Below are positions 1 through 57,485 of a DNA stretch of 57,485 bases, in pieces. Source of the DNA: Sulfurovum sp. (lineage in GTDB: Bacteria > Campylobacterota > Campylobacteria > Campylobacterales > Sulfurovaceae); contig JALSJI010000065.1 in assembly GCA_026989435.1 (NCBI GenBank), positions 1-57,485 on the forward strand. The letters run 5' to 3'. How positions within the stretch are numbered: the stretch's first letter is position 1; the number at the start of each line of letters is the position of its first letter. Under the pieces are notes generated by a model. That model worked only from the letters and a program-made list of their open reading frames with translations, had not been told where the DNA came from and did no database searches. The position numbers were made by a program, and so were the translations under genes.

Positions 1-2
1 AA

Positions 3-110
3 GAACACTTCAATACTCACCTCAAAGAGTATGAGTTCAGGTTTAATCACAGAGATGAAGATTTATACAAAGTTTTGTTAAAAATCTTTAGAAAAGAACC
101 CCTGAACTAG
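3..110 (+). pseudogene. C-terminal end of IS1595-type transposase (5' cut by window edge)
   Basis: Frame 3 reads EHFNTHLKEYEFRFNHRDEDLYKVLLKIFRKEPLN*; the EFRFNxR...L...I motif is typical of IS1595-family transposase C-termini. Similar to the minus-strand right edge of the window. Confidence 0.7.
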
Positions 111-167
111 TCTAGACCCTTATATTTTTTAACGATATCACGCTAGAATAGCATCTATTATAAGGCT

Positions 168-929
168 ATGAAAGGCAATGTTGTGACAAAGCTATTTTTA
201 TCTATGGTGTGTGTTGTCTTTGTATCCTTGTATGCCGGGGAGATGAAGGTTGCAGTCGCTGCGAATGCAAACGATGTCGTCAAAGCTTTAATAAAGAGTT
301 TTAAGCAGCATCATCCTCATACGCATATAGAGGTGATACTCGGCAGTTCGGGAAAGCTTACGGCACAGATTATGCATGGCGCACCTTTTGATCTTTTTTT
401 GTCTGCAAATATGGACTATCCCAACAGACTTTATAGAGTAAAAAAGGCTATCACAAAACCTATAGTCTATGCTGAGGGGGCATTGGCTATATTCTCCCGA
501 AAAAAGCGTGATTTCTGTGCTGAGATATTTGTACTTAAAGATAGAGATATACAAAAAATTGCTATTGGAAATCCTAAAACAGCCCCTTATGGAGCAGCTG
601 CTATAGATGCACTGAGAAATGCAAGGATATATGATAAAATCAAAGACAAACTGGTCTATGGAGAGTCAATCTCTCAGACGCTGGGTTATGTGATGGGTGC
701 AGCGGATATAGGTATCGTAGCAAAATCCTCTTTGTATGCCCCCTCTATGTCTCTCTATAAGGAGGCAATACATTGGACGGAGCTGGATGAAACGCTCTAT
801 ACGCCCATAAAACAGGGTATGGTTTTGTTAGAGCATGCACAGGATAATATAGAGGCAAAAGCCTTTTATGATTTTGTGAAGAGTACGGAGGCAAAGCAGA
901 TTTTAAAAAGTTACGGGTATAAAATATGA
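168..929 (+). CDS. modA: molybdate ABC transporter substrate-binding protein
   Basis: Signal peptide then VAVAANANDVVKALIKSFKQHHP...GSSGKLTAQIMHGAPFDLFLSAN; followed by modB and modC. Confidence 0.92.
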   Translation: MKGNVVTKLFLSMVCVVFVSLYAGEMKVAVAANANDVVKALIKSFKQHHPHTHIEVILGSSGKLTAQIMHGAPFDLFLSANMDYPNRLYRVKKAITKPIVYAEGALAIFSRKKRDFCAEIFVLKDRDIQKIAIGNPKTAPYGAAAIDALRNARIYDKIKDKLVYGESISQTLGYVMGAADIGIVAKSSLYAPSMSLYKEAIHWTELDETLYTPIKQGMVLLEHAQDNIEAKAFYDFVKSTEAKQILKSYGYKI

Positions 930-1621
930 CAGAGCTCTTTTCTATCAGTTTTTCTCCTTTTATCCTCTCTTTTAAGTTGGCAGGGTTTACGACATTGATA
1001 CTTTTTATAGCAGTATTGCCTTTTGCTTGGTGGCTTTCACAAACTAAATCCAGATTTAAACCGATTTTGGAGGCTTTGACAGCTTTGCCTATTGTCCTTC
1101 CGCCTTCTGTTTTGGGGTTTTATCTTCTAGTGCTACTCTCCCCTGATTCGGCTCTGGGTAGCTTTTTTGAGGATATGTTTGATCTTAAACTGGTTTTTTC
1201 CTTCGCAGGACTGGTGGTAGCATCGTGTTTATACTCCTTTCCTTTTATGGTACAGCCTTTGCAAAATGGTTTTGAGGGATTAAATAAACATATGCTAGAG
1301 GCATCTTATCTAGCAGGAAAATCTACGGCAAAGACACTTTTTAGCGTGGCGTTGCCAAATATCAAACCTTCACTGATGACTGCATTGATTATTACTTTTG
1401 CACATACCGTAGGCGAGTTTGGTGTGGTACTTATGGTAGGGGGGAGTATTCCCGGAGAGACAAAGGTTGCCTCTGTGGCTGTTTATGAAATGGTAGAGAC
1501 GATGGAGTACGGTGTAGCACATCTTTATGCTGCGGTAATGCTTCTAATGAGTTTTACGGTATTGCTTGGAGTGTATCTTTTCCATTATAGGAATAAAAAG
1601 AGTCTCGGTATAATCTCATGA
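926..1621 (+). CDS. modB: molybdate ABC transporter permease
   Basis: Membrane permease with LPIVLPPSVLGFYLL and HTVGEFGVVLMVGGSIPGETKVASVAVYE; 4-nt overlap with modA. Confidence 0.93.
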   Translation: MTELFSISFSPFILSFKLAGFTTLILFIAVLPFAWWLSQTKSRFKPILEALTALPIVLPPSVLGFYLLVLLSPDSALGSFFEDMFDLKLVFSFAGLVVASCLYSFPFMVQPLQNGFEGLNKHMLEASYLAGKSTAKTLFSVALPNIKPSLMTALIITFAHTVGEFGVVLMVGGSIPGETKVASVAVYEMVETMEYGVAHLYAAVMLLMSFTVLLGVYLFHYRNKKSLGIIS

Positions 1622-2421
1622 TAGCAGTCAAGATAGAAAAAGCCTTACATGGGGTACACGGCAGTATGAGACTCACGGTAGATAAGGAGATTAAAAAAGG
1701 TGATTTTGTCGCAATTATGGGAGAAAGCGGCGCAGGCAAAACAACACTGCTAAGGGTATTGGCAGGACTAGAGGATGCGCAAGAAGAGATAGTCGTAGAG
1801 GGAAGATCATGGAGCGCACTGCCTCCGCAAAAAAGAGAGATAGGTTTTGTCTTTCAGGATTATGCACTTTTTGAGAACATGAGTGTAGAAGAGAATTTGC
1901 TTTTTGTCAATAAGGAGAGAGAGCTTTGCAACAGACTTTTGGACATCACGCAGCTTAGCACCCTTAGAGAGCATAATGTTACCATGCTCAGCGGAGGACA
2001 AAAGCAGCGTGTTGCTCTGTGTCGTGCATTGATGAAGAGACCTAGAGTGCTTTTGATGGATGAACCTTTTTCTGCACTAGATACAAGTATGAAAGAGCGT
2101 TTATACGGTGAGATAAAGCAGTTGCATCAAGCATTTGGTATGACAACAATCATGGTAAGCCATGATGTCAATACGACATTTTCCCTAGCCTCTAGGGTAT
2201 GGATATTACATGAAGGTCGTATTATTTCAGACGGTACGCCACAAGAGGTATTGCTCCAAAAGAGTCCAACATACAATACAAAAGTACTTCGGATTCATAA
2301 GAGTGATACGCATACCGTTGCTACGGTATATTTTTCGGGAACCTTGCTTGAGGTTGAAGTAGATGCCGATATAAAGGTAGGAGAGATGATAGAGGTGAGC
2401 GTTAAAGGAGTGATGGTATGA
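1618..2421 (+). CDS. modC: molybdate ABC transporter ATP-binding protein
   Basis: Walker A GESGAGKTT, signature LSGGQKQR, Walker B VLLMDEPFSALD; operon position. Confidence 0.9.
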   Translation: MIAVKIEKALHGVHGSMRLTVDKEIKKGDFVAIMGESGAGKTTLLRVLAGLEDAQEEIVVEGRSWSALPPQKREIGFVFQDYALFENMSVEENLLFVNKERELCNRLLDITQLSTLREHNVTMLSGGQKQRVALCRALMKRPRVLLMDEPFSALDTSMKERLYGEIKQLHQAFGMTTIMVSHDVNTTFSLASRVWILHEGRIISDGTPQEVLLQKSPTYNTKVLRIHKSDTHTVATVYFSGTLLEVEVDADIKVGEMIEVSVKGVMV

Positions 2422-3746
2422 GTCTGACGGCTAAAGTACTGCTTGCTATGGTTTTGGGTATCGCAGTAGGATTGATACTTAATGTTACAGGAATAAATAC
2501 GGAAGGAAGTTTTATAGGGGACTATATCGTTGAGGGGCTTTTGTACGTTGTAGGAGCGATGTTTATAGCAGCACTGAAGATGTTGGTAGTGCCTTTGGTT
2601 TTTTTCTCTCTTCTCTCCGGAGTATTAGGCATCGGAGATATACGTAAGTTAGGATCCGTAGGGTTAAAGTCCTTTGGACTCTATCTTCTTACTACGGCAT
2701 TAGCAATAGCAATAGCGATAGCTTTGGCAGCTTTTACGATTCCTCTATTTGCGACACCTTCGGCAATGCCAAGTACATTTAGTACCAAAGAGGCCCCGCC
2801 TCTTTCTGATGTATTGATTCATATTATTCCGGAGAATGTGGTAGAAGCATTTGCCGCCGGTAATATGCTTCAGATTATTTTTTTCTCTATTTTGCTTGGT
2901 ATTTCCTTGCTGATGGTGGGTAAAAAAGCACACAGCATTGCTGAGGGGATAGAGGTAATGAACGAAGCGATGATGCATATGGTTCATATGGTCATGTCTA
3001 TAGCTCCTTATGCAGTCTTTGCACTCTTGGCAAAAGCAGTAGCACAGTTGGGTTTAGATCTTTTAATGCAACTTGCCGTATATGTTTTAGTGCTTGTTGC
3101 TGCATTAATGTTTCACCTTTTTGGCACGCTTATGTTGACACTAAAGATCCTTTCAGGCTTAAATCCAAAAATATTTTTAGAGAAGATACGAGATGCCCAA
3201 ATATTTGCATTTTCTACCGCATCTTCCAATGCTACCATGCCGGTTACTTTACGTTCAGTGACAAAACGTATGGGAGTTGACAACTCGGTTGCCTCTTTTA
3301 CCGTTCCTTTCGGTGCAACCATCAACATGGACGGCACAGCCATTATGCAAGGGGTAGCGACTGTTTTTATAGCCAATGTTTACAATATAGATTTAGGTAT
3401 TATCGGTTATCTCACCGTCATACTTATGTCGGTACTGGCTTCTATAGGTACAGCGGGGGTGCCGGGTGTCGGACTTATTATGCTTTCGATGGTCTTTGTG
3501 CAAGTAGGACTTCCCGTAGAGGGAATAGGGCTTATCTTGGGTGTTGACAGGCTACTTGACATGGTACGCACTTCTGTTAATGTTACAGGGGATGCAGTGG
3601 TGACTTGTATCGTTGCCAAGAGTGAAGAGGAGATAGATCTAAAGGTGTTTTCTGACGAAGATGCAGGTTTAGTAGAAGAACTAGAGATAGACGATGCCGG
3701 TGAAGATGCTTTGGCCGATGCGGTGCGTAAGGTGGAAGAGAGTTAA
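2418..3746 (+). CDS. dicarboxylate/amino acid:cation symporter (DAACS family)
   Basis: Multi-TM protein with STASSNATMPVTLR and FGATINMDGTAIMQG motifs; 4-nt overlap with modC. Confidence 0.9.
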   Translation: MSLTAKVLLAMVLGIAVGLILNVTGINTEGSFIGDYIVEGLLYVVGAMFIAALKMLVVPLVFFSLLSGVLGIGDIRKLGSVGLKSFGLYLLTTALAIAIAIALAAFTIPLFATPSAMPSTFSTKEAPPLSDVLIHIIPENVVEAFAAGNMLQIIFFSILLGISLLMVGKKAHSIAEGIEVMNEAMMHMVHMVMSIAPYAVFALLAKAVAQLGLDLLMQLAVYVLVLVAALMFHLFGTLMLTLKILSGLNPKIFLEKIRDAQIFAFSTASSNATMPVTLRSVTKRMGVDNSVASFTVPFGATINMDGTAIMQGVATVFIANVYNIDLGIIGYLTVILMSVLASIGTAGVPGVGLIMLSMVFVQVGLPVEGIGLILGVDRLLDMVRTSVNVTGDAVVTCIVAKSEEEIDLKVFSDEDAGLVEELEIDDAGEDALADAVRKVEES

Positions 3747-3806
3747 GCATGTAATCCATACAGAGATATTTCGGTTTTACATCCAAAAGGGTATCTCTTT
3801 TCTTTT

Positions 3807-4604
3807 TTATTTTGTATTGGATACCGTTTTTTTATTTTTCAATGACCATAGTATCCATCCTATCCCAAGCAAAATAAACGGTATGCTGAGAATTTGACCT
3901 GTGGTAAACGGCAGAGTCGTCGTATAGTCTGCTTGGTGTGTTTTAAGGTATTCTAAAAAAAATCGTGTCGTAAATACATAGCTTAAAAAGATACCGGGTA
4001 TTATTTTGGTGCTAAGAGAGTGGGAGACTTTTTTATAAATAAGTAGCAAAACAAAGAAGAGCAGAAGATACACGGATGCCTCGTAGAGTTGTACGGGATG
4101 ACGTGGAAGTGTATCGAAACGTTCAAAAATGACAGCCCAAGGCCGATTACTTTGGATACCTACAATTTCAGAGTTAAAAAAGTTTCCAATCCGTATCATC
4201 GTTGCAGCAAGAGCTCCCGGTATAGCAATACGTGAAACCAGCCAGTTAAATGAGAGTGTGTAGCGTTTTGCAAAAATATAAAGTGCCAAAAGTACACCAA
4301 GAAGACCGCCATGGCTTGCAAGCCCCCCTTTCCAAACATAGAGTATCTCTAGAGGATTGTTAAGATAATACTCCGGTTGATAGGCCAGTGTATGCATCAG
4401 TCTAGCACCTACTACGGTACCTATCATGACATAGACCAATAGAGTGTCAAGTATTTCTGGATTTTTGTGCTCTTGTTGAAAAATTTTTTGGAGTATCAGT
4501 AGGCCTATAAAAAAAGCTCCTACAAAAAGAAGACTGTACCAACGCAACTGAAGCGAACCTATATGTAGCAGTACAGGATCAATATTCCAAACAAAATATT
4601 CCAT
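3807..4604 (-). CDS. lgt: prolipoprotein diacylglyceryl transferase
   Basis: LRWYSLLFVGAFFIGLLI, GGLASHGGLLG, RIGNFFNSEIVG, RHPVQLYEA motifs. Confidence 0.95.
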   Translation of the reverse strand: MEYFVWNIDPVLLHIGSLQLRWYSLLFVGAFFIGLLILQKIFQQEHKNPEILDTLLVYVMIGTVVGARLMHTLAYQPEYYLNNPLEILYVWKGGLASHGGLLGVLLALYIFAKRYTLSFNWLVSRIAIPGALAATMIRIGNFFNSEIVGIQSNRPWAVIFERFDTLPRHPVQLYEASVYLLLFFVLLLIYKKVSHSLSTKIIPGIFLSYVFTTRFFLEYLKTHQADYTTTLPFTTGQILSIPFILLGIGWILWSLKNKKTVSNTK

Positions 4605-4630
4605 AAAAACATACCTTTTTTGTTTGGGGT

Positions 4631-4636
4631 ATTATA
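4631..4636 (-). promoter_or_regulatory. putative sigma70 -10 box (TATAAT) for lgt
   Basis: ATTATA on + strand about 27 nt upstream of the lgt start. Confidence 0.4.
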
Positions 4637-4741
4637 CTTGAAATTGATTAATGTGCTTCCATTCCAATAGCTATTTAGAGACTATTAATCTAATTCAAAC
4701 TATAATACCTAATAAAAGTTATTTGTAAGGTATAATCGTTC

Positions 4742-5254
4742 ATGGAACAGGAAAAATTGAGATTTAAAGATGCAGCGACGGGTATTTATAGCAGAGATTA
4801 TTTTTTGGAGACCGGGGAGTATCTTCTTGCTTTGGCAACAAGGGGCAAAGCCCCTTTGACAATCTGTGCCGTTGATATTGACTATTTAAACAGAGTGAAT
4901 GAAGTGTTTGGAAAGAGAATCGGAGATGAGGTCATCAAAACTGTAGCAATGACCGTGGATTTAAAATCCCGTAGAAGTGATTTGGCAGGATATCTCGGCG
5001 CAGGGACTATCGGCCTTATTCTCTATGATATATCCGGTGTAAATACCGGTATGGTGCTTAACGGTTTACGTAAAAAAGTAGAATATGCGATTAAAAATCT
5101 CAACTACCCAAAACTTAAAGCAACCGTGAGTATAGGTGCCTGTATGATACAGGGCGAAATGGATAAAGAGAAACTGGAAGTTATATATAAACGTGCCTTT
5201 ACAGCACTCAAGAATGCAAAAGAGGCAGGCAGAAACAAGGTTGTTGTATATTAG
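4742..5254 (+). CDS. stand-alone GGDEF-domain protein, active-site motif degenerate
   Basis: IYSRDYFLE...ICAVDIDYLNRVNEVFGKRIGDEVIKTVA...AGYLGAGTIGLILYD...ATVSIGACM...AFTALKNAKEAGRNKVVVY: GGDEF fold with the signature replaced by GAGTI. Confidence 0.85.
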   Translation: MEQEKLRFKDAATGIYSRDYFLETGEYLLALATRGKAPLTICAVDIDYLNRVNEVFGKRIGDEVIKTVAMTVDLKSRRSDLAGYLGAGTIGLILYDISGVNTGMVLNGLRKKVEYAIKNLNYPKLKATVSIGACMIQGEMDKEKLEVIYKRAFTALKNAKEAGRNKVVVY

Positions 5255-5988
5255 TTGATTTTCTCTTTTATCTCTTTTGCAATAGCAGCAATGTTTTGAA
5301 TCTTTTGCGTATTGTTTAGACGCTCATCCAAAAGTACTTTGACAAAAGCAGATCCTACAATCACACCATCTACATTTTTGGCCTTTTTTTTAGCAGTATG
5401 CCGGTCAACACCGAATCCCACATAGATAGGGGTATGCGAGTACTCCCTAATATGCTCAATCACAGGCTGTAAATTTTCACTGTTTCCCGCACCCGTAATG
5501 CCCGTGTAGGCAACAAGATAGATGAATTTTTTACTGTTTTCGACTATCTCTTTGATCCGTCTTTTAGGGTCTGTGGGCGCTATAAAATCTATCAGATTCA
5601 GTCCTGCAGCCTCTATGGCAGTTTTATAGGGTCTTGCCTCTTCTAGAGGCAAATCAGGGATTATGAAACCGTTTACTCCTCTCTCTTGGGCTCTGGCAAT
5701 AAAGTACTCCATACCTTTATGATAAAAAGGATTAAAGTATCCCATCCAGAGTGTATCAATATGCGGTGCTATCTGGGCAGAAACTTCAAAGAGATGTTCC
5801 AGTTTAAAACCATTTTGCAAAGCTTTGAGATTGGCGGCTTCTATCACGGGACCGTCTGCTACGGGGTCGGAGAACGGCATACCCAGTTCCAGTGTATCTA
5901 CACCGGCTTCTTTGAGGGCTATGGCTACGTCTTTAGTAAAGTCCAATGAGGGCAGACCCGTAGTAATATAAGCAACTAATTTTTTCAA
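5251..5988 (-). CDS. trpA: tryptophan synthase alpha subunit
   Basis: LELGMPFSDPVADGPVIEAAN; GFIIPDLPLEE; FIAPT; VGFGV. Confidence 0.95.
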   Translation of the reverse strand: MKKLVAYITTGLPSLDFTKDVAIALKEAGVDTLELGMPFSDPVADGPVIEAANLKALQNGFKLEHLFEVSAQIAPHIDTLWMGYFNPFYHKGMEYFIARAQERGVNGFIIPDLPLEEARPYKTAIEAAGLNLIDFIAPTDPKRRIKEIVENSKKFIYLVAYTGITGAGNSENLQPVIEHIREYSHTPIYVGFGVDRHTAKKKAKNVDGVIVGSAFVKVLLDERLNNTQKIQNIAAIAKEIKEKIN

Positions 5989-6069
5989 TATATCTTCTTC
6001 ATATTATAGTTTTTAACATTATATGATAAAATGAGTAAAAATATTATATAGAATTAAAGAGTATCTAAA

Positions 6070-6129
6070 ATGACAGCACTATTTACTATGGATGATTTAC
6101 TGTCTATGAAACCCCAAAGGAGTTTCTAG
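6070..6129 (+). CDS. possible 19-aa leader micro-ORF upstream of panB
   Basis: ATG...TAG encoding MTALFTMDDLLSMKPQRSF; stop overlaps the panB GTG (TAGTG) and the panB Shine-Dalgarno AAAGGAG lies inside it. Confidence 0.3.
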   Translation: MTALFTMDDLLSMKPQRSF

Positions 6130-6941
6130 TGAGTATACATACCCCTAAGATAGACAAAAAAATAACCTTGACAACGATAGCTAAAATGAAAGGCAAAGAA
6201 CCTATTACGATGATTACTGCCTATGATGCACTCTTTGCAAAACTTTTTGACGGTGAAGTAGAGATGATACTTGTAGGCGATAGTTTGAATATGAGTTTTT
6301 TGGGAAAAGAGGATACCCTCTCGGCTACTATGGATCAGATGATTTACCATACACAGGCAGTCTGTAATGGGGCAAAGCGTTCTTTGGTTGTGTTGGATAT
6401 GCCGTTTGGTTCATACGCAACGGTGGAAGACGCGATACACAATGCAACCAGGGCTTATCGGCAAACCAACGCACAAGCCGTCAAAATAGAGGGTGGAAAG
6501 GAACGGGCTCATATCGTGGAGGCATTGACAAAAAACTCCATAGCGGTACTAGGTCATATAGGTTTAATGCCACAGTTTTTACGAAGTGACGGAGCCTATA
6601 AAATACGCGGTAAAGATAAAACGGATATCAAAAAATTGGTAGAAGATGCGAAGGCATTAGAGAAGGCGGGCGTATTTGCTCTTGTAATTGAGGGAGTAAA
6701 AGAGGCGGCAGCACTTGCTGTTACCGAAGCGGTTTCTATTCCTACCATAGGTATAGGTGCAGGAAATGTCACAGACGGACAAGTCTTGGTTTGGTCTGAT
6801 ATGTTTGACTTTTTTGAGGCCTTTACACCCAAGTTTGTGAAGAAGTACGGCGCAGGAGCAAAGATGATTCGAGAAGGACTTCAGACATATAGAGATGAGG
6901 TAAAAAGTCGCACATTCCCATCCAAGGAATATACCTATTAA
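6129..6941 (+). CDS. panB: 3-methyl-2-oxobutanoate hydroxymethyltransferase
   Basis: [52 protein letters not shown]. Confidence 0.96.
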
Positions 6942-7951
6942 TGGAACGCATGGTTGAGATAGAACGTTTTGAAGAAGAGAGCTCTTATGAGACGACACTT
7001 CGTCCCTCTTCATGGGATGAATATATTGGACAGGAGAAAATCAAAAAAAATCTCAAGGTTTTTATAGAGGCGAGTAAAAAACGCAATGAGGCTTTAGATC
7101 ATATTCTATTTTTTGGTCCTCCCGGACTCGGTAAAACAACCATTGCCAATATCATTGCCGCTCAGATGCATGCAAATATTAAGACTACGGCTGCACCTAT
7201 GATTGAAAAAGCAGGGGATTTGGCAGCGCTGCTTACCAATATTGAAGAGGGTGATATTCTCTTTATAGATGAGATACATAGAATGTCTCCTGCCATAGAG
7301 GAGATACTCTACCCTGCAATGGAAGATTTTAGGCTGGATATTATTATAGGTTCAGGACCTGCGGCGCAAACAGTCAAGATAGACTTGCCCAGGTTCACGC
7401 TTATTGGTGCTACTACTAGAGCGGGAATGCTCTCTAATCCTTTGCGTGAACGCTTTGGGATGCATTTTAGAATGCAATTTTATACTGCGGAAGAGTTGGC
7501 GCAAATTATCACTCAAGCATCACGTAAATTGGAGAAAGAAACCCAAAAAGATGCAGCATTAGAGATAGCAAAACGTAGTCGCGGAACACCGCGTATTTCC
7601 CTACGGCTGCTTAAGAGGGTACGTGATTTTGCCGAGGTGCTTGATGAAAAAGAGATTTCACTACACAGAGCGAGATATGCACTTGATCAGTTAGGGGTCA
7701 ATAGCTTAGGCTTTGATGAACAGGATATAGAGCTATTAGAATTGCTTATTAGTGCAAAAAATAAACCGATAGGGCTTAATACTATCAGTGCAGCGCTGAG
7801 TGAAGACGAGGGGACGATCGAAGATGTCTTAGAGCCCTATCTCATAGCAAACGGATATATTGAACGCACAGCCAGAGGACGTATAGCCACACAAAAGACC
7901 TATACCTACTTTAAGCTAAACGGTAAAGATAGAGGTTTGTTTGATGAATAA
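6941..7951 (+). CDS. ruvB: Holliday junction branch migration helicase RuvB
   Basis: [64 protein letters not shown]. Confidence 0.98.
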
Positions 7952-8963
7952 ATCAACCCTTTTGATTACAGTACTGTTTGTTTTGGGATTAATGGGAGCA
8001 TACTCTGTCTACCAGCCTTTTTTACTCTCTATTACCGTTGCGATGCTGCTGACGATGGCAACGTTTAACTTGAGTAAAAAATTACTCTCTTTTACACACT
8101 CGGCAAAGGTATCTTCCGTGATTTCAACGATGTTGCTTTCGTTGTTGCTTTTTGCGCCTATTGTCTATTTGGGTACCATCGGGGTTGATTATATCTATAG
8201 ACTTGACAATGAAGGAATCAAAGAGACAATATACACGGTAAAAACATTTATAGAGCAGTTTCCCCTGCTTAAAGGTTTTAGTCAGCAGTATCTAAACGAT
8301 ATAAAGATTACAGAGTATATTCAGGACTCTACACACTATATCACGGCAGTGGGAAGTGCAGGATTAGGGTTTATGAAAAATATGTTTTTTGTGGTGGTCT
8401 TTTATTTTTTTATCAACTTCTACGGTGATCGATTTTTTGAGATATTGCTGGCACTGTTGCCTGTCTCTTCAGTCAAAGGGGCACGTATGATACAAGAGGT
8501 CTCCGCAACCATGCAGGTGGTATTTTACTCTATTATCGTTACGGCAATTTTAGAGGGATTTCTCTTTGGGGTTATCGTAAGTTATTTTGGTTTTAACGGT
8601 TTGTTTTTTGGAGTGATTTATGGATTTGCATCGCTGATTCCTATTATCGGAGGAGTCATTGTATGGGCACCGGTGTCACTGTATGCATGGACAAAGATTG
8701 ACACGCACGCTGCTATCGTGATTGCTTCATACTCGGTGATAATGATTTCAGTTATTGCAGATACGTTTTTAAAACCGATGATAATTAAAGTGATTAAAGA
8801 GGATTTTTTAAAAAGTACCGTCCAAATCTCTTCTGCGGTGATCTTCTTTTCTATACTTGCAGGCATGAGCACACATGGGTTCTGGGGTATGATACTAGGT
8901 CCTGCCGTTACCTCATTTTTAATTGCTATTACAAAAGTATATTTAGACTACAGTGAGAAATAA
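7941..8963 (+). CDS. AI-2E family transporter (PF01594-type permease)
   Basis: Multi-[42 protein letters not shown] and C-terminal [10 protein letters not shown]. Confidence 0.85.
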
Positions 8964-9038
8964 ATAGGTATTAATCAGTGATTAAATATAATACTTTACA
9001 ATAAGTCATAAACCTTATTTGATCAAGAAGGATATACC

Positions 9039-9719
9039 ATTATTAAAATACTTATTATAGAAGATGATCCGGAGTTGGCACTGATATTGACCAATTATTT
9101 GACAAAATACAATATGGAAATTATTGGTGCAGAAGATCCCTATATCGGTCTCTCACTCTTAACGCAACATGATTTTGATTTGATTATTTTAGATTTGACG
9201 TTGCCGGGCATGGATGGCTTGGAAGTCATATCTAAGATACGTGAATTATCCAATATTCCTATTATTATCTCTTCTGCCCGTGATGATATTACGGATAAGG
9301 TCATAGGTATGGAGAGAGGTGCAGACGACTATATGCCAAAACCTTATGATCCCAGAGAGTTGGTCACTCGTATTAAAACTATCTTGAGACGTACGCAGAG
9401 AACAGAGGAGAAAAAAGAGAAAAAGGAGGTACTCTTTGAGGTAGATAAAAAAGCCAGAGAGATACGTTTTAAAGGGAAATCTCTGGAATTAACCGCTGCT
9501 GAATATGATATTTTGCATATATTGGTAGAGCATAAGAACGGCTCTGTTTCAAGAGAACAGCTCCTATATGAATCTGAGCATATAGATGATGATTCATCTA
9601 TTAAAAATATCGATGTAATTATCTCTAGGATACGACAAAAGATAGCAAAAATTGATCCTGATAATATCTATATCAAACCTATTCGGGGTGTGGGATATTT
9701 ATTAACCGATCGAGTATAA
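9039..9719 (+). CDS. OmpR/PhoB-type response regulator (ArsR/HP0166-like), probable ATT start
   Basis: Receiver IKILIIEDDPELALIL...LIILDLTLPGMDGL...PIIISSARDD...ADDYMPKPYDP plus winged helix. The ORF-track start (TTG 9075) truncates the acidic pocket; no ATG/GTG/TTG exists between it and the in-frame TAA at 9009. AAGAAGGA lies about 6 nt before ATT 9039. Confidence 0.85.
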   Translation: MIKILIIEDDPELALILTNYLTKYNMEIIGAEDPYIGLSLLTQHDFDLIILDLTLPGMDGLEVISKIRELSNIPIIISSARDDITDKVIGMERGADDYMPKPYDPRELVTRIKTILRRTQRTEEKKEKKEVLFEVDKKAREIRFKGKSLELTAAEYDILHILVEHKNGSVSREQLLYESEHIDDDSSIKNIDVIISRIRQKIAKIDPDNIYIKPIRGVGYLLTDRV

Positions 9720-9724
9720 TTTCT

Positions 9725-10987
9725 ATGATACGCGATAAAATGAGACATCTATCCGTCACCACCTTTATTCATGTACTTTTTTCTTTAGCGATAGTTATTT
9801 TGATTGCTACATTTTTGCTTTTTCTCTCCTGGGATAAAGACCGTCAAAAATTAGAAGAGTATAAACGTTTTCAGTTTATCTCTATCTCTTTTCTCTCAAG
9901 CCTTCAGACATCCCCTAAAAAAGATGCATTAAAGAAACTTTATAGAGAGTTGCGTGTTTTGCCTTTGGAAGGAGAAGAGAAAAACAGAGTAATGGAGTTG
10001 ATTGCACAAGGGGGTAAAACAATTTTTACAGGAGGTTCGTCTATAGGGCAGGTAAGGGTCTTTAGGATTGATAACAACCATTATATTTATGTACAGCGTA
10101 TGGGATATAATCTGATGCTTAAAGACAACAGAGAAAAAAATTATAATTTTGAATTTGCCGTAGCTATCGGTATCTTTCTGATAGGCTTGCTTCTGTTACT
10201 GTATTTAGCTGTTTTAAAAAAACTCTCACCTCTTAAAAAATTACATCAAGAGATTCAGAGGTTTGCACAGGGAGATATGCAAACACGTATCAGTTATGTA
10301 TACAATGACGAGATAGGAAAAATTGCCAAGAGTTTTGATGATGCCATTGTACGTATTCGAGAGCTTAGCCAATCCAAAAACCTTTTTATGCGTAACATGA
10401 TGCATGAGCTTAAGACACCGATTACAAAAGGGCGTATCGTCGTAGAGATGCTAGAGGATGAGAGTACAAAAAAGGTATTAGTGCGTGCATTTGAGAGGAT
10501 GAATGAACTTATCTCCGAACTTGCAGAATTAGAGCGTGTTACGACCCATAATTTTGAGCCCAATTTTGAATATGTTATGCTCTCTGAAATTATACAAGAG
10601 AGCAAAGAACTCTTGATGGTACAACAAGCCAATGTACAAATAGATATAGAAGATCAAGCTTTGGCTACGGATAAAAAGCTTATGGCATTGGTGATTAAAA
10701 ATTTAATGGATAACGGTTTAAAGTATAGCATAGACAGTGCGGTAAGACTACAGATACATCAAGGAATCATCGAGGTTGTCTCCAAAGGTGAGAGACTTGA
10801 GCATCCGCTCTCTTATTATACGGAGCCATTTTCTCAAGCAGAAAAAAGAAGCGCAGGTTTTGGTCTGGGTTTGTATATTGTAGAGAGTATCTTGCAGAAA
10901 CTCGGCTATAAATTGGTATATAAGCATGATAAGGGGTACAATATTTTCTCCTTGCTTCCCGAGAACCGAAAAGAGCAGAGAAGTTAA
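9725..10987 (+). CDS. sensor histidine kinase (ArsS-like)
   Basis: Two TM segments, HAMP-like region, H-box FMRNMMHELKTPITKGRIVVEML, N-box KNLMDNGLKYS, GFGLGLYIVESI. Confidence 0.9.
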   Translation: MIRDKMRHLSVTTFIHVLFSLAIVILIATFLLFLSWDKDRQKLEEYKRFQFISISFLSSLQTSPKKDALKKLYRELRVLPLEGEEKNRVMELIAQGGKTIFTGGSSIGQVRVFRIDNNHYIYVQRMGYNLMLKDNREKNYNFEFAVAIGIFLIGLLLLLYLAVLKKLSPLKKLHQEIQRFAQGDMQTRISYVYNDEIGKIAKSFDDAIVRIRELSQSKNLFMRNMMHELKTPITKGRIVVEMLEDESTKKVLVRAFERMNELISELAELERVTTHNFEPNFEYVMLSEIIQESKELLMVQQANVQIDIEDQALATDKKLMALVIKNLMDNGLKYSIDSAVRLQIHQGIIEVVSKGERLEHPLSYYTEPFSQAEKRSAGFGLGLYIVESILQKLGYKLVYKHDKGYNIFSLLPENRKEQRS

Positions 10988-12288
10988 TCTTTTAAAGAAT
11001 CCGCTATAAGTTCAAGAGGGTTTTTAAAGATAGTCTCTACATCTGCATTGTTTAGGGCCTCAGAGAGTTGCATACGACAGGCTGAACATTCGGCAGAGAC
11101 ATAATGTGCTTGGGTATTTTTAATCATGGCTGCTTTAGGTTTACCTGCAAGTTCGGCAAAATGAAACTTTTCAGTCTGCATCGTGACTCCACCAAAACCG
11201 CAACATTGGTTTGAGTCGGACATCTCTATCATAGGGTAGTTTGGTGCTAAGAGGTTGCGTGGTTGCTCGTAAATACCTTGTACCTTTCTTGCATGACATG
11301 GGTCATGATAGGTGACGGGTTCATCAAATTTTTTGCCTTTTTCCTTGAGGATTTGTCGTAAAGGTGTATTGTCGTCTAGCCATGCCGTGGCCATATGTAT
11401 TTTTTGGGTTACTTTTTGTGCACGCGCTTCCCAATCGGGCATATTTCTGTTTTTAAAAAAGACTTGCCAGTCATGTTTTATCATGGCTGAACAGGTAGCT
11501 TCGGGAATGAGCATCGCATCACACTCATCTATAAAACTCTCAAAGTATTCTATGTTTTTCTTTGTCATGTATTCAACGGAATGCACATCACCTGTAAAGT
11601 AGGCCGGTGCTCCACAGCAAAGTTGTTCTTTGGGTATGAAAATATCAATGTTAAGCTCTTTAAGTATCTCTACTAAACTCTCACCGATGCCCGTATAATT
11701 GTAGTTTGCCAAACACCCAATAAAGAGTGCTACACGTTGATTTTTTTGCTGTTGTTTGGGTGCAGGTATCTCTTCGGGGTAGCTGTTTAAAAAGCTTGTT
11801 TTCGCCATAGAAGGCAGAAGCCGTCCTTTTTTAATCATAGGTAGTGAAAACCTTGCTTTTAGACCTCGGTCTTTGTCATCTTGAGCTAGGGCACAGGTTT
11901 TAAACATAAAGCCCGCTTTCATAACAAAATCCATGATCTTTCGATGACGAAGCAAAAAGAAAAATCCTCGTTTAAACCATGCGATACCAAACTTGTCGGC
12001 AATGTCGGCACGCACCTCTTCTATGACCATATCCGTAGCTAGTGAATTGGGACAAACATCTACGCAGTTGGTACATAAAAAACAGGATTCAAAAATATTT
12101 TTAGCAGTTTTATCCAGTTGCAAGTCTCCTTGTTGGTAGGCGCCAAGGAGGTCTATAAAACCACGTGGAGAGGTGGTCTCATCGGGGTTTACCTGGTGGA
12201 TAGTACAAACGGGTATACACTTACCGCATTTAATACAATCATCACTTGTCTCTTTAAAGTTAAAAATATCTTCGGGGTTTTTACTCAT
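10984..12288 (-). CDS. (Fe-S)-binding oxidoreductase subunit, glycolate oxidase GlcF-like
   Basis: Two 4Fe-4S motifs (CIKCGKCIPVC, CFLCTNCVDVCP) and two CCG motifs (CCGAPAYF, CCGFGG). Confidence 0.85.
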   Translation of the reverse strand: MSKNPEDIFNFKETSDDCIKCGKCIPVCTIHQVNPDETTSPRGFIDLLGAYQQGDLQLDKTAKNIFESCFLCTNCVDVCPNSLATDMVIEEVRADIADKFGIAWFKRGFFFLLRHRKIMDFVMKAGFMFKTCALAQDDKDRGLKARFSLPMIKKGRLLPSMAKTSFLNSYPEEIPAPKQQQKNQRVALFIGCLANYNYTGIGESLVEILKELNIDIFIPKEQLCCGAPAYFTGDVHSVEYMTKKNIEYFESFIDECDAMLIPEATCSAMIKHDWQVFFKNRNMPDWEARAQKVTQKIHMATAWLDDNTPLRQILKEKGKKFDEPVTYHDPCHARKVQGIYEQPRNLLAPNYPMIEMSDSNQCCGFGGVTMQTEKFHFAELAGKPKAAMIKNTQAHYVSAECSACRMQLSEALNNADVETIFKNPLELIADSLKD

Positions 12289-12375
12289 ATTGCCTCTTTA
12301 AAGTTTTGTTTACACTCTTTGTGTGTGTATGTGTAGTCTCTTCTTTATAGCTAGACTTTGGTTAAAAGTCAATGG

Positions 12376-13302
12376 CTAGAGATGACGCTTAGTATCAAGC
12401 CAAACCATAATGCCTTTTTGCGCATGCAGTCTGTTTTCTGCTTCAGTGAAGATGACTTCTGCATGTTTTTCAAAGGTCTCTTCACTTACTTCATAGCCTC
12501 TGTAGGCCGGAAGGCAGTGTAAGAAGATAGCATCTTCTTTAGCATGAGACATCATTTTTTCATCTACCATATAGCCTTCAAATGCCTTGATACGCTCTTC
12601 TTTCTCTTCCTCTTGCCCCATACTTACCCATGTATCGGTGGTTACTACATCACACTCTTTTACTGCTTCTATAGGGTTATTGCAAAAGGTGATGGTCGCA
12701 CCGCTCTCTTTAGCGATTTGCATAGCATCTAAGATGATATCTATATCACACTCGTACCCTAACGGGGTAGCAACCCTGAGTTCAAATCCAAGCTTTGCTG
12801 CAAGCATGAGCCATGAGTGTGCCATATTGTTACCATCGCCTACATAGGCTACTACAGGGTTTTTCTCTTTGCCGAACTCTATCATGGTAAGGTAGTCTGT
12901 CATGAGCTGGACAGGGTGGTGGCTGTCTGTAAGACCATTAATCACGGGTACTTTAGAGTACTTGGCAAACTCTTCAAGCTTCTCTTGTTCAAAAGTACGT
13001 ATCATCACCATATCTACCATACGGCTGATGACTCTAGCCGTATCTTTCATGGGCTCGCCGCGTCCAAGCTGTATGTCGTTGGATGATAAAAACAATCCCA
13101 CACCGCCAAGTTGATAAATACCCGTCTCAAAGCTTACACGCGTACGCGTAGAAGACTTCTCAAAGATCATCCCAAGCGTCTGCTTTTCTAGGTAAGGCAC
13201 AAATTTACGCTCTTTGGTTTGCGCTTTTATTTTCCGTGCCAACGTGATCATCTCCAAGATCTCTTCTTTGGTGAAATCTCGCAGGGTTAAAAAGTGTCTC
13301 AT
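12376..13302 (-). CDS. argF: ornithine carbamoyltransferase
   Basis: [29 protein letters not shown]. Confidence 0.95.
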
Positions 13303-13353
13303 AGGATTATCCTAGTGCAATAAAATATCTATTCTCGTTTCATTCATGAAAAG

Positions 13354-13398
13354 AGTCGCATGGCCCCAACTGCTGAAGCTTATACAGCATTAGCGTAG
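13354..13398 (-). repeat. intergenic structured repeat, copy B
   Basis: AGTCGCATG..TGCTGAAGC..AGCGTAG on + strand; same ordered blocks as the minus strand of 40044-40087. Confidence 0.55.
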
Positions 13399-13472
13399 CC
13401 TATTTGACCCTTGCTTAAAGAGCATGCTTTCCAATAAAAAAAGATTATTTTATCATAATTTGGGTTGCAACA

Positions 13473-14090
13473 CTATAAAACAGGTTTTTTTACGTTTTTG
13501 CCTAGCTCTGTAGCGATACTGTAGGCTATGAGACGGGCTATCTTTTTAAGTCTGGGTCTGAGCCATTTGGCTTGTTTGTCACAGGTGATTTCACCGAGTT
13601 CCAAAACTAAAAACTTCTCTGCGCGTATCCGTTTGTAGGCGTAGTAGTCTCTAAGGTTTTTTGTAAAATTGTCCTGTTGCCATTTATAAGGAAAGTAGTT
13701 AGCATAGAGTTTTTTCCATCTTTGGGCGAAAGAATAGGAGTTATCGTTTGGATAGCCGATACTTGCACCCGATGCACAGGGGTTTATAGCACCGTCAAAG
13801 TGTATAGAGACTGCTATAGTCGCACGGATAAAAGAGACGTCTGCAGGTACGCGTTTTACCTTTATGTGCCAACGTCTAAGTTGCTTGGCTACTTCATTTG
13901 CCACATAAGTATTCCATCTATCTTCATGGTAGAGTCGAGACTCTGTTCCCGTATTACCGGTAGTACGTCCTTCATGACCTGCTTGTATAACGACGGTGAC
14001 GGGTGTGCTTATAGCAAGGTAGAGTATATACCCTGTAAGTAAGATAATAACTATCGCAAAAAAGGAAGCAGCTTTGTTTTTAATTATCAT
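13473..14090 (-). CDS. N-acetylmuramoyl-L-alanine amidase-like protein, membrane anchored (start trimmed from 14315)
   Basis: MIIKNKAASFFAIVIILLTGYILYLAI TM anchor, VVIQAGHEGR, AVSIHFDGA, ELGEITC; Amidase_3-like. The N-terminal extension in the ORF track is antisense to the next gene. Confidence 0.7.
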   Translation of the reverse strand: MIIKNKAASFFAIVIILLTGYILYLAISTPVTVVIQAGHEGRTTGNTGTESRLYHEDRWNTYVANEVAKQLRRWHIKVKRVPADVSFIRATIAVSIHFDGAINPCASGASIGYPNDNSYSFAQRWKKLYANYFPYKWQQDNFTKNLRDYYAYKRIRAEKFLVLELGEITCDKQAKWLRPRLKKIARLIAYSIATELGKNVKKPVL

Positions 14091-14193
14091 ATATGCGATT
14101 ATATCAAAAAGTACGTAGAATGTTTTTAATCTCTTATTAACCTGTAATGCTATATAAAATATCATCAAGATATGAGAAAACAGGATATAGTCT

Positions 14194-14676
14194 ATGATGA
14201 CAGACAAACAACTAATAGAAGAGATAAAAAAAGCTTTTGAAGGCGTACTGCTTAAGGAGGGTATAGGGATTAACGAGGCAGATAGAATGATGCTTGAACA
14301 AAGAGATGTACTCATTCAAAAAGGTAGAAACCTAGACAGGTTGTGGTGGAGAGAGTGGACAGATATTCAAGACAAATACATCGCTTCGTACTCGGATGTG
14401 ATGTATTATATGGATTCAGCAGGTATCAAGTGGGTGCTACCTGCGTATATGATTTATATCATCAAACACTATAAAGAGGGCTCTTTTTCTATAGACAGCA
14501 CCATCTATGTGCTTGAAGCTGGTGGTTTAGGCGTAGACAAAGTAGACCTTTATACAGATGAACAAAAAAAAGTCATCGCTAAGTTTTTACAGTTTATGAT
14601 AGAAGTAGGTGAAACATATGTGGATGTAGAGTCTGCACAAAATGCACTTGATAAGCTTTGGGGTGAGTGGCTCTAA
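14194..14676 (+). CDS. hypothetical protein, DUF6714-like
   Basis: 160 aa; LIEEIKKAFEGV...SDVMYYMDSAGIKWVLPAYMIYIIKHY pattern. Confidence 0.55.
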   Translation: MMTDKQLIEEIKKAFEGVLLKEGIGINEADRMMLEQRDVLIQKGRNLDRLWWREWTDIQDKYIASYSDVMYYMDSAGIKWVLPAYMIYIIKHYKEGSFSIDSTIYVLEAGGLGVDKVDLYTDEQKKVIAKFLQFMIEVGETYVDVESAQNALDKLWGEWL

Positions 14677-14723
14677 AACAATGATATACTAATCAAGGTT
14701 CTAGACTAGCAAAAGGATAACTC

Positions 14724-14925
14724 ATGTCTATAGACGAACTCAAGATGTTAGGTATTAACAAGCATATCATGCTTGAAAAAGAAATATGGAACCCCATACG
14801 AAAGAATAAGAGCATATAGGGCTGTATGAGCATGAAAAAAGTGTTTTAGACGAGAGACTTGCATTGCCGGAAGACAACTCTTAGACTCTTGTCTCTTGGA
14901 GTGAGATGAAAGATAAAATTAGAAA
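14724..14925 (+). pseudogene. decayed addiction-module antitoxin (PF09720/TIGR02574-like)
   Basis: MSIDELKMLGINKHIMLEKEIWNPIRKNKSI* then, in another frame, YEHEKSVLDERLALPEDNS*TLVSWSEMKDKIR: matches the family layout (L..EEKI.L.E.IWDSI...H...L..RLA......SWEE.K) with a frameshift and stops. Confidence 0.6.
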
Positions 14926-15080
14926 TTATAGGAATAAAATCATACTTTTTTTACGAAACACCTCTTCTTCGTCTATTGGTTTTTTCTTTTTATAACTTTG
15001 TCAAAAGTTGTTGTTTCGTTAGTGTTGCCATAACTAATCCCTTTTTCATTCATTTCTATTTGTAGTTGATTGTAGCAAAA

Positions 15081-16064
15081 TTATTTTTGCAATAACGCCG
15101 CTGCTTCCTTCGCATGATAGCTAATAATAATATCCGCACCCGCACGTTTAAATCCTATCAATGTCTCCATCATCACCGCATTATAGTCTATGACACCTGC
15201 TTTGGCTGCCATTTTAAGCATACTATACTCACCACTTACGTTGTAAACTGCAAGTGGTAGGGTAGTGTTGTTACGTACGTCTCTGATGATGTCCATGTAG
15301 GCTAGAGCAGGTTTGACCATGAGGATGTCTGCTCCTTCTGCTTCGTCTGCTATAGACTCGGCTATAGCTTCGTTACGGTTGGCCGGGTTCATTTGGTAGC
15401 TTTTTCTGTCACCTACGATATTGCCTTCTTTGGGACTAGACTCCGCTACATCACGAAACGGGCCGTAATAGGCTGAGGCAAACTTGCTAGAGTAGCTCAT
15501 AATAGGAAGGTTTACAAACCCTGCTGCATCAAGTTTGCCTCTAATAGCTTGTATCATCCCGTCCATCATACCGCTAGGTGCTATCATGTCTGCACCTGCT
15601 TCGGCATGGATAAGAGCTTGTTTGCTAAGATTGTCAAGCGTAATATCATTATCAACCGTTTTAAGCACAGGGTCGATCACACCGCAATGGCCATGGTCCG
15701 TATACTCACAAAAACACAGGTCTGTAATAACAAACATGTCAGGGTGTGACATTTTTATTTTGCGGAGAGTCTCTGCGATGATACCGTGTTCACACATCGC
15801 ATCACTGCCTACGGAGTCTTTGAGATCGGGGATACCAAAAAGGATAATAGACTTGATACCAAGCTTTTTAAGTTCATCACACTCTTTTAGTATCTCGTCT
15901 ATACTCATTTGGTATACACCGGGCATAGAAGCTACTTCTGTTTTTATACCGGTACCGCTTCTAGCGAAAAAAGGATAGATAAAGTCATCGACGGATAAAT
16001 GTGTCTCTTGGAGGAGATCTCGCAAGACAGGATGGATGCGTTTTCTTCTAAAACGTGTGAACAT
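15081..16064 (-). CDS. hemB: delta-aminolevulinic acid dehydratase
   Basis: RRKRIHPVLRDLLQET; DLCFCEYTDHGHCG; APSGMMDGMI; VKPALAYMDII. Confidence 0.97.
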   Translation of the reverse strand: MFTRFRRKRIHPVLRDLLQETHLSVDDFIYPFFARSGTGIKTEVASMPGVYQMSIDEILKECDELKKLGIKSIILFGIPDLKDSVGSDAMCEHGIIAETLRKIKMSHPDMFVITDLCFCEYTDHGHCGVIDPVLKTVDNDITLDNLSKQALIHAEAGADMIAPSGMMDGMIQAIRGKLDAAGFVNLPIMSYSSKFASAYYGPFRDVAESSPKEGNIVGDRKSYQMNPANRNEAIAESIADEAEGADILMVKPALAYMDIIRDVRNNTTLPLAVYNVSGEYSMLKMAAKAGVIDYNAVMMETLIGFKRAGADIIISYHAKEAAALLQK

Positions 16065-16105
16065 AATAGTGCCTTGATAAATGTTTTCTACATTTTACAG
16101 TAAGT

Positions 16106-16133
16106 TTTCTAATTTCTAATTTCTAATTTCTGA
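16106..16133. repeat. heptamer tandem repeat TTTCTAA x3 + TTTCTGA
   Basis: Four consecutive 7-bp units between divergent hemB and ribA. Confidence 0.9.
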
Positions 16134-16138
16134 TTTTC

Positions 16139-16723
16139 ATGTATAATAATTCTATGAATAGCATAGAAATATCACAAGTGGCAACACTGCCGACCAAATA
16201 CGGTACTTTTAATATCCGGGCATTTAAAGACGAAAAGGAAAAGGAGCACCTGGTTATCTATACCGATCTCCTCTCTGATGCACCTGTCGTACGAGTACAC
16301 TCGGAATGTTTGACCGGAGATACTTTAGGTTCTGTCAAATGCGACTGTGGAGAACAATTGGATTTTGCACTTAAACTGATAGCCAAAGAGGGAGGGGTGG
16401 TTATCTACCATCGCCAAGAAGGTCGTAATATCGGATTGCTAAACAAGGTCAATGCCTATGCACTCCAAGACAAAGGCTTTGATACCATTGAAGCAAATCA
16501 TCAGTTAGGATTTAAAGCCGATGAGCGTACCTATGAAATTGTAGGGTTTATTCTTAAGTATCTGGAGATATCTAAACTAAGACTGCTTACCAATAATCCG
16601 CGTAAACTTGAAAGTTTAGGTAGTATTGAGATAGTAGAACGTCTGCCTATACAAATTCCTCCGAACAAATATAATGAGGCATATTTACAAGTAAAAAAAG
16701 ATAAAATGGGGCATATACTTTAA
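16139..16723 (+). CDS. ribA: GTP cyclohydrolase II (start may be ATG 16154)
   Basis: [50 protein letters not shown]. Confidence 0.94.
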
Positions 16724-17313
16724 TGAAGCTCTCTGAATATTTTGCATATGAAGAGATAAGCCTCTCTTCGGAGAGTATCACGAAATTAGAAAGATTTGCA
16801 TCTTTGTTGCATGAGTGGAATCAGGTACATAATCTTACCGGTGCCAAGAGTATCGATGCTATCTATGCAAATATCGTAGATTCCCTCTTTCCGCTTTCTT
16901 TTATTGATATGCCAAAGAGTATTTTGGATGTAGGTACCGGGGCAGGTTTTCCCGGCTTGGTACTGGCAATTGTCTTACCTGATATCGAGATAATTTTGGC
17001 AGAACCTCTTAAAAAGAGGGTTTCTTTTTTAAAATATGCTGCTATAGAGTTGGAAATTTTGAACATGAAGGTAGAAGCAAAACGGGTGGAGTATATAGAT
17101 GCAGATCCTTTTGAGCTTATTACTTCACGTGCGGTGACAGACACAAAGCTGTTACTGGCATTGACAAAAAATATCTCTAATTCCGGTACACGCTATCTCT
17201 TTTATAAAGGTTCACGGGTCTTTGAGGAGTTTTCTGAGATAGAGCATAAGTTAGAGTATGATATAGTACAAAACAAACAACGTTATTATCTATATATTAA
17301 AGGCCAAGTGTGA
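16723..17313 (+). CDS. rsmG: 16S rRNA (guanine-N7) methyltransferase
   Basis: [44 protein letters not shown]. Confidence 0.92.
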
Positions 17314-17528
17314 TTTTAAAACTGATCATTTTTGCAATTGTCGGACTTCTTCTATACAAGATATTAGGGGGGAATTTTCTTCAAATCAAAAGAAGATCCG
17401 ATGAAAAAAAACTCGATGAAGATACACTGGTAGAGTGCAATAGGTGCAAAACCTACGTAACACTCAAAGAGAGCCTTATTGTAGATGGAAAATATTACTG
17501 TTCAAAAGAGTGTATTAAAAAGCAGTAA
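17310..17528 (+). CDS. PP0621-like small membrane protein with Cys cluster
   Basis: N-terminal [30 protein letters not shown]. Confidence 0.65.
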
Positions 17529-17540
17529 CAAGGAGGATAT

Positions 17541-17921
17541 ATGATCATTATCGGGCATCCGTGGATCGAGAGTGAAAAGTTTTGTAAAATTTTTTCAAAA
17601 GAAGATATTAAAAAATCTACTGCAGGAAGTATTGTACTTTTGGAGCCTATTGTTGACTCGCATGACCTGGCGCAATACTGTAAAGAGAACGAAATCCCTT
17701 TTGCAATTACGGTAAACTCTCTTAAGGAGGCGATTATTGCCAATGCTCTTGGTGCTTTGTATATTGTCTGTGAAGAGGATGATGCCTTGCGTATACAGCC
17801 TATAGCTCAGGAGTATCTCTTTGATACACGTATCTTAGTACTGATACATCAAGAGAAAGAGATACCCAAGATAGCCCATTTCGGCATAGACGGAGTGATT
17901 TTTCCTGAGGCTATATGCTAA
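17541..17921 (+). CDS. conserved hypothetical protein
   Basis: 126-aa ORF with AGGAGG ribosome-binding site upstream, co-directional and overlapping the next gene. Confidence 0.6.
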   Translation: MIIIGHPWIESEKFCKIFSKEDIKKSTAGSIVLLEPIVDSHDLAQYCKENEIPFAITVNSLKEAIIANALGALYIVCEEDDALRIQPIAQEYLFDTRILVLIHQEKEIPKIAHFGIDGVIFPEAIC

Positions 17922-18604
17922 GAGATTTTTTAGATGCCAAAATCACATATACCTTGCTGGTACTCAATACCGTTATCTATCTATTGAGTGCTTTTTTGAG
18001 TAAAAATTTTGTCGATATTGATATAGAGGTTCTAGGTATCATGGGCGCTATATATGGCCCCGCAACGGTTTTATATCAAGAGTGGTGGAGGTTGATGAGT
18101 GCACTCTTTTTACATGGCGGTATAGCGCACCTTTTGATGAATATGTTCTCTCTTTATATCATTGGAATGACTGCCGAGAGATATTTTACACCCGGCAACT
18201 ATATAAGCCTCTATTTGATATCCGGTATATTAGGAGGATTGGTTTCAATAGTCGTACATCCGGTCTCAATAGGAGTAGGTGCTTCGGGTGCCATATTCGG
18301 AATCTTTGGTGCATTGGCAGGATTTTTTATCGCACATCGAGAAGAGATCGCTTCTCATAGCAAAGCCTTTATGAAAAGTTTCTCTCTGATTATCGCCGTC
18401 AATTTACTCATAGGGTTGTCAATTCCCGATGTTGATGTCTCCGCACATATAGGAGGATTGCTAGCAGGTCTTATAGGCGGTTATATGCTTTCTAAGAACA
18501 GTATCGTACAGCAAACGATTTATTATCTATTGGTATTAAGCGTGATACTATGTATAGCGTATTATTTGATAGGACAGTATGCTAAACCGCGTTTTTTTCT
18601 GTAG
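17915..18604 (+). CDS. rhomboid family intramembrane serine protease
   Basis: ALFLHGGIAHLLMNM; GVGASGAIFGIFGAL (catalytic Ser); SAHIGGLLAG (catalytic His). Confidence 0.92.
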   Translation: MLRDFLDAKITYTLLVLNTVIYLLSAFLSKNFVDIDIEVLGIMGAIYGPATVLYQEWWRLMSALFLHGGIAHLLMNMFSLYIIGMTAERYFTPGNYISLYLISGILGGLVSIVVHPVSIGVGASGAIFGIFGALAGFFIAHREEIASHSKAFMKSFSLIIAVNLLIGLSIPDVDVSAHIGGLLAGLIGGYMLSKNSIVQQTIYYLLVLSVILCIAYYLIGQYAKPRFFL

Positions 18605-19112
18605 TCTTATATTGATTGTCTCTTCAGGCTGTCAGGTAAAATATCCAAAGATGCCTAATGAAAGCGTAGATAGATTGGTTGAACTTTTAGGCAGAGTGCA
18701 ACTTAAAGCTCCATTGTCAAAAAAGAAGAAGCTTGCACAAAATATATTTCGGTATGTCAGCTATCTAACAGAGCAATATGCACTTGTTTCCCCTCCTTTG
18801 TGGCATAATTTTTTAGTCAATATCGGTATCAAAGAGAGGGGACTTTGTTTTCATTGGAGTGATGCACTCTATCTCTATTTGAGACAATATCACTATGATT
18901 ATTTCTCTTTTTATCTTGTCGGGGCAAATATTGGAGAGTATTTTTTGGAACACAATGCTCTACTGATTGCAGCCAAAGATGCCGACACCATAAAGGGCGG
19001 TGTACTTATCGATCCGTGGCGATATTCGGGAAAGCTCTATTTCTCTATCGTGGAAGAGGATAAGGACTATAAATGGAGACGTAGAAAAAAAAGAGAGATC
19101 TTTGTTCCGTAA
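18579..19112 (+). CDS. predicted lipoprotein with possible Cys-His-Asp (transglutaminase/papain-like) triad
   Basis: Lipobox-like LIVSSGC; RGLCFHWSDALY, LEHNALLIAA, VLIDPWRYSGK. Overlaps the rhomboid gene by 26 nt. Confidence 0.6.
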   Translation: MLNRVFFCSLILIVSSGCQVKYPKMPNESVDRLVELLGRVQLKAPLSKKKKLAQNIFRYVSYLTEQYALVSPPLWHNFLVNIGIKERGLCFHWSDALYLYLRQYHYDYFSFYLVGANIGEYFLEHNALLIAAKDADTIKGGVLIDPWRYSGKLYFSIVEEDKDYKWRRRKKREIFVP

Positions 19113-19517
19113 TTATTCAGCTATAGGCTCTTCACCTACGCCATATTCACGCAATTCAGCCTCTTCAGCCTCTTTTGCCTCTATCTCTTCTGCCGAGAGA
19201 GCTTCTTGAGTCTCTATGTTTTCTACCTCCTCTTGCGGGGGAGTCTCCCGTATTTCCATAGACTCTTGTGTTTGATCTAATGATCTCTTTGTAGTATCTT
19301 GCTGTTTCTCTGTCTCTATCGGTTCTTGATCCACATTGGCCTCATGAGGTATATCGGGATTGTCTCTTTGGATAGGCGTTTCTGCCTCTTCTATGGCTAC
19401 GGGTACCTCTTCGGTCTTAGGAACAAGCAGTGGTTTTGTCTCGGCTTCTTGAGCAAAAACGAAACCTTGCAAGAAGAGAAAAAAAGAAAACAGAAAAGTT
19501 AAAAATACTCTATACAT
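19113..19517 (-). CDS. hypothetical secreted Glu-rich protein
   Basis: Signal peptide MYRVFLTFLFSFFLFLQGFVFA then low-complexity acidic sequence. Confidence 0.55.
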   Translation of the reverse strand: MYRVFLTFLFSFFLFLQGFVFAQEAETKPLLVPKTEEVPVAIEEAETPIQRDNPDIPHEANVDQEPIETEKQQDTTKRSLDQTQESMEIRETPPQEEVENIETQEALSAEEIEAKEAEEAELREYGVGEEPIAE

Positions 19518-19561
19518 AACAAACCTTTATACTTTTATATAAGAATTTTACTAAAATTTTA

Positions 19562-20497
19562 CTAAAATGGCAAATAGATCTTATCGATAAGCTCTTCATA
19601 TTCACGTTTGGCATGAGAGTCTACGGTAATGCCTCCACCGCTTTTATAGTAGAGTTTTTTATTCTCTTTTTCTAGAAAACGTATCATCACGCCAGAGCGA
19701 AGGCTCTCTCCGTTAAACACGCCGAAGACACCGGTATAAAACCCCCTCTTATACTCTTCTACCCGATGGATAATATCTACAGTACTCTTTTTGGGCGCAC
19801 CGGTAATAGAGCCCGCGGGAAGCATCTGAGAAAGGATTGTGCCTATATTGTCTCTCCAATCTTCAGGAAGCGTGGCAGTAATTTTAGAGCTTACTTGGAG
19901 TAACTCTTTTTTACCCGCTTTTATCTTTTCGACATAACGAAACTTTTCTACTTTTACGTTGGTACCTACAATACCAAGATCATTACGCATTAGATCCACT
20001 ATCATCACGTGCTCCGCCATCTCTTTGGTATCCGAGAGTATTTTCTCCTTTGCTTGGGGGATATTGGCATCAATGGTGCCTTTCATGGGGTAGGTGGCTA
20101 TAGTCTCTCCCGCTATCTCTACGAAACGCTCTGGCGAAAAGCAGATAAATTGATCTTTAAAATAGAGCTTGAACTTGGCACGCGCATAGGTAAAGATCTC
20201 TTTAAGAGTATAGTTGGTCTCTATGGGGGTTTTAAAGGTTAGGTTGAGCAGATAGGTATTACCGGAGCGTATCTGTTCGAGTATTTTGTCTAAAGATTTT
20301 TTGTAGGCAGCAAATGACACGGGGGATTTAGAAAATGTAAACTTCTTAGTACGCTTTTTTACAGGATAGTTACGCCAATCTTCCAGCTTATAGTAGATCT
20401 CTTTATCGAGTTTATCGAGTGCTTGTACAAATATTTTACTTTGGTCATAAGAGATAATAAAAAGAAAAGGTGTACGCAACTTCCCTAATGCATCCAT
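19562..20497 (-). CDS. pabB: candidate stand-alone PabB translated from internal ATG
   Basis: Internal ATG at residue 262 (KE-MDALGKLRTPFLF) lies at the apparent PabB domain boundary; 311-aa product. Confidence 0.5.
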   Translation of the reverse strand: MDALGKLRTPFLFIISYDQSKIFVQALDKLDKEIYYKLEDWRNYPVKKRTKKFTFSKSPVSFAAYKKSLDKILEQIRSGNTYLLNLTFKTPIETNYTLKEIFTYARAKFKLYFKDQFICFSPERFVEIAGETIATYPMKGTIDANIPQAKEKILSDTKEMAEHVMIVDLMRNDLGIVGTNVKVEKFRYVEKIKAGKKELLQVSSKITATLPEDWRDNIGTILSQMLPAGSITGAPKKSTVDIIHRVEEYKRGFYTGVFGVFNGESLRSGVMIRFLEKENKKLYYKSGGGITVDSHAKREYEELIDKIYLPF

Positions 20498-21280
20498 CTC
20501 TTTATAAGGGTCAGGCGTTGAAAATACACCACTATTTTTCACTATCTTTGAGATAAGTGAGCGTGAGACACCAAGATGTTTGGCAATCATGGCCTGTGTG
20601 TAGCCGTCTTTGAGTGCTAGAATAATGGCACGGTTTCTCCCATTTTCTTTAAAGTGTTGTTCTAGCGTCTTGTTAAAAGCGATAGATTTTGTGCCGTTAT
20701 GCGTAAGGACTTTTTGTGTTTGTATTGTAGAAAGTATCTCTAACTCTTTTTCGTTTAACTCTGTACCTATGATCTCTTGGATATTTGTATCGCTAAGCTC
20801 GGTAAGTAGTCTAGAGTGCAGGGTGCAAGGTGGCGGCATTTGCCCATTGGTTATGAGGGCTGCGAGCGTATAGGGGTACTCTCCTACACGAGATGCCAAT
20901 CCGGCTTGTATGGGATTTTGTTCTATGTAGCGTATGAGGGTGTAGTAGTAGGTTTCTGAGTTGATATATCTAGAGTAGAATCTCCCTTGCCAGAAGTGTC
21001 CGGAACGTTTCTGCTTTTTGTTTGCGTATATAGCATAATTGGAGTTGATATGTTTCATAAACAGGGAGATGTTTCCCCTGCTAGTCTCTATAAGAAGATG
21101 AAAATGATTAGACATCAAACAGTAGTCATGCAGCACCACGCCATACGTATTACACGCTTTGCAGACGATGCCTAAAAATACTTCATAATCTTCATCTGCT
21201 ATAAAGATGTCACTACGGTTTATCCCACGGTTAATGACATGATGGTAACCTGCTAAGTCTATGCGTGGTCGTCTGGGCAT
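19562..21280 (-). CDS. pabB: in-frame fusion: RAYT/Y1 transposase (aa 1-~261) + aminodeoxychorismate synthase component I (aa ~262-572)
   Basis: N-term MPRRPRIDLAGYHHVINRGINRSDIF...DYCLMSNHFHLLIET...RYIEQNPIQAGL plus HTH YTQAMIAKHLGVSRSLISKIVKN; C-term GKLRTPFLFIISYD...RSGNTYLLNLTF...ICFSPERF...ATYPMKGTI...MIVDLMRNDLG...GSITGAPKKSTVDII...GVFNGESLRSGVMIR. Confidence 0.9.
   Translation of the reverse strand: MPRRPRIDLAGYHHVINRGINRSDIFIADEDYEVFLGIVCKACNTYGVVLHDYCLMSNHFHLLIETSRGNISLFMKHINSNYAIYANKKQKRSGHFWQGRFYSRYINSETYYYTLIRYIEQNPIQAGLASRVGEYPYTLAALITNGQMPPPCTLHSRLLTELSDTNIQEIIGTELNEKELEILSTIQTQKVLTHNGTKSIAFNKTLEQHFKENGRNRAIILALKDGYTQAMIAKHLGVSRSLISKIVKNSGVFSTPDPYKEMDALGKLRTPFLFIISYDQSKIFVQALDKLDKEIYYKLEDWRNYPVKKRTKKFTFSKSPVSFAAYKKSLDKILEQIRSGNTYLLNLTFKTPIETNYTLKEIFTYARAKFKLYFKDQFICFSPERFVEIAGETIATYPMKGTIDANIPQAKEKILSDTKEMAEHVMIVDLMRNDLGIVGTNVKVEKFRYVEKIKAGKKELLQVSSKITATLPEDWRDNIGTILSQMLPAGSITGAPKKSTVDIIHRVEEYKRGFYTGVFGVFNGESLRSGVMIRFLEKENKKLYYKSGGGITVDSHAKREYEELIDKIYLPF
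20507..20525. repeat. 19-bp inverted repeat, pabB-side copy
   Basis: AGGGTCAGGCGTTGAAAAT; on the minus strand it encodes FSTPDP at the fusion junction. Confidence 0.95.
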
Positions 21281-21330
21281 CGTAAATCCTTTTGGTTTAA
21301 TGGAATGATTATAGCATAAGTATAGGGTAA

Positions 21331-21349
21331 ATTTTCAACGCCTGACCCT
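21331..21349. repeat. 19-bp inverted repeat, upstream copy
   Basis: ATTTTCAACGCCTGACCCT, exact reverse complement of 20507-20525. Confidence 0.95.
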
Positions 21350-21373
21350 AATAATTAATTAAGTTGTGTCGGG

Positions 21374-21379
21374 TATAAT
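21374..21379 (+). promoter_or_regulatory. putative -10 box for the 21412 lipoprotein gene
   Basis: GGGTATAATAAT about 32 nt upstream of ATG 21412. Confidence 0.45.
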
Positions 21380-21411
21380 AATAAAATTATCTAATTTCAA
21401 GGAATGATAGA

Positions 21412-22104
21412 ATGAAAAGATTAATACCCATACTCATATCGATTTTGGTATTTATCGGCTGTGGAGAAGATAAGCCGGAGAAGAAAACACCCCAAGTGGT
21501 TATAGATAAGAGTCGTCTACAAGCAGATGATGAGATTAACGCTACGGTTTATGTTTGTTCTTTAGGAGATGAACTAGTTCGTGATGGCAATGCATCGAAG
21601 TTTGATACAACTTATGATCAAACCAATTTAGTGTGGAAGATGACACTTGATACCGGCAAGAATAAAGATTTAAAAGTTGATGAGTGTAACCTTACTTCTA
21701 CTTACTCAAGATTATGCTTTCAGGTTAATCCTGAAGAACCGGGTACGGGAATGTATCAAGAGATTTCGACAGAGACAGGCAAGAGATACAGAGTCATGGC
21801 AGAGCTTATCGGTGCAGATAATGTGGGTCATCAAGAGGATTTTACACAAGGAAGATCTTATGTCTCTATTGAAGACAGCAAACCTAAGAAAACCAGTCAA
21901 CCTCTTAAATATAGTGAGTTGGTAATAGGAAATATTCCAAAAAAAGTAGCATTTGATTTTAACGCCACTAAAGAGACGATGTACGTACAGCTTAGGGGTA
22001 ATACTGCATTTGCATACCCCTCGGCATTTTATATCTCTGTAAGAGAGTTGATTCTTCATGAAAGAGCAAATGCACCAGAGAATACAGTGGAGTGCAATCT
22101 TTAA
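21412..22104 (+). CDS. hypothetical lipoprotein, possibly carbohydrate-binding-module-like
   Basis: Lipobox LVFIGCGEDK; C-term MYVQLRGNTAFAYPSAFYISVRELILHE resembles a beta-sandwich end. Confidence 0.55.
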   Translation: MKRLIPILISILVFIGCGEDKPEKKTPQVVIDKSRLQADDEINATVYVCSLGDELVRDGNASKFDTTYDQTNLVWKMTLDTGKNKDLKVDECNLTSTYSRLCFQVNPEEPGTGMYQEISTETGKRYRVMAELIGADNVGHQEDFTQGRSYVSIEDSKPKKTSQPLKYSELVIGNIPKKVAFDFNATKETMYVQLRGNTAFAYPSAFYISVRELILHERANAPENTVECNL

Positions 22105-22134
22105 AAAAAATTAGCAAAACGACTCCGTTTTGCT
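22103..22134 (-). terminator. rho-independent terminator of pyrB
   Basis: Minus strand reads AGCAAAACG-GAGT-CGTTTTGCT-AATTTTTTTT: 9-bp perfect stem followed by T8. Confidence 0.8.
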
Positions 22135-22170
22135 ACGCTACGTCCCGTCACTACCTAATGCGAGGATACC

Positions 22171-23049
22171 CTATGCATCCAACAACAGCAACTTTAAAAT
22201 AGCCATACGCATAAAGACACCGTTTTTTACCTGAGCAAGCACTTTACATCTTGGGTCTTCAAGCATCGCATCGCTAATATCTATATTTCTCATCACGGGC
22301 CCAGGGTGCAGAAGCAGAATATCTCTATTGTGCATACGCTCTTTGGTGATGCAGTATTGCCTTGCATAGTCGTCATAGTCTTCAAACAGCTCCGTCTCAT
22401 GGCGCTCTAGCTGTGCACGTAGGCTCATAATAATATCGACTTTGTCCATAATGTCGTCTAGGTTTCTGTATTGAGGAAGATTACTGTGAGGCATAAACTG
22501 CTCAGGCGCTACAAGAAGTACATGCATTCCCATACGTGTCATAAGGCGAATCGCAGAGTTTGCCACACGTGAGCTTACGATATCTCCTACGATAGCGATG
22601 GTTTTACCCTTGATATCGCCATCAAAATGTTCTGCTATTGTAAAGAGATCCAACAGTGCCTGGGTAGGATGTGCGTAGTTGCCTGCACCCGCATTAATCA
22701 CGGGACTTGTGTGCATCTTAGCCAGTAGTTTGGGAGTGTCGTTTTTGGAGTGACGGACAATGATTCCGTCCGGCTCCATGGCACAGAGATTGGCAAAGGT
22801 ATCCTCCAGGCTTTCACCCTTTTTGGCAGAACTTCTGCTTGGATCGAGATGAACAACCGCCGCACCCAATCTTTTTGCTGCCACTTCAAAAGAGCTTCGG
22901 GTTCTGGTGCTTGGCTCAAAAAAAAGCGTAATGAGCAGTTTGTTATAAAGTAACAAGGGAGGGTGCTTGGACTTAAAACGTTTGGTATCAGCGAGTAGTT
23001 GTGCGATTTGGCTGTCTGAAAAATCATCGGTATCTACAAGATGTTGCAT
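22171..23049 (-). CDS. pyrB: aspartate carbamoyltransferase catalytic subunit
   Basis: FFEPSTRTRSSFEVAAKRLG; NAGAGNYAHPTQALLDL; LLHPGPVMRN. Confidence 0.96.
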   Translation of the reverse strand: MQHLVDTDDFSDSQIAQLLADTKRFKSKHPPLLLYNKLLITLFFEPSTRTRSSFEVAAKRLGAAVVHLDPSRSSAKKGESLEDTFANLCAMEPDGIIVRHSKNDTPKLLAKMHTSPVINAGAGNYAHPTQALLDLFTIAEHFDGDIKGKTIAIVGDIVSSRVANSAIRLMTRMGMHVLLVAPEQFMPHSNLPQYRNLDDIMDKVDIIMSLRAQLERHETELFEDYDDYARQYCITKERMHNRDILLLHPGPVMRNIDISDAMLEDPRCKVLAQVKNGVFMRMAILKLLLLDA

Positions 23050-23076
23050 GGGGCTCCTTGGAGAATAATTATGTGA

Positions 23077-23715
23077 TTATAGCGTAGAGCGGCTAACAAA
23101 TTTTAGTAAGCCCTTTTCTATATCCCACCATTGAGGAAATAGGGCATCGTAATAGGGCTGTGTCACCTTTTTAAAAGCCTCTTTGTCTTCGTAGATATTT
23201 ACGCACCACTCAAAGTCAATCCCCCCGGTTTTTAGTGCTTCTATAGAGAGCAGTGTATCGTTAATGCACCCTAGACGGCTAGGTGTGACAAGTAGGGTTT
23301 TGCTCTGCAGTGTTTTAATAAGGTCTATCATATGAAAGTCTCTGGTGACAGGAACATAGAGTCCTCCCGCACCCTCTATTAGGAGGATATCGCACAGTTT
23401 TGAGAGTGTATGGTATTTTTCGATGATTTTTTCTATAGATATAATCTGCTCTGTGTCTGCACAAAACGGTGCAGCGGGAAGAGCAAAGGTATAGGCAGTA
23501 ATGTCAAGGGGTTTTAGATTTTTGAAGTTTTCATTAACCTTTTGGCAAACTTCAAGTAGTATAGTGGCATCAGGAGCCATATGGGTGACCCCTGTTTCAA
23601 TCGGCTTATAGACACCGACACTGTAGCCCTTGGAAGCAAATGCTTCAATAAGCTTGAGTGTTGTGTGGGTTTTGCCTATATTTGTGTTTGTAGCAGTAAT
23701 AAAAAGTGAATGCAC
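23077..23715 (-). CDS. bioD: dethiobiotin synthase (start trimmed to GTG 23715)
   Basis: LFITATNTNIGKTHTTLKLIEAF; YKPIETGV; LLIEGAGGLYVPV. Confidence 0.88.
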   Translation of the reverse strand: MHSLFITATNTNIGKTHTTLKLIEAFASKGYSVGVYKPIETGVTHMAPDATILLEVCQKVNENFKNLKPLDITAYTFALPAAPFCADTEQIISIEKIIEKYHTLSKLCDILLIEGAGGLYVPVTRDFHMIDLIKTLQSKTLLVTPSRLGCINDTLLSIEALKTGGIDFEWCVNIYEDKEAFKKVTQPYYDALFPQWWDIEKGLLKFVSRSTL

Positions 23716-23792
23716 TTGTATTTCTCCGTTTTTTTTGTATAATATACTAGGATAGACATATCGATTTAAAATGAAGGAAAGTGTAACACAAT

Positions 23793-24092
23793 ATGCCAAA
23801 GTTTCAAGAAGAACTGGATCTAGATGTAGAACTCGAAGAACCTAAGATGTTTAAAGTGCTTTTACACAACGATGATTATACCAGCATGGATTTTGTCGTG
23901 GAGATACTGATGGATATTTTCCATAAGCCACAACCCGATGCAGAAAAAATTATGCTGCAGATACATGAATTTGGCAAAGCCGTATGCGGTGTATACTCTT
24001 TTGAGATTGCACAAACCAAAGCACGACAGGTCAAACAGCGAGCAAAACAGAACGAGTTCCCATTGTTGGCAACGATAGAAGAAGATTCGTAG
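23793..24092 (+). CDS. clpS: ATP-dependent Clp protease adaptor ClpS
   Basis: FKVLLHNDDYTSMDFVVEIL; HEFGKAVCGVYSFEIAQTKARQV. Confidence 0.95.
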   Translation: MPKFQEELDLDVELEEPKMFKVLLHNDDYTSMDFVVEILMDIFHKPQPDAEKIMLQIHEFGKAVCGVYSFEIAQTKARQVKQRAKQNEFPLLATIEEDS

Positions 24093-24123
24093 GTTAAAGT
24101 ATCTACAGAGTAAAGGATAAAAG

Positions 24124-26313
24124 ATGATTAGTATCGCACTTAATGATGTATTTAAGCAGGCAGTAAGCTACGCAAAAGAGAATAGACATGAGTATCTCAC
24201 GGTAGAGCATGTTTTTTTGGCCTTGGTAAAATCTGAGACAGGTGCAGAGATACTCTCCACGCTCAATGCCGACCTTGCGGCATTGGAACGAGGGATTGTC
24301 GAACATATTGCCAAGACCATTCCTTCGCTCAAGGAGGCGGTAGAGCCTTTTGAGACGGTAGCACTTTCGCGGGCTATCAATGATATGATGACGCAGATAC
24401 ACTCATCCGGAAGGACAGAGGCGAGTATAGGCGATATGCTGGCGGCTATTTTTATGCAAGAGCACTCGTATGCCGTCTATTTGATGAAAAAAGAGGGGAT
24501 CTCCCGTGTTGATATTTTGGAAGTGATTTCGCACAGCTATGATACCGGTATCTCTTTGAAGAAAGAAGAGAAAAAAGATGAAACATATTTGGATAAATTT
24601 ACTATAGAACTTGTAGCATTTGCCAAATCAGGGAAAATAGACCCGGTAGTAGGACGTACGGAAGAGATAGAGCGTGTCATGCAGACGCTCTGTAGACGTA
24701 AAAAGAACAATCCTTTGCTCGTAGGTGAGCCCGGTGTCGGTAAAACGGCTATTGCAGAGGGGCTTGCACTGCGTATTTCACAGGCTGACGTGCCGGATGT
24801 CTTGAAAAAATCTAGTGTCTATGCCCTGGATTTGGGTGCCCTTGTCGCCGGTACCAAATACAGAGGGGATTTTGAAAAGCGACTTAAGGGGATTATCTCC
24901 GAGCTTGCCCAAAAAAAAGATGCTATTCTTTTTGTAGACGAGATACATACGATGGTAGGAGCAGGCGCTACAAGCGGCGGGAGCATGGATGCTTCCAACT
25001 TGCTTAAACCGGCATTGGCACGAGGGGATTTAAAATGCATAGGCGCCACTACCTATGCAGAGTATAGAAACTTTTTTGACAAAGATAAAGCACTTAGCCG
25101 AAGGTTTGCCAAGATTGATGTAGAAGAGCCGAGTATAGAAGATACCTTTACTATACTTAAGGGTATACAGCATAAGTATGAGGAATATCATCGTATTGAG
25201 TTTACGGATGCGGCGTTGCAGTCGGCTATCGACCTCTCCGTAAAATATATACACGATAGGTTTTTACCGGACAAGGCGATGGATATTATCGATGAGGTGG
25301 GTGCACACTTTATGCTTAAAGGGATTGAAAACGTCAAAGTACACCCCCAAGATATTGAACATAGCGTTGCTAAAATAATGAAACTGCCTTCTACGGTAAT
25401 TAGTGCCGATGATACTGAAAAGTTAAAAACACTGCAAAAAGATCTATCGGCACGTATTATTGGACAGGATGAAGCGATTGAAGTACTCGTAACGGCGGTA
25501 AAACGTTCATATGCAGGGCTGAACGGAGAGAATAAGCCTATAGGTTCTTTTCTCTTTGTAGGTCCTACCGGTGTAGGTAAAACGGCATTGGCAACACAAC
25601 TTGCCAAAACCTTGCATGTACACTTTGAGCGCTTGGATATGAGTGAGTATATGGAGGCACATACGGTAAGTAGGCTGGTAGGTTCTCCCCCGGGATATGT
25701 GGGATATGAACAAGGCGGATTGCTTACTGAGATGATAAAAAAGCATCCCCATACCGTATTGCTCTTGGATGAGATAGAAAAAGCACATCCTGATATTATG
25801 AATATCCTGTTGCAGGTGATGGACGGTGCAAAATTGACGGACAATAACGGCATAGTCTCTGATTTTAAAAACGTCATACTCATTATGACTTCCAATATCG
25901 GTACAAAAGAGCCCAATGTGATGGGATTTAACAAAGACAACTCTATTAAAACCGATAAAGCATTAGCATCATTTTTCTCACCTGAGTTTAGAAACAGACT
26001 CAGCGCGACCGTTGAGTTTAACAAATTGAGTTTGGATGCTTTGGTGCTGATTGTAGAGAGGGAAGTTGAGAAACTCAATCAACTGCTTGCAGCCAAAGAT
26101 GTCAAAGTGAAATTGTCAAAAAAGGTCAAAGAGTATTTGGCAAACGAAGGGTATGATGAGCGTTACGGCGCAAGACATATCTCTCGTGTAATCGATGAAC
26201 AGATAAAAGAACAGCTTACCGACGAGATGCTTTTTGGGAAACTTAAAAAGGGTGGTTTTGCAAAGGTCAGTATGAAAAACGAGACATTGAAATTTGAATT
26301 TACGGCAAAGTAG
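24124..26313 (+). CDS. clpA: ATP-dependent Clp protease ATPase ClpA
   Basis: Clp_N region; two AAA+ modules ([18 protein letters not shown]); directly after clpS. Confidence 0.96.
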
Positions 26314-26322
26314 ATTTTCATA

Positions 26323-27042
26323 TTGATGCATGAGGAGTTTTACGTCACGCAGCTAAGCCCTTATTTTATTGCCTTTCCCAATCCTTATTATGCAGATGAC
26401 GGGGGTCTGCTCGCCTATGGCGGCGATCTCTCTTCCAAGAGACTCATTGCTGCTTATAAAAGAGGTATCTTTCCCTGGTATTCCGAAGGAGACCCTATTC
26501 TTTGGTGGTCTCCAAATCCTAGACTTTTACTCTATCCGCACCAATTTAGGCTTCGTAAATCATTTAGAAGGGTACTGCGTTCCGGAAAGTTCTCCGTGAC
26601 GTTTGATCAAGACTTTTCAACTGTTATCAAGCAGTGTGCCTCGGTTCCAAGAAAGGGTCAGGAAGCCACATGGATAGTGCCTGAAATGATAGAGTCCTAT
26701 ACCAGACTGCACAAGGAGGGATATGCCCACTCCGTGGAAGTCTATTTGGAGGGCTCGCTGGTTGGAGGTTTGTATGGACTGGCACTTGGAAAAGCTTTTT
26801 TTGGAGAGTCTATGTTTTCATTGGTCTCTGACGCATCTAAAGTAGCGTTTAAAGCACTAAGTGATGTTTTAGCTAGCAGAGGATATGATTTTATAGACTG
26901 CCAGATGAAAACAGATCATATGCTGAGTTTAGGTGCCGAGATTGTGCCAAGAGAGATATTTTTGAGCGAACTTGCTGCAGCCGTAGAGGCACCGACACAG
27001 ATGGGACCGTGGGATGATTTTCACTGGGTATATAAGGAATGA
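26323..27042 (+). CDS. aat: leucyl/phenylalanyl-tRNA--protein transferase (likely ATG 26326)
   Basis: FPNPYYADDGGLLAYGGDLS; GIFPWYSEGDPILWWSPNPR; FFGESMFS; DCQMKTDHMLSLGAE. Confidence 0.95.
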   Translation: MMHEEFYVTQLSPYFIAFPNPYYADDGGLLAYGGDLSSKRLIAAYKRGIFPWYSEGDPILWWSPNPRLLLYPHQFRLRKSFRRVLRSGKFSVTFDQDFSTVIKQCASVPRKGQEATWIVPEMIESYTRLHKEGYAHSVEVYLEGSLVGGLYGLALGKAFFGESMFSLVSDASKVAFKALSDVLASRGYDFIDCQMKTDHMLSLGAEIVPREIFLSELAAAVEAPTQMGPWDDFHWVYKE

Positions 27043-28037
27043 AAATGGTAGATAGGGATTTGGGATTCTCTTTATGGCTGGATTTTGTTGAAAGAGATTA
27101 CCTTAAAGTAGAGTTTCCCGGGTTAATCGAAAAAGGGATTATTAACGGTGCGACATCCAATCCCTCTATTTTTGCCTCGGCAATCGCTAACTCAGAGGCA
27201 TATAAAGAGCAGTTGCAAACACTTTTAGATAAAACTCCAAAAGAGAAATACGAAGCACTTGCTATAGAAGATATCCGTACCGCTGCCATAGCACTTAGGA
27301 GCTGTTACGATGAGGGGAATGACGGCTATATCTCTATAGAAGTAGATCCTTTTCTCGCCAACAATACGGCAGGAACAATCGAAGAGGGAAGACGCCTCTT
27401 TGCCGAGATAGGAGAAGCCAATGTTATGGTAAAAGTACCTGCAACACAAGCAGGATATGAGGCGATGACGGCACTGCTTGCAGACGGCATTTCCGTCAAT
27501 GCGACGTTGGTATTCTCCCCCAAACAAGCACACAGGTGTATTCAGGCGATGCAAAAGGGCATTGAGACATTTGAAGAGAAAAACGGGGGCAGGGTAGATG
27601 CAGTGATATCTGTATTTGTAAGCCGTTTTGACAGGCTACTGGACAAAGATTTAGCCGCAAGAGGTATAGAGGTATCAAAAACAGGTATCTATAATGCAAC
27701 TAAAATCTATACTCTTGTAGAAGCATGTGCTAAGGAAAATATACGTACACTGTTTGCAAGTACCGGGGTGAAAGATAAGAGCCTTGAAGCTGATTTTTAT
27801 ATGCGAGAACTCTATGCTCCACACTCAGTAAATACTGCTCCTTTGGCTACCATAGAGGCATTTGTTACGACAGACACCCTTAGATCTAGGCTGCCTCTAC
27901 AAGAACATGAAATCAATAGTTATTTTGCAAAACTTTCAGAGAGTGGCGTAGATATGGACGGGGTATACCGATTACTTCTTGACGACGGGCTTAAAGCCTT
28001 TGAAAAGGCATTTCAAGAGATGCTGGATAACTTATAG
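27039..28037 (+). CDS. tal: transaldolase
   Basis: IINGATSNPSIFASAI; VMVKVPATQAGYEAM; SVNATLVFS; ISVFVSRFDRLLD. Confidence 0.93.
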   Translation: MKMVDRDLGFSLWLDFVERDYLKVEFPGLIEKGIINGATSNPSIFASAIANSEAYKEQLQTLLDKTPKEKYEALAIEDIRTAAIALRSCYDEGNDGYISIEVDPFLANNTAGTIEEGRRLFAEIGEANVMVKVPATQAGYEAMTALLADGISVNATLVFSPKQAHRCIQAMQKGIETFEEKNGGRVDAVISVFVSRFDRLLDKDLAARGIEVSKTGIYNATKIYTLVEACAKENIRTLFASTGVKDKSLEADFYMRELYAPHSVNTAPLATIEAFVTTDTLRSRLPLQEHEINSYFAKLSESGVDMDGVYRLLLDDGLKAFEKAFQEMLDNL

Positions 28038-28050
28038 GAAGGGAAATACA

Positions 28051-29196
28051 GTGGAAGAAAAACTAAAGCTTTATTTAAAAACAATGATTAAGAATAAAGG
28101 TTCGGATCTTCATATTAAGTCAGGAGCGATTGTAAGGGTACGTGTCCATGGTCAGTTGAAGATGTTGGGGGACGAGATATTAACGGCTGATATGGTAGAG
28201 GAGATGGCCAAAGAGATTACAACACAAGAGCAATATTATAAACTTAAAGAGGAGAAGAATCTTGATTTTACCTATGTTCTGGGAGAGGAACATCGATTTA
28301 GGGTCAATTTTTTTCATCAAATGGATGGGCTTTCGGCAGTTTTTCGTATTATTCCCGTTAAAATCGCAACACTGGATGAACTTAACCTGCCTGAAGTCAT
28401 TAAAACCTTTACGGATATACATCGTGGGCTTGTACTGGTAACGGGAGTGACGGGTTCTGGTAAATCAACCACGCTTGCAGCCATTATTGATAAAATCAAC
28501 AGAGAGACCAAAAAGCATATTATCACAGTGGAAGACCCTATTGAATTTATCCATAAAGACAGAGGATGCCTTATCAATCAAAGGGCAATAGGCACAGACA
28601 CCTACTCGTTTGCAGATGCGCTAAGAGCAGCACTGAGAGAAGACCCTGATATTATACTTGTCGGAGAAATGCGTGATTTGGAGACAATAGATATTGCACT
28701 GCATGCCGCAAATACGGGACACCTCGTTTTTTCTACCCTTCATACACTCGATGCCAAAGAGACGATAGACAGGATTGTAGGTATGTTCTCCAAAGAGGAG
28801 CAAAACAGAATCAGAGGTTCTTTGGCCTCAGTCTTAGAGGGTGTTATATCACAGCGACTTGTCCCTACAAAAGATGGTGGCAGGGCAGCAGCGATTGAAG
28901 TATTGAAAAAAACATCACGTATAGAGCAGCTTATCATGGAAAACCGTGACTATGAAATACCCGATGCGCTGTTTGAGGGGAAAGAGATTTACGGTACTCA
29001 GACATTTGATCAGGCTTTACTTGATTTGGTTAAAGAGAATCGTATTACGCAAGAGATTGCTCTTGAGTATGCCACAAATGCTGCAGATATGAAGCTCAAA
29101 ATGCAAGGAGTAGGCAAGGGAGCTATCGTACAGGATGATAATATTTCAAATATGAATGAGGATGTTTTTGCCTTTAAAGAGGATGATGATGCATAG
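28051..29196 (+). CDS. pilT: PilT-type type IV pilus retraction ATPase (start trimmed to GTG 28051)
   Basis: GVTGSGKSTTLAAIID; HIITVEDPIEFIHKD; ALREDPDIILVGEMRDLETI; HLVFSTLHT. Confidence 0.88.
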   Translation: MEEKLKLYLKTMIKNKGSDLHIKSGAIVRVRVHGQLKMLGDEILTADMVEEMAKEITTQEQYYKLKEEKNLDFTYVLGEEHRFRVNFFHQMDGLSAVFRIIPVKIATLDELNLPEVIKTFTDIHRGLVLVTGVTGSGKSTTLAAIIDKINRETKKHIITVEDPIEFIHKDRGCLINQRAIGTDTYSFADALRAALREDPDIILVGEMRDLETIDIALHAANTGHLVFSTLHTLDAKETIDRIVGMFSKEEQNRIRGSLASVLEGVISQRLVPTKDGGRAAAIEVLKKTSRIEQLIMENRDYEIPDALFEGKEIYGTQTFDQALLDLVKENRITQEIALEYATNAADMKLKMQGVGKGAIVQDDNISNMNEDVFAFKEDDDA

Positions 29197-29243
29197 AGAT
29201 TTGCAGCAGCGGTGCTACAAAGAAGAGTTTAATAGAAATTGGC

Positions 29244-29249
29244 TATAAT
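29244..29249 (+). promoter_or_regulatory. putative -10 box upstream of rplY
   Basis: ATTGGCTATAATTC, nearly identical to the leuS promoter. Confidence 0.55.
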
Positions 29250-29362
29250 TCGCATCTCTTAGATTCTCACCTTATAAAGTAGCAACCATTACTTTAAGTT
29301 AGAGGAGTCACGTAAGAGCTTTGCTCTTGTTCAAGGAGAATATTAAATAAAAAGGAACATAG

Positions 29363-29899
29363 ATGTTAGAAGGTATTGTTAGAGAGAGTATCGGAAAGAC
29401 GACTGCAAAGAAGCTTAGAAGAGATGGTTATCTAACTGCAAACCTTTATGCCAAGGGTGTAGAGAATATTCAAGCAGCATTTAAACGCGGTGAGTTTGTA
29501 AGAACAGTTAGAAACAAAGAGAGTCTTGCTTTTGCTGTAAAGGTGGGGGACAATGAGTTGAACGTAGTGATTCAGGAGTATCAGCTGCACCCTGTACACG
29601 GCGAAGTAGTGCATGTGGATTTGAGAATAGCAGTGCCTGCTCAGGTGACAGATTACTTAGTCCCCGTAGTGACACACGGAACACCCGTTGGACTTAAAAA
29701 TAAAGGCGTACTTGTCATGTCTAAAAGAAGACTTAAAGTAAGGGGAGCGATTGAGGATATACCGGCTAGATTTGATCTTGATGTTACACCGTTAAACAGA
29801 GACGATTCTATATTGGTAAGGGATATTGAAGTGCCTCAAAACTGTAGATTAATGGATAGACCACATGTAGCAGTCTGCGGTGTTATTAAAGCGAAATAG
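29363..29899 (+). CDS. rplY: 50S ribosomal protein L25/Ctc
   Basis: IGKTTAKKLRRDGYLTANLYAKG; VIQEYQLHPVHGEVVHVDL. Confidence 0.92.
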   Translation: MLEGIVRESIGKTTAKKLRRDGYLTANLYAKGVENIQAAFKRGEFVRTVRNKESLAFAVKVGDNELNVVIQEYQLHPVHGEVVHVDLRIAVPAQVTDYLVPVVTHGTPVGLKNKGVLVMSKRRLKVRGAIEDIPARFDLDVTPLNRDDSILVRDIEVPQNCRLMDRPHVAVCGVIKAK

Positions 29900-29921
29900 T
29901 ATACAATGAAAGTATAATAAG

Positions 29922-30491
29922 ATGACACTCTTCGTAGGTCTAGGAAATCCGGGATCTCAATACGAAGATACACGCCATAACATAGGCTTTAAGATTATTG
30001 ATAGACTGATTGATAATTTTGAAGCTAGAGATATCTCAAAAACCTCTTTTAACGGACAACTCTATCGTACGTCCGACACATTTTTTTTAAAACCTACTAC
30101 GTTTATGAATCTTTCAGGTAAATCAGTTTTGGCAGTAAAACGGTTTTTTAAAATCGAGCTTGACGATATTATCGTAATACATGATGATATAGATCTCCCT
30201 TTTGGAGCATTGCGTTTTAAGAGGGGTGGAGGTCACGGAGGTCATAACGGTCTTAAATCGATAGATGCATCTATAGGCAAAGAGTATATTCGTGTTAGAG
30301 TCGGCGTGGATAAGCCGGAGAAAAAGATTCGGGTAGCCGAGTATGTATTGCATAGATTTTCTAAAGAAGAAGTAGAGGATTTAGATAGGCTTATAAAACA
30401 TGTAGCAGATGCATGTAAGGCACTTATGGATGAGACGTTAAGCTGTGTCAAATCAAAGTATAGTCTAAGATCTATTGAAGGTTTACAGTGA
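29922..30491 (+). CDS. pth: peptidyl-tRNA hydrolase
   Basis: LFVGLGNPGSQYEDTRHNIGF; FLKPTTFMNLSGKSV; IHDDIDLPFG; GGHGGHNGLKSI. Confidence 0.96.
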   Translation: MTLFVGLGNPGSQYEDTRHNIGFKIIDRLIDNFEARDISKTSFNGQLYRTSDTFFLKPTTFMNLSGKSVLAVKRFFKIELDDIIVIHDDIDLPFGALRFKRGGGHGGHNGLKSIDASIGKEYIRVRVGVDKPEKKIRVAEYVLHRFSKEEVEDLDRLIKHVADACKALMDETLSCVKSKYSLRSIEGLQ

Positions 30492-31573
30492 TAGCCGCAT
30501 GGATACCGCCGCTTTATTTTTTGTACCTTGTGAAACACTATATCAAAAATCTCTTTTTTATTCTTTTTGGACTCTCCTTTGCTTTTGCAGCTATAGATTA
30601 TTTTCAGCATTTGGGAAAGCTTGATATAGCGGGAAATTATAAAATACTCTATATCTTTTACAAGTGGCTAGAGGCCTTGGGTCTGCTCTATCCCTTGGCT
30701 ATTGTATTTGCTCTGGTGATGACCAAAATTTCATTGATTAAAAGTCATACGATGGGCGCTTTGCATGCTTTCGGATATAGTAAAAAAAGATTGCTTACTC
30801 CTTTTATACTTGTTGCTTTTGTCACCTATGCACTATTTCTATTTTTGCATACTACTGAGTTCTCATATGCGAAAAATAAAGCATCTTCTTTACTTAAAAA
30901 CGAATTGCATACCTATGATGTCAATAATCTTTTTTTTAAATACAATAATACCTTTGTTTATATTTATGCACTGGATCCTATAGAAAAGAAAATGCAGGAT
31001 ATAACACTTTTTAGAGTAGAGGGGGATCAGGTACGTGCGACAATACATGCATCTTGGGCATACTTTAACGGCAAAGAGTGGGACGCAAAAGACGTGATTA
31101 TAAAAACCCATAACTACAAAGAGGGTAGTTTACATAAGTATACGCTTACATATAAAAAAAGTATGAAAACTCTAAAAGGGTATAAGCCTAAGATTATAGA
31201 GTCTTTCTATGAAGGAAAAGCATTAAACATGATAGATGCTTATCATACATGGCAACTTTTGAAAAAACAGCATGTCAATTCAGAAAAAATAAGGGCCTCA
31301 TTGTATCAAAAAGTCGTGATGCCTCTTTTTTCATTGGCACTGCTACTTATCCTGTTTTTTAAGTTGCCGTTTGATGCGAGGATGACAAGTATGGGATTGG
31401 TCATAGCACTCTCTTTGGGTACAATCTTTGTGCTTTGGGGTATACTGTTTGGGTTAGGACAGATAGGTGCAAACGGCGTGATTTCTCCGGAACTTGCCAG
31501 TATTGTTCCGATCGTTATTTTGTGGGTGTATGCAATCTATGTATATCTCAGGGATGAAAAGAGTATAGTGTGA
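30488..31573 (+). CDS. LptF/LptG family permease
   Basis: YLVKHYIKNLFFILFGLSFAFAAIDYFQH and YjgP/YjgQ TM layout. Confidence 0.85.
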   Translation: MIAAWIPPLYFLYLVKHYIKNLFFILFGLSFAFAAIDYFQHLGKLDIAGNYKILYIFYKWLEALGLLYPLAIVFALVMTKISLIKSHTMGALHAFGYSKKRLLTPFILVAFVTYALFLFLHTTEFSYAKNKASSLLKNELHTYDVNNLFFKYNNTFVYIYALDPIEKKMQDITLFRVEGDQVRATIHASWAYFNGKEWDAKDVIIKTHNYKEGSLHKYTLTYKKSMKTLKGYKPKIIESFYEGKALNMIDAYHTWQLLKKQHVNSEKIRASLYQKVVMPLFSLALLLILFFKLPFDARMTSMGLVIALSLGTIFVLWGILFGLGQIGANGVISPELASIVPIVILWVYAIYVYLRDEKSIV

Positions 31574-31592
31574 CGTAAAATCTTATAGACAA

Positions 31593-31994
31593 TTACATCG
31601 TATCTCCTAGATGCATCGCTGTCTCTGCATCCCATCTTGCGACATGGAGTACCATCCAGTGTTTAAACTCTCCTTCTAAAAAGTCTTGAATCTCCCGAGG
31701 GTTTTTGTTTCTCTCCCAAGACTCTCCTAGCACTTTGATCTTTTTTCGCATAGTATCATGCTCGGCTTTATGTATCTCTGCAGCATAAAATCCGCTCTCT
31801 TGCATCATTGCCTCTTCCGTAGAGAAGTGATCTTCTACATCATATACCAAGAGTTCATAAAGTTCCGTGATTTTGTCACTCTCTTTTTCCGAGAGAGCAT
31901 CATGAAGTCGGTTTACTATCTCTATCTCTTCTTCATGCAGCATATTCATGATAGCATTTGAAACCAGCTGTATATCTTTTTTGTCAAATAGCAT
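31593..31994 (-). CDS. bacteriohemerythrin-like protein
   Basis: HFSTEE, HKAEHD, HWMVLHVARWD diiron-ligand motifs. Confidence 0.85.
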   Translation of the reverse strand: MLFDKKDIQLVSNAIMNMLHEEEIEIVNRLHDALSEKESDKITELYELLVYDVEDHFSTEEAMMQESGFYAAEIHKAEHDTMRKKIKVLGESWERNKNPREIQDFLEGEFKHWMVLHVARWDAETAMHLGDTM

Positions 31995-32148
31995 AACTCT
32001 ACCTTTTTTATATGGATTTCGTCTATTTTATCTTAAAGATAGAAATTCTTTCTTGATCATACGCAAGAGAGTGAAGCTTTCCTCTTACTATCTCGCTCTT
32101 AGTGATTTTTCGATAAAATCACATCAAATCATAGAGAGGATGATACAT

Positions 32149-33360
32149 ATGAGGATCGATGCACATGAGCTGACTAAGAAGTATGGTACACCGTTATATG
32201 TGTATGATTTTGATTATATAACAGATAGGTATACCACGCTTAAAACAGCTTTTGCAGGTAAAAAGTCACTCATTAATTATGCGGTAAAAGCAAACTCCAA
32301 CCTCTCTGTGATTGCACACTTAGCAAAGCTTGGAGCAGGAGCCGACTGTGTAAGTATCGGTGAAGTAAACCGCGCACTTACGGCGGGTGTAGATAAGTAC
32401 AAGATTATCTTCTCGGGCGTCGGCAAGCGTGATGACGAGATACGAGAGGCACTGCAAAAAGATATTTTAATGCTCAACCTTGAGAGTGAGGCCGAGATGA
32501 AACGGGTAGAGCTTGTAGCCAAAGAGCTTGGCAAAGAAGCACGTATCTCTATACGCGTCAATCCCAATATCGACCCACAGACCCACCCTTATATCTCTAC
32601 GGGACTACATGAAAACAAATTCGGCGTAGAGATAGATATGGCAAAGCGTATGTATATTTATGCCAATAGGTCCGAATTTTTAAATCCAGTAGGTATACAC
32701 TTTCATATCGGTTCACAGTTGACACAACTTTCTCCTATTGAAGAATCGGCACGCATTGTAGCAGATTTGGTACGTTCACTAAAGGCGATTACGATAGATA
32801 TTAAATTTTTTGATGTAGGTGGAGGTATCGGTGTGGTCTATGATGATGAAGTGACGATTGCTGCATCTGAGTATACCAAAGTCATCGTTCAAGCCACCAA
32901 AGGTCTTGATGTGACCCTGCTTTGTGAACCGGGCCGTTATATGGTAGCCAATGCCGGCGCATTTTTTACGAAGGTGCTTTATGAAAAAAATAACGATGCA
33001 AAACGTTTTGTGATTGTTGACGGGGGTATGAATGATCTTATTCGTCCCAGTCTGTACGGTGCTTACCATAAGATAGAGGCGGTAGGCGTGGAGGGTGAAA
33101 AAACGCCGGCAGATGTGGTAGGACCCGTATGTGAAAGTGGTGATTTTTTTGGTAAAGAGGTACCATTGCCGCCACTAGAACATAACGATTTAATTGTCGT
33201 TCATTCAGCAGGTGCTTACGGTTTTACCATGGCAAGCAATTATAATACCCGCCCAAAGCCGGCAGAAGTGGCGATAGAGGACGGAAAAGAGAGGCTTATA
33301 CGTGCTAGAGAGAGCTATGAGGATCAGGTGCGTTTGGAACGTATGTATTTGAAGCAATAA
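32149..33360 (+). CDS. lysA: diaminopimelate decarboxylase (start trimmed to ATG 32149)
   Basis: YGTPLYVYDFDYI; YAVKANSNLSVI; GIHFHIGSQLT; CEPGRYMVANAG; CESGDFF; SAGAYGFTMASNYN. Confidence 0.96.
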   Translation: MRIDAHELTKKYGTPLYVYDFDYITDRYTTLKTAFAGKKSLINYAVKANSNLSVIAHLAKLGAGADCVSIGEVNRALTAGVDKYKIIFSGVGKRDDEIREALQKDILMLNLESEAEMKRVELVAKELGKEARISIRVNPNIDPQTHPYISTGLHENKFGVEIDMAKRMYIYANRSEFLNPVGIHFHIGSQLTQLSPIEESARIVADLVRSLKAITIDIKFFDVGGGIGVVYDDEVTIAASEYTKVIVQATKGLDVTLLCEPGRYMVANAGAFFTKVLYEKNNDAKRFVIVDGGMNDLIRPSLYGAYHKIEAVGVEGEKTPADVVGPVCESGDFFGKEVPLPPLEHNDLIVVHSAGAYGFTMASNYNTRPKPAEVAIEDGKERLIRARESYEDQVRLERMYLKQ

Positions 33361-33368
33361 GGCTTAAG

Positions 33369-34436
33369 ATGAGATTGGATGATTTACGAGACAAAATAGA
33401 CCACATAGACAGCACACTGCTTAAGTTGTATAACCGGCGGATGGATCTGGTGCATCAAGTTGGAAAGCTAAAACAGACGACAGGAGCACCGATCTATAGA
33501 CCCGAACGTGAGAAAGATATCTTAAACCGTCTTAAAAAAGAGAATCAAAAGATGGGCGGAAAACTCACCGATGCCGCTATCGATGCACTTTTTTTAGAGA
33601 TGTTTGCCGTATCTAGAAATCTTGAATTACCGGAAGGTGTAGCATATTTAGGTCCGGAAGCAAGTTTTACACATCAAGCTGCCGAGAACAAATTTGGATC
33701 TATGTCGGAGTATCTTCCTATCTCATCGATAGAGGGAGTTTTCAGAGCAGTACAAAAAGGTACGGCAAAGTTCGGCGTGGTTCCTATAGAGAACTCTTCT
33801 AACGGTATTGTAAGTGATACGATTAATTGTCTGGATACATACAATTTGAAAATTATTGCAGAAGAGATGATTGATGTACATTTTGCATTTGCAACGCTGG
33901 GTGAATCCTATCACAAGATTACAAAAATCTATTCAAAAGATATTGCATTTGGTCAATGTCGTAAGTTTCTGCAAGATTTAGGCCTGGAGAGTGTAGAGTT
34001 GGTACCCGTAGAGTCTACGGCAAAGGCGGCAAGACTTGCTTCAGAAGATGAGAATAGCGCAGCACTCTGCCCCTCGATTGCAGCAAAACTGTATCATATA
34101 CCCATACGTTTTGAGAATGTAGAAGACAATGCCAATAACAGAACACGGTTTTTTGTTATCTCGGATTTTGAAAATGCTATTTCGGGAAACGATAAAACAT
34201 CGATGCTCGTAAGACTTACCAATACACCCGGTGCATTGGTGAACTTTTTGAACCATTTTGAGGAGGCAAAAGTCAACCTTACTAAAATCAAGTCTCATAT
34301 TGTTGGCGGTGAGTCTATCTTTTTTATAGAGTGTCACGGGCACAAGGAGAGTGATCTTCTTAAAACAATCTTGCAAAAGTATCAAAATGAGATTAAAGTA
34401 CTAGGCTCCTATGTAAAGGAGACAGACGATGTATAA
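33369..34436 (+). CDS. pheA: chorismate mutase / prephenate dehydratase
   Basis: Chorismate mutase N-term LRDKIDHIDSTLLKLYNRRMDLVHQVGKLK; YLGPEASFTHQAA; VVPIENSSNGIV; TRFFVI; ACT domain. Confidence 0.95.
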   Translation: MRLDDLRDKIDHIDSTLLKLYNRRMDLVHQVGKLKQTTGAPIYRPEREKDILNRLKKENQKMGGKLTDAAIDALFLEMFAVSRNLELPEGVAYLGPEASFTHQAAENKFGSMSEYLPISSIEGVFRAVQKGTAKFGVVPIENSSNGIVSDTINCLDTYNLKIIAEEMIDVHFAFATLGESYHKITKIYSKDIAFGQCRKFLQDLGLESVELVPVESTAKAARLASEDENSAALCPSIAAKLYHIPIRFENVEDNANNRTRFFVISDFENAISGNDKTSMLVRLTNTPGALVNFLNHFEEAKVNLTKIKSHIVGGESIFFIECHGHKESDLLKTILQKYQNEIKVLGSYVKETDDV

Positions 34437-34463
34437 GAGAATGAGAGAGTAGAAAGCAGAGAA

Positions 34464-35561
34464 ATGATACGATTTAACAAGGCATTAAGAGATATAAAAA
34501 TCTATGAGGCGGGAAAACCTATAGAGTTGGTTGTTAGAGAATTTGGGATCGCTGCAGAAGATGTGGTAAAATTGGCATCAAACGAAAACCCTTTAGGCAC
34601 AAGCCCCGTTGTGCAACAGGCCATTATAGATAATGCGAATAAAGCACATCTGTATCCCGACGATTCGATGTTTGAATTGAAAACTGTTTTGGCTAAGAAG
34701 TATCAAGTGCATGAAGAGAATATTATTATAGGGGCAGGTTCCGATCAGGTACTTGAGTTTATCTCGCGTGCCGTATTGGATGAAAGTGCTTCTGTCTTGA
34801 TGTCGGCAGTGACTTTTGCCATGTATGAGATTTATGCCAAGCAAATGGGTGCGAAGGTACTTAGAACGATGTCGTATGAGCATAAATATGATGAGTTTAT
34901 AGAAGCCTATGAGATGCGCAAACCTAAGATTGTCTACCTCTGTACGCCCAATAATCCAACCGGTGATGCAACATCTAAAGAGGAGGTTTTAAAAATCATC
35001 CGTGAAATCAAAGAGGAGACGCTAGTCGTCGTCGATGGTGCGTATATGGAGTATGCTGCAGCAAAAGATAGAGCATATGCCGTCACACCCGGTGATTTGA
35101 TAGGCTTTGGCAATGTCATTTATCTGGGTACCTTTTCTAAAGCCTACGGCATGGGAGGTATGAGAGTAGGCTATGGTATTGGACAAAAAAACCTAATTGG
35201 AGAACTTTATAAAATGCGTCCTCCGTTTAATATCTCTACGCTCTCTTTAGCAGCAGCAATTGCCGCTTGCGAAGATAAGACGTTTATTGATACTACCATA
35301 GCTGTGCATTCAGAACAGATCAAGCGTTATGAAGATTTTGCAAAAGCACGGGGATTGGAGTATATAGAGAGTTATACAAACTTTATTACATATGTGCTGC
35401 CTCAACATATAGATGCCACTATGGTCTCTGATAGACTGTTGCAAAAGGGAGTGATTATCCGTAATCTAACTTCTTATGGGATGAATGCCATACGTATTAC
35501 AATAGGGACACAGGAGCAGAATGATAGATTTTTTCAACACTTTTTAGAGGTGCTCTCTTGA
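34464..35561 (+). CDS. hisC: histidinol-phosphate aminotransferase
   Basis: LASNENPLGTSP; LCTPNNPTGDA; TFSKAYGMGGMRVGYGIG. Confidence 0.94.
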   Translation: MIRFNKALRDIKIYEAGKPIELVVREFGIAAEDVVKLASNENPLGTSPVVQQAIIDNANKAHLYPDDSMFELKTVLAKKYQVHEENIIIGAGSDQVLEFISRAVLDESASVLMSAVTFAMYEIYAKQMGAKVLRTMSYEHKYDEFIEAYEMRKPKIVYLCTPNNPTGDATSKEEVLKIIREIKEETLVVVDGAYMEYAAAKDRAYAVTPGDLIGFGNVIYLGTFSKAYGMGGMRVGYGIGQKNLIGELYKMRPPFNISTLSLAAAIAACEDKTFIDTTIAVHSEQIKRYEDFAKARGLEYIESYTNFITYVLPQHIDATMVSDRLLQKGVIIRNLTSYGMNAIRITIGTQEQNDRFFQHFLEVLS

Positions 35562-35794
35562 AAAAGATAGAGGTAGTAAAAGCATCTCAAGTGGAGTTAA
35601 AAGCGTTTTGTTTGGAAGATTTCATCCAATCTAAAGAGATGCCTGCTACTATAAAAAGAAAGAATATCGAAAAAGTAAGCAAAAAAATGTTAAAAGAGTT
35701 GGCAGATTCACTAGAACTCTCTTATGATGATGCAGATATCTCTTTTGCCAAAAAATTATTCAATGCATATTTAAAACAGATGAGTGAGAGATGA
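35558..35794 (+). CDS. hypothetical 78-aa protein
   Basis: Start overlaps the hisC stop and stop overlaps the dxs start (4 nt each), suggesting translational coupling. Confidence 0.6.
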   Translation: MKKIEVVKASQVELKAFCLEDFIQSKEMPATIKRKNIEKVSKKMLKELADSLELSYDDADISFAKKLFNAYLKQMSER

Positions 35795-37593
35795 TTGAGA
35801 TAAAAGATTACTCCATAGAAGAGCTTGAGAACCTAGCCAAAGATATTAGAAAAAAAATTTTAGAAACAGTAAGTAAAAACGGTGGACATCTCTCTTCTAC
35901 AATGGGTGCAACCGATATTATTATTGCAATGCATAGGGTATTTGATATCGAAAAAGACCCTTTTATTTTTGATGTAAGTCATCAGTCTTATGCCCATAAA
36001 CTGATTACCGGGAGGTGGGATGCCTTTGAGAGTCTGCGTAGATTCGGAGGGATTTGCGGCTATACCAAACCTACAGAATCAAAATATGACTACTATGTTG
36101 CAGGACACTCCTCTACCTCCGTCTCTTTGGCAGTTGGCGCTGCCAAGGCTATAGCGCTTAGGAAAGAAGAGAGGATTCCCGTCGTATTGATCGGTGACGG
36201 TTCTATGTCGGCAGGTATGGTATATGAAGCGCTCAATGAATTAGGGGATAGAAAATATCCAGTAGTCATCATATTGAATGACAATGAGATGAGTATTGCA
36301 AAACCCATTGGGGCGATCTCGAAGCTTTTGTCCCAAACAATGGCAGGTTCTTTCTATCAACGCTTTAAAGCAAAGGTGGAAAAAGTATTGGAACATCTGC
36401 CGGAATCTGCATCCTATATGGCAAAAAGACTTGAAGAGTCTTTTAAACTCATTACTCCGGGGATACTTTTTGAAGAGATGGGGATAGAGTATATAGGACC
36501 GGTAAACGGTCATGATATTGAAATGTTGATTGAGACGATGGAGGTGGCCAAGGCTTTAGGCAAACCGGTGATTATTCATGCGCAAACCACCAAAGGCAAA
36601 GGATATAAAATCGCAGAGGGTACCAAGGAGCATTGGCATGGTGTCTCGGCCTTTGATCTTCAAACCGGTAAATCAGCTAAAAAATCGGGTGCCAAAGCCG
36701 CCACGGCTATTTTTTCCGAAACACTGCTCTCTTTGGCAGAGGAAGATCAAAAGGTCGTAGGGGTGACTGCAGCCATGCCTACGGGTACAGGGCTCTCGGC
36801 AGTCATAGAAAAATACCCCGATCGTTTTTGGGACGTAGCTATAGCCGAACAGCATGCAGTCACCTCTATGGGAGCTTTGGCAAAAGAGGGCTTTAAACCT
36901 TTTTGTGCGATATATTCTACATTCTTGCAGCGCGGGTATGATCAGGTGATTCATGATATCGCACTGATGGATGTAGGCGTGGTTTTTGCTATGGACAGGG
37001 CAGGTATAGTTGGAGAGGACGGAGAGACACATCAAGGTGCATTTGATATTGCCTATCTTAGAGCTATACCCAATATGACCATATTCGCACCATATAACGA
37101 AACGACTATGAAGCTCTGTATGGCTTTTGCCAAAGAGTATCCCCGCCCTTGTGCTTTTAGGTATCCAAGAGGTGCTTTTTTGGCAAAAGATGCAGAGAGT
37201 ATACCCTATGAGCTAGGGAAGTCGGTACTTCTTCAAGAGGGTGAAGAGATACTCTTTATCGGGTACGGTAACGGTGTAGGGCGTGCTCTATTGACAGCAG
37301 AGCTTGTTGAAGCCAAAGTGGCTATTTTGGATTTGCGTTTTGTCAAACCTCTGGATGAAGAGATGCTCGTACATCTTGCCAGGAGCTATAAGAGATGGTA
37401 TCTGTTTTCAGACTCTGCTAAGCGTGGTGGCGTTGCTTCTGCCATCCTTGAATGTTTGAGTGAGAATCGAGTAGAAAATATTATGTTGACCTCTTTTGAA
37501 TATGATGATGTCTTTATCACACACGGTAATACAAAGTCGGTAGAGGAGAGCTTGGGACTCCTGCCTGAACAGTTGGCAAAAAAGATTGTATAG
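35791..37593 (+). CDS. dxs: 1-deoxy-D-xylulose-5-phosphate synthase
   Basis: [66 protein letters not shown]. Confidence 0.94.
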
Positions 37594-37748
37594 GTCGGGG
37601 AATGTTCATAGCAACAATGAACATTGACGCAATCAAAGTGAAGTATAGCCTAGTCGGCATTGCTACAAGATTGAATTTAAATAAGTGCCTTTTAAGATAT
37701 TTTTTTAAGTTCAGTGACAGCGAACAAATTTGTCAAAGGAAGAACAGT

Positions 37749-38912
37749 ATGTCAAAAGAGTATATTTTTACAAGCGAATCAGTGACAGAGGGCCATCCCG
37801 ACAAGATAGCCGATCAGATTTCAGATGCAATACTTGATTATATTATTCAGCGTGACCCACAGGCAAGAGTGGCTTGTGAAACATTGGTAAGTAACGGGTT
37901 TTGTGTAATTACGGGCGAGCTTAAAACAACAGCATATGCACCTATGCAGGAGATTGCAAGAGAGGTGATAAAAGAGATAGGGTATACAGATGCCTTGTTT
38001 GGTTTTGACTATCGTTCAGCCGGTGTACTCAATGGGATAGGAGAACAAAGCCCAGATATTAACCAAGGTGTAGATAAATTTTGTGGTGAGATTGGGGCAG
38101 GGGATCAAGGGCTAATGTTCGGATATGCATGTAAAGAGACACCAGAGTTGATGCCTTTACCTATTTCTCTTGCACACAAAATCACAGCGAAGTTGGCTGA
38201 AGTACGTAAAAATGGTACTGTCCCATTTTTACGTCCAGATGGTAAAGCACAGGTCTCCGTAAGGTATGTAGACGGTAAGCCTGTAGCGATTGATACGATT
38301 GTGGTCTCTACCCAACATCATGATAATGTAAATCTACAGCAGGTACAACAAGCCGTACTTAAAGAGGTAATAGAGGCAGTAGTACCCAAAGAGCTTATAG
38401 ATGAGAATATTGTTTACCATATCAACCCAACAGGGCGTTTTGTCATTGGTGGTCCTCAGGGAGATGCAGGGCTTACGGGTAGAAAAATCATTGTAGATAC
38501 CTATGGCGGGGCCTGTCCTCACGGGGGAGGGGCATTTTCCGGTAAAGATCCTACAAAAGTCGATCGTTCAGCAGCGTATGCGGCACGGTATGTAGCAAAA
38601 AACCTTGTGGCTGCGGGTGTGTGTGAAAAAGTAACATTACAAATAGCATATGCCATAGGTATCGCCAAACCGGTCTCTATCTACGTCAATACGCACGGTA
38701 CGGCCCATGTAGAGGAAAAGCGTATCTCCCAATGTATCTCCGAGCTGTTTGACCTTACGCCTAAAGGTATTATGCAGGAACTAGATCTGCTCAGACCAAT
38801 TTATAGAAAGACGGCTGCATACGGGCACTTTGGCAGGGAAGATGAGGGCTTTACATGGGAGAAAACGGCAAGGGCGGATGAGATAAAAGCCTATTTCAAG
38901 ATATCGCGATAG
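37749..38912 (+). CDS. metK: S-adenosylmethionine synthetase (start trimmed to ATG 37749)
   Basis: [78 protein letters not shown]. Confidence 0.97.
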
Positions 38913-38987
38913 TAAAAAAATGGTAACGTATAGTAAAAAATTTATACAATTCGTTTTTGGATTAAAGATTTTTTTAACTTTTTTGGC

Positions 38988-38993
38988 TATAGT
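38988..38993 (+). promoter_or_regulatory. putative -10 box upstream of ferredoxin gene
   Basis: TTTTTTGGCTATAGTTTG about 28 nt before ATG 39022. Confidence 0.4.
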
Positions 38994-39021
38994 TTGACTA
39001 TACCAAAATAAAGGAATAAAA

Positions 39022-39384
39022 ATGGCAGTAGTTATAGGTGATACTTGTATTAATTGTGCAGCTTGTATTGACGAATGTCCAGTAGAAGCAATCGTAGATG
39101 AGGATGATAATCCAACAGGTGAGGAGTACTACTACGTATATCCTGACAAATGTGTAGAGTGCGTTGATCACTTTGACTCTCCTGCATGTGCAGAAGCCTG
39201 TCCAACCGAAGGTTGTATTACTTGGGATATGCCTTTTGCAGGTGACGATAAAGAGTGGTTTAAAGAGCCAAACTATTTAGATGGAGAAGAGTATGGCGTA
39301 GAAAACTTTGATGTAGATATGCCATACAGAGACGATATTTCTATGGAAGATAGAAAAGCACATAAACCTGTGGTAGAGGACTAA
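39022..39384 (+). CDS. 4Fe-4S ferredoxin
   Basis: CINCAACIDECP and CVECVDHFDSPACAEACP. Confidence 0.9.
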   Translation: MAVVIGDTCINCAACIDECPVEAIVDEDDNPTGEEYYYVYPDKCVECVDHFDSPACAEACPTEGCITWDMPFAGDDKEWFKEPNYLDGEEYGVENFDVDMPYRDDISMEDRKAHKPVVED

Positions 39385-39400
39385 TCTATTACATGTAAAC

Positions 39401-39434
39401 TAGGAACTAAAACGGTTTTCCGTTTTAGTTCCTA
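39401..39434 (+). terminator. hairpin downstream of ferredoxin gene, likely terminator
   Basis: TAGGAACTAAAACGG-TTTT-CCGTTTTAGTTCCTA: perfect 15-bp stem, with a T-run about 10 nt downstream. Confidence 0.7.
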
Positions 39435-39532
39435 AAATCCTTACTTTTTTAAATAAAACAACCACAAATTTCTATATGTATCTTTAAGCTTTTAGATGAA
39501 AGCGACTCAACCAATGTTAATCAATTCTTAGA

Positions 39533-39538
39533 TATAAT
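39533..39538 (+). promoter_or_regulatory. putative -10 box upstream of ndk
   Basis: TTAGATATAATTCC upstream of ATG 39599. Confidence 0.45.
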
Positions 39539-39598
39539 TCCGCCCGAATACTCTCCATGCAATAGATTTGGAAGTAAATTATCGCTTAGGAATAAATC

Positions 39599-40012
39599 AT
39601 GGAACAAACTTTATCGATCATTAAACCCGATGCAGTAGCTAAAAACGTAGTAGGTCAGATTTTGGCTAGGTTTGAAGAAGCCGGACTTAGAATTGCTGCA
39701 ACAAAAAAGATACAACTCTCTAAAGCCGATGCTCAAGCATTTTATGCAATTCACGCTGAACGTCCTTTTTTTAACGACCTTGTAGAGTTTATGATCTCAG
39801 GTCCTGTAGTCGTGACTGTATTAGAGGGTGAAAATGCGATGCAGAAAAACAGAGATTTAATGGGAGCTACCGATCCTGCAGAGGCTGAAGCCGGTACAAT
39901 CAGAGCAGATTTTGCACAGAGTATAGATGCTAATGCAGTGCATGGTTCTGACTCTATTGAGAATGCTATAAATGAAATCAATTTTTTCTTTGCACAAAGA
40001 GAGATTCATTAG
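39599..40012 (+). CDS. ndk: nucleoside-diphosphate kinase
   Basis: [56 protein letters not shown]. Confidence 0.97.
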
Positions 40013-40043
40013 ATAGGACGTAAGTGGGCAAAGCCCATTTTTA

Positions 40044-40087
40044 CTACGCTGACGTTATGTCCGCTTCAGCAGCGGGCTCATGCGACT
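40044..40087 (+). repeat. intergenic structured repeat, copy A
   Basis: CTACGCT...GCTTCAGCA...CATGCGACT; matches 13354-13398 on the opposite strand; flanked by GGGC-AAA-GCCC and the palindrome TGCGACTAGTCGCA. Confidence 0.55.
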
Positions 40088-40114
40088 AGTCGCATATAGG
40101 CGTAAGGAGAAATA

Positions 40115-40489
40115 ATGCAAATAGCTTTTGGCAAGGTGGGCTCTACAGCCAAACCCGTTGAAGTCTCTTCAAAAGGCGTGACGCTTCATGGAACATTACA
40201 AAAAAGCGGTCATCATCAAGTTGTCTTGGATGCTAGACTCACAGGATCTCTTGATTTGCATTGTGATAGGTGCGGTAATGCATACAACTATCAGATGGAT
40301 ACAGAGTTAAAATTGAAGTTGAGTGATTTACTTTCTGAAGATAAAGATGATTTGGATATAATTGAATTTTTAGATGGCACTATCGATCTTTTGTATATAT
40401 TAGAGAGCGAAATAACATCTGTACAAAGTACTTATCATTATTGTCGCAGTTGTGACGGAAATGATGAGACATTAGAAATTGAATTTTAA
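40115..40489 (+). CDS. DUF177/YceD family protein
   Basis: LTGSLDLHCDRCGNAYNYQMDTELKLKLSD, YHYCRSCDG; immediately upstream of rpmF. Confidence 0.8.
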   Translation: MQIAFGKVGSTAKPVEVSSKGVTLHGTLQKSGHHQVVLDARLTGSLDLHCDRCGNAYNYQMDTELKLKLSDLLSEDKDDLDIIEFLDGTIDLLYILESEITSVQSTYHYCRSCDGNDETLEIEF

Positions 40490-40498
40490 GGAAATATT

Positions 40499-40660
40499 AT
40501 GGCAGTACCTAAGAGACGTGTAAGTCGTACAAGAGCAGCGAAAAGAAGAACACATTATAAATTGACATTACCAATGCCTGTAAAAGATGCAGATGGAACA
40601 TGGAGAATGCCTCACCATATGAATATGACTACCGGTGAGTACAAAACAACCAAAGCGTAA
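40499..40660 (+). CDS. rpmF: 50S ribosomal protein L32 (below ORF-track size cutoff)
   Basis: Translation [53 protein letters not shown]. Confidence 0.95.
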
Positions 40661-40663
40661 TTG

Positions 40664-41653
40664 ATGATACGCATCGCGATTGACGCAATGGGTGGGGACT
40701 TTGGTCCTGAACCTATTATAGAAGGTGTGATACAAGCACTGGATGAAAAAAGTTTTTTACCTATTCTTGTAGGTGACGAAGAACAAATATTAGAATTCCT
40801 CCCGCAATATTATGTTGATAAAGTAGAGTTCGAACAGGCTTCCGACGTCATCGCAATGAGTGATGCTGCAACTGATGCGCTCAAACGTAAAGACTCTTCT
40901 ATATTTAAAGCTGTTGAACTTGTACGTGAGGGGAGAGTCGATGCGGTACTTTCTGCAGGACACTCAGGGGCTACGATGACTGTAGCAACACTTCGTATGG
41001 GTAGAATTCCGGGCATTAAAAAACCGGCACTTGCTACACTGATGCCAAGTATTACAAAAGATAAAACCTTGGTTTTGGATGTGGGTTCCGTTACAGACTG
41101 TAAACCTGAAAACCTGTTTCAGTTTGGAGCCATGGGTGAGGCCTATGCGGCTAAAATCATGAAGATCAAAAACCCTAAAGTAGGGCTTCTTGCCAATGGG
41201 AGTGAAGATTCTAAGGGGAATGAACTGACTAAAGCAACCTTCCCCTTACTCAAAGCACTTGATGGGTTTATCGGCAATGTTGAGGGGAAAGACATCTTCA
41301 ACGGTAAAGTAAATGTGGTAGTCTGTGACGGTTTTACGGGGAATATCCTTCTAAAAACATCCGAAGGCGTGGTATCTACTGTTTTTGATTTGATGAAACA
41401 GCATATTCGTAAATCATTGCCGGCTAAAATTGGTGCATTGATGATGAAAAAGAAAGTATTTGGAAACATGAAAAAGCAAGTAGATAAAGATGAATACGGC
41501 GGTGCACCGTTGCTTGGACTTAAAGGATGCGCGATTATCTCTCATGGAGCCTCTAGTCCTAAAGCGATTAAAAATGCAGTCTTTCAGGCGATTTCATATG
41601 TAGAGTCTGATGTCAACACGACAATAGAAACACTACTAGAAGAGAACGAATAA
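40664..41653 (+). CDS. plsX: phosphate acyltransferase PlsX
   Basis: IAIDAMGGDFGPEPIIEG; SAGHSGATM; VVCDGFTGNILLKTSEG; GGAPLLGLKG. Confidence 0.96.
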   Translation: MIRIAIDAMGGDFGPEPIIEGVIQALDEKSFLPILVGDEEQILEFLPQYYVDKVEFEQASDVIAMSDAATDALKRKDSSIFKAVELVREGRVDAVLSAGHSGATMTVATLRMGRIPGIKKPALATLMPSITKDKTLVLDVGSVTDCKPENLFQFGAMGEAYAAKIMKIKNPKVGLLANGSEDSKGNELTKATFPLLKALDGFIGNVEGKDIFNGKVNVVVCDGFTGNILLKTSEGVVSTVFDLMKQHIRKSLPAKIGALMMKKKVFGNMKKQVDKDEYGGAPLLGLKGCAIISHGASSPKAIKNAVFQAISYVESDVNTTIETLLEENE

Positions 41654-41717
41654 TATATATTTTAGAACAATCCTAACTGTTTGATGATAGAATACCTAAT
41701 ATAAAATAGGCACAAGG

Positions 41718-42731
41718 ATGGCAATGTCACACATATATGCTTCATTTAGATCTATAGGGGCTTATGTACCAAAAAAGATACTTTCCAATGCAGATTTGGA
41801 GAAGATGGTAGATACCACAGATGAGTGGATAGTAAAACGTACGGGTATTAAAAAACGTCATATAGCAGCCCAAGATGAATATACCTCTGATATGGCAGCT
41901 AAAGCATCTGCTTTGGCATTGGAACGTTCCGGTATAAGCACGGATGAGATAGATTTGGTTCTTTGTGCTACCGTGACACCGGATTATTTTAATATGCCTT
42001 CAACTGCATGTGTGATTTCTGACAAACTGGGTATAAAAGACGTACAGGCCTTTGATATCTCTGCAGCCTGTTCCGGTTTTGTCTATCTTCTTTCGATTGC
42101 TAGAGCATTTATAGAGTCAGGTATGAAAAAAAATGTTTTGATAGTCGGTGCCGAGAAGTTCTCCTCCATTGTAGACTATACAGACAGAAGTACCTGTATT
42201 CTGTTTGGAGATGGGGCAGGTGCTGCTGTTATTTCAGCAACCGATAATCCAAAAGAGGCTATTATCGATATTCATGCCAGTGCAGATGGCGCTTATGCAG
42301 ACTTTTTAGTTACTCCCGCACCAGGCAGTATCAATCCGGCAAGCCAAAAAGTTATCGATGAGGGGCTACAGTATGTTCAGATGAAAGGCAATGAAACTTT
42401 TAAGCTTGCAGTCAAAACATTGACAAAGGACGTCAAAGAGATTTTAGAAAAAAACCGGATAAACGCTGAGGATATTTTGCATTTTATTCCTCATCAAGCA
42501 AATTACCGTATCATTAAAGCAGTGGGCGACGCACTAAAAATGAAAGAGGAACAGGTCGTACTTACCGTCGGTAAATACGGTAATACTTCAGCAGCTTCTA
42601 TCCCTATGGCGATTAATGATATTTGGGAGTCAGGTAGACTGCAAACAGGCGAACTTATGTTACTCGATACCTTTGGTGGTGGGCTTACTTGGGCGTCTGC
42701 TTTACTTCCTTTTGCCGGAAAGAGTAAATAA
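41718..42731 (+). CDS. fabH: 3-oxoacyl-ACP synthase III
   Basis: [52 protein letters not shown]. Confidence 0.96.
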
Positions 42732-42734
42732 AAC

Positions 42735-43544
42735 GTGCGTATTGGGTTTATTGGGGATATTGTCGGTAAACCCGGTCGCTTGATGCTCAAGCGACATCTT
42801 AAACGTCTACGGCAAGAACACTTCATAGATTTTACCGTTGCCAATTATGAAAATGCTTCTCACGGCTATGGTTTGACCGAGAAAAATTGTATAGAGCTTC
42901 TTAGCTACGGTGTAGATGTGATGACAGGGGGTAATCACTCTTTTGACAAAAAAGAGATACTCACTATGTTTGAGAAATATCCACTCATTCGTCCTATAAA
43001 CTATCCTAAAGAACTTGCAGGCAAAGGGGTGTACGAGACGAAGGTCCTTGGACAAAATCTAGCCATAATTAACCTCATGGGACACTATACTATGCCTATG
43101 GCAGATAATCCTTTTACGATGATAGTCCAAGAGGTTAAAAAGCTAAATGATCAAGGTATGAAACATATAATTATCGATATACATGCGGAGTCGAGTGCAG
43201 AAAAAAATGCCTTTCGACAAATACTCAAACAGAACGTTTCGGCAATTCTAGGCACACATACGCATGTAGCCACAGATGATTTACAGATAGTAGACGGCTG
43301 TTGTTATGTGACGGATGTGGGGCTTACGGGGTGCCGTGACGGTGTGATAGGGATGGATGACGAAATACCCGTGAAGCGTTTTTTAACCTCACTTGGAGGA
43401 CATCATAACGTACCTGATAAGTGCAAGAGTATTTTTCAGATGGTGGTTTTTGAGATTGATGATGAGGGGAGATGTGTGGGGGCCGAGAAGATTAAGATAT
43501 ATGATGATATGCCTAAGATTGTGACTCAGGCTTGGGTGGATTAA
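42735..43544 (+). CDS. YmdB-family metallophosphoesterase (TIGR00282-like)
   Basis: IGFIGDIVGKPGRLMLKRHL; NYENASHGYGLTEKNC; GGNHSFDKKEI; GTHTHVATDDLQI; DVGLTGCRDGVIGMD. Confidence 0.9.
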   Translation: MRIGFIGDIVGKPGRLMLKRHLKRLRQEHFIDFTVANYENASHGYGLTEKNCIELLSYGVDVMTGGNHSFDKKEILTMFEKYPLIRPINYPKELAGKGVYETKVLGQNLAIINLMGHYTMPMADNPFTMIVQEVKKLNDQGMKHIIIDIHAESSAEKNAFRQILKQNVSAILGTHTHVATDDLQIVDGCCYVTDVGLTGCRDGVIGMDDEIPVKRFLTSLGGHHNVPDKCKSIFQMVVFEIDDEGRCVGAEKIKIYDDMPKIVTQAWVD

Positions 43545-43939
43545 TTGTTATTGGATTTGATAGACTTCAGTCTATTTTTTGAAAAAGTTTTGATTTCGAG
43601 CAATAGCTCTTTTATCTCCTCTCTAACAGTTTTGGGAGCATAGGCCAATAAATTTATAAGCTCTCGTATCTCCTCTGAGTAGCGTATATTATACTCCGTA
43701 GCATACTCTATATCAAAACTAAAAAGCTCCTGTTCGCTGACTCCTAGTACCTCTGCGATGTAGGGGATAAGCTCTACTTTTAACTCTCTTTTTCCGTTAA
43801 GATAGCCGTAAATGGTCTGAATGTTGGGCGGATTGCCTGTACTTTTGAGTGTGGGTTGCAAGTTTTGCAAGGATTCAGCAAAATCTTTTTTGCACCTCGC
43901 TTCTACTTGGGATATCTGCTCAAGTGATAGAAAAAACAA
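43541..43939 (-). CDS. helix-turn-helix (XRE-like) regulator
   Basis: NIQTIYGYLNGKRELKVELIPYIAEVLGVSEQELFSFD. Confidence 0.7.
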   Translation of the reverse strand: MFFLSLEQISQVEARCKKDFAESLQNLQPTLKSTGNPPNIQTIYGYLNGKRELKVELIPYIAEVLGVSEQELFSFDIEYATEYNIRYSEEIRELINLLAYAPKTVREEIKELLLEIKTFSKNRLKSIKSNNN

Positions 43940-44352
43940 AGGTAGACGACAAGACTTACAGTAACAACTTTAAGGGCTTTAGATTTTTTGCTACCTCTTT
44001 TTACTCTGTTGACCCTGTAGTATTTTTAGTCTCTGCTTCTTACAGTTTTAATAAAGAAAAGTCTGTTGCACAATACACTCGCAAGGATGCGGATATTTTT
44101 ACATTATCACCCCAAGTCTATTTTGCGGTCAATCCCTACACCAGTTTAAACTGGGGTGTAAAGTACAACTATTTTGGAAAAACCAAAATCGATGATATAA
44201 TCATAGGAAACAGCGGTTCAAACTTGGCACTGGTTACTGGACTAAGCTACGAACTCTCTTCTACAATGTTTATGAACATCAATGTAGAGTATCTTAACAC
44301 TAATGAGATGTCACAAAATACATTTGCAACCACATTTTCATATAAGTTCTGA
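43930..44352 (+). pseudogene. 3' fragment of an outer-membrane beta-barrel protein (FapF/transporter-like)
   Basis: DDKTYSNNFKGFRFFATSFYSVDPVVFLVSASYSFN...NSGSNLALVTGLSYELSSTMFMNINVEY...FATTFSYKF: alternating strands and terminal Phe, without signal peptide or N-terminal strands; the upstream part of the ORF is antisense to the HTH gene. Confidence 0.6.
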
Positions 44353-45026
44353 TGAAAAATTTACTTTTAATACTCACGCTTACCTATGCACTGGAAGCTA
44401 AAGTGCATATGCTGACAGAGGATATAAATATGGCTGTTGATGTGAAGTCTTGGATAGAGATAAAAAACCAAAACCTTACTAGACAAAAACATGACTACTC
44501 ATGTGGCAGTGCATCGCTTTCAACCATTTTGACACATTATTACAAGCAAGAGGTGATAGAAAAAGAGATACTTGATGCAGTAATGGGCATGAAAGGGCTA
44601 ACAAAAAACAGCTCCTTAGAGGAGTATAAAAAAGCCAATGGACTTTCCTTTTTGGATTTGAGTATTTTTGCCTTTAGTAAAGGGTTTAGAGCTATGGGAC
44701 TTGCACTTGACATGGAGTCGCTTAAAAAACTTAAAATACCCGTTATTTTGTATGTAAAAATAAGAGACAGTGAACACTTTAGTGTACTCAAAGGAATAGA
44801 TGAGAAGTATGCCTATCTAGCAGACCCCTCTTTTGGAAACACAAAGGTAAAGCTCTCCAAATTTAAAGAGATGTTTTATCAAAGAGATGATTTGAGACAT
44901 CCCGGTAAAATCTTGGCTATCTTCCCGCCTAAAGGAGAGACAGCTAAAGATATATCTTTTATGAAAGTACCAAAAGATTCAGGTTTGATAGCGGATGTGA
45001 TACGTTCACAGAGTATAAAAAAATAA
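44352..45026 (+). CDS. secreted C39-like cysteine peptidase (FapD-like)
   Basis: Signal peptide; QKHDYSCGSASLSTILTHYY (Cys), SEHFSVLKGI (His), AYLADPSFG (Asp). Confidence 0.8.
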   Translation: MKNLLLILTLTYALEAKVHMLTEDINMAVDVKSWIEIKNQNLTRQKHDYSCGSASLSTILTHYYKQEVIEKEILDAVMGMKGLTKNSSLEEYKKANGLSFLDLSIFAFSKGFRAMGLALDMESLKKLKIPVILYVKIRDSEHFSVLKGIDEKYAYLADPSFGNTKVKLSKFKEMFYQRDDLRHPGKILAIFPPKGETAKDISFMKVPKDSGLIADVIRSQSIKK

Positions 45027-45038
45027 ATTCTTTATTGG

Positions 45039-46859
45039 TTAGCTATTACGCTTAATCCTCACCTTCTTCGGATCAAAAAGTGAAATTGCCTCTTTGACCA
45101 TAGGCTCCTCTAATAGGGTGGAGGGATCTTTTTCTTTTGCGGCTTCCGTCTCTCCCGATTCAGGGGCGATACAGGAGCTTTTCATCTCCATATCTTCGGT
45201 TATGGCGCTTGTCTCTGTCTCAAGGTGCGGGGGATTGATTTTAAGAGCTTCGGATGGCTTTTGTGTTTCCGTGTCCGTGTTTGCCAAAGCCGATGAAGCA
45301 TCAACTTCTTTTTTTTTAGCGATATTGACGATTTTAGTCTCTAACCCAAATACCTCTTTGACAAGCATACTGATTACACCCCAGTGTTTTATCAGTGATT
45401 TTTTATCTTCCCCTTGAGCTTGGGATTCCCAAGTGAGTTTGTTTTCTTCAAAAGAGACAAAACGTATATTGTTTTCGAAACATCCGCCCAAATCAAAATC
45501 TCTGTCAAATATTTTTTGAATCAGTGTTTCAAATCTCTTTTGATGTATGGCTTCTTTGGATCTTTCAGAGCTTGGAATAGGCTTTTTAGCCTCTATGGTT
45601 CTTTTTTCATCATCTTGCCGACTTACCGAGTTTTCCGCCGTGTCTAAAGATACCGGAGGCTGCTCTTTTTTAATGGAATTAGATTTTTGTTTAGGAAGTG
45701 TAGCAGTTATTTCATCTTGGGTAATGGTAATTACCTCTTTAGGGTTAGAGAGATTGGGAGCAGGCGTAGTGACCATAATCTCTGAAACTTCTACACCTTT
45801 AAGCTCATTTTCAAGGCCTCGAATCATAGTGTCTATATCTCTTATCTCTAAGCATTCTATCATTTTAAAGAGTGCCAAAGAGAGGACAAATTCCCCATCA
45901 CTTCCTAATGCAAGAAGGCTTTTAGACTCTGCAATGACTCTGAAAAAACGCTCTATGATCATGGGGCTTAATTGGCCGTTGTCACCTAGAAGTAGCTCTT
46001 TAAGATAGAGTGTAAGCTCATCGAGTATCATCTCTGCCTCATAATCGCGTGCTATATTGATAAAGTCCAATACCTTAGCCGTATTCTTTTGCATGATGTG
46101 ATGTAGCAGACTCTCTAGATGACTAGGCTCTATAATGCCAAGCATATTGGTAACGGTGGCTACATCAACAAAGTTTTTGGAGTAGACGATGGCCTGGTCT
46201 GTAAGCGTAAGCGAGTCTCTTAAACTTCCTGCTCCGGAGCGTGCCAAAATCTCAAGTGCATCTTTTTCATACCCTATATGCTCTTGATTAAGGATATACT
46301 CTAGGTGTTTTCGTACCAGACTTTGCGGGATTTTTTTAAATCTAAAGTGTTGTGTACGCGAAAGAATCGTCGCCGGTAGCTTTAAAGGATCTGTCGTTGC
46401 CAAGATAAATTTTACAAAATCAGGCGGCTCTTCCAGAGTCTTTAGCAGAGCATTAAAGGCCTGATTGGTAAGCATATGCACCTCATCGATAATAAAGATC
46501 TTAAAGCGTGCAGCACTTGGTTTGTATTTGGTATGTTCAATAAGCTCTTTAATGTCATCAATACCGCGATTACTTGCTGCATCCATTTCGATGATATCCA
46601 TATGGCTATTTTCGTTTGCCGTTTTACAGTGCATACAGTTCCCGCATGGTTTGGAGCTAGGACCTTTTTCACATAGCAGTGCTTTGGCAAAAATGCGTGC
46701 AGTAGAGGTCTTCCCGGAACCTCTAAGTCCGGAGAATAGATAGGCATGCGAGAGTCTCTTCCCGTCAAGAGCAAGCGACAGAGTCTGTGAGACTGCCTCT
46801 TGACCTATAAGGTCGTCAAACGTAGCAGGTCTATATTTTCTCGCTAAGGCTAAAGACAC
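45039..46859 (-). CDS. dnaX: DNA polymerase III subunits gamma/tau
   Basis: LARKYRPATFDDLIGQEAVSQTL; FSGLRGSGKTSTARIFAKAL; IIDEVHMLTNQAFNALLKTLEEPP. Confidence 0.96.
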   Translation of the reverse strand: MSLALARKYRPATFDDLIGQEAVSQTLSLALDGKRLSHAYLFSGLRGSGKTSTARIFAKALLCEKGPSSKPCGNCMHCKTANENSHMDIIEMDAASNRGIDDIKELIEHTKYKPSAARFKIFIIDEVHMLTNQAFNALLKTLEEPPDFVKFILATTDPLKLPATILSRTQHFRFKKIPQSLVRKHLEYILNQEHIGYEKDALEILARSGAGSLRDSLTLTDQAIVYSKNFVDVATVTNMLGIIEPSHLESLLHHIMQKNTAKVLDFINIARDYEAEMILDELTLYLKELLLGDNGQLSPMIIERFFRVIAESKSLLALGSDGEFVLSLALFKMIECLEIRDIDTMIRGLENELKGVEVSEIMVTTPAPNLSNPKEVITITQDEITATLPKQKSNSIKKEQPPVSLDTAENSVSRQDDEKRTIEAKKPIPSSERSKEAIHQKRFETLIQKIFDRDFDLGGCFENNIRFVSFEENKLTWESQAQGEDKKSLIKHWGVISMLVKEVFGLETKIVNIAKKKEVDASSALANTDTETQKPSEALKINPPHLETETSAITEDMEMKSSCIAPESGETEAAKEKDPSTLLEEPMVKEAISLFDPKKVRIKRNS

Positions 46860-46949
46860 AATTGTTCCCCTATTTTGTATGATGAATATTGTAGTTAAAT
46901 TTTACTTTTGATTGGTATAATTAAAGAAATAAACTAAGTGAGGTTGAGT

Positions 46950-47846
46950 ATGAAATGGAGAGGCGGAAGAAGAAGTGCCAATGTAGATGACAGAAGGGCT
47001 TCATCAGGGGGAAGTACAAGGCGTGGAATGCCCTCTTTGGGTATGATGATGATGGTATGGCCGATGATAAAACCTTTACTCAAAACCAAATTTGGGTGGG
47101 CTGTTATCGGACTTGGTGCAGTAGCATATTTTTCCGGTTTTAATCCGCTTTCGCTTGTGGGAATGGGCGGAGGTAAAAAGGTGAGTGTTGCCAATGAAGC
47201 CAAAGACAATGAGATGGCGGCTTTTATGGCAACGACATTAGGTTATACTGAAGATGTATGGCGCAGTATACTCCCCCGATACGGTATAAGATACAAAGAA
47301 CCAAAAATGGTACTCTATCGCCAAGGTACAAAATCCGGTTGTGGTTTTGCAGATTCGGCTATGGGTCCTTTTTACTGCCCTGCGGATCAAACCATCTATA
47401 TAGATCAGAGTTTTTTTGACGAGCTGGCACATAAGCACTCTGCTCCCGGTGATTTTGCACAGGCTTATGTATTGGCTCATGAAGTGGGACATCATATTCA
47501 AAATATGCAAGGTATTTTAGATAAAGTACACAACAGTAAACGCGGCGGTATTTTCGGTAGCAGTGTGAGAGATAATGCCCTTCAAGTAAGGGTAGAATTA
47601 CAAGCAGACTGCTATGCCGGAGTGTGGGCACATCATGCGCAAAAAAAGTTTGGTATTCTTGAGCACGGTGATTTACAAGAGGCTATTAGAGCAGCAGCAT
47701 CCATAGGCGATGATGTGATGCAGCGAAAGGCAGGAAGACCTGTCAATCCGGACGGGTTTACACACGGTTCATCTCAACAGCGTATGGAGTGGCTGAAACG
47801 CGGGTTGAAAACAGGGGATTTGAGAGTATGTAATACTTTTGGGTAA
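46950..47846 (+). CDS. neutral zinc metallopeptidase (YpfJ family)
   Basis: MKWRGGRRSANVDDRR; GPFYCPADQTIYIDQSFFDEL; YVLAHEVGHHIQNM (HExxH). Confidence 0.92.
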   Translation: MKWRGGRRSANVDDRRASSGGSTRRGMPSLGMMMMVWPMIKPLLKTKFGWAVIGLGAVAYFSGFNPLSLVGMGGGKKVSVANEAKDNEMAAFMATTLGYTEDVWRSILPRYGIRYKEPKMVLYRQGTKSGCGFADSAMGPFYCPADQTIYIDQSFFDELAHKHSAPGDFAQAYVLAHEVGHHIQNMQGILDKVHNSKRGGIFGSSVRDNALQVRVELQADCYAGVWAHHAQKKFGILEHGDLQEAIRAAASIGDDVMQRKAGRPVNPDGFTHGSSQQRMEWLKRGLKTGDLRVCNTFG

Positions 47847-47924
47847 AGCGTTTTGGGATGATGAAAGAGAAGTATAAAAGTTGGGATTTTTATGCTTTTT
47901 TATATAAATTCCTCATTCATTGGC

Positions 47925-47930
47925 TATAAT
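47925..47930 (+). promoter_or_regulatory. putative -10 box upstream of leuS
   Basis: ATTGGCTATAATTC, nearly identical to the rplY promoter. Confidence 0.55.
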
Positions 47931-47957
47931 TCTCCAAAAGAATGATGAGGAAAGACA

Positions 47958-50399
47958 ATGCATTACAATCTAAGCCAGATTGAAGCCAAATGGCAGAAAA
48001 AATGGGATGAGGAGAGGGCTTTTGAACCTGACGATGCCTTAAGCAGAAAAAAGAAATATATCCTCTCTATGTTCCCTTTTCCCTCCGGAAGATTACATAT
48101 GGGACATGTAAGAAACTATGCTATTGGCGATGCTTTTGCCCGCTACTACAGAAAACAGGACTTTAATGTCCTGCACCCCATAGGTTGGGATGCTTTTGGT
48201 ATGCCGGCTGAAAATGCAGCTATTAAACACGCCAGACATCCTAAAGAGTGGACATATTCGAATATAGACTACATGCGAAAAGAGCTCAATACCCTTGGAC
48301 TCTCTTTTTCAAAATCACGTGAGTTTGCTACCTGCGACCCACTCTATACAAAGTGGGAACAAGAGTTTATTATCAAGATGTTTGAAGAGGGTTTGCTTTA
48401 CCGTGAGTCTACTAGAGTCAACTGGTGTGAGGATTGTCATACGGTACTTGCCAATGAACAAGTAGAAGAGGGGTGTTGCTGGAGATGTGACAATCCTGTG
48501 GAACTTCAAGAGATGCCGGGGTATTACCTGGACATCATCAAGTATGCAGATGACTTGTTGGATGATTTAAAACAGCTTGAGGGGAAATGGCCAAACCAAG
48601 TACTAACGATGCAAGAAAACTGGATAGGAAAATCACAAGGGCTTGAGTTTGACTTTGAACTTAGTGAAAGTTCTAAGGAGAAACTAGGCGGAAACTTTGA
48701 GAAGTACACGGTATTTACTACACGTCCTGATACCATTTACGGTGTAACCTATTCGGCGTTGGCTGCGGAACATCCTATAACAAAGTACTTATTAGACAAT
48801 GACTTGTTAGATGCAGACGTAGCAGAAAAAATAGTGACTATTGCTAATATGACAGAGATAGAACGTGCCAAAGAGGGTAAAGAGGGGTATGATTTGGGAC
48901 TGAGTGTCATTCACCCGCTCACACGTGAAGAGATACCCGTATGGACGGCAAACTTTGTACTTGCTTCATACGGCGGAGGGGCTGTGATGGCGGTACCTGC
49001 ACATGATGAGAGGGACTTTGAATTTGCCACTAAGTATGAGTTGCCTATCAAACGAGTAATATCCGGGGGAGATACTTTGCCTTATACGGCTGAGGGTATT
49101 TTAGAAAACTCAGAGTTGTTTACAGGGATGCGTAATGTCGATGCTAAAAAAGAGATTATTGCACGATTTGAGGCAAAAGCGTTGGGCAGGGGTACAACCA
49201 ACTACAAGTTAAGAAACTGGGGAATTTCCCGCCAGCGTTACTGGGGAGCACCTATACCGTTTGTGCATTGTGATGAGTGTGGTTTGGTGGCTGAAAAAAT
49301 AGAAAACTTACCGATAGCACTGCCTGAGGATATAGAGATAACAGGTGAAGGAAATCCCCTGGAAAGCCACCCGACATGGAAACATTGTAGCTGTCCTAAA
49401 TGTGGAAAAGAGGCGATACGCGAGACCGATACGCTTGATACTTTTGTGCAGTCTAGCTGGTATCAGTTTAGATATGCAACAAATCCTAACAAATGGAACG
49501 AGACGGGAATAGACAAAGAGGAAGCAAATTATTGGCTAGGTGTTGACCGGTATATAGGAGGGATAGAGCATGCCATTTTGCATCTACTCTATGCTCGATT
49601 CTTTACCAAAGTACTGCGTGACCTTGGTTACCATGAGATAGACGAGCCTTTTGAGAACCTGCTTACACAGGGTATGGTGCTTATGGATGGCGCCAAGATG
49701 TCTAAGTCTAAAGGCAATACCGTTGATCCGGATGCATTGATTGAGAAGTACGGTGCGGATACGGCACGTCTTTTTATTCTTTTTGCTGCCCCTCCTGCTA
49801 AAGAGTTGGAGTGGAACGACTCGGCAGTGGAGGGTGCGTTTAGGTTTATTAAAAAACTTTATGACAGAAAGTCTAAAGTTGATGCCAAAACATTACCGGA
49901 GATAGATCAAAGTAGCTTAACCAAAGAGAGTAAACTAGCACGCGTAAAGGTGTATGAGGCTCTACAAAAATCTACGGATGTGTATGAAAAGACATTTGCA
50001 TTTAATACCCTTATTGCTGCTTGTATGGAAGCACTCAATGCACTGGACAAACAGGATGATGCTAAGGTATGGACGGAGGGTATGTATATTATGTTAAATC
50101 TCTTAGAGCCTATTATCCCTCATGTGGCAACGGAGCTTTCTGAAATGTTATTTGCTAGAGAGAACTTGAGTGCAAAACTTGGGATAAAAGAAGAAGTATT
50201 TGTGCAAGAGAGTATCAACTATATGGTGATGATAGGCGGTAAGAAACGTACAGAAGTAGAAGTAAGTTCATCTGCTTCACGGGAGGAGATACTGGCACTC
50301 GCAAAAGAAGCAGGGGCTAAATGGCTAGAGGGTATGAGCATCACCAAAGAGATAATTGTGCCAAATAAGTTGGTGAACATAGCGGTAAAGCCCGATTGA
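47958..50399 (+). CDS. leuS: leucyl-tRNA synthetase
   Basis: [51 protein letters not shown]. Confidence 0.98.
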
Positions 50400-50436
50400 A
50401 TTTAAGATAAAATACAAGAAGGCAAAGGAATATAGC

Positions 50437-50988
50437 ATGAAACAACATAGCAAGCGTCTATATAAAAACAAGATATTGAAATGTTTCATTTTTTATTTGT
50501 TGTTCCTTTTAACAGCAGGATGTGGGTATAAGCCCTCTTCTCATGCTATAAGCCATATATTTGAAGATACGGTCTACCTAGAAGTGCTAGTGGACAAAAT
50601 AGAGCCTGAAAATGCTCCCTTTATCAAAGATGAATTGAGTCGTCTTGTCTATCAGCGTTTTAAAGGACGTGTTGCCGGTAAAGAGGAGGCAAAAAGTTAT
50701 ATACGTGTAAGATATGATGGAAGCACATTTACGCCCCTTGCTTATAAAAACGGTTATGTGGTGCGTTATCGTGCTAATATTCGTGTGCAGTTTGACATGC
50801 TGAACAAAGAGGGGAGAGTGAAAAAAAATATTAACACCGTACATGAAGCAGATATTCAAGCCTCGTCACTGACCTCATCTACATTGAGAACGGAGGCTAT
50901 TCGTAAAGGTCTGCAAAAAGCACTAGACGAGTTCCTGGCTTATGTAAGCGCCCGGGGGGTGCTCAAGGCAGAGAGTATCAAGCGGTGA
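50437..50988 (+). CDS. lptE: LPS-assembly lipoprotein LptE
   Basis: Lipobox LLTAGCGYKPSSHA; position directly after leuS. Confidence 0.75.
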   Translation: MKQHSKRLYKNKILKCFIFYLLFLLTAGCGYKPSSHAISHIFEDTVYLEVLVDKIEPENAPFIKDELSRLVYQRFKGRVAGKEEAKSYIRVRYDGSTFTPLAYKNGYVVRYRANIRVQFDMLNKEGRVKKNINTVHEADIQASSLTSSTLRTEAIRKGLQKALDEFLAYVSARGVLKAESIKR

Positions 50989-52151
50989 AGCGTACAACTC
51001 TTGAAGGCTTTTTAAGCACAAAGCCCCTCTACTATAAAGAGATAGATCATACACGCATATATTATGCTTATACACTCCTCAAACCACATATTAAGCATCC
51101 CAAAACAGTGCATATCGTCGGTACGAACGGCAAAGGTTCAACAGGACGTATCTTAGCACATTTGGCAGCAAAGTCCAAACTAAGCGTAGGGCATTACTCT
51201 TCTCCTCACATTCTAAAGTTTAACGAACGTATCTGGCTCGATGGTTCGGATGCTTCAGATGAGACACTGCAGACGGCACACCGAGTACTTTTCGATATTT
51301 TGGGTGAAGAGATGGCTGATATACTCTCCTATTTTGAATATACCACGCTTTTGGCTTTTGTCGTATTTCAAGAGTGCGATTTAATGGTACTCGAAGCGGG
51401 CTTAGGCGGTGAATTCGATGCGACGAATGTATGTGATAAAGAGCTTAGTATCATCACCCCTATAGGTTTAGATCATCAGGCATTTTTAGGTGAGACGATT
51501 GAAGAGATAGCAGCTACGAAAATACGAAGTATTCAAGACAGAGTGTTGTTGGCACCGCAGATTTATGCCGAGGTAATAGAAATAGCTACCAAGATTTCCG
51601 GAGAAAAAGGTACAAAGCTATTTCTAAACGAGAAAGTAGAAACAAAAAACAAGCAGTTAGAAAAAATTGCCCAAGACAAAGGATGGGCTGATTATTTGAT
51701 ATCTAATGCTACCGTAGCGATGCAGGCTTTAGATATTCTGAATATTTCTTATAATGTGGATGATTTAATGGATTTAGAACTCTTTGGACGTTTCTATCCT
51801 CTCGCTAATAATATACGAATAGATGTAGGGCATAATCCTTTGGCAGCATCTGCCGTAGTAAACGCTTTAGATAAAAAAGTAGTACTTATCTATAACTCGT
51901 TGGATGATAAGGATTATGAAGAGGTTTTACGCATACTTAAACCTAAAGTGAAACGTGTGGAGATTATGAAGATTGATGCACAACGTGCTACAAGGTTGGA
52001 AGAGATAGAAAAAGCGTTAGAGACCGTAGGTTTAGAGTATAGCTACTATGAAAATAAAATAGATGAAAACGAAAACTATTTGGTTTTTGGGTCATTTTAT
52101 ACGGTAGAAGCATTTTTAAAACAAAGAGAAGTACAACACTCTATAAAATAA
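50985..52151 (+). CDS. folC: folylpolyglutamate/dihydrofolate synthase
   Basis: VHIVGTNGKGSTGRILAHL; GHYSSPHILKFNERI; LEAGLGGEFDATNVCDK. Confidence 0.93.
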   Translation: MKRTTLEGFLSTKPLYYKEIDHTRIYYAYTLLKPHIKHPKTVHIVGTNGKGSTGRILAHLAAKSKLSVGHYSSPHILKFNERIWLDGSDASDETLQTAHRVLFDILGEEMADILSYFEYTTLLAFVVFQECDLMVLEAGLGGEFDATNVCDKELSIITPIGLDHQAFLGETIEEIAATKIRSIQDRVLLAPQIYAEVIEIATKISGEKGTKLFLNEKVETKNKQLEKIAQDKGWADYLISNATVAMQALDILNISYNVDDLMDLELFGRFYPLANNIRIDVGHNPLAASAVVNALDKKVVLIYNSLDDKDYEEVLRILKPKVKRVEIMKIDAQRATRLEEIEKALETVGLEYSYYENKIDENENYLVFGSFYTVEAFLKQREVQHSIK

Positions 52152-52167
52152 GGATAAAAAGTTATCT

Positions 52168-55143
52168 ATGTATCAAAGTAATATTTATGAGTATTTAGAG
52201 GAATTAAAAGAGACAAAGTTGCTCATCTGCCATGATGATAAAGAGGCTGTGCAAATAGATGATGTGGCAGTACTTCTCGGCTATGATGCCTTTGTGCTAC
52301 CTGATATACGCGTAGGAGTAGGCGAAGATTTACGCCCGTATACCAAAGAGGTGAAAACATTGCTTTTGCAATTGGCAGGTTTTCATAAAAGTACTAAGAA
52401 AAAGGTACTGATATCACCGCTGCGCACACTGCTTATCCCTTTTCCCAAACCTGAATACTTTGCTTCTCAAACCATAGAGTTTGGTGAAACGCTTAAACTC
52501 CAAGAACTTAAAAAGAGACTCTATCGGTGGGGTTACCATTTTACGGATATTGCTGCTCTGCCCGGCGAAGTCTCTTTTCGCGGGGATATTATAGATATTT
52601 ATCCTATCGATGCAGACAAACCGTATCGTATCTCTTTATTTGATGAAGAAGTAGAAACCATTCAGCATTATGATGAAGGCACGCAAAAACGTGAGAGTGA
52701 AGAACTAGAAGAATTTACTTTCAGCCCTGCTTTTTTAGCTTTAGATGAGACACAATACGAAGCGTTAAAAAGCAGATGTGAGATGAGTACCCATGATACC
52801 TTTGTAAAAGACATAGATTCTCTTGGATTGTGGCATTTAGAGGAGTTAGGGCAAAGTGCATTAGAAGAGTATGACGGGATATGGGCATCAAATTTGGATG
52901 AAGAACTTAAAGAGATTTATACATTGTCTCAACCATTGGTACCACGGAAAGCATTTTTGCTACCCACTATTCCCAAAAGCTCGAAATATAGAGATCTTGA
53001 AGTTGTTAACCATAATACATTACTCGAATCACATAAAGATAAAAAGATTACCGTCATTGCTAAAAATGAGAGTATCGTAAGAGGGTCTGATCTCAGCTCT
53101 TTTGAAAATATAGAGTTTGTTTATCAAGAGGGGATCGTTAATCTCATTGGAAGCGATAGACTTATTCTTTCACTAAACAAACCGCTCAAACGCAAAAAGG
53201 TAAAAAAAGCCTCTATTATCCTTGATGAGCTTAAACCCGGGGATTATGTCGTACATGAAAACTATGGCGTGGGTATCTTTAAAGGTATAGAAAAAAGAGA
53301 GATACTGGGTTCTTTGTCAGAGTTTGTAGTACTGCATTACCAAAACGAAGATGCTCTGCTCATACCCGTATCAAGCCTTGAAGTCATAGACCGTTATGTG
53401 GCAGAGGGTGGAGCGTTGCCTGTGCTTGATAGAATGGGTAAAGCCAGCTTTAAAAAGCTCAAAGCCAAAGTCAAAGAGAAACTCTTTGCTATCGCCTCAC
53501 AAATCATCAACCTTTCTGCACAACGTCATTTAAACAAAGGCATCAAACTCAAACGTAATATGGAGGAGCATGCTATTTTCATGGCTGAAGCCGGGTTTGT
53601 GCATACAGAAGACCAAGAAAGAGCTATTAATGACATGCTTGATGATATGTCTTCGGGTAAGATGATGGATAGGTTGCTCTCTGCTGATGTTGGCTTTGGT
53701 AAAACGGAAGTGGCGATGAACGGAATGTTTGTGGCAGTCAAAAATGGCTATCAAGCCATGATGATAGCCCCTACCACCTTGCTCTCTTCTCAGCACTACA
53801 AATCGCTTAAAGAGCGTTTTTATGGTCATGGTATCAAGGTAGCAAAGCTTGACAGATTTTCCACTCCCAAAGAGAAGCGTGAGATACTCTTTGGTCTAGC
53901 AGAGGGGAGTATAGATGTAGTAGTAGGCACACATGCTCTACTCAAAGCGAAGTTTAAAAACCTAGCACTTGTGATTATCGATGAAGAGCATAAGTTTGGA
54001 GTAAAGCAAAAAGAGGCTCTTAAAGAGATGGCTATTGATGTGCATCTACTCTCTATGTCAGCCACACCTATACCAAGGTCACTCAATATGGCACTCTCTG
54101 AGGTAAAAAGTTTTTCTGAAATTCTCACTCCTCCTGTTGAGCGTCAAGGAGTACGTACCTTTGTAAAAAGCTATGATGATAAAGTCGTCAAAGAAGCCAT
54201 TTTAAGAGAGATGCGTAGAGGTGGGCAGATATTTTATGTTTTTAACTCCATCGCAGGGATAGAAGAGAAGAAAAAAGTACTCTTAGAGATACTCCCCAAA
54301 CTTCGTATAGCAGTCTTACACTCTAAAATCTCTGCCAAAGAGACAGAAGAGGAGATGATGAAATTTGAAGACGGAGAGTATGATGTACTGCTCTCTACTT
54401 CCATAGTCGAATCAGGTATACATTTACCCCATGCCAACACGATGATAGTCGATGGTGCCGATAACTTCGGTATTGCAGACTTGCATCAGCTTAGAGGGCG
54501 TGTAGGGCGTGGAGGCAAAGAGGGGTACTGCTACTTTATGGTTTCAGACAAAGAACGTATAAGTGATAACGCAAAACGTAGATTGCTTGCACTTGAATCT
54601 CATTCAGACTTAGGCTCCGGTGCAGTACTGGCATTTCATGATCTAGAGATACGCGGCGGGGGTAATATTATTGGTGAAGCCCAGTCTGGGCATATCAAAC
54701 AGATAGGCTATAGCCTTTATTTACGTATGCTTGAAGATGCCATTAAAGAGCTTAGCGGACAAGACAAAGAAGTGGCCCGCAACATAGATATGAAACTTTC
54801 TATCGATGCCTATCTCAATGAAGAGCTTATTGAAGAAGATAGATTGCGTTTGGAGCTTTATAGACGGCTCTCGCAATGTGAGACTACCGGTGAAGTCTAT
54901 GAGATAGAGTCTGAAATAGCTGACAGGTTTGGCAAATTAGATACCATTACAAGACAGTTTATCGATGTGATTGTAATGAAGGTATTAGCACGCCAAAAGG
55001 GCATCTCTAAACTCTCTTCCTATGGTGAAAATGTCTTTATAGAGTTTTTAGATACATCCAAAGAGAGAGTGGTGCTTAAATCAAACTCTAAAGATGATGA
55101 TGATATTATTGCTACAGCAATGGGATATCTGAAAAGATTATGA
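52168..55143 (+). CDS. mfd: transcription-repair coupling factor
   Basis: KPGDYVVHENYGVGIFKGIEKRE; SADVGFGKTEVAMNGMF; DEEHKFGVKQKE; SMSATPIPRSLNMALS; QLRGRVGRGGKEGYCYFM. Confidence 0.97.
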   Translation: MYQSNIYEYLEELKETKLLICHDDKEAVQIDDVAVLLGYDAFVLPDIRVGVGEDLRPYTKEVKTLLLQLAGFHKSTKKKVLISPLRTLLIPFPKPEYFASQTIEFGETLKLQELKKRLYRWGYHFTDIAALPGEVSFRGDIIDIYPIDADKPYRISLFDEEVETIQHYDEGTQKRESEELEEFTFSPAFLALDETQYEALKSRCEMSTHDTFVKDIDSLGLWHLEELGQSALEEYDGIWASNLDEELKEIYTLSQPLVPRKAFLLPTIPKSSKYRDLEVVNHNTLLESHKDKKITVIAKNESIVRGSDLSSFENIEFVYQEGIVNLIGSDRLILSLNKPLKRKKVKKASIILDELKPGDYVVHENYGVGIFKGIEKREILGSLSEFVVLHYQNEDALLIPVSSLEVIDRYVAEGGALPVLDRMGKASFKKLKAKVKEKLFAIASQIINLSAQRHLNKGIKLKRNMEEHAIFMAEAGFVHTEDQERAINDMLDDMSSGKMMDRLLSADVGFGKTEVAMNGMFVAVKNGYQAMMIAPTTLLSSQHYKSLKERFYGHGIKVAKLDRFSTPKEKREILFGLAEGSIDVVVGTHALLKAKFKNLALVIIDEEHKFGVKQKEALKEMAIDVHLLSMSATPIPRSLNMALSEVKSFSEILTPPVERQGVRTFVKSYDDKVVKEAILREMRRGGQIFYVFNSIAGIEEKKKVLLEILPKLRIAVLHSKISAKETEEEMMKFEDGEYDVLLSTSIVESGIHLPHANTMIVDGADNFGIADLHQLRGRVGRGGKEGYCYFMVSDKERISDNAKRRLLALESHSDLGSGAVLAFHDLEIRGGGNIIGEAQSGHIKQIGYSLYLRMLEDAIKELSGQDKEVARNIDMKLSIDAYLNEELIEEDRLRLELYRRLSQCETTGEVYEIESEIADRFGKLDTITRQFIDVIVMKVLARQKGISKLSSYGENVFIEFLDTSKERVVLKSNSKDDDDIIATAMGYLKRL

Positions 55144-55193
55144 TTTAGAATATATTTTGTCATATTTTTCAATCTATATTCAAAAGGGTGCAA

Positions 55194-56351
55194 ATGACGT
55201 TTGAAGCAGATTTGCTTAAAGGTAAATATTTTACCAAAGGAAGCAGAGAGAGACTCAAAGCAGTGATGCTCGCACTGATTGTCTATCTACCTGTGCTTGC
55301 TATGGTGTATGACTATTATGAGAGTGTCATATACGGTTTTGAGACGATGCAGTACATAGAGCTCTCTGTATTGATTTTGGTATTTCTGGTCTATGCACTC
55401 TTTCCTCGTTTTATCGGTTTGACGCTCACAACAAACCTTATTTTGACACTCTTTGCTATTTTCTTGTTACTTTGCTTAGTGATAGAAGACAAAAATGCGG
55501 AGTTTTCTCTTTTTTGGTTTAGTATGTTTCCCGTTATTTCGTTTTTTTTTCTTGGGAAAAAACAGGGGATTATCTGGACGGGAGTGATTTCGTTTGCACT
55601 TTTTGCACTCTTGGCACTTTCATTAGTGGGTGTGGTAGAATCTTTATATGAGAGTGCATTGCTTTTTCAGATATTGGGTGCTTATTTGGCATTTTCGTTT
55701 ATTGTATATATGATAGAAAAAGAGCGCGCAAACTATGAAGCAGAGCTTAATGCATCGTTTGAGAGAAACAAACTGCTTTTTAAAGACGTACACCACCGCA
55801 CAAAAAACAATATGCAGGTAATGATGGGGCTGCTTGAGACACAATCTTTTAGGATCAAAGACCCTAAATACAAAAAGATGTTCAGGGCACACGTAGATCG
55901 TATCAAAGCGATGAGCATGGTACATGAAAACCTCTATCGGGGCGCCTCTTTCGAAGAGGTGGATATGCATACGTATCTTACGGAAATTATTGAGAGTCTC
56001 CAAAAGATTACGCAGCATACCATACTGGCAGATATAGACTATATGACTCTTGGCGTTAACGAGAGTATCAATTTGGGATTAATAGTCAATGAAGCCGTAA
56101 ACAATGCTATAGAGCATGCCTACAGTGCAGGAGAGGGAAAAATCAATGTCTCATTGAGGTATTTAGGGAAGCGTTGTGTCTTAAGTATTAAAGATGAGGG
56201 AGTGGGACTCAATCCTCAAAAAGAGTATCAGTCGTTGGGTATGACACTCATCTCGGATCTCGCTGCCTCGCTTCCTGGCGGAAAACTGGAGATTCATGTA
56301 GATCATGGGACACATATAGACGTATATTTCGATGCAAAGGAGAGAGAATGA
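55194..56351 (+). CDS. membrane sensor histidine kinase (HisKA_2 type)
   Basis: Multiple TM segments; KDVHHRTKNNMQVMMGLLETQS, LIVNEAVNNAIEHAY, DEGVGL. Confidence 0.88.
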   Translation: MTFEADLLKGKYFTKGSRERLKAVMLALIVYLPVLAMVYDYYESVIYGFETMQYIELSVLILVFLVYALFPRFIGLTLTTNLILTLFAIFLLLCLVIEDKNAEFSLFWFSMFPVISFFFLGKKQGIIWTGVISFALFALLALSLVGVVESLYESALLFQILGAYLAFSFIVYMIEKERANYEAELNASFERNKLLFKDVHHRTKNNMQVMMGLLETQSFRIKDPKYKKMFRAHVDRIKAMSMVHENLYRGASFEEVDMHTYLTEIIESLQKITQHTILADIDYMTLGVNESINLGLIVNEAVNNAIEHAYSAGEGKINVSLRYLGKRCVLSIKDEGVGLNPQKEYQSLGMTLISDLAASLPGGKLEIHVDHGTHIDVYFDAKERE

Positions 56352-57058
56352 GCACATTGCCAAAAAGCGTACTGATTATAGAAGACGAGGCGATTACGCA
56401 ACGCTATTTGAAAGATATATTGGCGCAGTTTAATCTGGAGCATGTAGATTGTTATGACAATGCCAAAGATGCCTTGTCGCATATAAAGACAAAAAACTAT
56501 GAGATGATACTCATGGATATCAATATCAAAGGGGCAATGGACGGCATACAGCTCTCACGTGAGATACTTAGAACCCGAAATACACCGATCATATTTATTA
56601 CGGCACACTCTGATACGGAAACCTTTCAGGAGGTACTAGAGCTCTCCCCTTACGGTTTTATAGCTAAACCATTCTCTTCTCAGGATGTAGAGATGGCACT
56701 TCAGTTAGCATATAAACGATATTTGGTACACAAAGAGAAAGAGGAAGAGGAGGTCTTTGAGGAGAATATAGATATAGTGGAGATCGGCAAAGGGTTTGTC
56801 TACTCCAAGGCAGAAAAGACACTCTTTTTTGAAGACAGACCTGTACACCTTAATGTAAAACAGACAATATTGATAGATATGCTTGCAAAAAATATTAACA
56901 ATACGGTAGATTACGACACATTAACTTTGGCTATTTGGGAAAATGACTATATCGCAGACTCTGCTTTGCGGACACTGGTCTATTCGATACGCAAACTGCT
57001 TCCCGAACTTCCTCTTTTGTCGCATAGCAAGGTGGGGTATTCTTTGAGTTCATCATAA
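56348..57058 (+). CDS. response regulator, receiver + winged-helix output
   Basis: VLIIEDEAITQRYLKDIL, MILMDINIKGAMDGI, IIFITAHSD, IAKPFSSQ, C-terminal wHTH LRTLVYSIRKLL; 4-nt overlap with the kinase. Confidence 0.88.
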   Translation: MSTLPKSVLIIEDEAITQRYLKDILAQFNLEHVDCYDNAKDALSHIKTKNYEMILMDINIKGAMDGIQLSREILRTRNTPIIFITAHSDTETFQEVLELSPYGFIAKPFSSQDVEMALQLAYKRYLVHKEKEEEEVFEENIDIVEIGKGFVYSKAEKTLFFEDRPVHLNVKQTILIDMLAKNINNTVDYDTLTLAIWENDYIADSALRTLVYSIRKLLPELPLLSHSKVGYSLSSS

Positions 57059-57067
57059 ATTTTTTAT

Positions 57068-57367
57068 TTAGGTCTTAACCATGAAATACTCTCTATACTT
57101 TTTAGGGGTAAGACCGGTAAATCTTTTAAACAAATTTCTAAAGGTAGATACATTAGAGTATCCAACATGATATGTAATGTTTTCAAAACTATCTTTTGTA
57201 CACAATAATAGATGTTTTGCTCTTTCTACTCTAAGTTTTTGTATATAAAAATGAGGTAATTCACCGGTTGCATCTTTAAAATATCGCAAAAATGTACGTT
57301 CACTCACTGAAATGAGTCTTGCCATATCTTTGATTGTAATTGATTGAGTAAAATTTTCTTGGGTCAT
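57068..57367 (-). pseudogene. AraC-family (GlxA-like) regulator, only the C-terminal HTH domain left
   Basis: ITIKDMARLISVSERTFLRYFKDATGELPHFYIQKLRVERAKHLL...NITYHVGYSNVSTFRNLFKRFTGLTPKKYREYF; N-terminal domain missing where the IS remnant begins. Confidence 0.75.
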
Positions 57368-57485
57368 GATAACTTTAGAGGCTTTTTTCTAAAGATCTGT
57401 AACAATATAATTTATACAGATCTTCACCTCTGTGATTGAACCTGAACTCACACTCTTTGAGATGCAAGTTAAAGTTCTTTTTATC
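57355..57485 (-). pseudogene. IS1595-type transposase C-terminal remnant, frameshifted (5' cut by window edge)
   Basis: Minus strand: DKKNFNLHLKECEFRFNHRGEDLYK.. then after a 2-nt shift LLQIFRKKPLKLS*; parallels the left-edge copy ..EEDLYKVLLKIFRKEPLN*. Confidence 0.65.

Follow-up and report, generated by a model that had tools for sequence, protein, structure and literature searches.

The literature divides the transposases closest to the one described here into REP-flanked RAYTs and TIRYTs (PMC3733652, PMC6006769). The TIRYTs possess terminal inverted repeats with a GGGGWSAS motif, belong mostly to TnpAY1 subclass 2.1 and carry a C-terminal helix-turn-helix (PMC3733652, PMC6006769). Our searches of the open literature found two papers that use the term TIRYT and did not find a bacterial fusion of a transposase with PabB. 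In eukaryotic host-transposase fusions, a transposase domain has become part of the same frame as a host domain, and selection has retained the combination. The locus reported here resembles these in that transposase and host domain share one frame and selection appears to keep both. It differs in that the enzyme is a bacterial HUH transposase, lies upstream of its partner, has a metabolic enzyme as that partner and is joined to it via the element's own translated end.

The window (the whole stretch of DNA analyzed, 57,485 nucleotides) comes from a 1.6-Mb assembly (G000) of 95 contigs that is 87% complete and whose nearest relatives are Sulfurovum. A sequence-only reading had described one uninterrupted frame of 572 codons that contains both a transposase and PabB, with the transposase part bounded by an exact 19-bp inverted repeat. 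Domain searches with Pfam and NCBIfam confirmed the frame and both parts, and the repeat was found on both sides of the transposase part. The features are as follows.

19562..21280, minus strand: transposase-PabB fusion ORF with a TIRYT-like transposase; 572 aa, calculated 65.8 kDa, ATG start, no internal stop
21331..21349, minus strand: left terminal inverted repeat AGGGTCAGGCGTTGAAAAT, exact over 19 bp (29 bp at 90% as 21326-21354)
20915..21247, minus strand: Y1_Tnp (HUH/tyrosine) domain, residues 12-122 (Pfam, E 7.7e-15)
21098..21106, minus strand: HUH motif H59-F60-H61 (NHFH), identical in L040, L041 and L096
20927..20929, minus strand: presumed catalytic Tyr118 in the motif YIEQNP, kept in every full-length fused copy (motif definition from PMC6006769)
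20534..20632, minus strand: C-terminal helix-turn-helix of the transposase (HTH_23, residues 217-249)
20507..20525, minus strand: right terminal inverted repeat ATTTTCAACGCCTGACCCT, translated as FSTPDP (residues F253-P258)
19565..20506, minus strand: PabB part, residues 259-572, with motifs TYPMKGT, VDLMRNDLG and GSITGAPK

The transposase had been called a near-complete Y1/RAYT. It is a complete HUH/Y1 enzyme with a C-terminal helix-turn-helix, although the HTH_23 match (E 1.5e-4, 21.9 bits) lies just under the Pfam cut-off of 24.6. Judged by its motifs and ends, a TIRYT (TnpAY1 subclass 2.1) fits better than a REP-flanked RAYT. Like the described TIRYTs (Di Nocera 2013, PMC3733652; Quentin 2018, PMC6006769), it has an HUH and Y---NP core, a C-terminal helix-turn-helix and a length of ~250 aa, and it is flanked by inverted repeats with a GGGGWSAS-like motif. 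Most relatives' repeats carry GGGTCAGG, which is close to the published motif, and the window repeats carry AGGGTCAG, which matches it at 7/8 positions. The two repeats are complementary at 90% over 29 bp (20502-20530 and 21326-21354). Small dispersed repeat copies, another TIRYT trait, are also present: the 17-bp repeat core occurs twice more in the genome (one copy exact over 19 bp, one with 1 mismatch), and its reversed control pattern had zero matches there. The RAYT/TnpA-REP proteins belong to the same superfamily and have the same catalytic motifs, but the NCBIfam model REP_Tyr_transpos scored 74.1, under its cut-off of 80. No flanking REP palindrome was seen (by inspection only), Rfam had no match in the window, and long terminal inverted repeats are present instead. 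IS200/IS605 was considered and does not fit: that group has subterminal hairpins (not folded here), no long inverted repeats and a Y---Q motif, and the window element has long terminal repeats and Y---NP. Unlike a described TIRYT, the transposase frame in the window has no stop of its own and continues across the right repeat into a gene of the host; the peptide that spans the joint is KNSGVFSTPDPYK.

The host part is PabB of the PRK07093 type, with the whole conserved enzyme and its motifs kept; only the N-terminal ~8 residues are swapped for the transposase. The Chorismate_bind domain covers residues 324-567 (Pfam, E 1.4e-61). The NCBIfam model PRK07093.1 (aminodeoxychorismate synthase component I) aligns with residues 259-572 over profile positions 7-322 of 323, so almost no conserved PabB sequence is missing, and its score of 480 bits (cut-off 275) is above the equivalog threshold. 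The motifs PMKGT and GSITGAPK are intact, from which aminodeoxychorismate synthase activity itself can only be inferred. The pabB-side repeat is indeed read as FSTPDP. PabB-like sequence does not, however, begin seven codons past it, as had been proposed: homology resumes right after the repeat, where YKE aligns with the native F-K-Q/E. The only other chorismate-binding enzyme in the genome is a 470-aa TrpE-like protein; the pathway, together with the lack of a second PabB in an incomplete (87%) genome, is the basis for inferring that PabB is essential here. AlphaFold2 with 15 sequences gave a model of the fusion too poor for use (mean pLDDT 48.5, pTM 0.32), and a larger alignment put transposase-only rows in the wrong place.

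Comparison with unfused relatives supports the proposal that pabB lost its 5' end and start to the element. In these relatives the gene order is clpS-bioD-pyrB-pabB. Nearly all of the 80 distinct unfused pabB genes compared have their own N-terminus, and most lie shortly 3' of pyrB. In the nearest kin the pabB ATG sits at the pyrB stop (e.g. TTAATATG) without a Shine-Dalgarno sequence, and the protein begins M-W-(Y/L)-x-K-E-E-G-F-K-Q-I-D. Everything before F/Y, the first ~8 native codons, is absent from the fused forms. Reading of the sequence 5' of the element did not reveal the lost codons in the window, L040 or L041; a plain insertion is thus not demonstrated, and no target duplication was found. 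The mechanism of insertion remains an inference. The region upstream of the fusion contains the following:

22171..23049, minus strand: pyrB, the usual upstream neighbour of pabB in relatives
22112..22135, minus strand: intrinsic-terminator-like hairpin (10 pairs, T-run) directly 3' of pyrB, before the fusion
21412..22104, plus strand: orphan lipoprotein-like gene (lipobox-like FIGCG), divergent from the fusion, between it and pyrB

Searches of the orphan gene against Pfam, NCBIfam and PHROG gave no match, and neither did tblastn against the relatives that were fetched. Because the hairpin and an opposite-strand gene intervene, pabB in the window is separated from the pyrB transcription unit. 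In L041, ~550 bp separate pyrB and the fusion. In L050, an unfused pabB lies 2.3 kb from pyrB and has a different native N-terminus (MKKINLFKETFENIN) that is similar to the L041 joint.

A search of genome contigs found the same fusion in further Sulfurovum assemblies. It is whole in L040 (genome G018, 84%) and L041 (G039, 78%, on a 325-kb contig). L042, which was assigned to G108 by its identical joint sequence, retains the last ~45 transposase codons, the joint and PabB; its contig begins there. The joint is in frame in all of them, in L040 despite a 39-nt duplication and in L041 despite a longer joint. L043 (G017) is different: the left repeat, AGGA, the ATG and nine transposase codons (MARKPRIDL) lead directly into FSTPDT-PabB, and an in-frame TAG lies just 5' of the ATG. 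The simplest reading of this arrangement is a scar, in which the transposase was deleted in frame from an earlier fusion while PabB would still be initiated at the transposase ATG. No relatives were detected in viral contigs, and no plasmid record spans both halves.

Several other traces of such elements were observed. In L077, TTTAAGG..ACTGACCCC lies at about 60-100, some eleven bases 5' of an unfused pabB ATG, and the same MAG holds the unfused element L096; this may be a second, more eroded excision scar, for which the evidence is ~ten bases. L041 has a second right end of a transposase just 5' of position 5001, roughly 970-990 bases before PabB; it reads SGVFSTPDP followed by the stop TGA and is a remnant of another element copy at the same place. 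L166 (G018:C230, at a contig end) has two left ends 59 bp apart that are nearly identical to the left end of the fused element, probably a further recent copy in G018. L155 (G109:C33) contains the left repeat, the promoter and the first ten transposase codons, followed by left-end-like sequence of another TIRYT type (AGGTGACAACGACAACT), and is a deletion hybrid of two elements. A ~30-bp segment, CGCATTA.TGGTGG..AAG.TAGTATACTA, lies beside the fused elements in L040 (1-290) and L041 (about 4930-4990) in opposite orientations, and short direct repeats, e.g. ATTTAAGGGTC three times, lie beside element ends.

The closest unfused copies suggest how the joint could form, because their frames also read into the right repeat. 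In L125 and L126 the protein ends in YSTPDP and the stop arises at the repeat edge; L127 ends YSTPDPKGN and L096 ends FSTPDPHSDPHSILS, each followed by a stop. More distant members mostly stop before the repeat or outside it in another way. Such an open-ended transposase frame makes the in-frame capture of a downstream gene easy. The distribution of the elements is patchy, and the L125 and L126 elements are 92% identical at the nucleotide level while the PabB genes of their hosts are 71.5% identical. From this comparison the elements are inferred to move between species; direct movement was not demonstrated.

We consider it likely that a TIRYT element took the place of the 5' end of pabB and that the element's signals now drive the synthesis of PabB as the C-terminal part of a transposase fusion. 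The element would have come to the 5' end of pabB and replaced the start codon and the first ~8 codons. Its closest relatives meet a stop at or after the edge of the right repeat; here the flanking bases form none, and the frame runs on into pabB. The element would then supply the promoter, ribosome-binding site and ATG, and PabB would be the C-terminal half of a ~66-kDa protein. The host would keep the transposase frame because its loss or frameshift should also cost PabB, and selection at the amino-acid level has acted on the transposase half as well. In L043, an in-frame deletion would have left nine codons and the repeat as the new N-terminus of PabB.

Whether the fusion arose repeatedly is less clear. 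A single fusion event, with the 5' end (element and joint) spread by recombination rather than by repeated insertion, is a serious possibility, though not one we favor. It would account for the nearly identical repeat and joint codons in all cases and for the single, well-supported clade (100/99) formed by the fused transposases and the unfused L096, which falls inside the fused group. pabB is also the sole partner: among the listed Y1_Tnp matches from 78 genomes, a list that ends at weak matches, the only open frames >400 aa were the three pabB fusions, and no other long transposase fusion partner in the genus was found among them. Against such spread, the PabB tree (28 rows) rejects one clade both for all five cases (AU, p 0.001) and for the four fused ones (p 0.007), G108 pairs with G016 in PabB (92/86) as well as in RpoB (100/97), and the L041 joint differs and resembles the L050-type native N-terminus. 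The RpoB tree likewise rejects the fused hosts as one clade (AU, p 3e-9 with the scar, 3e-8 without). These trees reject vertical descent of all fused cases from a single origin; the G108 fusion would then have arisen separately or received its 5' end by transfer. The window and G018 PabB are sisters (98/97), and a clade of the window, G018 and G039 was not rejected by PabB (p 0.11) or RpoB (p 0.39); a single event may account for the window, G018 and perhaps G039. A quick PabB tree of 82 rows was set aside for the careful 28-row tree because it was unstable (some constrained trees beat the free tree). A TTTAAA target preference, considered as a reason for the shared joint codon, is not supported. 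TTTAA occurs at the joint position in 10 of the 80 unfused pabB genes (0.03 expected per 15 nt of gene body), which is largely codon-driven, and in only two of the four fused or scar cases outside L040.

For the transposase half, the question is whether only its reading frame is kept and the protein is a dead leader, which we judge unlikely. L043 does show the transposase to be dispensable for an in-frame PabB, and the window copy has 11 private replacements where L040 has 1. The catalytic motifs, however, including the HUH and tyrosine motifs, are intact in all full-length copies. Between the window and L040, dN/dS (pairwise NG86) is 0.12 for the transposase (bootstrap 0.07-0.18) and 0.07 for PabB, and in the catalytic half (the first 122 transposase codons) it is ~0.05 (0.039/0.84). 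These are pairwise estimates, and synonymous sites are saturated for most other pairs. By this measure, the transposase half is under purifying selection at the amino-acid level, and the selection goes beyond frame-keeping, because a ratio closer to 1 would be tolerated if only the frame mattered. The second, nearly identical left end at the G018 contig edge also suggests recent movement. Nucleotide identity is 83.2% in the transposase half and 82.7% in the PabB half, as expected if the fusion was inherited together. The fusion thus meets the criterion for a domesticated fusion of being kept across species under purifying selection; functional data on any new host function of the transposase part are lacking, and any activity of this half is inferred.

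The sequence-only reading had left three routes by which folate synthesis could depend on this locus: expression from the transposase start, an internal ATG, or a bifunctional protein. The relevant signals are as follows.

21308..21316, minus strand: promoter-like extended -10 TGCTATAAT, with TTGAAA within the left repeat 19 nt upstream
21286..21293, minus strand: Shine-Dalgarno-like AAAAGGAT before the transposase ATG (-5.6 kcal/mol)
20495..20497, minus strand: candidate internal ATG (M262), without Shine-Dalgarno sequence (-0.6), not conserved

The -10-like hexamer is kept in twelve aligned left ends (in the closest copies TATAAT preceded by TG, in the others TATACT or a similar hexamer, weaker in L043). 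The promoter scanner did not list it because the 19-nt spacing is outside the tool's range. Promoter-like matches in the region were no more frequent than in shuffled sequences; the element promoter rests on resemblance to the consensus, and its use is inferred. The Shine-Dalgarno sequence at the transposase ATG is similarly strong in L041 (-5.6 kcal/mol) and L040 (-5.5), and the scar keeps only that start. Without transcript or protein data, we infer that PabB is made as a fusion from the transposase start. That PabB is instead made separately, from the internal ATG or an internal promoter, with the fused frame incidental, appears improbable. The window, L040 and L042 do have an in-frame ATG at the PabB boundary. 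Initiation without a Shine-Dalgarno sequence occurs in bacteria, and since the native pabB of the nearest kin, which abuts pyrB, also lacks one, internal initiation is not excluded. Nevertheless, the candidate scores only -0.6 in the window, the joint ATG is absent in L041 and L043, and the frame has stayed open through the 39-nt duplication of L040, the longer joint of L041 and the in-frame deletion of L043. Of the three routes, the transposase start is thus retained and the internal ATG disfavored, and bifunctionality is not settled.

An assembly chimera or sequencing error is scarcely credible: although every fused genome is metagenome-assembled and repeated elements are prone to misassembly, the same in-frame joint recurs in separate assemblies (full fusions in L040 and L041, the joint in L042) with synteny on both sides and on the long L041 contig, so the frame across the joint is genuine and not a local sequencing error.

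Taken together, the fusion of TIRYT and PabB permits a broader reading, which we advance only tentatively. The element would protect itself by serving as promoter, ribosome site, start codon and N-terminus of an indispensable pabB, with its translated repeat as the linker; the arrangement would have arisen more than once, the product would be a bifunctional nuclease-PabB, and the host could escape only by an in-frame deletion like that in L043. With the repeat as a translated linker, dependence would be possible in one step, upon insertion beside an open frame; dependence of folate synthesis on the element remains inferred.

The locus provides a bacterial case of one conserved frame that encodes both a transposase and an enzyme of the folate pathway. 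Because intact, partial and scar states exist among related species, two questions become testable: how single-copy HUH transposases persist for long periods although no function for the host is obvious, and how fusions of host genes with transposases originate. In this element subfamily, the open-ended frame would be a simple and general route to fusion, one that needs no splicing and only that the flanking base does not complete a stop codon.
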